From a bacterium (GTDB lineage: Bacteria > Zhuqueibacterota > QNDG01 > JABMRT01), in the NCBI GenBank assembly GCA_011046415.1, contig DSAP01000185.1:1-51337 (forward strand): DNA of 51,337 bases. Reading direction: 5' to 3'. Both the position numbers and the translations under genes were made by a program. Shown in pieces: positions 1 to 51,337 of the stretch (the first letter of the stretch is position 1; each line of letters begins with the position of its first letter). A model generated the notes under the pieces. That model searched no databases and was not told where the DNA came from. It was given only the letters and a program-made list of their open reading frames with translations.

Positions 1-481
<481 letters not shown>

Positions 482-544
482 CGAATCATTTTCTAACAAA
501 CGGAAAGTCGAATCCATCAAGATCGAGAGCCGTGCACGCGAAAA

Positions 545-556
545 TTTCAGAGAACA
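545..556 (-). promoter_or_regulatory. boxA-like antitermination element in rRNA leader
   Basis: Minus strand TGTTCTCTGAAA, between promoters and 16S start, similar to bacterial boxA. Confidence 0.4.
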
Positions 557-598
557 AAATGACTTTGGATTAATTTCGCCTTTCTAAAGGCGTTCATA

Positions 599-627
599 AA
601 TATAAATCTTTATTTTCCCGAAGTCAA
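599..627 (-). promoter_or_regulatory. rRNA promoter P2 (sigma70-like)
   Basis: Minus strand TTGACT-17 nt-TATATT, preceded by an A/T-rich stretch; same GCTTGACT context as P1. Confidence 0.75.
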
Positions 628-689
628 GCTTTTTTTAATTATTGATGTTTTCTTCATCTTAAAAGCAACCCTCGTCTTCGAGGCGTATC

Positions 690-718
690 AGTATACATAA
701 TTCAATAAGAAAAGTCAA
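690..718 (-). promoter_or_regulatory. rRNA promoter P1 (sigma70-like)
   Basis: Minus strand TTGACT-17 nt-TATACT, upstream of 16S. Confidence 0.75.
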
Positions 719-755
719 GCTATTTCATCGCTGTTTATCGGAGAACTTGCATTTT

Positions 756-1853
756 TTATACGCGCGGCGCTTTATCGCGTTCCCAGGCCAACACCTGAGA
801 GGCCGCATCGAGAAGATCTTCGGCCCGGGCATCGGGTTCTCCCTGAAATTCCCCGTCTTCCCCACGAAAACCGGTATTAACCAGGATGATTTTCATGCCT
901 GCACGCCGGCCGGTTTCCATGTCTGAAGTCTTATCGCCTACAAAAACACTCCGGGTCAAATCGATATTCAAATCCTTTTCCGCACGCCGGATCAGGGCCT
1001 GGCCCGGTTTGCGGCAGTCGCATTGTTCGGATTTGGAATGGGGGCAGAAATAGATCTTATCGACGAGGACGCCGACATCCGACAGCTGCCTCAACATTTC
1101 CCGGTTCACCGCATAAAAATCTTCCTTGCCGAAGTAACCCATGCCGATGCCCGGCTGGTTGGAGACGATCACGATCCGGTAGCCCATGTCCTGAAACATG
1201 CGTATCCCGGCCGCCGCATTGGGCAGCAGCCGGAATTTTTCCGGTTCATGCAGGTAGAGCACCTCCTCGTTGATCGTACCGTCCCGGTCGAAAAATACGG
1301 CGGGCGCCTTTCGTGCGGGACGTTGCGTAATATGCGTTGCGCCGTCTTCATCGAGGACCCGGGAACTTGTTTCGTCCCCTCCGTCACGTATTTTTTCGAT
1401 GATCCGTGTCGTCGAAATGGATTGGGTGACGGGGATCAGGCGAACCTCTCCGCCGTATTCTTCCGCGGTGGACCGGGATGTCAGGTCCTCATGGGAATAG
1501 TCTCCTGCCTTGATATAATAATGGGGTCGCAGTGTCCCGATATTTTCCCGGTTCCGCCGTTCGTCGAACAGAAACACATAATCGACGGATTCCAGCGCCG
1601 CAACCACGCGCACGCGGTGCGCGTCGGGAACCACGGGACGGCCCGGACCCTTGTAGGATTGGACGGAACGATCGGAATTCACGCCGACGATCAGCACGTC
1701 GCAGATTCCCTTCGCCTTCTCCAGATAGTCCGCGTGCCCCGCGTGAACGATATCGAAGGCGCCCGAGGTGAATCCGATCTTTTTCCCCGATGCCCGGAGA
1801 TGTTCGCAGAGCGTCCCGAGCTCATCGCGTGTCTTTATCTTATCCTCAATCAT
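756..1853 (-). CDS. bifunctional heptose nucleotidyltransferase (RfaE2/HldE C-domain type) + D,D-heptose bisphosphate phosphatase (GmhB-like HAD)
   Basis: N-term SGAFDIVHAGHADYLEKAK nucleotidyltransferase motif; C-term FFDRDGTINEE, VSNQPGIGMGYF, CDCRKPGQALI, FVGDKTSDMETGRRAGM of GmhB/HisB-N family. Confidence 0.88.
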   Translation of the reverse strand: MIEDKIKTRDELGTLCEHLRASGKKIGFTSGAFDIVHAGHADYLEKAKGICDVLIVGVNSDRSVQSYKGPGRPVVPDAHRVRVVAALESVDYVFLFDERRNRENIGTLRPHYYIKAGDYSHEDLTSRSTAEEYGGEVRLIPVTQSISTTRIIEKIRDGGDETSSRVLDEDGATHITQRPARKAPAVFFDRDGTINEEVLYLHEPEKFRLLPNAAAGIRMFQDMGYRIVIVSNQPGIGMGYFGKEDFYAVNREMLRQLSDVGVLVDKIYFCPHSKSEQCDCRKPGQALIRRAEKDLNIDLTRSVFVGDKTSDMETGRRAGMKIILVNTGFRGEDGEFQGEPDARAEDLLDAASQVLAWERDKAPRV

Positions 1854-1854
1854 G

Positions 1855-4800
1855 TCACAATGTCTCTCTGATGCCGTCGAGAAGCCTGTCCACCCGGTAA
1901 TCCGACAGGGATTCCGCCTTCCCGATGGCTGAAAAAAGGGCGTCGATTCGTTTCAACCGTTTCCGCTTGCGCGGTTTCGGGCATTCTGAATCCGCAAGAA
2001 CAAGGATGACCCCGGACACGATCAGCCAGCGCATGAGATCCTCAAAGGATTCCTTATGGAACCAGACCGCCTCCTGATGGCGATGGATTCGCACGAACCG
2101 GCGGGCGTCCGGATCGCGGAGCAACTCCTCAAGGAATGCATAAGCCGTGACCTCCTCGGACCGACCGGACATGAAGTCCTGATGCGTGGTCAGGATCCGT
2201 ATGAGCAGTCCGGCTTCCCAGACCCGTTCCGAATCTGGATGAATTTCCGACAGGACATCGGCGACGATCTTGCCGAGCAGCCACTCGTCGATCCAGCTCC
2301 TGCTGACGGCGGCGGCTTCGTGAGGAGTCTGAACGGAACCGAGCCGGTGCAGGACGATCCAGGGAAACAGGACGCCTGCGGCCCGGACCGGCTCATCGTA
2401 AAGGGATTGAATCGCTTCCTGGATAACCGGCGCCTTCGCCTCTGTGAGAAGGGGAAAATGGGTCGCGTGTGCCGGCAATCCGAGGAGTACGGCCAGTTCA
2501 TCCCGCGCGGCTCTTCCCAACCCGGTTTCAGGCGGAGTGACCCGGATGAATCCGGAAATCCCGGCGCCGATCTGATCCATGCTCTGTTCGAAATCATCGA
2601 GCAATGCCCGGTTGAGCGGTTTTCGTAAGTCCGTGATGGCGCCGGTTACGGCGTGGAATGTGACCACGTTGACCAGAGATTTGAAGACGCCGTGCACGGG
2701 CTGCAGGAAAATTTCAGTCAGGGCCTCGGCAATGCTCGGAACACCGCGTCCGCCGAGATAATCGGCCAGCTGATGATAGGGCCGGTCTTCCCGGACCTGT
2801 ACGATCCGGAAATCCATGAAAACCTGATAACGATACCCGTTCAGTTCGATGAAGAGGCCCTGATCGTGAAGGGCCCGGGTGTTGCGGAGGTATTCCAGGC
2901 CGGATATCCGGTCGCGGAACACCACATAGGCGTCCGGGTCGGCAGGCAGGGCGAGCCCCTGGCTGAGGTTTTGGTGAACTATCCTGCGGGACTTTCCCTT
3001 TTCGATATATCCCGCCGACACCCTGATCCAGCCCGCGGTTCCGGCGTAGGCGTTGTTGTATACGACCAGGGCCCGTTCTTCTCCTGCGCGGTTCGAATAG
3101 GCGAATACATTCTCATTGACCGATCCCCCGTCCGTGAAGAAATCATAAAACAAAAAATGCCGGACTTCGGAAAAGAGGAGGCGGTTACGCAGGATCGGGA
3201 AAATTTCCCGTTCATGCCGCTGGATCAGCCAGGGATCGGGCTGTTCGTCCCAGTAGGCGCGGCGAAATTCCATGCCGTATTTTTCAGACAGCCCCTCGAT
3301 CTGTCCGTGTCCGAACATGGGGAGTCCCGGCAGGGTGGCCAGCATAATACAGACACCGAAATATTTATCCTCCTTGCCGAACTGAACGACCGCGGCATCC
3401 TCGTCCGGATTGTTCATGAAATTGACATACCGCTTGAGTATTTCGGGGTCGAAGGCGAGTGTATTCTTGATGACGCTTCGGTATTTCGCGTTCTCTTCGT
3501 TCTTGAGCATGTTCATAAACGCGCTGTTGTATACCCGGTGCATCCCGAGGGTACGCACGAAATAGCCTTCCAACAGCCAGAACGCCTCGGCCAAAAGGAG
3601 GGTATCGGGTGCTTCCCGGGCGACACGGTCGACGACCTCCCGCCAGAATTCTTCGGGAATGGCCCTGTCGAAATCGGTTCCGGACAGGCCGTGCTCGGCA
3701 CGGGAAGGGATGGCGCCACCCGTGCCCGGCTCGGGAAACCAGAGCCGCTGAATATGCTTCTTGGCCAGGGTCATGGCCGCATCGAACCGGATGACGGGAA
3801 ACTGCCGCGCGACGTGGAGTATGTTCTGGATGACCGCCTCGCGGGTCTCGGGATTCAGATAATCGAGCTGAGCCGTGTCGTTCCAGGGCATACTCGTGCC
3901 GTCGTTGCCGTGATAGATGTATTTGACATCCCCGGTCCAGTGATCGACACGTTTGAACACCACGGCCGCATCAGTCCGGGTGTAATAGTGGTCTTCGAGA
4001 TAAATACCGACGCGGTGATCGGAGGAAAGATCGGGTCCGTTGAAGGAATAGGACGGAAAGGGGGAATCCTGGAGTGAAAGAAACCGGCCTGGATGTTCGA
4101 TCACCCAGCGGCCGTCGATGCCGACATGATTGGGCACCATGTCGCCGGACATGCGGATGCCCCGCTTCCAGACGCGCTCCTTGAGGTTCAGGAAGGATGC
4201 TTCGCCGCCGAGATCCGCGGAGATTACATAATCCTTCAGGGAATAGGCGGAGGCCTCGGCCTCCGGATTGCCGCACATCTGCTTGATGCGACGGGAGGCT
4301 TCGCTCCGCTCCCAGAGTCCGATCAGCCAGAGTGCCGTGAATCCCCACCGGGACAGCAAATCCAGTTCCTCATCGGGAATCTGGTCGAGACGGCGGATTT
4401 CGCGCCGGTATTTTTTGGACAACTGATCCAGCCACACATACGTGTTCTTCGCCATCATGACGACGCGGGGCATCCACTCGGCGTCCCGGCTGAATCGTTC
4501 CGTGTCGGTCGTGAGGGCGGAAAAGTCGTGCACATCGGACGGCCCCGGCCCGGTGAAACCCGTCTTGCGTTCTTCCTGTATCAGATCCAGTCCGCGGAGC
4601 AGCCGGTACAGGTATTTGCCGAGCAGTTTGCCCCAATGCCTTCGAATATATTCGAGTTGACCTTCTAGCGAGAACGGTTCAGCAATCGCCGGGCTGCGCA
4701 GCATCGTTAGCAGGGACCGGTCTTCCGGCCCGAAATGGGGCTGTGATTCGAAAAATGTGTCGAGGACGGGCATGATCTCGCGGTAAGCGGTCATCTTCTC

Positions 4801-5322
4801 GAGTCCGGCATCGTCGAACAATTCCAGATAGGGTGAAAATGCGGGATTGAGGTTCGCCAGCCAGAGCATCAGCATTTCTTCGAGCGCGCCGGCCGCATTT
4901 GGTATGCCGTCCGTATCGCCACCCAGGTAGTTTTCGATGGAGATTTCCCCGCGATAAACGGCCACGGGCGGAAACTGGTCCGTGAAATGGCGGATTGCCT
5001 CGGCCGTCCTTTCCTCCCCGATTTTTACCTCTGCGACCCTGAGCGCATTGACCATCGCCACGGGATTGATCTGCTCGCAATACAAGCGGACGACCAGATG
5101 GAGGATCTCGTCGATCAACCCCATCGCATGGATGTCACCCGCACGCACGGCGAGTTCGGGAAAGCGGATCAGATCGCGCCGGGCATTCATGTTCTGGACG
5201 AATTTCCGGACGCCCAGGAAATTGGCGAAAATGACATTGCCGTTCAAGGCATACAGGATTTCGTCGAACCGGTAATAATCACGCGCCTTGCGGGAAATGT
5301 GGAATTCCATGGAAACCCTCAA
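1855..5322 (-). CDS. large GH13 alpha-amylase-family protein (1155 aa)
   Basis: GH13 motifs: GDMVPNHVGID, VIRFDAAM, LLLAEAFW, NFMNNPDEDAAV. Confidence 0.82.
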   Translation of the reverse strand: MRVSMEFHISRKARDYYRFDEILYALNGNVIFANFLGVRKFVQNMNARRDLIRFPELAVRAGDIHAMGLIDEILHLVVRLYCEQINPVAMVNALRVAEVKIGEERTAEAIRHFTDQFPPVAVYRGEISIENYLGGDTDGIPNAAGALEEMLMLWLANLNPAFSPYLELFDDAGLEKMTAYREIMPVLDTFFESQPHFGPEDRSLLTMLRSPAIAEPFSLEGQLEYIRRHWGKLLGKYLYRLLRGLDLIQEERKTGFTGPGPSDVHDFSALTTDTERFSRDAEWMPRVVMMAKNTYVWLDQLSKKYRREIRRLDQIPDEELDLLSRWGFTALWLIGLWERSEASRRIKQMCGNPEAEASAYSLKDYVISADLGGEASFLNLKERVWKRGIRMSGDMVPNHVGIDGRWVIEHPGRFLSLQDSPFPSYSFNGPDLSSDHRVGIYLEDHYYTRTDAAVVFKRVDHWTGDVKYIYHGNDGTSMPWNDTAQLDYLNPETREAVIQNILHVARQFPVIRFDAAMTLAKKHIQRLWFPEPGTGGAIPSRAEHGLSGTDFDRAIPEEFWREVVDRVAREAPDTLLLAEAFWLLEGYFVRTLGMHRVYNSAFMNMLKNEENAKYRSVIKNTLAFDPEILKRYVNFMNNPDEDAAVVQFGKEDKYFGVCIMLATLPGLPMFGHGQIEGLSEKYGMEFRRAYWDEQPDPWLIQRHEREIFPILRNRLLFSEVRHFLFYDFFTDGGSVNENVFAYSNRAGEERALVVYNNAYAGTAGWIRVSAGYIEKGKSRRIVHQNLSQGLALPADPDAYVVFRDRISGLEYLRNTRALHDQGLFIELNGYRYQVFMDFRIVQVREDRPYHQLADYLGGRGVPSIAEALTEIFLQPVHGVFKSLVNVVTFHAVTGAITDLRKPLNRALLDDFEQSMDQIGAGISGFIRVTPPETGLGRAARDELAVLLGLPAHATHFPLLTEAKAPVIQEAIQSLYDEPVRAAGVLFPWIVLHRLGSVQTPHEAAAVSRSWIDEWLLGKIVADVLSEIHPDSERVWEAGLLIRILTTHQDFMSGRSEEVTAYAFLEELLRDPDARRFVRIHRHQEAVWFHKESFEDLMRWLIVSGVILVLADSECPKPRKRKRLKRIDALFSAIGKAESLSDYRVDRLLDGIRETL

Positions 5323-5570
5323 AAATCTTCTGTATTTTCAAACTCCTGGAAGTTCACCCCCCGGAAGTGAATCGATATCCCGATTCATATTAAAGAACCT
5401 GAAAGTAAGATACAGAAAATAATCAGGGCAATCAAATTGAAAATGATTTTCCGGACCTTAGACACATAAACCACCGGTTGGTTCCGAACCTCCCGGCGGT
5501 ACATATCAACTGCATATCTTGACTGTATTTAAAGAGACGGGAAATGAATAAAAATGATCGTGGCTGAATT

Positions 5571-7070
5571 TTAAAAGTCGAGCGCCTCCTGAATCGTCAT
5601 TCCTTTTTCAAAATCGTAATACGTCTGGACCGTCAACTCCAGACAAGCCCGTTTGTATCCCAGATAGGCCTCCAGCAGTTTCGTCTCGGTTTCTTTGCGT
5701 CGTGTGATCATCTGGAGCAACTCCTGAAAAGAGGTCTCTCCCCTGCGGTAATCGTCGAGACCGATCACTGTAACTTCTTCCGCCAATTCGAGACTTTCCT
5801 GCATATTGTAAAAGCGGGCGCTGTATTCCATCAAATTGGTATAGGCATTGATGACGCTTTTCCGGATGATGTCTTCCCGCTCTTCGATATCAATCATCCG
5901 CTGTTCTAAACCCCGGCGTTCGGCATCGATCTGATAGCGACGTCTCCCCCAGTCCCAAACGGGTAAATACGCTTTCAGGGTAACGGAGTTGCTGTTATCA
6001 TAACCCATCCATATATTCGAGAAACTGTGATTGGATTTCTCGAGTCCGTATGTCATCTCCAGCCGCATATGAAAGGCGTCATGGCCCCGGATGTTCTCAA
6101 GATCAATCTCGGATTTCCGTTTCCATATCGCAAGCCGCCTGAGCCAGGGATTGAGGGTAAATCCGTAATGGATGGCCTGATCCAGATCGATCGATGCGGG
6201 TTGAACGGTCAGCACAGGATTGATATAGAGTGAATCCCGGATATCCAGATTCAGTTTCTGCTTCAGATTTGCGAGTTTCATGCGAAGCCTGCCCTGGTTT
6301 TCGAGCAGATTCTCCCGCATATGGGCGATTTCCAGCCGCAACTGGATCGGGTCTCTGCGCCGGTTGTTTGTTACTTCCGCAACCCGGAAGACAACTTCAT
6401 GGACGGAATCCAAAATGCCAATTTGACGATTGAAAATGATGTTGAGATAAGCATATTCAAATGCGTCATAATAATCGCTGGCGATATCATTCATGATGAC
6501 CATGCGTTCAGAGAGATAATTGAGCCGTACGTCTTTCAGATTCGCCTCTGCGACTTCCAGGTCATTTTTCAGTTTATTGGGCAGGAAGAAAGGTTGTTCA
6601 AACTTGATAAACAGCCTGTTGTAATAATCAATATCGTAACCGCTTGCTTCCTGCTGGGCATATCTGTACAGATTGTAATTCAGGGAAATGAATCCGTTTG
6701 TCGGATATCCGAACAGAATGACCGGCTGCCGGATGGAAAGCTGAGACTGCCATAACTGGCTATTAAGCCGGACAATCTCGTCGCGGTAGAGCGCCGAATT
6801 CCACCGTGTATCTGAAATCTGTTTGAGGTCGGGCGACCTGAGATCCACAGAAACATGAGATTTCAGACCCGCCTTCCGGGCCTGAAGCCAGGATGTGCTG
6901 CGTTCGATGCCGAGTTCGAGCCGTCTGATTTGATAACTGTGGCTCATGGCGATCTCGACGGCATTCTCGAGTGTCAGGGAAATTCGGTTTCCGGCATGGA
7001 GAAATGAAACGGACGACCACAACAGATTGAAAAACAAAACACCGGATGACAGATTGAATCGATGAACCAT
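5571..7070 (-). CDS. TolC-family outer membrane efflux-like protein
   Basis: Signal-like N-terminus, long helical repeats, DYRRGETSFQELLQMITRRKETETKLLEAYLGYKRACLEL typical of the TolC C-terminal repeat. Confidence 0.75.
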   Translation of the reverse strand: MVHRFNLSSGVLFFNLLWSSVSFLHAGNRISLTLENAVEIAMSHSYQIRRLELGIERSTSWLQARKAGLKSHVSVDLRSPDLKQISDTRWNSALYRDEIVRLNSQLWQSQLSIRQPVILFGYPTNGFISLNYNLYRYAQQEASGYDIDYYNRLFIKFEQPFFLPNKLKNDLEVAEANLKDVRLNYLSERMVIMNDIASDYYDAFEYAYLNIIFNRQIGILDSVHEVVFRVAEVTNNRRRDPIQLRLEIAHMRENLLENQGRLRMKLANLKQKLNLDIRDSLYINPVLTVQPASIDLDQAIHYGFTLNPWLRRLAIWKRKSEIDLENIRGHDAFHMRLEMTYGLEKSNHSFSNIWMGYDNSNSVTLKAYLPVWDWGRRRYQIDAERRGLEQRMIDIEEREDIIRKSVINAYTNLMEYSARFYNMQESLELAEEVTVIGLDDYRRGETSFQELLQMITRRKETETKLLEAYLGYKRACLELTVQTYYDFEKGMTIQEALDF

Positions 7071-7251
7071 ATAACGACTCCACGTTGATCTATCAAAAGA
7101 TATCTGGGAAATGACTCCGATGTGTCATCGATCCGTCAAAAAGTGTAAAAGAATATCGAACCGAAGCCATGATATGATCTGTTGGCAGACCGGGATGCCG
7201 ATCCAAATGGCGAGTCGGCTCAGGACTTCAGGTCCTCAAACCGGGAATTTC

Positions 7252-7275
7252 AAAAAAAGACAGGATAACATCCTG
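7252..7275 (-). terminator. rho-independent terminator downstream of asnA
   Basis: Minus strand CAGGAT-GTT-ATCCTG followed by TCTTTTTTT. Confidence 0.7.
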
Positions 7276-7363
7276 CCTGAAAACTACTCCGACGCGCTTT
7301 CCCTCACCGCATCCGCTCATCGCACTGCCGGCCGGGGGCGCCTATCCGGATTCCGGTGTCGTC

Positions 7364-8437
7364 TCACAATAGTTGGATCCTGTGTTTTTTACATGCCGCC
7401 ACCATCTCTTCCGGCCAGATCGCGGACTGGACCTCGCCGATATGCGCCTTACGTAAAAAGATCATACACAACCGGGACTGCCCGATTCCACCGCCGATGG
7501 TCTGCGGCAACGCATCTTTCAGGACACGTTGATGGAAAGGCTGTCCGGCCTTGTGAAGCTCATTCCGGATTTCGAGCTGTTTGTACAATGATTCCTTATT
7601 CACACGGATCCCCATCGAACTGAGCTCGACGGCCCGTTCGAGTATGGGATACCAGACCAGGATATCGCCGTTCAATCCCCGGTAGCCGTTGATCGTCTCC
7701 GTAATCCAGTCGTCATAATCGGCGGCCCGGGAGTCATGGGGTGTGCCGCTCCTGAGTGCGGCGCCGATGCCGATGATGAAGACCGCGCCTTTTTCACGAC
7801 AGACGGCATCTTCCCTTTCTTTCGGGGTGAGTCCGGGATACATTTCTTCCAGTTCTTCGGCATGGATGAAGGTGATCTTGTCGGGCAGGAAAGGCGCCTC
7901 AATCCTGGGGAAATGCATGCAGATTGCGGCCTCGGTCAGCTTTAACGCCTCATAGATCCTGCGGACGATCGTTTTCAGGAAATCAAGATTGCGTTCATCC
8001 CGATGCATGATCCGTTCCCAATCCCATTGATCGACATAGATGGAATGCAGATTATCCAGCGCCTCATTGGGACGCAAAGCGTTCATGTCCGTATACAGCC
8101 CTTCGCCCGGCTTGAATCCGTATTCACCCAGGGCATTCCGTTTCCATTTCGCGAGTGACTGGACCACCTCGCCGCGTTCCCCGTTCATGAATGGGATCGG
8201 GAATCCGACCGGTTCTCCCGTTCCGTCGAGATAATCATTGATACCCGTCCGGCCGAGGACCACCAAGGGCGCCGAGACCCGTCTCAGATGGAGGGCTTCC
8301 GAAAGATTCTTCTGAAATTGCTCCTTGACCAGGACGATGCCTTCTTCGGTGTCGATCAGGAATAGCGGTGAATGATACCTGGGGGGGTATTGCATCCTTC
8401 CGTTCGGTATGACGGAGTCGGTTTTCTGTTTTCCCAT
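7364..8437 (-). CDS. asnA: aspartate--ammonia ligase
   Basis: AsnA-type: DGTGEPVGFPI, GLYTDMNALRPNEALDNLHSIYVDQWDWERIM, QTIGGGIGQSRLCMIFLRKAHIGEVQSAIWP. Confidence 0.93.
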   Translation of the reverse strand: MGKQKTDSVIPNGRMQYPPRYHSPLFLIDTEEGIVLVKEQFQKNLSEALHLRRVSAPLVVLGRTGINDYLDGTGEPVGFPIPFMNGERGEVVQSLAKWKRNALGEYGFKPGEGLYTDMNALRPNEALDNLHSIYVDQWDWERIMHRDERNLDFLKTIVRRIYEALKLTEAAICMHFPRIEAPFLPDKITFIHAEELEEMYPGLTPKEREDAVCREKGAVFIIGIGAALRSGTPHDSRAADYDDWITETINGYRGLNGDILVWYPILERAVELSSMGIRVNKESLYKQLEIRNELHKAGQPFHQRVLKDALPQTIGGGIGQSRLCMIFLRKAHIGEVQSAIWPEEMVAACKKHRIQLL

Positions 8438-8469
8438 GCGTGCTCCACAAGTTCAAATCAAATTTTGTT

Positions 8470-8498
8470 AATATACAACAAAACAATCACCGGTTCAA
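8470..8498 (-). promoter_or_regulatory. asnA promoter
   Basis: Minus strand TTGAAC-17 nt-TATATT upstream of asnA. Confidence 0.65.
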
Positions 8499-8513
8499 CC
8501 GCTTTTGAGTCCT

Positions 8514-8569
8514 GAATAAAAAAACCTCCCCCCTCCGGTCATCAAGTCAGCATTCCCGGAAAGGGGAGG
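8514..8569 (-). terminator. rho-independent terminator at end of dcw operon (after ftsZ)
   Basis: Minus strand CCTCCCC ... GGGGAGG stem with inner CCGG/CCGG pairing, followed by a T-rich tract (TTTTTTTATT). Confidence 0.8.
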
Positions 8570-8641
8570 GCCGCACCCGAAAATTCGAGTCGTCGCCACA
8601 ACTCCGAATCATTGCCTTAGAGGGAAAGGCCGGGTGCAAAT

Positions 8642-9847
8642 TTAACGCACGATGTTTCTCCGCATATAAGCCGGGATGTTCAAATCACTCTCCGACTCAA
8701 AGTCTACGGTACCGTCATTGCCCAGAATCTCACCCCAGACCTCTGCGAGCGGCTCGGATTTGAGTCGTTCGACGAGGGGGATATCTCCGTTGCTTTTCAA
8801 GTCGAATTCCCGGGCCGATACGCCCGTTCCAAACCGGTTGCCTTTTCCTTTCTGAAAACCCGTGGCGATCACCGTCACACGGAGCTCTCCGTTCATCGAG
8901 GGATCCTTGACCGCGCCGAAAATAATGTTGGCATTCTCACCTGCGCTGTTCTGGATGACCGTGGTCGCCTCGCTGATGTCATTGAGAGTCAGATCGCTGC
9001 CCCCGGTGATGTTGACCAGTACGCCGAGCGCCCCGGAGATGGAAATGTCTTCAATCATCGGATTGGCAATGGCCTTTTCGGCCGCTTCCTGTGCGCGGTT
9101 CTCGCCCGAAGCAATACCGGATCCCATGAGCGCATCACCCATCTGACTCATCACGGTCCGGACATCCGCAAAATCGACGTTGACCAGACCGGGCTTGTTG
9201 ATGACGTCCGAAATCCCCTTAGCGGCATGCATCAGAATCTCGTCGGCGATACGAAAGGCATCATCCAGGGGTGTGTTCCGGGGAACCAGGGAAAGCAGTT
9301 TCTGATTGGGCACGACGATCAGTGTGTCCACGACCTCCTTTAACTCATTTAAACCCTTTTCGGCCTTGTTCTTGCGGATAGCCCCCTCGAATTCAAAGGG
9401 TCGGGTGACGATACCCACTGTCAGGGCGCCGAGATCGCGCGCGATCTCGGCCACCACCGGTGCGGCTCCCGTTCCCGTGCCGCCCCCCATGCCGCAGGTG
9501 ATGAACACCATGTCCGAATCTGAAAGTGCATCGATAACCGCATCCTTGTTTTCCTCGATTGCCTTCCGTCCCATCTCGGGGTTTCCGCCGGCCCCCAGGC
9601 CTTTGGTCAGATTCTTCCCGATCTGGATTCGGTAGGGTGCCTTGCTCTGATCAAGCGCCTGCAGATCGGTATTCATCACATAGAACTCAACCCCGGTCAC
9701 CCCATCTTCGATCATCCGGTTGACGGCGTTTCCCCCGGCGCCCCCGACACCGACAACACGGATTGTCGCGATCTGCCGCGACTGCTCGACGAAATCAAAA
9801 GCCAGCAGATTCCCCTTGTCCTGTTTCCGATTTCGATCTCCCACCAT
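8642..9847 (-). CDS. ftsZ: cell division protein FtsZ
   Basis: GVGGAGGNAVNRMI, GGGTGTGAAPVVAEIA tubulin signature; C-terminal LNIPAYMRRN peptide. Confidence 0.99.
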   Translation of the reverse strand: MVGDRNRKQDKGNLLAFDFVEQSRQIATIRVVGVGGAGGNAVNRMIEDGVTGVEFYVMNTDLQALDQSKAPYRIQIGKNLTKGLGAGGNPEMGRKAIEENKDAVIDALSDSDMVFITCGMGGGTGTGAAPVVAEIARDLGALTVGIVTRPFEFEGAIRKNKAEKGLNELKEVVDTLIVVPNQKLLSLVPRNTPLDDAFRIADEILMHAAKGISDVINKPGLVNVDFADVRTVMSQMGDALMGSGIASGENRAQEAAEKAIANPMIEDISISGALGVLVNITGGSDLTLNDISEATTVIQNSAGENANIIFGAVKDPSMNGELRVTVIATGFQKGKGNRFGTGVSAREFDLKSNGDIPLVERLKSEPLAEVWGEILGNDGTVDFESESDLNIPAYMRRNIVR

Positions 9848-9864
9848 TTTCGGCCTCCTTGTTT

Positions 9865-11133
9865 TTATTTGAAATTCTTCCTAATATAATTCATCGCTTT
9901 GTCGATCCATTGTCTGGGCCAGAGACTCCGACGTCCGGCATCCGCAATCTGCGACGGGCAGGTATTTTTGATTCCGAATAAAACGAGTCCGACACCCGTG
10001 GCCATCATCGGACTCTGTACCGATTCGATCAGCCCGCCGAATCCCTGGGGAATGCCGAGTTTCGATTCATGTCCGAACACCTGATCGGCCAGCTTTTCAC
10101 TTCCGGAAAGGAGCGCACCGCCCCCTGTGAGAACGATGCCGGCCGCCAGCCTGTCGCCGAAATCGGAACGCTTGATTTCTTTCGATACGAGGCTGAAGAT
10201 TTCTTCCATTCGCGGCTGGATGATCGCCACGAGAGCCTGGAAAGACACCTCACGGGATTCACGGCCGCCGATTCCCTTGACCCAGAACGACCCGGCCTGT
10301 TTGAGCGCATCCTGATGGGCGCACCCGTAGTTGCGTTTGATGGCCTCTGCACTCTCGACCGGTGTTTTCAGTCCGAGCGCGATGTCGTTGGTGACATTCT
10401 GGCCGCCCAGGGTAATCACGGCCGTATGCCGGATCGTGCCGTCATAGAAGATGGCCAGGTCCGTCGTGCCGCCACCGATATCGATCAGCGCCACCCCCAG
10501 TTCTTTCTCGTTTTCGTCGAGCACCGCACAACTCGAAGCCAGGGGTTCCAGCACCAACCCGACCACATTCAGCCCCGCCCTGCTCACGCTGCGGATGATA
10601 TTCTGGGTGGATGCCGCGGCGCCCGTGACGATATGGACCTCGGCCTCGAGGCGGACTCCCGAGATGCCGACAGGATTCTTGATACCGCCCTGGTTATCGA
10701 CGACAAACTCCTGGGGGATGACATGCAAAACCTCCCTGTCCTGCGGCAGGGCGATCGCCCTGGCCGCCTCGAGCACACGATCGACATCCTGGTCGATGAT
10801 TTCATGATCCGGCCTTGAGACACCCACCACGCCCCGGCTGTTTACGCTGTGTACATGTTCTCCCGCGATACCGACGATCACATCCTGAATCTGGATACCC
10901 GCCGTAAGCTGGGCTTCCTGAACCGCCTTCCGGATGGACTGGATGGCCTGGTCAAAATTGATGACCACCCCATGCCGCAGACCCTGGGAAGGGGCGAGAC
11001 CCACGCCCAGTATCAGTGGTTTGCCGTCCGGCCCGACCTCACCGATTACCATCCCGATCTTGTGTGTCCCGATATCGAGACTCGCGATGATTTGTTGCCC
11101 GGACGATCTTCCGAATTGATGTGGGAGTACCAT
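9865..11133 (-). CDS. ftsA: cell division protein FtsA
   Basis: IIASLDIGTHKIGMVIGEV, ALIDIGGGTTDLAIF, GIVLTGGGALL; adjacent to ftsZ. Confidence 0.98.
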   Translation of the reverse strand: MVLPHQFGRSSGQQIIASLDIGTHKIGMVIGEVGPDGKPLILGVGLAPSQGLRHGVVINFDQAIQSIRKAVQEAQLTAGIQIQDVIVGIAGEHVHSVNSRGVVGVSRPDHEIIDQDVDRVLEAARAIALPQDREVLHVIPQEFVVDNQGGIKNPVGISGVRLEAEVHIVTGAAASTQNIIRSVSRAGLNVVGLVLEPLASSCAVLDENEKELGVALIDIGGGTTDLAIFYDGTIRHTAVITLGGQNVTNDIALGLKTPVESAEAIKRNYGCAHQDALKQAGSFWVKGIGGRESREVSFQALVAIIQPRMEEIFSLVSKEIKRSDFGDRLAAGIVLTGGGALLSGSEKLADQVFGHESKLGIPQGFGGLIESVQSPMMATGVGLVLFGIKNTCPSQIADAGRRSLWPRQWIDKAMNYIRKNFK

Positions 11134-11136
11134 GAA

Positions 11137-11886
11137 TTATGTCCTTATGCCTATAATGACCTGTCCCTGATAACGCAGATCGACATACCGGATATCGCCC
11201 CCCTGCGAGGCAACCTCTCCAAGCACCGCCTCGAGACAACGAATTTTGGTTGCATGCTGTTTTTCACCCACGAGTACGCGAAGTCCGGACCGGCTCGTGT
11301 ACAGGACAATGCCTTCTGCTTTGCCGGGAAGCACCTCAGAGATCTCTTTATAAAGATATTCCCGATCGCTCTTAACCAGTTTGAGAAAATCGAGTCCGGC
11401 CTGAACCTGCTCGCTGTCAATGTGTTTTCCAAGACGGGGTTCTCCGGGCAGGGGGCAGGAAATCACCGGCATGTCGTACAGCCTGCCCGGCCGGGTGGGC
11501 AGAACCAGGCCGCTGTCATCCACGGCGTAAAATATTTTTTTGGATTTCAGGAGTGCCAGCGCCTGTTTTTCCTGGATCCGGATGTCGAGAATGTCCGGGA
11601 AACGCCGGGAGATCCGCGCCGATGCGACAAACGGGTTAGACCGGATACCCTGTTCGGCTCTCTCCAGACACACGCTCCAGATCGATCCGGCATCATCCAC
11701 ACCGGCCAGCTTTCTGATCTCAGCGTCGTCGATCAGATCATTTCCCCTGATTTCGATGCGCCGGATTTGAAAGACATCGGCATTCCGGAGCCAGCGTGCA
11801 TACCCGCGCATCACGAGTACGGACATAAACGCCGCCATGCAAATCATAAAAATTTTTTTCATAACCTGGAACATACTTTTGAACAC
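11137..11886 (-). CDS. ftsQ: cell division protein FtsQ/DivIB (POTRA)
   Basis: Single N-terminal TM, POTRA-like FQIRRIEIRGNDLIDDAEIRKLAGV, position between murB and ftsA. Confidence 0.88.
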   Translation of the reverse strand: MFKSMFQVMKKIFMICMAAFMSVLVMRGYARWLRNADVFQIRRIEIRGNDLIDDAEIRKLAGVDDAGSIWSVCLERAEQGIRSNPFVASARISRRFPDILDIRIQEKQALALLKSKKIFYAVDDSGLVLPTRPGRLYDMPVISCPLPGEPRLGKHIDSEQVQAGLDFLKLVKSDREYLYKEISEVLPGKAEGIVLYTSRSGLRVLVGEKQHATKIRCLEAVLGEVASQGGDIRYVDLRYQGQVIIGIRT

Positions 11887-12054
11887 CCGATTCCTGATGA
11901 AAATACTTCAACACGGAATTTTCGATCGCATTCCCCTCGGCCTTTTCCCAACCGGTTACCGTGTTCCTTGTTTTTTTTGAATTTTGAGTCTCGAATCCTC
12001 AATTTTCTTCCCTCTGCCCGCAAGGACTGATTTCCCGACCTCTCACGCACAGGA

Positions 12055-12978
12055 TCATGGAACCGTTTCCTCGAATCCCACAAAATGGATCTCGGGCTCC
12101 AACCGGACACCGAACCGTTCGAAAACGCGTTCCTGCACCTCGCGGATCAGGTGCAGCACATCCCGTGCACTGGCCACATGTACATTCACGATGAAATTCG
12201 CATGTTTTTTCGAGACCATGGCATCGCCGATGCGCAGCCCTTTCAGCCCCGCCTCCTCAATCAGACGGCCGGCATAATCGCCTTCAGGACGCTTGAACAC
12301 GGAACCGGCCGACGGCAAGGAGAGCGGTTGCCGCTCCCTCCGGCGTTTGAGGATATTATCCTGGACCGCCTGCATCTCGGTCGGATTCCCGTCGTGCAAA
12401 GTCAGTTCCGCTTCGATGACGACGATTCTCCGGGGCAGATCTGTCTGCCTGTATCCGGCACGAATTTCCGCCCGCTCGCGTTTCTCTACGATGCCGGTCG
12501 GATCGAGGAATTTAATCCGGCTGATCGTGTTGAAAATCTCCTCTCCGAACGCGCCTGCGTTGAGCCTGACCGCTCCGCCCAGACTGCCCGGAACACCCGA
12601 CAGCTCTTCCAGACCGGACAGGCCGAATTCGGTACAATACCGGAGCAGATCCCAGAGCAGCACACCGGCTCCGGCCGTCACGACGGTCCCCCTGGAACTG
12701 ATGTGGTTGAATGCATCCGAGACGTCGATCACGATGCCGCGAAACCCCGTATCGCTCACCAGCAGGTTGCTCCCGCGTCCGATCACGAACCAGTCGAGTG
12801 ACTCGGCATGACAGATATCGAGAAGCAGACGCACATCATCGAGATCGCCGGGCAGGGCGAAAAGATCCGCCGGTCCGCCGATCCGGTAAGACGTGTGACC
12901 GGAAAGCGGTTCATCGGCCAGGAGCGATCCTTTGAAACGCTGTTTGATTTTCTGGATAATCCGGATCTTGTCCATCAT
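12055..12978 (-). CDS. murB: UDP-N-acetylmuramate dehydrogenase
   Basis: HTSYRIGGPADLF, GRGSNLLVSD, GVPGSLGGAVRLNAGAFG, SAGSVFKRP; start placed at MMDKIRI rather than the upstream ORF start that overlaps murC. Confidence 0.96.
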   Translation of the reverse strand: MMDKIRIIQKIKQRFKGSLLADEPLSGHTSYRIGGPADLFALPGDLDDVRLLLDICHAESLDWFVIGRGSNLLVSDTGFRGIVIDVSDAFNHISSRGTVVTAGAGVLLWDLLRYCTEFGLSGLEELSGVPGSLGGAVRLNAGAFGEEIFNTISRIKFLDPTGIVEKRERAEIRAGYRQTDLPRRIVVIEAELTLHDGNPTEMQAVQDNILKRRRERQPLSLPSAGSVFKRPEGDYAGRLIEEAGLKGLRIGDAMVSKKHANFIVNVHVASARDVLHLIREVQERVFERFGVRLEPEIHFVGFEETVP

Positions 12979-12997
12979 AACGTCTCTGATCGTCCAT

Positions 12998-14410
12998 TCA
13001 TGATTTACCGGTCGCCGACCTGTTTCTTTCCTCGAGCAACCGGACAAACTGCTCTCCGTATTTCCAGATATCGCCTGCACCGAGGGTAATGACGATGTCG
13101 CCTGCACAGACGATTTTTTCGAGACGCGACGGCAGTTCGGATTTCTCGGGAATGTAAACGACGTGCCGGTGCCCGAAATCACGCGCCGACTCGGCCACCA
13201 GTTGCCCCGAGACATCTGGAACCGGCGTCTCACGGGCCGGATAGATATCCGTGACCACGAGCACATCCGCGTCGAAAAACGATTGCCCGAAATCCTGACA
13301 GAAATCACGCGTCCGGCTGTACAGGTGCGGCTGAAAAACCGCGACGATGCGCCGATTCCATCCGCCGCGGGCCGCCTGGAGCGTGGCGACGATCTCGGTC
13401 GGATGATGTGCGTAATCGTCCACCACCATCACATCCTGGATATGGGCCTTGATCTCGAATCGGCGATGAACCCCGGAAAACCTGGACAGGGATTTCCGGA
13501 TGGTATCGAAGGGAATCTCCAGTTCGAGCCCCACCGCCAGCGCGGCCAGGCTGTTCTTCACGTTATGGTGACCGGGAAGCTGCAGCGACACCTTCCCGAG
13601 CTCACGGCCGCGCCAAAACGCCGTGTATTCGCTCTGCGCTTCGCGAAACTCCGGATGAACGGCACGGACTTCGGCCTGGGGTGTCAGCCCGTAGGTCACG
13701 ATCCGCCGCTCGAGGCGGGGCATGATACCCTGAAGAGAGTCTTCGTCGAGACAGAGGATGACCGTGCCGTAAAAGGGCACCTTGTTCGCAAAGGTCACGA
13801 AGGCGTCCTTGATGGCATCGAGATCGTCGTAACAGTCCAGATGTTCGGTCTCGATATTGGTGATCACGGCGAGGGTCGGCGTGAGCGTGAGGAAGGACCG
13901 GTCGAATTCATCGGCCTCGGCCACGAGATAGTCGCCCGCACCCAGCCGTGCGTTGGTCTTGAGATGACGGATCTTCCCCCCGATGATCAGGGTGGGATCA
14001 TAACCGCCGTCCTCCAGGACGAGCCCGACCATCGAACTCGTGGTCGTCTTGCCGTGCGTCCCGGCCACGGCCACGCCCTGTTTCATGCGCATCAGTTCGC
14101 CGAGCATCGCGGCGCGCCGGATGACGGGAATTTTTTGTTCTAGAGCAGATTCGACTTCGGGATTCTGGCGGTTCACGGCGGAGGAGATGACCACCACGTC
14201 CGCGCCGGTAACCTGTACGGCGGAATGTCCTTCATGGATCACGGCGCCCTGTCCGGCCAAATGGTCGGTGACCGGGGTAAGCTGTTTGTCGGATCCGGTC
14301 ACCTCGAATCCGAGATTCAGGAGCACCTCGGCGATCCCGCTCATTCCGATGCCGCCGATGCCGACGAAATGGATCCGTCGGGTGCGGCCCAGCAGCCCGT
14401 TGGCTTTCAT
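12998..14410 (-). CDS. murC: UDP-N-acetylmuramate--L-alanine ligase
   Basis: IHFVGIGGIGMSGIAEVL, AGTHGKTTTSSMV, VDDYAHHPTEI, FQPHLYSRT. Confidence 0.98.
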   Translation of the reverse strand: MKANGLLGRTRRIHFVGIGGIGMSGIAEVLLNLGFEVTGSDKQLTPVTDHLAGQGAVIHEGHSAVQVTGADVVVISSAVNRQNPEVESALEQKIPVIRRAAMLGELMRMKQGVAVAGTHGKTTTSSMVGLVLEDGGYDPTLIIGGKIRHLKTNARLGAGDYLVAEADEFDRSFLTLTPTLAVITNIETEHLDCYDDLDAIKDAFVTFANKVPFYGTVILCLDEDSLQGIMPRLERRIVTYGLTPQAEVRAVHPEFREAQSEYTAFWRGRELGKVSLQLPGHHNVKNSLAALAVGLELEIPFDTIRKSLSRFSGVHRRFEIKAHIQDVMVVDDYAHHPTEIVATLQAARGGWNRRIVAVFQPHLYSRTRDFCQDFGQSFFDADVLVVTDIYPARETPVPDVSGQLVAESARDFGHRHVVYIPEKSELPSRLEKIVCAGDIVITLGAGDIWKYGEQFVRLLEERNRSATGKS

Positions 14411-15522
14411 GACGCCTTCCTTCCGTCTGAACCGGTTCGCTGCAATTGCGTGAGGATGTCGGCCGCGATATCCCGGGCCGCTTGCGGCCTTCCGAACGTT
14501 TTGGCTTTCTCGCCCATCCCGCGGCGCAAATCCGGATTATCCATCAACCCGAACAGACGGCTCAACAGCCGCCCCTGAACCTCGGATTCACACACCATCT
14601 CGGCCGCCCCGGCATCTACGAGGACCCGGGCATTGGCCTCCTGATGTCCTTCGGCCGCTGCGGGAAAGGGAATGAAGAGCACGCAGAGCCCGAGCCGTGT
14701 CACTTCCGAGACCGTGGTCGCGCCCGCACGGCAGATCACGAGGTCGGCCGCGGCATAGGCCGCGCCCATCGCTTCGATATATGACAACACGCGGATCCGT
14801 TTACCCCAGTCCAGGCAGGCGTCGCGGATCTCGTTTTCCCACCGTGGTCCCGCTGCCCAGAGCACCTGCCAGTCGTCCGCCTGCATCAGGGCGGGCAGGA
14901 CGGACACCATCGCCCGGTTCAAACCCCGCGCCCCCTGGCTGCCCCCGAAAATCAGGAGTGTCTTCCGTCCCGGGTCCAACCGGAACATTTGAATCGCCGT
15001 CTTACGGTCCGTTTCCTGAATCGCTTCCCGGGTCGGATTGCCCGTCACGCACAGATTGTCCTGCCTTTTGAACACGGAACGGCTCCCCTCGAAACTCAGA
15101 TACAGCCGCCGTACCCTTTTCGACAGGATCCGGGTCACGAGTCCGGGAAGCCGGTTCTGCTCCTGCAGGAAGGTCGGTTTACCGAGTATCTGACCGGCTC
15201 GGAGAACCGGCCAGCTCACGTATCCGCCCGTGCCGATCACGGCGTCCGGCCTGAAACGGAGGATCATACTGAGAGACTGGATCAGAGAAACCCCCATCTT
15301 GACGGGGAAAAGCAAATTACCCCACAGACGCCCCCGGCTGATGCCGCTGATCCAGACCGGTGTGAACGGAATGCCCTCCCGGGGAATCACGCCGGCCTCG
15401 ATGCCGCGGCGTGTCCCCGCGAAGAGCGCCTCCACCTCTGTCTGTTCACGAAGCGCCTCGAGAATAGCCAGGGCCGGATACAGATGTCCGCCCGTGCCGC
15501 CGCCCGTCAGGATGAGTCGCAC
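14407..15522 (-). CDS. murG: undecaprenyldiphospho-muramoylpentapeptide beta-N-acetylglucosaminyltransferase
   Basis: TGGGTGGHLYPALAI, GTGGYVSWP, FGGSQGARGLN, CRAGATTVSEV; ATG/stop overlap with murC. Confidence 0.98.
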   Translation of the reverse strand: MRLILTGGGTGGHLYPALAILEALREQTEVEALFAGTRRGIEAGVIPREGIPFTPVWISGISRGRLWGNLLFPVKMGVSLIQSLSMILRFRPDAVIGTGGYVSWPVLRAGQILGKPTFLQEQNRLPGLVTRILSKRVRRLYLSFEGSRSVFKRQDNLCVTGNPTREAIQETDRKTAIQMFRLDPGRKTLLIFGGSQGARGLNRAMVSVLPALMQADDWQVLWAAGPRWENEIRDACLDWGKRIRVLSYIEAMGAAYAAADLVICRAGATTVSEVTRLGLCVLFIPFPAAAEGHQEANARVLVDAGAAEMVCESEVQGRLLSRLFGLMDNPDLRRGMGEKAKTFGRPQAARDIAADILTQLQRTGSDGRKAS

Positions 15523-15524
15523 GA

Positions 15525-16679
15525 TCAGCCTCCGGGTATCACATATGCCCGCCTGCTGCGGGCGCGGGTAAATTCGGAAAACGTCACATCCACCTGCCTC
15601 GAGATATTGATCAGGATGCCCCCCCCCATCATCATCACAATCAAATTCGAACCGCCGTAACTGATGAAAGGAAAGGGCAGTCCGGTTGTGGGCAGCAGAT
15701 TGACCACCACCCCCGCATTGATCAGGGCGTTGAACAGGATCATGGCCGTGATGCCGCCGGCCAGGAGGAACCCGTACCGGTCCGGCGCATGGAGGGCGAT
15801 CCGCATCCCGCGCCAGAGCACCACACAGAACAGGATCATGATGAAGGCCAGCCCGAGGAAACCGAGCTCCTCGCCCGCATGGGCGAGTATGAAATCCGAA
15901 AACGGCTCCGGGAGGAACAGGAATTTTTGTTTCCCCTCACCGTATCCGACACCCGCCAGTCCCCCGCGCGCCAGGCCGATGATCGACTGCTCCACCTGAT
16001 GACTCATCCGGCCGCCCTGAAACGCAGATTGAATATAATCCGAGATCCGCTTTTTTTGGTAGGGGAACAGCGCCAGGCCCAGCAGGACCATCGGCGCTAT
16101 TCCCCCGACCATCCGAGCCATCTGCCCCCAAGGCACCCCGGATAAGAAAAAAATCGAAAACCCGAGAAAGAAGAGGATCAGAGCCGATCCCAGATCCGGC
16201 TCGATGAAAACCAGCGCGACCGTCGCGATGAGCAGGCCGTAATGAATATAGATGGATCTGGAATCGGGCATTTCTGTTTCCGAATCCCTCGAGAAGATCG
16301 CGGCCAGGAAAAAAATCATCACAGGCTTCATGAATTCGGACGGTTGAAACCGTTTGCCAAAAATTTCGAGAGACCGCCGGGCCCCGTGAAATTCCGGGGT
16401 GAACAGCACCGCGACCAGCAGCCCGGATGCCGCGAGAAAAAGGACGGGCGTCAGCGGCCGGAAAAGATGGTAATCGATCCGTGAAAAGAGAACCAGCAGG
16501 AAGGCGCCCAGAACGACGCGGATGAAATGGTTGCGGAGATAGAGCGTCGCATTGTCGTACTTCTCGCCCCCCCAGAACGCGCTGGAACTGTACACCATCA
16601 GGATGCCGATCATCAGAAGGAGGATGATCGCGGAAAGCAGGATCCGGTCGCCCTGCCTTTTTGGGCTGGATGCTCTCAT
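15525..16679 (-). CDS. ftsW: FtsW lipid II polymerase/SEDS family
   Basis: Multi-TM, VFIEPDLGSALI, LPTTGLPFPFISYGGSNLI. Confidence 0.96.
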   Translation of the reverse strand: MRASSPKRQGDRILLSAIILLLMIGILMVYSSSAFWGGEKYDNATLYLRNHFIRVVLGAFLLVLFSRIDYHLFRPLTPVLFLAASGLLVAVLFTPEFHGARRSLEIFGKRFQPSEFMKPVMIFFLAAIFSRDSETEMPDSRSIYIHYGLLIATVALVFIEPDLGSALILFFLGFSIFFLSGVPWGQMARMVGGIAPMVLLGLALFPYQKKRISDYIQSAFQGGRMSHQVEQSIIGLARGGLAGVGYGEGKQKFLFLPEPFSDFILAHAGEELGFLGLAFIMILFCVVLWRGMRIALHAPDRYGFLLAGGITAMILFNALINAGVVVNLLPTTGLPFPFISYGGSNLIVMMMGGGILINISRQVDVTFSEFTRARSRRAYVIPGG

Positions 16680-18037
16680 AATCGCCGCACCGCCTCCCTG
16701 AACCGGTCTCCCCGGTCTTCATAATTCCTGAACATGTCGAAACTCGCGCAGGCCGGTGAAAGCAGCACCACATCTCCCGGCTCCGCCTCCCGTTCGGCCA
16801 GACGGATGGATTCTTCCAGGGTCCCGGCGATGCGGATCGGACGGAGACCTGCGAACGCCCGTTCCATCTTCCGCGCCGCTTCACCGATCAGAATGATCGT
16901 CTTCACCCGTTCCCGGATACGTGGTTCGAGGATGCTGAAATCGGAATCCTTATCCCGGCCGCCCGCGATCCAGATGACCGGATTCGTGAAGCTGCCGAGC
17001 GCATGCCACACGGAATCCACATTGGTGGCCTTGGAATCATTGATCCAGCGCACGCCGTTCCGCTCCCGGACGAGTTCCAGCCGGTGAGGCAATCCCCGGA
17101 AGGATCGCAGCACCTGCCGGAGGATCTCGGCGGGGACCTCCATGAGCCGAGCAGCCAGCGAGGCCGCCAGGGCGTTGAGGTGATTGTGCGGACCGCGGAT
17201 GCCTGTTTCGGAAACCGGTATCAGGGACTCCTCCACACCGTGGATGGAGAGCGTGAGCATGCCGTCCCGGACGAAACCGCAGGTACTTCCGGAAGGATCG
17301 AACCCGAAAGCCGCCTTCCTGCTTTTCGCGGAGGCGCACAGTTGGATGACCCGGGGATCTTCGGCAGAATGGATCAGCCAGTCCGAAGCGGCCTGGTTTT
17401 GGAAAATCCGGGCCTTGAGCCCGCCGTATACCTCCATGCTGCCGTGACGGTCGAGATGATCGGCCGTGAGGTTGAGAAAAACGGCGATTTCCGGATGAAA
17501 GCTCTCCACGGTCTCGAGTTGAAAATTGCTGACCTCGAGGACGGACACCCCGTCTTCCCGCGTGTCGAGGACGGAACCGGAAAAGGAATGGCCGATGTTC
17601 CCCGCCACCACGGTCGGCCTGCCGGACTGCCTGAAGATTTCTCCGACCAGGGCCGTGGTGGTCGATTTGCCGTTCGACCCGGTGACGGCGATCATCCGTG
17701 CCCGGTTGAACCAGCTCGCCGCCTCCAGTTCGCCGTACAGGGGAATGCCCCGGCTTTGTGCTTCCTTCAGGATCGGGCTGTCGACCGGAATGCCCGGACT
17801 GACCACCCAGAAATCCGCCTGGAACACCCGGTCGGAATGACCGCCGGATTCGACATAAATGCCCTTCTTTATCAGATCCCGGATTTCCCCTGCATCCCGG
17901 TCGATGATGCCGGAATCGCTCAGGAAAACCTCGGCGCCCTTCGCCGCAAACAGTCCCGCCGCCCCCCGGCCGCTCAGCCCCGCGCCGAGCACCGTGACCC
18001 GCAATCCCTTGATTTCTTTCGGAGACGGATGCATCAT
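16676..18037 (-). CDS. murD: UDP-N-acetylmuramoylalanine--D-glutamate ligase
   Basis: VTGSNGKSTTTALVGEI, NLTADHLDRH, WINDSKATNVDSVWHAL, LLSPACASFDMF. Confidence 0.98.
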   Translation of the reverse strand: MMHPSPKEIKGLRVTVLGAGLSGRGAAGLFAAKGAEVFLSDSGIIDRDAGEIRDLIKKGIYVESGGHSDRVFQADFWVVSPGIPVDSPILKEAQSRGIPLYGELEAASWFNRARMIAVTGSNGKSTTTALVGEIFRQSGRPTVVAGNIGHSFSGSVLDTREDGVSVLEVSNFQLETVESFHPEIAVFLNLTADHLDRHGSMEVYGGLKARIFQNQAASDWLIHSAEDPRVIQLCASAKSRKAAFGFDPSGSTCGFVRDGMLTLSIHGVEESLIPVSETGIRGPHNHLNALAASLAARLMEVPAEILRQVLRSFRGLPHRLELVRERNGVRWINDSKATNVDSVWHALGSFTNPVIWIAGGRDKDSDFSILEPRIRERVKTIILIGEAARKMERAFAGLRPIRIAGTLEESIRLAEREAEPGDVVLLSPACASFDMFRNYEDRGDRFREAVRRL

Positions 18038-19119
18038 CTGACCTTGAATGTGGCCAGCGTAATCAGGGCGAAGAGGATACCCACGATCCAGAAGCGGGTC
18101 ACCACTTTTTCCTCGGGCCAGCCAAGCAGTTCATAATGGTGATGGATCGGCGCCATTTTAAAAACCCGTTTGCCGCGCAGTTTGAAAGACCAGACCTGCA
18201 CGATGACGGAAAGGGCCTCGGCCATGAACACGCCGCAGACCACCGGTAGCAGCAGCTCTTTCTTGAGAAGGACGGCCATCGTGCCCATCGCGCCGCCGAG
18301 GGCCAGCGCGCCCGTATCGCCCATGAAGACCGAGGCCGGATGGCTGTTGTACCACAAAAAACCGAGGGCGGCTCCGATGAGCGCCGCACAATAAACGGTC
18401 AGCTCTCCGGAACCGCGGAAATACTGGATCTGCAGGTAGTGACTCAGCGTGGCGTGTCCGCTGACATAACTGATTCCGGCCCAGGCGAGCGTCGCGATCG
18501 CGACGAGTCCGATCGCCAGTCCGTCGAGCCCGTCGGTCAGATTCACGGCGTTCGACGTGGCCGTGATCACGAAAATCACCATGGGGATGTAGAACCAGCC
18601 GAAATTGATCATCAGATCCTTGAAGAAAGGGACGGCCGTGGACCAGCACAGCGGGCTGAAATCACCGGACAGGGTCACGGTCAGCCCGACGATGAGTCCC
18701 CAGGTAATCTGTCCCGCCAGCTTGTACCGGCCGACCAGCCCTTTCGGATATTTCTTCACCGCCTTGAGCCAGTCATCGAGGAACCCGACCCCCCCCATCC
18801 AGAGCGTCGCCCCGGTCATGAGCAGGATATAGATGTTGTTCAGCCTGGCGAAAAGAAGCACGGGAATCAGAATCGCGGGCAGGATGATCAGGCCGCCCAT
18901 GGTGGGCGTGCCCGCCTTCAGCCGATGCGTTTGGGGTCCGTCTTCGCGGATCTCCTCCCCGATCTCGCGCCGCCGCAGCCATCGCAGAATGGCGGGCCCG
19001 ATGAGGAAGGTGAAGAGCAGCGCCGCGATTGCGGCCGAGGCCGCCCGGAAGGTGATGTAGCCGAACAGATTGAACCCGAAGAAATAGACCCGCAGGGGGT
19101 ACAGCAGATGATAGAGCAT
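18034..19119 (-). CDS. mraY: phospho-N-acetylmuramoyl-pentapeptide-transferase
   Basis: AGTPTMGGLIIL, NLTDGLDGLAIG, FMGDTGALALGGAMG, MAPIHHHYELLGWPEEKVVTRFWI. Confidence 0.98.
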   Translation of the reverse strand: MLYHLLYPLRVYFFGFNLFGYITFRAASAAIAALLFTFLIGPAILRWLRRREIGEEIREDGPQTHRLKAGTPTMGGLIILPAILIPVLLFARLNNIYILLMTGATLWMGGVGFLDDWLKAVKKYPKGLVGRYKLAGQITWGLIVGLTVTLSGDFSPLCWSTAVPFFKDLMINFGWFYIPMVIFVITATSNAVNLTDGLDGLAIGLVAIATLAWAGISYVSGHATLSHYLQIQYFRGSGELTVYCAALIGAALGFLWYNSHPASVFMGDTGALALGGAMGTMAVLLKKELLLPVVCGVFMAEALSVIVQVWSFKLRGKRVFKMAPIHHHYELLGWPEEKVVTRFWIVGILFALITLATFKVR

Positions 19120-19122
19120 CCC

Positions 19123-20535
19123 TCACCCCGATTCTGTTTGTGCCAGGATTTTGCCGAATAGCACGATCACCCTTTCCATCCGCATCCCCCGGCTGCCCTT
19201 CACCAGGATCCCGTCACCCGGACGGATCTCTTCGGCCAGCAGTTCCGCGATATCCGCATGGCTCCTGAAATGGCCGGCCCGTCGCAGGCCTTTCTCCCTG
19301 GCCCGGGACACCGCTTCGCGCATCAGGGGACCATAGGCGAAGAATCCGTCGAAAGACAGTCCGGCGATCCGCTCCCCCAGCCTCCGGTGTTCCGTTCCGG
19401 CGGAATCGCCCAGTTCGAGCATGTCGCCCAGGACGACGAATCGCCTTTTGAGCGACGGCATGCCGGCCAGGGTTTCCAGGGCGGCCTCTACCGAAGTGGG
19501 ATTGGCGTTGTAGGCATCGTTCAGCAAGGTGATCCCGTGAACGGCCTGGACTTGCATCCGCCGGTCGAACGCGGCATGACTTTCGAGGATTTCCCTGATC
19601 CGGACGTCCGGAATCCCGAAATAGCGGCCCACGGCGGCCGCGGCCAGCGCATTGGCGGCCTGGTGGCGTCCCGGAATCCGAAGCCGGACGGTCTCGTCGC
19701 CGAGACGGAACGCCGGACATCCCGAATCGTCGAGTCCCGCGAATTCGGCCTGGACGTCGCAGCCTTCGGAAAACCCGTAGAGTATCGTGTGATCCCGCTT
19801 CTCGTGCAGGGGACGGAGCAGGGGATCGTCGCCGTTCAGGAACGCCACGCGGTCCCTCGTCAATCCTTCGATCAGCTCGGTTTTCGCGCGCAGTACCCCG
19901 TCGAGCGATTCTAAGAATCCGATGTGTCCCTTTCCGATATTCGTGATCAGGCCGTGTGTCGGCCGGGCGATTTCGCAGAGCCGGGCGATCTCTCCGAAAT
20001 GGTTGGTGCCCATCTCGACCACGGCAATCTGTGAATCCTCCGGCCAGTTGAGAATGGAAAGCGGCACGCCGATATGGTTGTTCAGGTTGCCGAAAGACCG
20101 GGCCGTGCGGAAGGCGATGGAGAGGATGTCGGCCATCATTTCTTTGGTCGTGGTCTTGCCGTTCGACCCGGTGATCCCGATCACGGGAATCCGGAACCGG
20201 TCCCGGTACGCCGCCGCGAGTGTCTGGAACGCGGACAGCGGATCATGGGTCCGGATGACCGGCCCGCCGGCCTCTGAAGGTTGGTAGTCAGACCGGACAA
20301 GGGCCGCCGCCGCATGCTTTTTGAAGGCCAGGGGGACGAATTCATGGCCGTCGGACCGTTCCCCTTTCAGCGCGACGAAAAGATCACCCGCTTTCAGTGT
20401 CCGCGTATCGATGGACACGCCGGCAATGGGATGATCGGGCATGCCGGACCGGCTACCCAGAATCCGGGCCGCTTCCTGAAGCGTCCACCGCGTCTGACCG
20501 TTGTTAGAATGTTTGACGGATGAATTGACACCCAT
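19123..20535 (-). CDS. murF: UDP-N-acetylmuramoyl-tripeptide--D-alanyl-D-alanine ligase
   Basis: GITGSNGKTTTKEMMADIL, VVEMGTNHFGEIARL, LLNDAYNANPTSVEAAL; start at MGVNSS has GGAGGGATCGCATG ribosome-binding context. Confidence 0.96.
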   Translation of the reverse strand: MGVNSSVKHSNNGQTRWTLQEAARILGSRSGMPDHPIAGVSIDTRTLKAGDLFVALKGERSDGHEFVPLAFKKHAAAALVRSDYQPSEAGGPVIRTHDPLSAFQTLAAAYRDRFRIPVIGITGSNGKTTTKEMMADILSIAFRTARSFGNLNNHIGVPLSILNWPEDSQIAVVEMGTNHFGEIARLCEIARPTHGLITNIGKGHIGFLESLDGVLRAKTELIEGLTRDRVAFLNGDDPLLRPLHEKRDHTILYGFSEGCDVQAEFAGLDDSGCPAFRLGDETVRLRIPGRHQAANALAAAAVGRYFGIPDVRIREILESHAAFDRRMQVQAVHGITLLNDAYNANPTSVEAALETLAGMPSLKRRFVVLGDMLELGDSAGTEHRRLGERIAGLSFDGFFAYGPLMREAVSRAREKGLRRAGHFRSHADIAELLAEEIRPGDGILVKGSRGMRMERVIVLFGKILAQTESG

Positions 20536-20814
20536 GCGATCCCTCCGTCTCAGAAGGAAAGAATGATACAGTCCCATGTTGATCGCCGCCTGCCGCGCGG
20601 CGTACCCGGTCTCAAACAAGACCTGTCGATGATGAACCGTCCCGGAAATCAATTCCATATCGAATCCATCCTGTCTGTCCAGATTGTTGCATATCTGCAC
20701 GTTGTCTCTTTCTGTCCGCCTCAACATAGAGACGGACACGTCGCCTCAAACCGTATTCACACCGACCGTTCCGTGATCCTGTCTTCAATTTTCCCCGCGC
20801 CGGTTTTGACTGTT

Positions 20815-22260
20815 TCAGGACAAATACGCTTCGGCCACCTCACGATCATCGAAGAGATACCGCACCCCGCCGATCTCCTGATAGGATTCATGTCCCTTCC
20901 CCGCGATGATCACCGTATCCCCCCCCCGCGCCGCATCCAGCGCGGCGTGAATCGCCGCACGCCGGTCAGGGACCACCGTACGGGAAACCGGACCGGTCAT
21001 GCCTTTAATAATATCCCGGAGAATCGCCTCCGGATCTTCGGTGCGCGGATTATCGGAGGTCACGAAAACCCGGTCGGACAATTCCGAAGCGATGCGGCCC
21101 ATGACCGGGCGTTTGCCCCGGTCCCGGTCGCCTCCGCACCCGAAGACCATGATGAGCCGTCCGGCCGTGAAGGCCCGCGCCGTCTTCAGGACGTTCTCGA
21201 GCGCATCGGGTGTGTGTGCGTAATCGACCACGATGCGGAATCCGGCCGGGGCGGTCCATCCTTCCATCCGACCCGGAATCCTTCCGACGGCCCGGATGCC
21301 TTCGGCCACGCATCGGGGATCGTATCCGTGCGCCAGGGCGGCCGCGGCCACGCCTGCGGCGTTATACACGTTAAAGCGCCCCCAGAGCGGCGTGAAGAAC
21401 GGAAAGGGTCCGGACGGCGTCCCGAGGGAAAATCCCGATCCGGCTTCACTCTCGCGGATGTTTCGGATCCGATACTCCGCCTCTTCACAGGCGATTCCAA
21501 ACCGGACGACCGGCCCGTTTGCGGAACGGATCATGGTCTCCGACCCGGGATCGTCACCGTTTACCACCCCGATTCCGTTTCGGATCATGCCGAAAAGCCT
21601 GGATTTCGCCTCGGCATAGGCCTCGATCGTGCCGTGATAATCCAGATGATCGTGCGTCAGGTTCGTGAAGATGGCCGTTCGGAACGGAATCCCGTCGACA
21701 CGCCGCAGATCCAGTGCGTGCGAGGAGACCTCCATGGCGACCGTCCGGACCCCTTCCCGGGCCATGCGGTCGAACAGCCTCTGGATGTCGATCGCGTCCG
21801 GAGTCGTCCGGACCGCGGTTTCTTCATGACCTTTCCAGCGGTACCGGACCGTGCCGATCAGTCCCGGCTCGAAGCCGCAATGACGGAGCACGGACTCCAT
21901 GAGATAGGCGGAGGTCGTCTTGCCGTTGGTGCCCGTGATGCCGTGTACGCCGAGCCGTTCCGCTGGAAAATCGAAGAACCGCGCCGCGATCAGCGCCTGA
22001 ATCCCGCGCGTATCCGGCACGCGGATGAAGAGGGCGCCCGGACCGACCGCCTGTTTCTCGGATACGATGACGGAAGCGCCCCTTTCGAGGGCGTCGGGAA
22101 TGTAATCATGGCCGTCCGTCTCGAATCCCGGAATCGCGATGAACAGTATGCCGGGTCCGGCCTGCCGTGAATCGGAAACAACATCCGTAACTTCGGCATC
22201 CCAGTTCACGGAACCGTCGAGCGGTATCAATCCTTCAAACAATTTGCGTAACGTCTTCAT
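20815..22260 (-). CDS. murE: UDP-N-acetylmuramyl-tripeptide synthetase (meso-DAP type)
   Basis: GITGTNGKTTSAYL, VAMEVSSHALDLRRV, NLTHDHLDYHGT, TSDNPRTEDPEAI (DNPR motif associated with meso-DAP). Confidence 0.97.
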   Translation of the reverse strand: MKTLRKLFEGLIPLDGSVNWDAEVTDVVSDSRQAGPGILFIAIPGFETDGHDYIPDALERGASVIVSEKQAVGPGALFIRVPDTRGIQALIAARFFDFPAERLGVHGITGTNGKTTSAYLMESVLRHCGFEPGLIGTVRYRWKGHEETAVRTTPDAIDIQRLFDRMAREGVRTVAMEVSSHALDLRRVDGIPFRTAIFTNLTHDHLDYHGTIEAYAEAKSRLFGMIRNGIGVVNGDDPGSETMIRSANGPVVRFGIACEEAEYRIRNIRESEAGSGFSLGTPSGPFPFFTPLWGRFNVYNAAGVAAAALAHGYDPRCVAEGIRAVGRIPGRMEGWTAPAGFRIVVDYAHTPDALENVLKTARAFTAGRLIMVFGCGGDRDRGKRPVMGRIASELSDRVFVTSDNPRTEDPEAILRDIIKGMTGPVSRTVVPDRRAAIHAALDAARGGDTVIIAGKGHESYQEIGGVRYLFDDREVAEAYLS

Positions 22261-22385
22261 GCCGGCCGTTTATTTTATTTTCACCCTATCTCAGACAGCC
22301 AATACCTTTATGGTTTGGACAGGACATACCGGATTGTTTTTCCTTTCACCGTAACCCTGTTCCATCCCATTTTCGTATCCCCGTG

Positions 22386-24410
22386 TCATGGACCACACCG
22401 GATCCGGCAAACCAGACCCGGATTAATCCGGGTGCCGGCCCTGGGTTCCTGGGATATCACCCGTCCGCTGCCTTCCGCCTCGACGGCGATTCCGCCGCTG
22501 CCGCACAGTTTCATGGCCTCTCTCAGGCTCATGCCGATCAGATTCGGAACGTGATATTCAGAGACGGCGCGGCTCTCCAATGCCGCGGGATAATATCCGC
22601 CGGCCTCCGGCGACCGGGTTCCGGAACCGGAAACCGGCGCGGACGTGAATGCAAACAACCTGTCGCGGCGTTTGCGAACGGGTTCACTTTCGTGATAACG
22701 GGGTCGGACAGGGAGACTCACGATCCGGTCGACCATTCGTGAGAAAATCGGCGCCGCCGACCGGGACGCCCAGTACTGTTCCCGGGGTTCATCCAGCACC
22801 ACGACCAGCACATATTGGGGGACATCGGCCGGCCAGAACCCGACAAATGAACTGACATGGATGCCCGGCGTGTATCCCCTGACCCCGGGAGATGACTTCT
22901 CGGCGGTTCCCGTCTTCCCCGCGACCGACACCCCATCCACGGCGGCGAGTCTCCCGAGGCCCCGGCTGACCGTCTTCTCGAGGATGACCCGGAGTTCGGC
23001 GGAGGTTTTCTCTGAAATGACCCGGCGGATAACCTTCGGCCGGCCGGTCAGATGAACGCTTCCGTCGGTCCTGAGTATGGAACGTATCAGATAAGGCTTG
23101 ACCAGTTCGCCGCCATTGGCCACAACGGCCGTCATACATGCCATCTGCAGGGCGGACACCGACAGTCCCTGGCCGAAAGCGATGGTCGCCGTGCCGAAAT
23201 CATCCCAACGGTACACCGGGGCCAAAATGCCGGGCACTTCACGCGGGAGATCGATTCCGGTCCGCGTGCCGAATCCGAAATTGCGCACGTACTGGCACAG
23301 TTTCTCCTTCCCCATTTTTTTGGCAATCTTCACCATGCCGATATTGGAGGACAGCTCCATGACTTCCGAGAAAGTGAGCCATTCGTACCTTTCGTTGCGG
23401 TCATGGATGGTATGGGAGCCGACCCGGTACACCCCTTTCTCGCAATAAATCAGGGCGTTCGATTCGAAAAGTCTCTCCTCGAGCGCCGCGGCCGCCGCCA
23501 CAATCTTGAACGTAGAACCCGGTTCGAAATCCCATTGTACGGCCCGATTCTCGACATACTCCTCATAACTCAGTTTGTCTGTATCCGGACGATTCGCCCA
23601 GACGGTCGCCATGGCGATGATTTCTCCCGTATAGGGATCCATCATCACGGCGCATCCGTTCTGCGCCTTATAGGTCTTGATCCCGTTCTGGAGTTCTTCC
23701 TCGAGGATCGATTGGCAGGCATGATCGAGCGTCAGCACGAGATGATGACCGTCGGTCGGCGGTTCAGAGGGCAATTCGAGAGAAGAGAAACTCTGATTAT
23801 GGGCGTCCCGCTGATAGAAGGCCCATCCGTCCGCGCCGCGGAGGTACCGGTCGCAAGCCTGTTCGACTCCGCCGATGGATTTCTGACGCGAATCGATCAC
23901 CCCGATCACCTGTCGCGCCAATGTGCCGTAAGGACGGATCCGTCTCGGTTCTTTCTCCAGGATCAAACCCTCGATCTTCTCTTCGGTAAGCCTGCGGAGT
24001 TCGAGATCCGTCAATCCCCGTTTCACATAGACAAACCGTTTGCCGTCCGATTTTTGGATGAGGTCAAGATACTGTTTTGGGCTACCGCCGAGTATGTCGG
24101 CCAGGACATCGGCCGCCGCATTCACATCCGCAATCAACCTCTGATCGAAAGCGAGATGGTAAACCGTTTGGTCCATGGCAAGGACATCCAGATTCCGATC
24201 ATAGATCTGTCCGCGTTCGGCCGGCATCGGAATCCTTTTCTGATGTTGCTGTGCCGCTTTCTCGATCCAGGGACTGCGGTCGATGACTTGAATGGTAAAG
24301 GACCGGAACAGAATCATCAGAATACCCAGGAAGAAGACCGCGACGAGCTGATGCAATCGTCCCACGGAAACGTGCCGTAACGTTCTGCGGCGCGTGTGTC
24401 GGTACTCCAT
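22386..24410 (-). CDS. ftsI: penicillin-binding protein FtsI/PBP2-PBP3 class B with C-terminal PASTA-like domain
   Basis: RGQIYDRNLDVLAMD, EPGSTFKIVAAA (SxxK), SSN, AGKTGTAEK (KTG); C-terminal YHVPNLIGMSLREAMKLCGSGGIAVEAEGSGRVISQEPRAGT. Confidence 0.95.
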   Translation of the reverse strand: MEYRHTRRRTLRHVSVGRLHQLVAVFFLGILMILFRSFTIQVIDRSPWIEKAAQQHQKRIPMPAERGQIYDRNLDVLAMDQTVYHLAFDQRLIADVNAAADVLADILGGSPKQYLDLIQKSDGKRFVYVKRGLTDLELRRLTEEKIEGLILEKEPRRIRPYGTLARQVIGVIDSRQKSIGGVEQACDRYLRGADGWAFYQRDAHNQSFSSLELPSEPPTDGHHLVLTLDHACQSILEEELQNGIKTYKAQNGCAVMMDPYTGEIIAMATVWANRPDTDKLSYEEYVENRAVQWDFEPGSTFKIVAAAAALEERLFESNALIYCEKGVYRVGSHTIHDRNERYEWLTFSEVMELSSNIGMVKIAKKMGKEKLCQYVRNFGFGTRTGIDLPREVPGILAPVYRWDDFGTATIAFGQGLSVSALQMACMTAVVANGGELVKPYLIRSILRTDGSVHLTGRPKVIRRVISEKTSAELRVILEKTVSRGLGRLAAVDGVSVAGKTGTAEKSSPGVRGYTPGIHVSSFVGFWPADVPQYVLVVVLDEPREQYWASRSAAPIFSRMVDRIVSLPVRPRYHESEPVRKRRDRLFAFTSAPVSGSGTRSPEAGGYYPAALESRAVSEYHVPNLIGMSLREAMKLCGSGGIAVEAEGSGRVISQEPRAGTRINPGLVCRIRCGP

Positions 24411-24466
24411 GACGGGTTCCCCGGGTTAAACTGTGATTCCCTCACGACGCATCGGGAGGGTCAAAA

Positions 24467-24877
24467 TCAATGATCGAGACGCAACGGCTGAAACCCGGCC
24501 TGATGCCATCCGGAACGTGACATCACCGTATAAACAGACAATCCGGAGAGATCGACGGGCAGTTCGCCGATGTCGCGGCTGCGTACGGAGACAAGCCCCT
24601 GATTCCGGGCGAGTCGTGATATGCGTTCATAACTCCTCAGTCCGTTCAGTTGAATCCTCAAATCACCGGTCTTTTGCTCCAGGAAAATTTTCTCCTGCCT
24701 GAGACGGTCCGTCTCACGCAACACTTCTTCGATCTGGACCCTTGCCCCCAGATGCAGGACGACCAGTACAAATCCCGAGAGGGTCAGCAGGATGACGGCT
24801 CCGTTCCCTGCGTTTTTACGCGGCGAAACGGCTTTGCGCCGAACGGGTGTTCTCTTCTGCCGGCGCATCGGATTCAC
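24467..24877 (-). CDS. ftsL: FtsL/DivIC-like small septal protein
   Basis: One TM followed by coiled coil (VLRETDRLRQEKIFLEQKTGDLRIQLN), located between rsmH and ftsI. Confidence 0.75.
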   Translation of the reverse strand: MNPMRRQKRTPVRRKAVSPRKNAGNGAVILLTLSGFVLVVLHLGARVQIEEVLRETDRLRQEKIFLEQKTGDLRIQLNGLRSYERISRLARNQGLVSVRSRDIGELPVDLSGLSVYTVMSRSGWHQAGFQPLRLDH

Positions 24878-25821
24878 CCTCCCCTTTTCTCGGCGGCGCG
24901 CAGGACGGCGCTTCGCGCACGCGGATTCTTTCGGATTTCGGATTCCGAAGCACGGATGCCCCGGGGTGTCAAACTCCTGAAATCGAACCGTTTTTGTCCG
25001 AAAGCGAGTTCCGACCGGGTAAAAGACGGTTCTTCGCCCCGGAAATACCGTTTGACGACTCGGGATTCGAGCCCGTGATACATGATCACCGCCACGCGTC
25101 CGCCGGTTTTAAGAGAGGGATAGATTTTGACGAGACAGTCTGCGAGCTCCTCCATTTCCCCGTTTACGGCGATGCGGAGCGCCTGAAATATCCGCGAAAG
25201 CGATTTGATGTGCCAACGTGCAGGAGTGCATGCCCTGACCGCATCCGCGAGATCGGTCGTGGATTCCAGTGGCGTTTTTTCCCGCATATACACGATCCGT
25301 CTGGCGATTTGACGTGATTTTTTCTCTTCTCCGAATACAAAAAATAAATCGGACAACTTCTTTTCCGGCCAGCCGTTCACGATATCCGCCGCGGTCAGGC
25401 CGCTCCGCCCATCCATACGCATGTCGAGCGGCCCCTCTTTGGAATAACTGAATCCCCGCCGGGCCGCATCGATTTGACGGGAAGAGACACCGAGATCGAG
25501 CAGGAGTCCGTCGATGCGGCGAATGGAAAGTGTGTCGAGGACGGCGTCGATCCGTCCGAACCGGTCATGGATACAGCACAGGCGGTCCCCGAAACGGGAA
25601 AGCCGTTTTCGCGCGGAATCGATGGCCTCCGCGTCCCGGTCGATGCCGATGACCCGCCCGTCCTCCGACAGCCTTTCGAGCAGGGCCTCGCTGTGTCCGC
25701 CCCCCCCGAGCGTCCCGTCCACATAGACACCGGACGTGTCGTTGACCACACAGCCGACGGCTTCCTCCCGGAGAACAGGAACATGATATTCGTTTTCCGG
25801 AATATTCTGCGTGATGCTCAT
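24874..25821 (-). CDS. rsmH: 16S rRNA (cytosine1402-N4)-methyltransferase RsmH/MraW
   Basis: EYHVPVLREEAV, DGTLGGGGHSEALL, GLLLDLGVSSRQIDAARRGFSY, FQALRIAVNGE; start likely MSITQNIPEN (ORF extends to 25950). Confidence 0.97.
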   Translation of the reverse strand: MSITQNIPENEYHVPVLREEAVGCVVNDTSGVYVDGTLGGGGHSEALLERLSEDGRVIGIDRDAEAIDSARKRLSRFGDRLCCIHDRFGRIDAVLDTLSIRRIDGLLLDLGVSSRQIDAARRGFSYSKEGPLDMRMDGRSGLTAADIVNGWPEKKLSDLFFVFGEEKKSRQIARRIVYMREKTPLESTTDLADAVRACTPARWHIKSLSRIFQALRIAVNGEMEELADCLVKIYPSLKTGGRVAVIMYHGLESRVVKRYFRGEEPSFTRSELAFGQKRFDFRSLTPRGIRASESEIRKNPRARSAVLRAAEKRGG

Positions 25822-25973
25822 GACACGCACCCGATCCGTTCGGCCGGACAGGAGAGGACTGAACAATCTTTCAACCCGGAAATCCATACCGCATCCCGGC
25901 GACCCGCCTGCGGTCGGACCGGCTTCCCCTTGCTGTTTCCCCTGCCCCAAGATTTCATGGCCGATTTTTCCGG

Positions 25974-26405
25974 CTAAATATATTTTTTAAACGTCTCGGG
26001 ATTCCAGAGTTCGATCCGGTTTCCCATGCCGACGATCAGCACCTCGTTCTCGATACCCGCATGCTCAATGTGTTCTTTAGGAACGACGATACGGCCCTGC
26101 TGGTCACATCGTACCGGCTGGGCGAATGACATCACGCGCCTTGAAAGCTTGAGTTGATCTTCGTCTACGTTGCCCATAAGCGGATTACTGATCGACCCCA
26201 TTTTATCCATTTCCACCTTGAATTCCGACCTCGGATAGACGTACAGACAGGGTTCGGTGCCGTATGTGATGTGAAAAAAAAGATTGTCGTGCGAATCGGA
26301 TCCGTCCTCGCGTTTTTCCTGAAGCTGTATCCGGAACGGCGCGGGAATGTTCACCCGTCCCTTCGCATCGAATGTGTATTTGAATTGTCCGCTGAAGACC
26401 GGCAC
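25974..26405 (-). CDS. mraZ: transcriptional regulator MraZ
   Basis: FSGQFKYTFDAKGRVNIPAPFR, duplicated AbrB-like motif (CDQQGRIVVPKEHIEHA), head of dcw cluster. Confidence 0.95.
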   Translation of the reverse strand: MPVFSGQFKYTFDAKGRVNIPAPFRIQLQEKREDGSDSHDNLFFHITYGTEPCLYVYPRSEFKVEMDKMGSISNPLMGNVDEDQLKLSRRVMSFAQPVRCDQQGRIVVPKEHIEHAGIENEVLIVGMGNRIELWNPETFKKYI

Positions 26406-26477
26406 GACGCTCTCCGTTACGCTCAGGATACGAAATTCCCCGCACCCCTCTTAAGGAATATTCAGGGATGCTAAGGG

Positions 26478-26506
26478 AAATTAAGGTTTAAACACGTGAA
26501 AGTCAA
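26478..26506 (-). promoter_or_regulatory. dcw operon promoter (PmraZ)
   Basis: Minus strand TTGACT-17 nt-TAATTT, about 70 bp upstream of mraZ. Confidence 0.6.
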
Positions 26507-26544
26507 GAAAAAAAAGGGAAATCGGAAAAAAATGGGATGTTCAG

Positions 26545-26565
26545 GATTTCTGATTCCTGATTCTG
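26545..26565. repeat. short heptamer-periodic repeat
   Basis: GATTTCT GATTCCT GATTCTG. Confidence 0.7.
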
Positions 26566-26682
26566 TCATCGTCCTCCTTTTCCCATTTTATCCATACCGG
26601 AATCACACTCATTATGAATCTCGTCAGGAAAGTCCATACTCGTCAATCTGTATCAATTCGGAACGGAAAAAGCCGTTTCCCC

Positions 26683-26711
26683 TTGACAATGATGTTTCAA
26701 ATCTGTAACGT
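26683..26711 (+). promoter_or_regulatory. candidate promoter for the ZU5-like lipoprotein
   Basis: TTGACA-17 nt-TAACGT; consensus -35 but weak -10. Confidence 0.35.
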
Positions 26712-26914
26712 TCAGTGATTAACGATTTGGAATGTACCTGTTTTTCAGAATCCCGGCCTTTTTTACCAGGAGCCAAGGAAAGGGATTCACGATCGTTTTT
26801 CAGATTACATATTCCCGGAACATAATAAATTCATGGCAAGACCCGTCCGGCCTTCTGAAAAGAACCGCCGCCCGGCAGGCAGGCGGTGCGCCATTCAAAG
26901 AAAAAGGTTCTGTC

Positions 26915-29163
26915 GTGAATGCGTCAAACGGCTATCCCCTCGCAGTCATCCTTTTTCTCTGCGGCCTGCTGACCGTCGGATGCTCGAAGAAATCCGATCA
27001 GATTCTGGATCCCTCGGACGGGGAAAAACCGTCCGCCACGGTCACGATCGGCCCGTCCGGAGGCGTCCTGGAAATGGAAGGAATATCGGTCCACATCCCG
27101 GCCGGGACCCTGGATCAGAACACGACGCTTACCGTTTCGGAGTCGGATGCGGAAAACCCGTTCGGAGAGGCGGGTGTGACCGGCCTGTTCCTGATCGGGG
27201 GCCTGCCGGATAACCTGGGTAAACCCCTTCACATCCGTCTGAGGATCCGGGATGGAGCGGAGGTTGACGAAGGCGGCATCGCATACGGCCTCCCGGGAGA
27301 GGCCTTCCTGACCGGAGAACCCGTCACCGTCTACAGCGTCCACGCCGCGGGAGATTCGGCCGGGTATCTGGTCAGCCGGACGGACGATCCGGCAAAAGCC
27401 GGCAAGAGAATGCCGGCCTCGCCCGGGAAATCCTCCGTGAAGGACGCCCTCAATGTCCTCGGCATCGGGAAGAAAACACTGGAATATGATGTCTGGAACA
27501 TCACCTACTGCGGCATGCTGGATCCCTCGCGATTCACGGAGGAGCTGGACCGGGTGTGGATGATTGTCACCGGCGAACTGAATCTGCCCTTTCAAAATAC
27601 GCCCGACCGGTGGGATCCTTATATATTGTATCACTTGCCTTATCAATCCTGGGAATTCCCGATCCGTATTGTCGCGCTGTCGCGACCAGAGCAGATTGTA
27701 AACCTTCGTTACGAGATCATCCTATACAATGCTTTCCCCCCTTTTTTTCCTGTGCTCAACATCGATGAAACCCTGCTCGGCATACAACGATCCGCGGACG
27801 TAGTCCGGTGTCTGGGTCCGGCCGTTCTGGCGTTGTCCCTCAACACGTATCACCCGCCGTACATCTGGTTGAATCTCGCGGTGATCGCCTGGTCTGGAGA
27901 ATTCTTTTCCGATCCGGATACCGAGGCCGGATCCGTTCAGGGGAATAATCAGATGGCCCCGTTCCGGGGCATGGAGGCCGGTTTTTCAGGCGATCGGGTA
28001 AACCGCCACGGACACAGCCTCGGGATGGCGGCGGTGATCAAATACCTGGTGGACCGGCCCTCCCTTTTCGGAAAAGAGGGACTCCGGAGAACCTATGACA
28101 GACTCCTGGACGGACGGGAGAACCACAACGCCGCCCTGCTCCGAAGCATCGACGCGCTGCCCGCGGAATGGTGGCCCGATTTCTTCAAATCCTATATCGG
28201 CGGAGAGATCTACGGCGTCCCGCCGTCCGTGTTCACGGAAAACGCCTCCGGCACCTGGATCCTCGCGTCGGAAGAGGATGAGCAGACGACCTTTGCCTCC
28301 GATTATCCCGACATGTCGGCCGAACTCTTCCTGGTGGATGTCCAGAACCCGGATATTCACGACGGCGATCGTCTCATCGTCGACGTGTCGGGCACCGTGG
28401 CCGGACAGGGGCTGACGGCGATGATTTTTGCGGTCAATGGAAACAAACTGGACTTCCTGGGCATGGAACACGCGGCTTCTGCCGGACTCCGGCTGACCGG
28501 CATGAAGGCGAAATATGACGCCGGGATCCGCCGGTATCTCGTCGCGGTCGTGAACAGCAACCGGAATGAAACATACACGGGTTCGACGCATATCGAACTG
28601 ACCCTGCGGCATGAGAAAGCACCCGATGAGGTCCCGGGTTTCGTCCAGTGCGATGTATATCTGAATATTCTGATGGAAAGGGAGGACTGGAATACCTATG
28701 ACGGACGAAACACCATCATGACCACACTCAACATCTCGGACGCCGTCTCGATGGCCGGAACTTTCTCAAACAACCGATTCGAAGGAAGCCGGACCTATGA
28801 CATCACGGGGGGATTCTTCGCCGAGAGCGGAACCTGGACCGATTCGGTCGCCCTGACGCTCGGCTCGGACTTTCAGAGTATTTTAAGTCTTGATTATACG
28901 GGCATCGGAACGATACTGAACAAGGACGGGACCACCACCCATACGACAAGACATTTCACCGCCGCGAATATCCCGCACAGCCGAGAGACTTCGATGATCC
29001 CCATACCTACCATATCGGGGAGGAGGGAACCTGTTCCGTGATCACCGGCATTTTCTTTGAGAGTCTCGACTACCGCGGCGAATCCCTCGTCGGATCCAGG
29101 ATCGGCACGGGATATTATGAGTGTGATACATGGAGCGCGATTACGGTGCGGTTGCGGAATTGA
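26915..29163 (+). pseudogene. lipoprotein with ZU5-like domain, interrupted by a frameshift near 28975-28990
   Basis: GTG start followed by ...VILFLCGLLTVGCSKKSD lipobox; VTIGPSGGVLEMEGISVHIPAGTLDQNTTLTVSE resembles ZU5. Reading shifts frame to FDDPHTYHIGEEGTCSVITGIFFESLDYRGESLVGSRIGTGYYECDTWSAITVRLRN*. Confidence 0.65.
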
Positions 29164-29183
29164 TCCCGATTCTGCTCTTTCAG

Positions 29184-29211
29184 GATTCAGGATATCCGGA
29201 TCCTGATCTCC
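29184..29211. repeat. degenerate heptamer-periodic repeat
   Basis: GATTCAG GATATCC GGATCCT GATCTCC. Confidence 0.55.
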
Positions 29212-29325
29212 TGTTTTTTCAACAGGCGGGACGCCATTTCGCTGGTTTTAAATCGGTTTTCATCTTAACTTGGGTGCGGATGTACCGGTTCCATCAGACT
29301 CACCTGAAAAATTGTCGGTAAGGGA

Positions 29326-30633
29326 GTGATGACAAAGATCCATTCCCGCGATGCCGGAAATCCCGCATACGACTGGTATACCCTGGACAATGCGGCCAAG
29401 ATTTATCCGTCGACCGCCTCTGAACATTCTCCGGCTGTGTTCAGACTTTTCGTGACACTGAAAGAACCTGTTAAATCTTGGATCTTACAGCAAGCGATCG
29501 AAGCAGTCATGCCCCGCTTTCCGTATTTTCAGGTCTATCTGAGGCGGGGATGGTTTTGGTATTATCTTCAAAGGCACCATCACATACCCCGGATACGGCC
29601 ACTGGAACCGACACCCGTATCCCGAATACCTGTCCGCGCCGGATCCTCGCATTTACTCCATGTCAGTGCCGGCAGGAACATCATCGCCGTTGATTTCTCG
29701 CATATCCTGACCGACGGGAACGGCGGAATCCGGTTTCTGATCTCATTGATCGCGGAATATCTCAGGTTATGTGGCATGCCGATCGGGTCGCATGAAAATT
29801 TTTTGCATCCTCAAGATCCGCCCCATCCAGAAGAATATGAAGATGCATACAAAAGATACTTCATAAAGGGGGCTCCGGGTCCGGGACACTATTCTCCCGC
29901 CTATCATATCCCGGGAAGACCCGCTCAGGCCGGCCGTTTCCGGACAATCACAGGTAGAATCTCCGTCGACCAGATGCTGGATCGAACAAGAAAAGAGGGC
30001 GTGACTCTGACCGAATATCTTGCGGCGTTGATGATATATTGCCTGGCCCGGATTTACCAGGAGGAAGTCGACCAAGGGAAAAAACATCGAAGGTCCATCA
30101 TCCGGCTTGAGGTGCCTGTCAATTTAAGGTCCTTTTATCCCTCGGGCACCATGAGGAATTTTTCTCTTTACGTATCCCCGGAGATTGACATGAAACTGGG
30201 GCCGTACGATTTTGAAGAACTGTTGAAGCACGTCCATCACAGCATGCGGATCCAGATCAATCGGAAAGAACTCAGCAGGCAGATTTCCCGTAATGTGGGT
30301 GCCGAGTTCAATCCGTTGATCCGTTTTTTACCTCTTTTCATAAAAGACCGTTTTGTAAACTGGATTCATTCAAGAATGGGAGAACGGCTCTATTCCGGGG
30401 TGCTTTCGAATCTGGGCAAGATCTCTCTCCCGGCGGAAATGGAATCCTCGGTTCAATCCATTCATGTTGTGCTGAGCCCCAATCGGATGATGAAAACAAG
30501 CTGTACGGTTATCGGTTATCAAAACGATATACATATCAACTTCTGCAGCCTGGTGGAGAGCCGGAATCTGGAGAGACTGTTTTTTACACACCTCGTTGAA
30601 TACGGTATTTCTGTACACATCAAGGAGTCGTGA
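29326..30633 (+). CDS. condensation-domain/alcohol acetyltransferase-like acyltransferase
   Basis: VDFSHILTDGNGGIRFL (HxxxDG active-site motif), overall length and C-terminal pattern of CoA-dependent acyltransferase fold. Confidence 0.65.
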   Translation: MMTKIHSRDAGNPAYDWYTLDNAAKIYPSTASEHSPAVFRLFVTLKEPVKSWILQQAIEAVMPRFPYFQVYLRRGWFWYYLQRHHHIPRIRPLEPTPVSRIPVRAGSSHLLHVSAGRNIIAVDFSHILTDGNGGIRFLISLIAEYLRLCGMPIGSHENFLHPQDPPHPEEYEDAYKRYFIKGAPGPGHYSPAYHIPGRPAQAGRFRTITGRISVDQMLDRTRKEGVTLTEYLAALMIYCLARIYQEEVDQGKKHRRSIIRLEVPVNLRSFYPSGTMRNFSLYVSPEIDMKLGPYDFEELLKHVHHSMRIQINRKELSRQISRNVGAEFNPLIRFLPLFIKDRFVNWIHSRMGERLYSGVLSNLGKISLPAEMESSVQSIHVVLSPNRMMKTSCTVIGYQNDIHINFCSLVESRNLERLFFTHLVEYGISVHIKES

Positions 30634-30636
30634 GTC

Positions 30637-31330
30637 ATGCCGGTCTGTAAACATTGCGGTGTCGAGATCGAAGAAGATCTGCCTTGTTGTCCTCTGTGCC
30701 GTTCTTCGATCCATGGAGGAGATCCTGTCGGCGAACAGAACATCCGGACTCCCTTGCCGGAAACGGCAGCCCATCAAAAAAGCTGGTTTTGGGGCTTGAT
30801 CACCTTGTTGGGTCTGGGAGGGGGAGCCATTGTATCAGCCGTTGATCTGGCTTACGGCATGTCGATCACCTGGTCCAGATATCCGTTGATATCGATTGCA
30901 TACCTGTGGCTGACAGTCTCCCTTTTTATCTACCTGAGAAAACACATTTATTCTCTGCTTCTGTTTGAAACAATCAATCTCGGGCTGTATTTGTGGATTT
31001 TAAATTCATTGACACCCATCACGCCCTGGTTTTTTTCACTGGTTATTCCTCTGTATATTCTGGTGAGTGTTTTTTATCGGTTTGACGCTGTTCATCGTCC
31101 GCAAATTCAAACTGGCGATTACGGGGATTGTGGTGACCGGGATGATCAGCATGGGGCTTTTTCTCCTGCTTCTGGAAATGATCCTCAACAGGTTTATTTT
31201 CGATAAAATATTCATCAGCTGGTCTCTGATCATTTTCGCCTGTATTCTTACGTTTTCCGCAGCTTTTCTCTTTATTCAAAAGCGGTATGGATTACACAGG
31301 TCCGAACTGAAAAAAAAATTTCATGCTTGA
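30637..31330 (+). pseudogene. N-terminal zinc ribbon + multi-TM protein (resembles DUF6320 proteins), frameshifted at a 6-T run
   Basis: MPVCKHCGVEIEEDLPCCPLCRSSI zinc ribbon, then TMs; TM series continues in the next frame as FIGLTLFIVRKFKLAITGIVVTGMISMGLFLLLLEMIL after 31070-31075. Confidence 0.65.
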
Positions 31331-31458
31331 ATATCCGGATGATAATGATGCCATGATATATTCCCCAGGAACAAAACTCGGAATCCTGAATCATCGTGTA
31401 GTAAATAAGGCAATAATTCCCTATTATATTCAGTAATTCAAAAAAAAGGAGACCGGAA

Positions 31459-31749
31459 ATGGAAGACAGAAAAATTTTCATCGACAAGATGTCCGCGAAA
31501 CTGAAAGAATGGGACGCGGAAATCCGGAAACTCGAGGCGAAAGCGGATACCGTCAAGGCAGACGCCAAGGCCGGATATCTCCGGCAAATCGATGAACTGC
31601 GCGGCAGGAAAGAGGAGGCGCGGCAAAAACTCGAAGAAATCCGGGAAGCCGGCGAGGAGGCCTGGGAGGATCTGAAAGAAGGCGCCGAGCAAAGCTGGAA
31701 AATCCTGGGAGATTCCGTCAGGAATGCTTTCGAAAAATTCAAAGGATAA
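31459..31749 (+). CDS. small coiled-coil protein
   Basis: 96 aa, highly charged and helical, ribosome-binding site AAGGAGAC upstream, directly precedes the patatin gene. Confidence 0.7.
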   Translation: MEDRKIFIDKMSAKLKEWDAEIRKLEAKADTVKADAKAGYLRQIDELRGRKEEARQKLEEIREAGEEAWEDLKEGAEQSWKILGDSVRNAFEKFKG

Positions 31750-31756
31750 CCCGGAA

Positions 31757-32533
31757 ATGAAATTCATCAAAAGAAAGACGCCAAAAAAGAAGATCGGATT
31801 GGCACTCGGGGGCGGCGCCGTGCTCGGCGCCGCCCATATCGGCGTCCTGAAGGCGCTCGAGGAATATGACATCCCCATCCGGTATATTTCAGGGACGAGC
31901 ATCGGAGCCTTTATATCCATTTTTTATGCGTTCGGCAAGCGATGGAAAGAGATTGAGGAAATCGCCAAAGAGTTAAACTGGCTGGACGTTTCCGGCTTAT
32001 CGCTTTCGAAACTCGGGCTGCTGTCGAATAAAAAATTGGGAGAACGCATCAAGGAAACGATCGGTGATGTGACCTTTGACCAGGCAGATATTCCCCTTGC
32101 CATGATCGCCACGGACATCACCAGCGGCGAAAAAATTGTTTTCAAAGAAGGCGATGTGATTACGGCCGTCATGGCGAGTACGTGTATTCCCGGAATCTTT
32201 ATTCCGGTGGAAATGGACGACAGATTGCTGGTCGACGGCGGACTGGTCGAGAATGTCCCGGTCTCGCCTTTAAAAGAGATGGGGGCGGATTTCATCATCG
32301 GCGTGGATTTGAATGCCGAGTATTCCCGGAAGAAACCCGAGAATATTGTCGATATTCTGTTGAGATCTTTTGTTTTTACTTTGATGTCCGCAACGGAATC
32401 GCAAAAGGAAAAAGCACATATACTCATCCAGCCGGATTTGTCCGCATTCAACATGGTCGATATCGGCCAGGCGGATGCGTTGATAGAAACAGGATATGAC
32501 GCGGCAAGAACCGTTTTACGAAAGGTGTTTTAG
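31757..32533 (+). CDS. patatin-like phospholipase family protein
   Basis: LALGGGAVLGAAHIGVLKAL oxyanion loop, ISGTSIGAFIS (GxSxG), LLVDGGLVENVP (DGG). Confidence 0.93.
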   Translation: MKFIKRKTPKKKIGLALGGGAVLGAAHIGVLKALEEYDIPIRYISGTSIGAFISIFYAFGKRWKEIEEIAKELNWLDVSGLSLSKLGLLSNKKLGERIKETIGDVTFDQADIPLAMIATDITSGEKIVFKEGDVITAVMASTCIPGIFIPVEMDDRLLVDGGLVENVPVSPLKEMGADFIIGVDLNAEYSRKKPENIVDILLRSFVFTLMSATESQKEKAHILIQPDLSAFNMVDIGQADALIETGYDAARTVLRKVF

Positions 32534-32557
32534 GGAATTTTTATCGGGGAAAGAGAG

Positions 32558-32683
32558 AGGTCGGAATAAACGACCACCGGCATAGCCGGCGGCTTTTGAT
32601 TGCGGCCAAAGGCCGCGAGTAAAAGAAGGCACGTTCAGTGCCGACCTGTTTAAGATCGTGAACCACTGGCAAAGCCAGTGGTT
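32558..32683. repeat. multi-hairpin palindromic element (MITE/IS200-end-like or structured RNA candidate)
   Basis: Stems: 32574-32581/32585-32592 (1 mismatch), 32602-32607/32611-32616, 32628-32632/32638-32642, 32661-32670/32674-32683, plus long-range AGGTCGG 32558-32564 / CCGACCT 32641-32647. Confidence 0.65.
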
Positions 32684-32775
32684 TGCAAATGATCAATCAA
32701 GGGGCCGCCCGGATCCGGAAATATCCGGTCCCCCGAATCGGGTCGCCTCGCAATCCGTCTCACGGGTCCGGCTAC

Positions 32776-32802
32776 GGGCTGATCCCGGCCCTGGATCAGC
32801 CC
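32776..32802. repeat. perfect 10-bp inverted repeat
   Basis: GGGCTGATCC-CGGCCCT-GGATCAGCCC. Confidence 0.7.
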
Positions 32803-32854
32803 GATACTCTGCCTGGACTGCAGACACCCTCTGCGAACCAAGCGGAACCTGACT

Positions 32855-33069
32855 ATGAAACACACTGCGCTTTTCCTGATGTTTATCCCGGGGATTCTTC
32901 CTGCGGCGGAACACCCCCCGCCCCGATCCGCGTCATGACCTTCAATATCGATTACATTTTCGTTTCCGCGGGCATCGCGGTGCTGAAGCACGCCGCCCTC
33001 CCCCATTTCGAGGAAGGACGGCTCCCCTCGGACCATTATCCCGTGTTCGCCGAGATCGTGCTCAGATAA
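32855..33069 (+). pseudogene. endonuclease/exonuclease/phosphatase (EEP) family remnant: signal peptide + first beta strand fused to C-terminus
   Basis: MKHTALFLMFIPGILPAAEHPP signal in one frame, frameshift at 6-C run, then IRVMTFNI joined directly to DYIFVSAGIAVLKHAALPHFEEGRLPSDHYPVFAEIVLR. Confidence 0.75.
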
Positions 33070-33210
33070 TCCGGATGACACCCTCCTTCCGTTTTCCGCT
33101 TGCATTTTTCACGGGCATTGATTATCCTTTGGACATACAAAAGACGTCCGGGCGACAGGATACGAACCGGATTTCGGGCGTCCAACCCGGCACAGGAACA
33201 AGGGTGCCGA

Positions 33211-33945
33211 ATGAGGCATATGAACCGCATCCCGTTAACGACGGGGAACATGATCTTAAAACTTGCCATACTGATCCTGATGTCGTGCGGCTTTTTATCC
33301 TGCCGGGACAGGGCGGCCGGCCCGGAACCCGAAAGCGACCCTTTCGTGATCGAGAATCTGGGTGTCGTCTTCGGGCCCTGGAACAGGGAAACCGGCCGGG
33401 CCGGAGATTTTCTCTTCCGGGATATCGGCAGTATCCCGAAAATCGTATCCGAATTCGGCACCGAAGTGGTCGCCCATGACGGGTCGACGAAACGGCTGCC
33501 CACGATCGACTTCGTCGTCCGGGAGGATGCGCCCGTCCTCGCCGCGGCGGAGGGACGGGTGGACCGTATCTTTTATCAGGAGGGTGCGCGGGACTGGGAG
33601 ATCATCGTCCGGTCATCGAACGATCCCGATTTCGAGGTGATCTACGACCACCTGGTCGGACTGCGGGTCGAAACGGGAGACCGGATCGCACCCGGCGACA
33701 CGCTCGGTCATCCCCGGCCCCTGTTCGGGGGTCTCGGCGTCTTCGAGCTCATGGTGACGAACCGTGCGACGGGACTCGCCTATTGTCCCTTCTGTTTTTT
33801 CGATCCGGAACGGATCGAAGAGGCCCGGGAGCAACTTCTCAGGCTCATTCACGACTGGGAAACGTTCCGAGACGACATCACGATTCACGATGAATCCGCC
33901 TATGTCTATGCCGGCTGCCTGATGGAATCCATGATGAGTTATTGA
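33211..33945 (+). CDS. lipoprotein with degenerate M23/LytM-like domain
   Basis: Lipobox-like ILMSCGFLSC; IDFVVREDAPVLAAAEGRVDRI...VIYDHLVGLRVETGDRIAPGDTLG resembles M23, but the HLHFE-equivalent reads GVFELM. Confidence 0.65.
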   Translation: MRHMNRIPLTTGNMILKLAILILMSCGFLSCRDRAAGPEPESDPFVIENLGVVFGPWNRETGRAGDFLFRDIGSIPKIVSEFGTEVVAHDGSTKRLPTIDFVVREDAPVLAAAEGRVDRIFYQEGARDWEIIVRSSNDPDFEVIYDHLVGLRVETGDRIAPGDTLGHPRPLFGGLGVFELMVTNRATGLAYCPFCFFDPERIEEAREQLLRLIHDWETFRDDITIHDESAYVYAGCLMESMMSY

Positions 33946-34085
33946 GACAATCGCCGGTGCGCAAAAACCGGATCGTGAGAACTTCTCAAGGCGCTTTAGG
34001 GAAACAGAATAGGCCGAACCGGTTCAACCCGAGAGAAAGGATAATCCCGGGGATTCCTCCGGATTTCCGGGATGAGACACATTTC

Positions 34086-35174
34086 ATGGAATACAGACCT
34101 TACGGAAAAACAGACGCGAAAGTCTCGGTGCTGGGATTCGGCGCGATGCGGTTCGCACATCCCGAAGACACGGAGGATTCGGCCGCCACGGTACTCCATG
34201 CCTTCGAGAAGGGCGTGAACTATTTCGACACGGCGCCCGGGTATTGTGAAGACCAATCCGAAATCATCATCGGACGCGCCGTCGTCGAAATGATAAAGAG
34301 CGGCAGGCCCTTCTATGTCTCCACCAAATCCGGCGGCAAAACAGCGGGGGACGTCCGAAGGGATCTGGAGACATCGCTCAGGCGGCTGGGTCTCGAGACG
34401 ATCGACTTCTATCATTGCTGGTGTGTGATGACCCTGGAGGACTGGCGGAACCGCCTGAGCGGCGGGGCGGTCCGGGAAATCCTCAAGGCCCGGGACGAAG
34501 GGCTGATCCGCCATTCGGTCGTCTCCACGCATCTGCCGGGACCGGAGATCCATCATCTCCTGGAAGACGGCTATTTCGAAGGGGTGACGCTCGGATATTC
34601 GGCGATCAATTTCATCTACCGGGAAGCGGGCATCCGGGCCGCGGCCGATCGCGGCCTCGGGGTGACGGTCATGAATCCGCTGGGCGGCGGGATCATCCCG
34701 CAGAATGAAGAAACATTCTCCTTCATCAAGACAAATCCGGATCAATCCATGGTCGAGGCCGGATTGCAATTCCTGAAAGCCCAACCCGGAATCTCGACCC
34801 TGATCGCGGGATTCCGGAACCGGGCCGACGTGGACGATGCGGTCCGGGCCGTCGGACAGGACGCCCCCTATCCCGCCGGTCACATGGAAAGTCTGCGCCG
34901 GAAGCTCAGGGACCATTTCGACCGGCTGTGCACCGTGTGCACGTATTGCCGGGACTGTCCCGAAGGCATCGAGGTCTGGAAATACATGGAGGCCGCGAAT
35001 TACTTCATGATCCGGGCGTCCGATACGCCCTTTGACCGGCTGAAATGGCACTGGGACAAGAAGATCGACGAACTGGACCGGTGCACGCAGTGCCGGCTGT
35101 GCGAGGAGGTTTGCACCCAGCGGCTCCCCATCCTCGAACGGTTCGGGCAGTTGCGGACCGGGAAACCCGGATGA
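34086..35174 (+). CDS. aldo/keto reductase with C-terminal 4Fe-4S ferredoxin-like region
   Basis: MEYRPYGKTDAKVSVLGFGAMRF, NYFDTAPGYCEDQSE, C-terminal CTVCTYCRDCPEG and CTQCRLCEEVCTQRLP. Confidence 0.92.
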   Translation: MEYRPYGKTDAKVSVLGFGAMRFAHPEDTEDSAATVLHAFEKGVNYFDTAPGYCEDQSEIIIGRAVVEMIKSGRPFYVSTKSGGKTAGDVRRDLETSLRRLGLETIDFYHCWCVMTLEDWRNRLSGGAVREILKARDEGLIRHSVVSTHLPGPEIHHLLEDGYFEGVTLGYSAINFIYREAGIRAAADRGLGVTVMNPLGGGIIPQNEETFSFIKTNPDQSMVEAGLQFLKAQPGISTLIAGFRNRADVDDAVRAVGQDAPYPAGHMESLRRKLRDHFDRLCTVCTYCRDCPEGIEVWKYMEAANYFMIRASDTPFDRLKWHWDKKIDELDRCTQCRLCEEVCTQRLPILERFGQLRTGKPG

Positions 35175-35180
35175 CCCGGT

Positions 35181-36184
35181 ATGTCTAAAAATCCCGGAAA
35201 AAAGAAACGTGCCTTACCGGTTTTATTCAGTCCGCCGGTCCTGGCCGTCCTCTTCATCACGACCACGGCCGGCGCACAGAAAGTTTGGATGACGGATCCC
35301 GGAATGATACATGCTTGTGAGGATGAATCCGGATCTCTAGCCTTCAGGGAGGCCGGTCCGGATGAATTTGCCTTCGATACCGGCGTCCTGCGCGGCAGGC
35401 TGCGTGCCGGCGGCAGGCCCGCAGGCCTGACTGCGGTGATCCATGTACCCACCGGACTTTCCGTGGACCGCAGCCACGGCCTGGTCAACCATTACCGCGT
35501 TTTCACCACGGGTGAACGCTACGGCCGCGGCATGCGGGACACGCCGGGAGAGGCGCGCCTGCTTGCGGACGGCGGAGTGGAGGCGCTCTGGCCCGCGACC
35601 GGGGACCGGCCCTTCGAATTGCGGACGTGTTACCGGTGGGCCGGTCCGGCTATCCTCGACATTTGGACCGTCGCGACCGCAAAAGCGGATCTCACGGCAT
35701 TCGAAGTGTTTCTCGCCTCCTATTTTCAGGAGGGTTTCACCCATTCGCTCGTTTATTCCACGACCCCGGAGACAGCAAACAGGGAGAATTCATCGCCGCG
35801 GACAGGATGCTCGGTGACTGGCTCATTTTTCCCCGGGATTCGTCGGTCATCCCCGTGATACGGGACGGCCGCTGGAACCGGCCGCCCAGCCCGATCGGAT
35901 GGACCGTCATGCCGCCGTTTTGCCTTCCGCTCGGAGTCCGCCGCGATCCGATCACCGGCCTGACCGCCCTTTTGATGTCGCCGCCCGAATATTGTTTCGC
36001 CGTGTCCACACCCTACGGGACGGAGAGCCATTATTCCCTCTATCTCTCCCTGTTCGGCCGCGATCTCGGGGCCGGGGAAACCGTCGTCTCGCGATCCCGC
36101 CTGTTGATCGGACTCGGATTATCCGAGGAGGAAATACAAGACGCGTACAGGACCTATGTGGCCGGTTTGGACTCTCACCCCTGA
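35181..36184 (+). pseudogene. secreted hypothetical protein split by a frameshift around 35760-35770
   Basis: ORF 35181-35858 carries signal peptide and N-terminal half; conserved-looking continuation GDSKQGEFIAADRMLGDWLIFPRDSSVIPV is in the -1 frame to 36184. Confidence 0.65.
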
Positions 36185-36268
36185 ATGACACCTGAGAGTC
36201 ACAAAATATAACACGGAATTCAACACGTCGGTTTTTTCAGGAAAATATTTACCCGAACAAGAGGGTCT

Positions 36269-38125
36269 ATGCCGAACGATCAGATCGTCATCCTTATCGT
36301 GCTGACTGCGACGATGGTCCTGTTCCTGTGGGGACGCTGGCGCCATGATTTGGTGGCCATGGCCGCCCTGATGATTTGCGTGATGTCCGGCATCGTCCCG
36401 GGCAGGGCGGCTTTCTCCGGATTCGGCCATCCGGCCGTGATCACCGTGGCGAGCGTGCTCGTACTCGGTTACGGCCTCCGGATTACCGGCGCGGTGGATG
36501 TACTCGCGCGGCGCCTGCTCCCGGCATCGGCCGGAATTATGCCCGGTATCCTGGCGCTCTGCGGTCTGGCCGGTCTCCTTTCCTGCTTCATGAACAACGT
36601 GGGCGCCCTCGCGCTGCTGATGCCGATCGCCATTCAGATGGCCGGCAAACACGACCTGCCTCCCGGCAAGTTCCTGATGCCGCTCGCCTTCGGTTCGATC
36701 CTGGGCGGCATGACGACGCTGATCGGACCCCCCCCGAACCTGATCGTCTCCGGATTCCGGGCGACCTCCGGGATGGGACATTTCGGAATGTTCGATTTCA
36801 CGCCGGTCGGCCTGTCCGTGGCCGTGATCGGCATTCTCTTCATGGGTCTGATCGGATGGCGGCTGGTTCCCCGGCGAAAACAACACGCCGACGGGGGGTT
36901 TGAATCCGGCGCATACCTCAGCGAAGTCCGGATCGTGGAAGGCAGCCGGGCGGCGGACAAGCGGATCCGGGAGGTTGAACAAATACTCGACGAAGCGGAT
37001 GCGCAGATCATCGCGATGGTGCGAAATGACGTCCGCATACCCGCCCCGAATCCCTCCCGGATCCTCCGGGAGGGAGACATTCTGGTCGTCGAGGTCGAAC
37101 CGGAATCCCTGTCGTCGGTGCTTTCGGATCTGGGAGTGAAACTGGAAGGAGATATGCCCGCCGACGCGGAGGAAACCGACGAAGAAGCCGTAAAAGAAAA
37201 CACGGACAAGGAAAAAAACCAAAACCATTCCCGGGATGAGGACAGGGCGACGGAAAAAACCCAGTCGGACGAGATCACGATCCAGGAACTGGTCGTAACG
37301 CCGAACTCGGCCCTGGCCGGTCGTTCCGCATCGGATATCCAATTACGCACCCTGTATGGCATCAATCTGCTGGCCCTGTCCCGCAAGGGACGGCGCTCGG
37401 TCAGACGACTCAAATCCACTCCGGTCCGTGCCGGCGATGTCTTGCTCATGCAGGGCGCACGGGAGGCGTTGTCCGGTTTTGCCGCCGATTACAGATGCCT
37501 GCCGCTGGCCGCACGCGATATCCGGATTCCGAAAAAGGGGCTGGCGCTCACTGCGGTGCTCATCATGGTCCTCGCGGTCGGCGCGGCCGCACTGGGACTG
37601 CTTCCCGCGGCCGTCTCGTTCACGGCGGGGGTGGTCGTCTTTGTCGCGCTCGGCATCGTCCCGCTGCGCTCCGTCTACACGGCGATCGACTGGCCGGTGA
37701 TCGTCCTGCTCGGCGCGATGCTGCCGGTCGCCGATGCGATGGCGACAACCGGCGCGGCCGACCTGATCGCGCGCTTCCTGATCGAGACCGTCGCGCGTGG
37801 ACACGCCGTCGCCGTGCTGACGCTGCTGCTGGTCATGACCATGTTCCTTTCAGACCTGATGAACAACGCCGCCACGGCCGCCGTGATGTGCCCGATCGCC
37901 CTCGGCGCCGCCCACCGGCTCGGCGTGAACGGAGACGGCTTTCTGATGGCCGTCGCCGTGGGGGCCTCATGCGCCTTCCTGACACCCATCGGCCACCAGA
38001 ACAACACCCTCATCCTCGGCCCGGGCGGTTTCCGCTTCGGCGATTACTGGCGTCTGGGTCTGATTCTGGAGATCATCGTCATTGCGGTCGGCATCCCCAT
38101 GATTCTCCGGATATGGCCGCTCTGA
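36269..38125 (+). CDS. SLC13/DASS-type permease with two TrkA-C (RCK_C)-like domains
   Basis: Multi-TM, two inverted transporter halves (FMNNVGALALLMPIA / DLMNNAATAAVMCPIA), central cytosolic RCK_C-like repeats. Confidence 0.85.
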   Translation: MPNDQIVILIVLTATMVLFLWGRWRHDLVAMAALMICVMSGIVPGRAAFSGFGHPAVITVASVLVLGYGLRITGAVDVLARRLLPASAGIMPGILALCGLAGLLSCFMNNVGALALLMPIAIQMAGKHDLPPGKFLMPLAFGSILGGMTTLIGPPPNLIVSGFRATSGMGHFGMFDFTPVGLSVAVIGILFMGLIGWRLVPRRKQHADGGFESGAYLSEVRIVEGSRAADKRIREVEQILDEADAQIIAMVRNDVRIPAPNPSRILREGDILVVEVEPESLSSVLSDLGVKLEGDMPADAEETDEEAVKENTDKEKNQNHSRDEDRATEKTQSDEITIQELVVTPNSALAGRSASDIQLRTLYGINLLALSRKGRRSVRRLKSTPVRAGDVLLMQGAREALSGFAADYRCLPLAARDIRIPKKGLALTAVLIMVLAVGAAALGLLPAAVSFTAGVVVFVALGIVPLRSVYTAIDWPVIVLLGAMLPVADAMATTGAADLIARFLIETVARGHAVAVLTLLLVMTMFLSDLMNNAATAAVMCPIALGAAHRLGVNGDGFLMAVAVGASCAFLTPIGHQNNTLILGPGGFRFGDYWRLGLILEIIVIAVGIPMILRIWPL

Positions 38126-38159
38126 CGCTTTTTGTTAAAAACGAACCCCGGGAGGTCTT

Positions 38160-38879
38160 ATGAAAACCACGCATGAAAACGAACATCCGAATCGCCTCAG
38201 CCGCCGTGACTTCCTCGCCGTCTCGACGGGCGCGGCACTTCTGTTATCCACGGACGGATTTCCGGAACAATTGGAAACCGGGCGGGCATATCTCCTCCCG
38301 CCCCTGCCGTATCCCGGCGAAGCCCTCGAACCCGTGATTTCGCAGAGAACCCTCGAATTTCATTTCGGCAGACATCACCGGGGATATGTGGACAACCTGA
38401 ACCGGCTCGTGGCGGGCACGAAGCTCGAAGGATTGTCTCTGAAAGAAATCATCCTGGAAACGGCGGAAAAGGCGGATAAGGCCTCGGTGTTCAACAACGC
38501 AGCGCAGGTCTGGAATCACACATTTTACTGGCACAGCCTGCGTCCGGGAGGCGGGGGCGAACCGCCCGAGGCCCTCAAAGAGAGGATTGAGGCATCCTTC
38601 GGGACCGTGGATGCGTGCAGAAAGGAACTGGCGGCCGCGGCGGCGGCACAGTTCGGAAGCGGCTGGGCCTGGCTGGTTCAGGACGGCGGGAAACTCCGGG
38701 TCACCCGGACCGGAAACGCGGATGTGCCCTTCACCGCCGGGCTGATACCGTTGCTGACGATCGACGTGTGGGAGCATGCCTATTATCTCGATTATCAGAA
38801 CCGGCGCGGCGATTATGTGGAAGCGGTTCTGGATAAGCTGATCAACTGGGATTTCGCGGCGGAGAATCTCGGCGGATAG
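38160..38879 (+). CDS. superoxide dismutase, Fe-type, with Tat signal peptide
   Basis: [16 protein letters not shown] Tat signal; [51 protein letters not shown]. Confidence 0.93.
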
Positions 38880-38955
38880 GCCAAAGAGATCCGGCAACCT
38901 GTCACGGGATGAGTGGGAACGCCGAGCCCGCCAAACTTAACCGGATCGGCCCGGT

Positions 38956-40215
38956 TCATCCGGCGGCGGACTGGCCGGCCAGCCAGCCGGTCGAAAATGC
39001 GGCCTGCAGGTTGTATCCCCCGGTGTCGGCGTCGACATCCATCACCTCGCCGGCAAAATAGAGCCCCTTCACGATGACGGACTCGAGCGTCCTGGAATGG
39101 ATTTCGTCCAGCGCCACGCCGCCGGCCGTGATGATGGCCTCCTGCCACCCCCGGTGTCCCGTGATCCTGAGCCGGAAACCTTTGAGCCAGAGACGGAGTC
39201 GCTTGCGTTCGTCCGCGGTGATCTGATTGCCCGGCTTGTCCGGATCAATCCGGACGGCATCGAGACAGACCGGAACGACCCGCTGGGGAAGCAGTGATTT
39301 CAGGGTAGATTTCAGGTGTTGTTTTCCGTGCGCCTCGAATTCCCGCAGCAGCCGTGCATCGAATTTCTTCTCATCGAGCGCGGGTTTGAAATCGACGGCG
39401 ATTTCCGGGGTCTTTCCCCCATCGAGCAGATCGACCGCCCGGCGGCTCAGCGTGAGGATGATGGGCCCGGAAAGCCCGAAATGGGTGAAGAGCATCTCCC
39501 CGAATGCTTGTCCGGCCTTTCTTCCGTCACACCAGAGCGAGGCGTTCACGTTGCGCAGACTGATTCCCTGGAGGCGCTGCGCCTGATCACCGTCCGTGAT
39601 CAGCGGAACCAATGCGGGTCGGACGGGGACGAAGGCGTGACCCGCGGCTTTCGCCAGCCGGATCCCGTCGCCGATGGAACCCGTGGCGGGATAGGAAGAT
39701 CCGCCCGCGGCCAGGATGACCGCATCGGCCGGCCACTCGCTTCCGTCCCGGCAGACCACGCCCCCCGCACGGTTGTCCTGCACGACCAGACTCCGGACGG
39801 GGTGTCTCGTGACGATCCGGACTCCGTTTTTTTCCGCGAAATGCGTCAGGGCGGCCACCACATCCCGTGCATCCTGGCTGGCGGGAAAGACCCGGCCTCC
39901 CCGTTCCGTCACGGTCGCCACGCCGAGTGAATCCAGCAAATCGATGAGCTTCTCGCTGAAAAACGCACCGAATGCGGGCTTCAGGAAACGTGCGTTCGGG
40001 CCGAAATGGGAGAGAAATGCCTGAACCGGTGAGATGTTGGTAAGGTTACATCGCCCCTTGCCCGAGATGCGCAGCTTGCGGCCGCAGGCGGGCATTTTTT
40101 CGAGGAGCACGACATCCGCCCCTCTCTGTGCCGCCCGCCCGGCGGCGAGGAGACCGGACGCCCCGCCGCCGACCACGATGATTCTCTTCCCGGAATTCGT
40201 CATCGATTTTCTCAC
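38956..40215 (-). CDS. NAD(P)/FAD-dependent oxidoreductase, HI0933/BaiN family
   Basis: IIVVGGGASGLLAAGRAAQRGADVVLLEKMPACGRKLRISGKGRCNLTN; C-terminal GLYFAGEVMDVDADTGGYNLQAAFSTG. Confidence 0.93.
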   Translation of the reverse strand: MRKSMTNSGKRIIVVGGGASGLLAAGRAAQRGADVVLLEKMPACGRKLRISGKGRCNLTNISPVQAFLSHFGPNARFLKPAFGAFFSEKLIDLLDSLGVATVTERGGRVFPASQDARDVVAALTHFAEKNGVRIVTRHPVRSLVVQDNRAGGVVCRDGSEWPADAVILAAGGSSYPATGSIGDGIRLAKAAGHAFVPVRPALVPLITDGDQAQRLQGISLRNVNASLWCDGRKAGQAFGEMLFTHFGLSGPIILTLSRRAVDLLDGGKTPEIAVDFKPALDEKKFDARLLREFEAHGKQHLKSTLKSLLPQRVVPVCLDAVRIDPDKPGNQITADERKRLRLWLKGFRLRITGHRGWQEAIITAGGVALDEIHSRTLESVIVKGLYFAGEVMDVDADTGGYNLQAAFSTGWLAGQSAAG

Positions 40216-40226
40216 CGCCGCCTTGC

Positions 40227-41261
40227 TCAGCGGTTTCCGGTCAGCCGGTCGACATCGAAGCCTTCGCGTTCGAGCAGCGTCTTGTGTTTCCGGAGGACTC
40301 CGACGATCGACTCGGCCGGGACCGCGATGCTGAGCCCGTAATTGATGTTTTCCCGATACCGCACATAGACCGGGCCTTCATAGGGCGTCTGTGCATCGTA
40401 ACCGATATCCGTCTCGGGAACGAGGATATTCTCGTTGTCGGAATAACTGGATGTGGCCATGCCCACGATCTCGAAGTTGGGCACACCGTCCCGGATGGCC
40501 AGGATGAGCCCGCCGCTGAATCCGCGGTTAAAGAGCGCATCGACCAGAAAAGGCTGATCTCCCCGCGGGCTGGGACCGCTTACGAGCCCTTTGGTGATGA
40601 CCTGCCGCCCCTTGGGATAACCGGCCAGATAGACGAAAGAACCCCATTCGAGATCGGCTGCCCGCCCGATCGGATAGCCGATGACCGGCACGGGCACTGA
40701 CGGCGGACGGTCGAATGTTTTCACGATCAGTGCCACGTCCGCCTCGTCATCGCGGACCAGAAGCCGCGTGGGGCCGTGCTCCTTCAGGTCGGTGCTCGAG
40801 ATGTCCTGACCTCTCTTGACCGAGACGCACTGGATGTAAAACGGCAATCCGGTCTTCTCGTCGCGAAAATAAGTTTGGGTCGTATCGGGTTTCCTGAAAA
40901 TATGGGCGCAGGAGAGGAGCAGGACCTTCCGCTCTGTGTAGGCCAGGATTGTGGCCGTCCCGCCTACCGTGGTTTGCGAGAAACGGATCTTGTATGCTTT
41001 TTTCAGGCTCTCGGGATCGATCTGCCCGGGCGGCAGGGCATCCGCTTTCGTGAACAGATAATCGTCATATCGGGTCATTGAGAGGATACGGACCACGCTC
41101 CGCGTGATTTCTCCGAGTTCCCCGGATGCGTTCCGGTATGGGAATTCGGTATCATATTTTCCGTCCCGCAGCGTCGGGTAGGCGGCATGGCGGATGGTTC
41201 GTGTGCATGCGGCGAGACACAGCAGGACCGCCGCGATTTCGAAGTATCGAAAAATTCTCAT
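40227..41261 (-). CDS. trypsin-like serine protease, lipoprotein
   Basis: IAAVLLCLAAC lipobox; triad candidates LSCAHIF, DEADVALIV, RGFSGGLILA. Confidence 0.75.
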   Translation of the reverse strand: MRIFRYFEIAAVLLCLAACTRTIRHAAYPTLRDGKYDTEFPYRNASGELGEITRSVVRILSMTRYDDYLFTKADALPPGQIDPESLKKAYKIRFSQTTVGGTATILAYTERKVLLLSCAHIFRKPDTTQTYFRDEKTGLPFYIQCVSVKRGQDISSTDLKEHGPTRLLVRDDEADVALIVKTFDRPPSVPVPVIGYPIGRAADLEWGSFVYLAGYPKGRQVITKGLVSGPSPRGDQPFLVDALFNRGFSGGLILAIRDGVPNFEIVGMATSSYSDNENILVPETDIGYDAQTPYEGPVYVRYRENINYGLSIAVPAESIVGVLRKHKTLLEREGFDVDRLTGNR

Positions 41262-41345
41262 GGCCGTTTCCTCGATGGACACTTGTCGGAATTTAGATCA
41301 AATCGATCTGATTTAAAAGGATTTTATCCGGATGCAGGAAAAAAA

Positions 41346-43697
41346 TCAGGAACCGCCGGATTCTCTCCGGTACGCGGTAAACCGGATCGTCCGGGAGAAC
41401 CCTTCCGTATCCTGCACGGTGAGGCGGTGAACGCCCGGGAACAGGTCGACCGCGAGTTCATGCCGGTGCCGGGGTTCTCCGATGATGGTGCCGTCCAGAA
41501 TCCAGAAGAGGACGGCATCCGGGTGCTGGTGGCGGGCCTGGAATACGATCCGCTGATGCCGTCCGTCCAGATCACGCGGGATGAGGATGCGAAGGTCGTT
41601 CACCGGATAGATCAGCGCGAGACGATCCGGGTCGTTCGTGACCGGACACCGGTCGGCATGGAGAGGAATCGCGTCCATGCGGCGGCCGGCGCGCCCCAGG
41701 ATATCCCGGGCCTGGGCAGGCACGATGTAGCGGATCGCGCGGACCGTGTCGACCCCCGTCCAGCAGAGCGAACAGACGGATCGCCCCGTCTTCCGGTCGA
41801 GCACATACCGCCGATGAAACCGGCAGACGCCGGCCCGCCATGCGCATACGGGACGCATATCGATCACGGTTCCGGGACAGTATGGGCCGGCCGGATATCC
41901 GCTTTCGGTGCAGCATGGGATTTCGGCCAGGTCATGGAGCGGCTCCTCGAACCAGACCGGTTCGGACGGATCCGTGAGTTGATTGAAGAGCATGAAGAGG
42001 AGGGGCGCCGCCGAATTCGCGCCCCCGATTTCGGCATTTCCCTCTCCGGTAAAATTGCCGGCCCAGACGCCGATCGTCCATTGCCGGTTCACACCGACGG
42101 CCCATCCGTCTTTCTGGCCGTAACTGGTCCCCGTCTTCCAGGCCACCGGCACCCGCCCCCCGAACTGACGCCAGTAATATTCCACACCCGGCCTGGCCAG
42201 CCGGGTCAGGGCGTTCAGGACCAGCCAGGCGGCGCCTTCGCCGCAGATCCGCTCCGGTCCCGGGGTAATGTCATCGTCTCCAAACAAAGTCAGGGGTATC
42301 CGCTTTCCCAGATTGCCGAGCCCGAGGTAGAGTCCGGTCAGTTCCCAGAGGGAGGCTTCCGCCCCGCCGAGGATCAGCGAGAGGCCGTACCCGTCGGCGG
42401 AACGGAACAGGTAATTCAGTCCGTTCTGCTTCAATGCGGCATGAAAATCGTGCAGCCCGTATTCGTTGAGCAGGCGAACGGCCGGGACGTTCAGCGAATG
42501 GAGGAGCATCTCCTCGAGCGTGACCAGGCCGCGGAAGCTTTTCCCGGCATTCTGCGGCGCGAACGTGCCGTAAAAGGTCGGCACATCCTGGATCACGGAC
42601 CGGAGTGTGTACGGACCACGGTCGAGACACAGGGCCGCAAGGAAGGGTTTGAGCAGGCTGCCCGTCGAACGGGGTGCCTGCACCCCGTCGACCTGACCGC
42701 TGTATTGGTCGTCGAAAAAGGATTCCGAACCCACATACGCCCGGACACGACCCGTCCGGGTCTCGACGGCGAGCACGGCCATGTTGAAGATACCCCGTTC
42801 CCGGAGATCCCGCGAGACGGGACGGATCAGGGACTCGACCCGGGCCTGGAGGGCGCGGTCGAGCGTGGTGCGGAGGGATCTTTGGTCGGACAGCCGGGAT
42901 GCGCGGAGTGTCGCGTGCGGCGCGAGGAAGGGCAGGCGGTTGCCGCCTTCGGGCAAAGGCTCGTCCCGGGCGATCATGCAGGACACGGAATCCAGGACGC
43001 CCGTATCGCGGAGCCGTTCCAGCAGGCGGTTACGCCTGATGAGGAGGAGATCGCGTCCCTGATCGAGATTGATCAGGGACGGCGCATTGGGAAGGATGAC
43101 GAAAAGCGCCGACTCGGCCCAGGTCAGTTCCGTGACGGGCCTGCCGTAATAGCGGTAGGATGCCGCCTGGATGCCGACGACATTCCCGCCCATGGGGACA
43201 TTCGAGGTATACATCCGCAGGATTTCGGATTTATTGAAATGGACGGAGAGCCGCAGCGCCGCGGCGGTCTCGCGGATCTTGTTCCACACCGTCCTCGGTT
43301 TGGGGTCGGCGAGCCGGGCCACCTGCATCGTGATCGTACTGCCGCCGCGCACGATCCGTCCTGCGCGGATGTTCGTGATCAAGGCGCCGGCCAGGGCCCG
43401 GATATCCACGCCGGGATGGGAGAAGAAACGCCGGTCTTCCCATTCCCGCAGCGCCCTGAGATACTTGTCGGGAAGCGGCATATCCTCTGCCGGAAACCTG
43501 AGCTGTTCGTCCCGGGGCAGGAAGATTCGAAGGAGATCTCCGTGCCGGTCGAACACGACCGTCGCCGTGTCGCCGCGGAAGGGACAGGCCATCGGCCTCA
43601 ACAGCCAGACCAGACCGGCCAGGAAAAATACGGCCGGCAGGCAAAGCCGGTGGTGACGGGACAGGCGTTTCAGCATCTTTTTAATGATTTTTCGCAT
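41346..43697 (-). CDS. pbpC: penicillin-binding protein 1C (transglycosylase + transpeptidase + BiPBP_C)
   Basis: EDRRFFSHPGVDIRALAGALITNIRAGRIVRGGSTITMQVARL, RSTGSLLKPFLAALCL (SxxK), WKTGTSYGQKDGWAVG (KTGT). Confidence 0.93.
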   Translation of the reverse strand: MRKIIKKMLKRLSRHHRLCLPAVFFLAGLVWLLRPMACPFRGDTATVVFDRHGDLLRIFLPRDEQLRFPAEDMPLPDKYLRALREWEDRRFFSHPGVDIRALAGALITNIRAGRIVRGGSTITMQVARLADPKPRTVWNKIRETAAALRLSVHFNKSEILRMYTSNVPMGGNVVGIQAASYRYYGRPVTELTWAESALFVILPNAPSLINLDQGRDLLLIRRNRLLERLRDTGVLDSVSCMIARDEPLPEGGNRLPFLAPHATLRASRLSDQRSLRTTLDRALQARVESLIRPVSRDLRERGIFNMAVLAVETRTGRVRAYVGSESFFDDQYSGQVDGVQAPRSTGSLLKPFLAALCLDRGPYTLRSVIQDVPTFYGTFAPQNAGKSFRGLVTLEEMLLHSLNVPAVRLLNEYGLHDFHAALKQNGLNYLFRSADGYGLSLILGGAEASLWELTGLYLGLGNLGKRIPLTLFGDDDITPGPERICGEGAAWLVLNALTRLARPGVEYYWRQFGGRVPVAWKTGTSYGQKDGWAVGVNRQWTIGVWAGNFTGEGNAEIGGANSAAPLLFMLFNQLTDPSEPVWFEEPLHDLAEIPCCTESGYPAGPYCPGTVIDMRPVCAWRAGVCRFHRRYVLDRKTGRSVCSLCWTGVDTVRAIRYIVPAQARDILGRAGRRMDAIPLHADRCPVTNDPDRLALIYPVNDLRILIPRDLDGRHQRIVFQARHQHPDAVLFWILDGTIIGEPRHRHELAVDLFPGVHRLTVQDTEGFSRTIRFTAYRRESGGS

Positions 43698-43777
43698 GGT
43701 CCCTTTTACAGTGATTCAGGGAAAACGGACATTGGTTGTCATTCAAAGGAACCGTGCAAACCGATCCTCGCCCTTTC

Positions 43778-45130
43778 TCATCCGCCGTCTTCGGTTTTGC
43801 GGAGGGTAAAACAAAAAGTGCTGCCTTTGCCCTCCCCGCCCGATTCCACCCAGATTTTTCCCCCGTGCCGTCCCACGATCTTCTTGCACAACGCCAGGCC
43901 GGCCCCGGTACCCGGATAATCCCGATCCGTGTGCAGACGTTTGAAAATCAGGAATATCCTTTCGAAATATTCGGGATCGATGCCGATGCCGTTGTCCCGG
44001 ATCAGGAACCGATAATCCTGTTCGCCCGTTTCCGCCCGGATATAGATCCGGGGAATCGGGGCGTCACAGAATTTGACGGCATTGTCGACCAGATGAATAA
44101 ACACCCGGTACAGCTGTTTTCTGTCGCCCATGACCGTCGGCAGGGATTCATACGATAAAGACGGTTTTCTCTCTTTGTATTTATTTCGGATCTGCACATC
44201 GACCGTCTCGACCAGTTTTGTACAGTCGACCGGTTCGAAAGGCCTGCCGTGCGTGTTTACCTGTGAAATAACACGCACATCATTGACCAGGTCCTGGATG
44301 CGAAGACCGCCCTCGACGATGAATGTCATGAAGGTGTCGGCTTCTTCGTTAAAATAGTCTTCATGACGCCGTTTGAGCAGCTGGGAATAGCTGACGATGT
44401 TGCGTATGGGTTCCTGAAGTTGATGGGAGGCGATAAAAAAGAATTGTTCCAGTTCCGCGTTGGTACGGGCCAGCTCCTCCGCCTGACGTTCCAGGGTCCG
44501 TTCCGCCTCCATGCGTTCTTCGATCTCTTTCTGAAGGGCGAGATTGAGTTCGGTCAGTTTTCGCGTCCTCTCCCGGACGCGCATCTCCAGCTCATCCCGC
44601 GGCAACAGCGCGATCCGCTCTTCTTCGAGTATCCCTTTCGGCAAATGCCTGAGTATATCGAAAGCCAGCGGAGAATCGGTGTACCGGTTCCGGATCTGCG
44701 TAAACCCCTGGACCAGGGCCTCCTCCGAACGTTCCGGGGAAACCGATACGGAGTGAAGTTCATGCAGCCGGGATAAAAGGTCCGAGAAAACCATATTGAT
44801 TGCTTCGATACGCCCGGTTTCGGGGAGTCTTTCGACATTCAATATCACCGGCTCCAGATCGACTTCGCCCCCCCGACCCGGACTGCATCCTTCAAAGAGT
44901 ATGGGATTCAGTTCAAAATATTCGGCCAGGAATGCTTCCGACACGTTATTCGCTTCGAACTCTTTGAGGTAGAGCGGGATCAGGCTGCAATAGGCTTCGG
45001 CAAGAAGCGCATCGTCTTTGGGAGAAATGGATTTCTTGCGTTTCCGTTTTCTGTTAAAACCGTGCGCAGGGAAAAGGCCCCGGCGGATCGATCCTTCCGC
45101 GTGATGGAAAAGCTGTCGCAGGACATTCAT
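43778..45130 (-). CDS. cytosolic histidine kinase with unassigned N-terminal region
   Basis: FFIASHQLQEPIRNIVSYSQLL H-box; VDNAVKFCD, DNGIGIDPEYFERIFLIFKRLH, GTGAGLALCKKIVGRHGG. ATGA overlap with upstream gene. Confidence 0.88.
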   Translation of the reverse strand: MNVLRQLFHHAEGSIRRGLFPAHGFNRKRKRKKSISPKDDALLAEAYCSLIPLYLKEFEANNVSEAFLAEYFELNPILFEGCSPGRGGEVDLEPVILNVERLPETGRIEAINMVFSDLLSRLHELHSVSVSPERSEEALVQGFTQIRNRYTDSPLAFDILRHLPKGILEEERIALLPRDELEMRVRERTRKLTELNLALQKEIEERMEAERTLERQAEELARTNAELEQFFFIASHQLQEPIRNIVSYSQLLKRRHEDYFNEEADTFMTFIVEGGLRIQDLVNDVRVISQVNTHGRPFEPVDCTKLVETVDVQIRNKYKERKPSLSYESLPTVMGDRKQLYRVFIHLVDNAVKFCDAPIPRIYIRAETGEQDYRFLIRDNGIGIDPEYFERIFLIFKRLHTDRDYPGTGAGLALCKKIVGRHGGKIWVESGGEGKGSTFCFTLRKTEDGG

Positions 45131-46308
45131 GGAGACTCGACTCCTGTCAATGCGCCGACGAGATCCGCCCACTCTTCACGGTCGAACAATCCCGGAGAGA
45201 TGGACAGCAGGACAATCGCATCCGTTTCGGAACACAATGTAGTCAAATCCGAGAGCAAATCGCGGGTTTTTTTTAACCCGTTGACGAGTTTGATCTGATC
45301 GATGCAATCGACGAACAGGATGGGCGCTTGGGTTTGCCTGACGAACTGGGATACGATCGCGGTCAATCCGTCCAGGTCTTTCGGGGAAATCGTATCCGGT
45401 TTCCCGTCGAACGTCAGGTGGAAAACCGGCGTCTTCGCGAGCCGGTATCGCTTTCTGATTTTATCGGGTGCCAGCTTGGTGATGCACAATCCGGAACGCC
45501 GATGGGTGATCTGATCGAAAAAGACGTCATATCCCCGATCGGGCCTGACCTCCCGGATATAATAACAGCGTCCGGGAAGAAGTGAATACTTCAATGGGAC
45601 GTCCGACGGCTTCTCGGCTGAGGGAACCACGATGAATAACTTGTGTTTCAGTACGGCGTAGAAAACAGAGACCGTCCAGATGATGCTCAGGGTGGTCCCG
45701 ATCTCCGGGGTCGATTTACCCGGATCGGGCAGGATCACATTGCTCAGCGTGGCCAGCAGCAAGAAAACCGCACTGCCGAACAGGAGCGGTCTGGCCTGTT
45801 TTTTCTCGATGAGGATATTCTTCCGGATGACTCCGATCAGCAGATAGGTGGCAAAAATGTATAAAAACAGATAATAAAGGGCATAGGCGCCGACGGCCTT
45901 CCCCGGAAGGGAAGTATATCCGTAAAACATGCGATAGGGTTCCGGCAAATAGATCAGATCGGTGAATAAAAACAGGATCAGGAAGAGGACGGCGGGACCA
46001 TAGAGGATGAAACAGGTCGCATTCTTCTGAAGGATTCTTTTTCGGTCCGCAAACACCAGGACAAAATGGACCCAGAGGCTCTGCATGAAACACCATCCGA
46101 AACCGCCGGCCCGGATCAGGATCAATGCGGTTCCCTGACCGACATCGAGCCGGTGTCCGAATTCGGTGAGACACCAGATCGCCAGCGACAGGGAATACAT
46201 CGCAAAAATCCGGCTCAACAGGCTGCGCGGTATCAGGAAGAAAACATAGATCCCCAGCATGACATGGAGAACACCCGGGACCAGCGATAAAAACGCCCAT
46301 ATGGACAT
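45127..46308 (-). CDS. 7TM histidine-kinase-N-like sensor with C-terminal DUF835-like domain
   Basis: Seven predicted TMs resembling 7TM-HK N-terminal domains; C-terminal LPGRCYYIREVRPDRGYDVFFDQITHRRSGLCITKLAPDKIRKRY...PILFVDCIDQIKLVNG resembles DUF835. Confidence 0.72.
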   Translation of the reverse strand: MSIWAFLSLVPGVLHVMLGIYVFFLIPRSLLSRIFAMYSLSLAIWCLTEFGHRLDVGQGTALILIRAGGFGWCFMQSLWVHFVLVFADRKRILQKNATCFILYGPAVLFLILFLFTDLIYLPEPYRMFYGYTSLPGKAVGAYALYYLFLYIFATYLLIGVIRKNILIEKKQARPLLFGSAVFLLLATLSNVILPDPGKSTPEIGTTLSIIWTVSVFYAVLKHKLFIVVPSAEKPSDVPLKYSLLPGRCYYIREVRPDRGYDVFFDQITHRRSGLCITKLAPDKIRKRYRLAKTPVFHLTFDGKPDTISPKDLDGLTAIVSQFVRQTQAPILFVDCIDQIKLVNGLKKTRDLLSDLTTLCSETDAIVLLSISPGLFDREEWADLVGALTGVESP

Positions 46309-46494
46309 ATGCCACCCCGTCGAATGATCAAGCCGGCTTTGACGGCTTCATTGAATTTTTAAATCTGCGTGATCTCATGCGCCCCGCCTCAAAATGGTGA
46401 AAGTGCGGTAGCCCCTCGTCGCTCGCATCCAACCGCTGACCATCGCTTTGGATACCCCGAAACCCTCCCTCACGCCATTCGCGAATCTTTCAGG

Positions 46495-47694
46495 TTAAAT
46501 GACTCCCGACTCTTTTCCGACTTCCCGGAAAATATCCAGGGCGCGGTCGATCTGGGAGAAGGTATGCGTGGCGATCACCGTACACCGGATCCTGCTCTGG
46601 TTCGCGGCGACGGCCGGCCAGGAGATGGCCGAGGCGAGAATCCCCCTCTCGAACAGCAATCTGGACATCCGGATCGTCTTCTCTACATCCCCGATGATGA
46701 TCGGAATAATCTGGGTTTCACTGTTGGACAGGCTGAAACCGATTTGTTTCAATCCCTCTTTGAAACGGTGCACATTCTTCCAGAGATTGTCTCTCAACCC
46801 CGGATTGTTCCGGATGATCCTCAGCGCGGCCAGGATGCCGGCGGCCTGTTCCGGAGGCAGGGAAGAACTGAACATGAAGGGGTGCGACCGCATCCGGAGC
46901 GTCCCGAGCACATCCGGAGGACCGGTGACAAATCCCCCCATGGCCCCGAGAGCCTTACTCATCGTCCCCATCTCGAAATCAATTTCCCCCTCTACATGAA
47001 AAAATTCGGGAGTCCCCCGTCCGTTCTCGCCGATGATTCCCGTGGCGTGTGCATCGTCGACCATTACCATGGCGCCGTACCGGCGGGCCAGGGAAACGAT
47101 GTCCGGCAGGGGCGCGAAGTCGCCGTCCATGCTGAACACGCCGTCGGTGAGGATCAGTTTCCGTTTGGCCTGACTCCGCTTGAGAATCATTTCCAGATGG
47201 TTCATGTCATTGTGCTTGAACGTCTTGGTCGGCGACCGGCTGAGCCGGCAACCGTCCACCACGCTGATGTGGGACAAATAGTCCTTGATGATCAGGTTCT
47301 CGTCGTTGTCGATCGTCGGCAGTCCGAGTCCCTCGAAACTGTCCATGATGGCGGGAATGATGCCGATGTTGGCCGCGTATCCGGACTGAAAGATCAGGGC
47401 CGCGGGCTCCTTCTTGAACTCCGCGATCGCCGCTTCCAGTTCTTCCAGGATTTTCAGGTTTCCGGCGACCCATCTCGATTCGCAGGTACCGATCCCGTAC
47501 CGTTCGACGGCCTCGACGGCGGCCTTCTTCACTTCCGGATGCGTGGCGAGACCCAGATAATTGTTCGAACAGAGACAGAGATAGGGTTTCCCTCCGATGA
47601 CGATTTCGGGATACGGGATCTCATCCACGACCCGCAAGTCCGAATAAAAATCGCGGTCCTGAGCGGCTTTATGCAGTTGTCTTAAATATTCCAT
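46495..47694 (-). CDS. alpha-oxoamine synthase family PLP-dependent acyltransferase (AONS/KBL/SPT-like)
   Basis: LCSNNYLGLATHPEV, FQSGYAANIG, VMVDDAHATGIIG, GTMSKALGAMGGF (PLP lysine). Confidence 0.9.
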   Translation of the reverse strand: MEYLRQLHKAAQDRDFYSDLRVVDEIPYPEIVIGGKPYLCLCSNNYLGLATHPEVKKAAVEAVERYGIGTCESRWVAGNLKILEELEAAIAEFKKEPAALIFQSGYAANIGIIPAIMDSFEGLGLPTIDNDENLIIKDYLSHISVVDGCRLSRSPTKTFKHNDMNHLEMILKRSQAKRKLILTDGVFSMDGDFAPLPDIVSLARRYGAMVMVDDAHATGIIGENGRGTPEFFHVEGEIDFEMGTMSKALGAMGGFVTGPPDVLGTLRMRSHPFMFSSSLPPEQAAGILAALRIIRNNPGLRDNLWKNVHRFKEGLKQIGFSLSNSETQIIPIIIGDVEKTIRMSRLLFERGILASAISWPAVAANQSRIRCTVIATHTFSQIDRALDIFREVGKESGVI

Positions 47695-48205
47695 TCCGCA
47701 GTCTCCTCTGGAGCATCCCCATCATGCAGGTCCGGGTCACGACACAGGCCGAACAGATCAGGAACACGTGTGTAAACACGTATACAACGCTGAAAACGGG
47801 ATAAACGATCGCGTAAATCGGATGGAGTTTGTACAGCCAATAAATCGGAAAGAGAATCAATGAGACCGCGACGGCGGTGGCGCCCAATTCGAGGAACCAG
47901 TTGAGCCCGGCCCCGGTTTTCTCCATTTTATTGTAGAAAAACAGACGGTAAAATACCGGGGCGAGGATGAAGCCTCCGATGGGATGGCATCCTTTGCCGG
48001 CATGGGGGCATTTCAGGTCTTCACAGCAATACGCCTCGAGGAGATTGGCGACCAGCCAGATGGCGATATAGATCAGCGAAAGCAGAGGAGCGAACCGCCA
48101 CAGAGCGATGATCACCAGGATCATGACCGTAAAAACCGGGACCATGAGTATCCAATACAACGTTTGTCTTTCACAGCGTGCACAGGGCTGTTCGCTTTTT
48201 GTCAT
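47669..48205 (-). CDS. Cys-containing multi-TM membrane protein, unknown function
   Basis: Four or so hydrophobic segments, Cys motifs CARC, CCEDLKCPHAGKGC; overlaps start of the PLP enzyme gene. Confidence 0.65.
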   Translation of the reverse strand: MTKSEQPCARCERQTLYWILMVPVFTVMILVIIALWRFAPLLSLIYIAIWLVANLLEAYCCEDLKCPHAGKGCHPIGGFILAPVFYRLFFYNKMEKTGAGLNWFLELGATAVAVSLILFPIYWLYKLHPIYAIVYPVFSVVYVFTHVFLICSACVVTRTCMMGMLQRRLRNGIFKTTA

Positions 48206-48283
48206 ATGCAATCGTCCTCTCTGTTTTCGTATGGGATTTCGGGTTTCACCGGCCTCCGGCGCCATATTCATATTTTCGGAATC

Positions 48284-49156
48284 TCAATCCTTCTCGGTCT
48301 GGATCTCGAACGGATTGAGCAGCGGGCTGTAGGATGCCGCGAGACGGTCGCGGAAGGGCTCGAGCGACTGCCGGATCACCCCGGGCAGGCCGTCCGCCCA
48401 GACCAGGCGCCGGCGATCCAGTTCGAGTGCATCCATCTCGCGCACGAGTGTGCGCTGCCATCCGGTGCCGGTCTGACCGGAGGCTTTGAATGATTTCAAC
48501 TGGCAGTCGAGCCATCCCAGGGAAAGGCGGCGCACCCTGAGGATGATCTGATCCGCCCGTTCCGTACGCAACCGCTCGTTTTTCTCCGGATCCGCATCGT
48601 CCCAATCGAAATCCCCTGTATCGTGATATCCGAACAGGGGGAAATCGGGACCGTCTCCGGGATGATATCCCAGAAACGCATAATACGCCGTGATATAGAG
48701 GTACGTATATTCCCCGGGTCCCATGCCGGCATCGAGCAATGCCTCGTTACGGCGGGTGTAATATTCGGCCAGTCCGGGCAGGGCGCCGAATCCCTTCCGG
48801 ACGAGCCCCAGGATCTTCCAGAACGGCGACCCGGTCTCCCGGACATCCTTGAAATCCCGAGAAAGTTCTTCGACTCCCTCTTCCATCAGGCTTCGCGAAT
48901 CCGCCGTGTTTTCCCGCACCGAGAGGAAAGTCTCAATCCGGTCCGCGGGGATGCGCCCGTCCGCGGGGGGACAATAGTCCTCGATCCGCCCGTAACGCTC
49001 CTCGATCGCCCTCATGGTCGTCCCGGTCTCTTCGAACGATTTCACCGTATCCTTGACCAGGAAAAATCCGGTCCCGCAGAGCAGCACGAAAAGCATCAGG
49101 ATCACACCGCATCCGATGCCGCATCCGATCATCACTTTCTTGGTGGTGTCTGTCAT
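48284..49156 (-). CDS. membrane-anchored hypothetical protein
   Basis: MTDTTKKVMIGCGIGCGVILMLFVLLCGTGFFLV TM anchor followed by a soluble domain; long ORF. Confidence 0.7.
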   Translation of the reverse strand: MTDTTKKVMIGCGIGCGVILMLFVLLCGTGFFLVKDTVKSFEETGTTMRAIEERYGRIEDYCPPADGRIPADRIETFLSVRENTADSRSLMEEGVEELSRDFKDVRETGSPFWKILGLVRKGFGALPGLAEYYTRRNEALLDAGMGPGEYTYLYITAYYAFLGYHPGDGPDFPLFGYHDTGDFDWDDADPEKNERLRTERADQIILRVRRLSLGWLDCQLKSFKASGQTGTGWQRTLVREMDALELDRRRLVWADGLPGVIRQSLEPFRDRLAASYSPLLNPFEIQTEKD

Positions 49157-49229
49157 ATCTCCCTCACGATGTGAACGGAATCTGTTTGTCGGACAATCCC
49201 CGCATCGCATGATTCACGGACGGGTTTTG

Positions 49230-49278
49230 GATTTCTGATTCCTGATTTCTGATTCCTGATTTGAGATTCCCGATCCGG
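49230..49278. repeat. heptamer-periodic tandem repeat array
   Basis: GATTTCT GATTCCT GATTTCT GATTCCT GATTTGA GATTCCC GATCCGG, seven contiguous 7-nt units. Confidence 0.85.
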
Positions 49279-49346
49279 TTTCAGCCATTTTCTCCGTTTC
49301 CCGTTCCACTTTTCCGTCCCGGAATAATCGAGGCGGTCTTTTGATC

Positions 49347-50082
49347 TCACCATTCCCGGCGCAGATTCTGTTTCAAATACCGTTCCATGATGCGACGGAT
49401 GAACTCCTCCGTATCTATCGTCATGCCGATTTCACAATTGGGGGGCCGGCTTTCATCGAGAACCGTATACCCCTCGTCGGTGACGCGCACATGCGCCTTA
49501 CGCGTGGAGAACAGCTCGGGCCAGAGCGCCATGCCCACGGCCACCACGTCGAACAGGGTCGGGTCCGGCCGGGCATACTCCTCATACAGCCACAGGGTAT
49601 ACAGGCCGCAGAGTGCATTCGTCAGCGGCGACTGCCGCATGAGAAGCCGGAGCCGGTTCGCCTCATCGAGGCGGACGAAGGTCGTGATGTCGAGTCCCGC
49701 CAGGGTCGGATTCGCCCCGGAGGAGACGAATTTCTGCGCGGCCGGGATGTCGGCGCGGACGTTCCATTCGGCGTCGATGACGGGACCGGTCGAATATCCC
49801 ATGTAAAAGGAGCCGAACATGGCGATCACCCTTTTGGCGAGTTTCAGCGCTTCGGGATCCTTCTGGATCACATCCCGCATGTTCGGAACCGGTCCGACCG
49901 TGACCAGGATGACCTCCCCGGGATATTTACGCAGATTCCGGACTCGCAAGGATCAGGGCGACCGCGAACGCATCGTCGATGTCGCCGCCCAGGTCGCAGT
50001 CGAATATGATTTTCTGTCTTCCGGACGCATGGGAAAAAACCGCCAGGCACGTTGCGCACAACAGGATCCCCCAGTGTTTCAT
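49347..50082 (-). pseudogene. secreted nucleoside hydrolase remnant with internal deletion and frameshift
   Basis: MKHWGILLCATCLAVFSHASGRQKIIFDCDLGGDIDDAFAVALILASPES joins, in another frame, KYPGEVILVTVGPVPNMRDVIQKDPEALKLAKRV...DPTLFDVVAVGMALWPELF. Confidence 0.8.
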
Positions 50083-50147
50083 CTGATATGCCTCCTTGAT
50101 TCTGTCCAAGAGTGCGGGAGACTTTCTGGATATCAGTTCCCCGCCCG

Positions 50148-51337
50148 TTATTTCCGTTTCGCGTTTCCCCCCGGCCTTTCCGCACCGAACAGCCCGAGCT
50201 GTCCGTCCCCGCGCCGCCGGGACCGCCTCTTTCCGGCGGATTCGAACGCGGCCAGCGCCTCCTCGATGTCGTCGAGGAAGGCGCTCCGCGGCAGGCGGAC
50301 GGGTTGTCCCCGGAGGAACCGTTTTCCGGCATGGGTCAGGATGAGCTCGGACCGGGCGCGCGTCATGCCGACATAGAGCAGCCGGCGCTCTTCTTCGGGA
50401 TCGGACTCCCGGCCGAAAAGGCGGTAGGGAATGAGTCCCTCCTCGCAGCCCGCGATGAACACGCATTCGAATTCGAGCCCCTTGGACGCGTGCAGCGTGA
50501 GCACGGATACGGACTCGGTATCGGGACGCAGGGTGTCCTGTCCCGTCCCGATCGCGGTGGAGAGTAGGAATTTTTCCGCGTCCTCCCCGAATTCCCCGGC
50601 CAGATCGAGGAGGCGCCGGACCGCCGGCTGCGCGTTCTCGGGGATCGGGACCGACCCGCGCGCGATCAGGTCCCGGAAGAGCGCAGGGACGGATTCCCGG
50701 CCGACGCGCGACACCCAGTCCGCCCGTTCGGATTCCGGGATGCCATACCGGTCCGCCACGGGCCGGGTTAGCGGTCCGTCGCCCGCGCGGCACAACGCGC
50801 GGAACAGCGCCACGAGGGAACGGACGGGTTCCTGGTCGAAAAAAGGCCTCTCCCCGGCGGTCTGGAACGGGATGCCGTGATCCTGAAAGGCTTTCTCGAT
50901 CGCCGCGGTCTGGCGGCCGGTGCGGCAGAGCACGGCGAAATCGGACAGGCTCAAATCCGCGGTTTCATACCCCGTCGCGACCGCGCTGTCCATCGAGAAG
51001 AACCGCAGCCCGCCCATCTTCTCCTCGATGCGGCGCGCGATAAATTCGGCCTCGCTCTTGTCGGTCGCCTCGTGCCGGATACGGATCCGGAGACCCCGGT
51101 TCAATCCTTTCAGGGTTTCGGATTTCAGCGACCCGCCGCCGAGAATGCGGCGCGAGGCCGACAGGACGGTCTCCGTGCAGCGGTAACTCAGCGGGAGACG
51201 GTACACACGGGCGTCCGGATACTCCTCCTGAAACCGGCGGATATGCGAGGCGTCCGCGCCGCGGAATCCGTAGATGGCCTGATCCGGATCGCCGATGACG
51301 AAGAGATTCGATTCCGGTCCGGGCATGAGCAGCCGGA
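50148..51337 (-). CDS. UvrD/PcrA-like superfamily I helicase, C-terminal part (runs off window end)
   Basis: LFVIGDPDQAIYGFRGADASHIRRF, LPLSYRCTETVL, VLTLHASKGLEFECVFIAGCEEGLIP, EEERRLLYVGMTRARSELILTHA. Confidence 0.93.
   Translation of the reverse strand, partial: RLLMPGPESNLFVIGDPDQAIYGFRGADASHIRRFQEEYPDARVYRLPLSYRCTETVLSASRRILGGGSLKSETLKGLNRGLRIRIRHEATDKSEAEFIARRIEEKMGGLRFFSMDSAVATGYETADLSLSDFAVLCRTGRQTAAIEKAFQDHGIPFQTAGERPFFDQEPVRSLVALFRALCRAGDGPLTRPVADRYGIPESERADWVSRVGRESVPALFRDLIARGSVPIPENAQPAVRRLLDLAGEFGEDAEKFLLSTAIGTGQDTLRPDTESVSVLTLHASKGLEFECVFIAGCEEGLIPYRLFGRESDPEEERRLLYVGMTRARSELILTHAGKRFLRGQPVRLPRSAFLDDIEEALAAFESAGKRRSRRRGDGQLGLFGAERPGGNAKRK

Follow-up and report, generated by a model that had tools for sequence, protein, structure and literature searches.

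Shortly after the stop codon of a patatin-like phospholipase gene, in the 51,337-nucleotide stretch of DNA analysed here (the window), lies a cluster of hairpins, and the question is what kind of entity it represents. A preliminary description had proposed a PATE/MITE-like element, an orphan guide-like RNA or a structured 3' UTR. The four hairpins that it saw packed downstream of the patatin gene are all present as written (on sequence inspection at 32574-32592, 32602-32616, 32628-32642 and 32661-32683), and they are real, well above chance: as RNA, a 151-nt stretch folds at -71.2 kcal/mol (z -7.6), and as DNA at -38.8 kcal/mol (z -7.2), values equalled in neither case by any of 200 dinucleotide shuffles. 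That account of the structure was incomplete, lacking both the outer stem of hairpin 2 (32593-32625) and the GATC/GATC stem, each of which covaries. The interpretation favoured here, and considered likely, is that window positions 32564-32700, matched by the covariance model with 154 bits, hold one copy of a miniature interspersed repeat with several hairpins, a short mobile DNA element of the non-autonomous kind (Table 1). The patatin stop codon lies 30 bp upstream of it. Directly downstream, an open reading frame (32683-33069, plus strand) gives 16 bits, below the cut-off, to only the end of an endonuclease/exonuclease/phosphatase profile and looks like a truncated gene remnant. A partial 16S rRNA gene occupies the contig end (1-481, minus strand), and 16S rRNA is the sole Rfam match above threshold in the window.

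Table 1. Parts of the element at the window copy, with the neighbouring gene
Feature	Position	Strand	Basis or remark
Whole repeat element, about 137 bp (136 in most copies)	32564..32700	+	Conservation edges across nine own-genome copies
Left tetranucleotide GAAT	32564..32567	+	NAAT in own copies; GAGT/CAGT/GAGC in relatives
Unpaired left-end motif AAACGA	32568..32573	+	AAAC near-invariant across the order (copy alignment)
Hairpin 1, CCACCGGC-ATA-GCCGGCGG	32574..32592	+	Two-sided changes in 6/8 pairs
Hairpin 2 with outer stem, CTTTTGATT GCGGCC-AAA-GGCCGC GAGTAAAAG	32593..32625	+	Two-sided changes in 13/14 pairs
Hairpin 3, GGCAC-GTTCA-GTGCC	32628..32642	+	Two-sided changes in 5/5 pairs
Linker GACCTGTTTAA (GACCNGTTTNN)	32643..32653	+	Near-invariant in G000 and G004, widely kept elsewhere
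GATC...GATC stem around hairpin 4	32654..32694	+	Changed on both sides: helix 5, 2/4 pairs; helix 6, 9/11 pairs
Hairpin 4, AACCACTGGC-AAA-GCCAGTGGTT	32661-32683	+	Inside GATC/GATC stem (32654-32657 with 32691-32694)
Right end GATCAATCAA	32691..32700	+	No variation in CAAT among own copies, full or short (boundary information profile)
Patatin-like phospholipase gene (context, outside element)	31724..32533	+	PF01734, E 6e-35

The locus is not single-copy. Searching its own genome (G000; 3.1 Mb, 92% complete) with the element stretch revealed nine full copies, the window copy and eight on other contigs, with a mean identity of 95%. When these are aligned, identity begins at GAAT (32564) and ends after GATCAATCAA (32700), the DNA outside is unrelated, and the information content falls from about 2 bits inside the element to background at both edges. 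The first base of the left tetranucleotide may be G, C or A, the CAAT of the right end is invariant, and the left tetranucleotide is a candidate target or cleavage motif. No target-site duplication accompanies the own copies (mean longest flanking repeat 3.1, with 3.2 expected). For seven copies the joined 70-bp flanks match only their own site, which argues against segmental duplication as the origin of these seven; the same joined flanks found no empty site among relatives, which are too distant. The sharp left edge also disposes of the long-range closing stem proposed earlier, in which AGGTCGG (32558-32564) would pair with CCGACCT. Its 5' arm lies almost wholly outside the repeat, in flank where other copies carry unrelated bases, so that the stem is private to the window site and, as read from the bases, the pairing is a coincidence.

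Deletion derivatives retain the same ends. Three short copies of 46 bp (L113, L109, L114), each with a single hairpin and both termini intact, join the left arm of hairpin 1 directly to hairpin 4's right arm. Because the direct repeat ACCACYGGCAAAGCC is common to both hairpins, recombination or slippage there could have removed the middle, a simple origin that we infer for the short forms. A fourth site, on contig C36, is an inverted fusion of two left ends. Relatives show comparable internal losses (L092, L100, L119), with inner hairpins gone and both ends mostly kept. Hairpins 1 and 4 are same-strand copies whose NNA loops are closed by C-G, as in C(AAA)G, C(GAA)G and C(AGA)G, and C(NNA)G-type triloops are very stable in DNA.

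The folded shape is conserved well beyond the own genome. A covariance model built on 12 copies detected the element in nine of the 12 genomes of the order; among 70 genomes from the rest of the phylum it gave weak partial matches in G061 only (38 and 31 bits), and the one inspected is a plain palindrome. When a motif pattern was run against about 85,000 species, it matched seven records from order members, all metagenome-assembled, and gave six single matches in unrelated taxa, which are judged to be chance from the expected rate of the pattern. The pattern had no match in viral contigs, and phage and plasmid records contained no significant match to the element. The alignment used to assess covariation has 31 rows, including one antisense hit, and covers 30 copies in eight genomes. 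Of its cells 91.3% pair, and two-sided changes occur in 35 of the 42 pairs, compared with 19 pairs in shuffles (0/500 comparable) and at most 18 in slid registers. A single copy and a lack of compensatory change in relatives, two outcomes that the preliminary description said would refute it, are thus both contradicted. Own copies are 3.4-fold less variable at paired than at unpaired sites, and the lower variability of paired sites in such recent copies indicates that selection acts on the fold in whatever process generates the copies. Identity is 91% within G004 and 73% between G000 and G004; being higher within than between genomes, it shows that copies multiplied within lineages. The element is a discrete unit that has done so with its termini and folded shape conserved. 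In G004, hairpin 3 takes a longer form, GTCGGCACC...GGTGCCGAC, and one copy there (L118, on contig C69) has as hairpin 4 a perfect 19-bp stem starting GATCTTCGAACTCCGCGC with the loop GAA.

Strong covariation would also be expected of a family of structured non-coding or 3' UTR RNAs, acting as stability elements, terminators or processed small RNAs and multiplied for their usefulness, and the surroundings of the copies lend this idea some further colour. Read from the minus strand, hairpins 1 and 3 with their T-rich tails score as terminators (four found, 0.5 expected), and the right end lies between -10 and +15 bp from a facing stop codon in 10 copies, whereas the left end is that close in two, counts that are rough, as is the orientation count below, since genes were called by ORF length only. 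Against it, the T-rich tails are not kept in G001, short forms persist without most of the fold, and no Rfam family reaches its gathering threshold at the element (the best, sroD, scores 19.5 bits against 50). The copies are extragenic and occur in both orientations, with an overall bias of 24:14 that is not significant (p 0.14), and their neighbours are diverse, including genes for a glycosyltransferase, an AIR synthase, an outer-membrane efflux protein, a GH10 protein and a DHO dehydrogenase. With such unrelated neighbours at other copies, the earlier suggestion of a structured 3' UTR of the patatin gene is not supported. An RNA family multiplied for its function therefore appears rather improbable, and the terminator likeness of the minus strand may be a side effect. 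Termination as a conserved function was rejected, because T-rich tails are not conserved, as with GGCTTCATC after hairpin 1 in G001. The stop-adjacent right ends are those of L105, L108, L110, L112, L115, L116, L118, L097, L120 and L124; on the reverse strand of the right end, TTGATTGATC, two frames contain TGA, so that such insertions could be tolerated.

Multiple copies, sharp ends without target duplication, subterminal hairpins, derivatives that keep both ends and covariation all support the PATE/MITE-like element among the earlier proposals, and the question becomes how such a mobile element would move. Processing in single-stranded form is known for IS200/IS605 and REP elements (PMC8266576, PMC6006769), and the same-strand C(NNA)G end hairpins, unequal termini, lack of duplication and left-end preference seen here match that kind of processing. 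The element probably moves as hairpinned single-stranded DNA. An enzyme supplied in trans would recognise the near-end hairpins when one strand is single-stranded, would cut on the left behind the NAAT-type tetranucleotide and on the right behind CAAT, and would insert the strand without target duplication. In a check by eye for IS200-style pairing between a guide sequence at the hairpin foot and the cleavage site, hairpin-foot bases show no consistent co-change with the left tetranucleotide. G-T versus A-C counts on genome consensuses (29:17) favour neither strand clearly.

The resemblance to IS200/IS605 noted in the preliminary description is borne out for the subterminal hairpins but falls short of membership, as no TnpA is tied to the element. 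Searches of the 92% complete genome with the full element and the short form found no autonomous relative that combines these ends with a Y1 TnpA. The subterminal hairpins and conserved right end would also suit an orphan TnpB/IscB guide RNA or a decayed IS605 right end. However, the TnpB zinc-ribbon domain (PF07282) has no match in G000 or in seven of the eight other element-bearing genomes searched, both ends are sharp, and no coding remnant is conserved, so that the guide-like RNA of the earlier account is now a very improbable identity for this locus. An integron attC site was considered as well and set aside, with no GTTRRRY/RYYYAAC core and no array by eye.

A narrower form of the mobile-element reading, overlapping with it, is that the element is a REP/REPIN served in trans by a RAYT of its own genome. 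The Y1 genes of G000 comprise two intact REP-associated transposases (NF047646) and one fragment at a contig end, and the element resembles REPINs in its hairpin units, its extragenic position, its copy number and its compensatory changes (PMC3116915). Neither strand of the window copy, however, contains GTAG, CGTC or GGAG, the end hairpins are on the same strand where those of REPINs are inverted, and the RAYT genes are found among different palindromes, with no convincing match to the covariance model beside them. This more specific version is unlikely, though those RAYTs may act on the element in trans. The palindromic repeats surrounding the two RAYT genes (L032:1426-1968 on C1 and L034:1414-2010 on C8) are of the GGAGTCCGGCGCC type and GTGGGATAGAATCCCACC. 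The flanks of the Y1 genes examined, roughly 1.5 kb each, contain no convincing element copy; model matches there reach only 12-16 bits and fall on other palindromes. Linkage to Y1 genes in the order was rejected, having yielded only weak matches on unrelated palindromes.

Nested copies in a relative, G001, bear on the insertion step of the mobile element. Most full-length copies there (L085-L091, L093) occupy one position inside a second repeat of about 120 bp, which also exists uninterrupted in at least 36 near-complete copies matching a 120-base query (506 candidates at first look). Uninterrupted copies typically read GCGAGC-GAAT-(A/C)CAAATG and interrupted ones GCGAGC-GAG(C/T)-AAAC...GATCAAT-CCAAATG. 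These junctions are consistent with insertion immediately behind a GAAT-like tetranucleotide and with CAAT as the constant right end, as far as the sequences allow: the likeness of element end and target leaves their bases partly ambiguous, and the empty-site argument assumes that the outer repeat is older than the element.

The second repeat, TTGAATCTGACAGCGAGCGCATTCCCC ... GGGGAGCTTCAAT, has about 40 strong matches in G001 (e.g., L168, L172) and dozens of full or partial matches in G004 (L170) and G009 (L169); it is absent from G000. Its left 27 bp are identical between different families, and G002 carries a single-hairpin short form of it (L171). Since it begins with TTGAAT and finishes with TTCAAT, the element and the second repeat may share machinery. 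A bolder proposal, to which only little weight is given, is that the element and this abundant repeat of G001, G004 and G009 constitute an order-specific superfamily with GAAT-like left and TCAAT right ends, whose mobilising enzyme would be distinct from both the classical IS200 TnpA and the RAYTs of tagged repeats, which would amount to a new kind of ssDNA mobilisation system. A separate single-hairpin repeat, GGTTGCGGCCAAAGGCCGCGCC, is present in at least 14 copies in G047 (e.g., L014, L017, L020, L024) and shares the hairpin-2 core of the element, possibly by chance.

Judging from databases and a non-exhaustive literature search, the family is apparently undescribed. Its existence indicates that repeats with several hairpins and no tag, their folds conserved across an order, occur outside well-studied groups, and its ends, fold, covariance model, and nested and uninterrupted copies provide a concrete family for testing what moves tagless REP-like repeats. 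With the MITEs of DDE transposons the element shares its tiny size, non-autonomy and deletion derivatives that retain both ends, but it has no clear terminal inverted repeat by eye and no target-site duplication. ERIC/IRU and enterobacterial RU repeats, which belong to another bacterial group, are, as compared by description, similarly intergenic, multicopy and strongly structured at about 100-170 bp. The RU elements have been described as MITE-like (PMC2759123). REP elements are short, extragenic, palindromic and multicopy, with compensatory hairpin changes and predicted folding of ssDNA or mRNA (PMC3116915, PMC3733652), and the element resembles REPs, REPINs and BIMEs in being short, extragenic, palindromic, multicopy and foldable, with compensatory changes. 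It differs from them in having four hairpins in about 137 bp, two same-strand end hairpins, distinct termini and only about a dozen copies in its own genome, and assignment to REPs fails because it lacks the GTAG or CGTC tag and no RAYT is found beside it. Unlike PATE-type derivatives of IS200/IS605, it has no parental IS with the same ends in its own genome and no TnpB; with them it shares same-strand subterminal hairpins at both ends (hairpins 1 and 4), a constant right tetranucleotide, a left tetranucleotide preference that is less fixed in relatives, and insertion without target duplication. The element thus apparently represents an order-restricted family of structured non-autonomous mobile repeats that works like REP and PATE elements.
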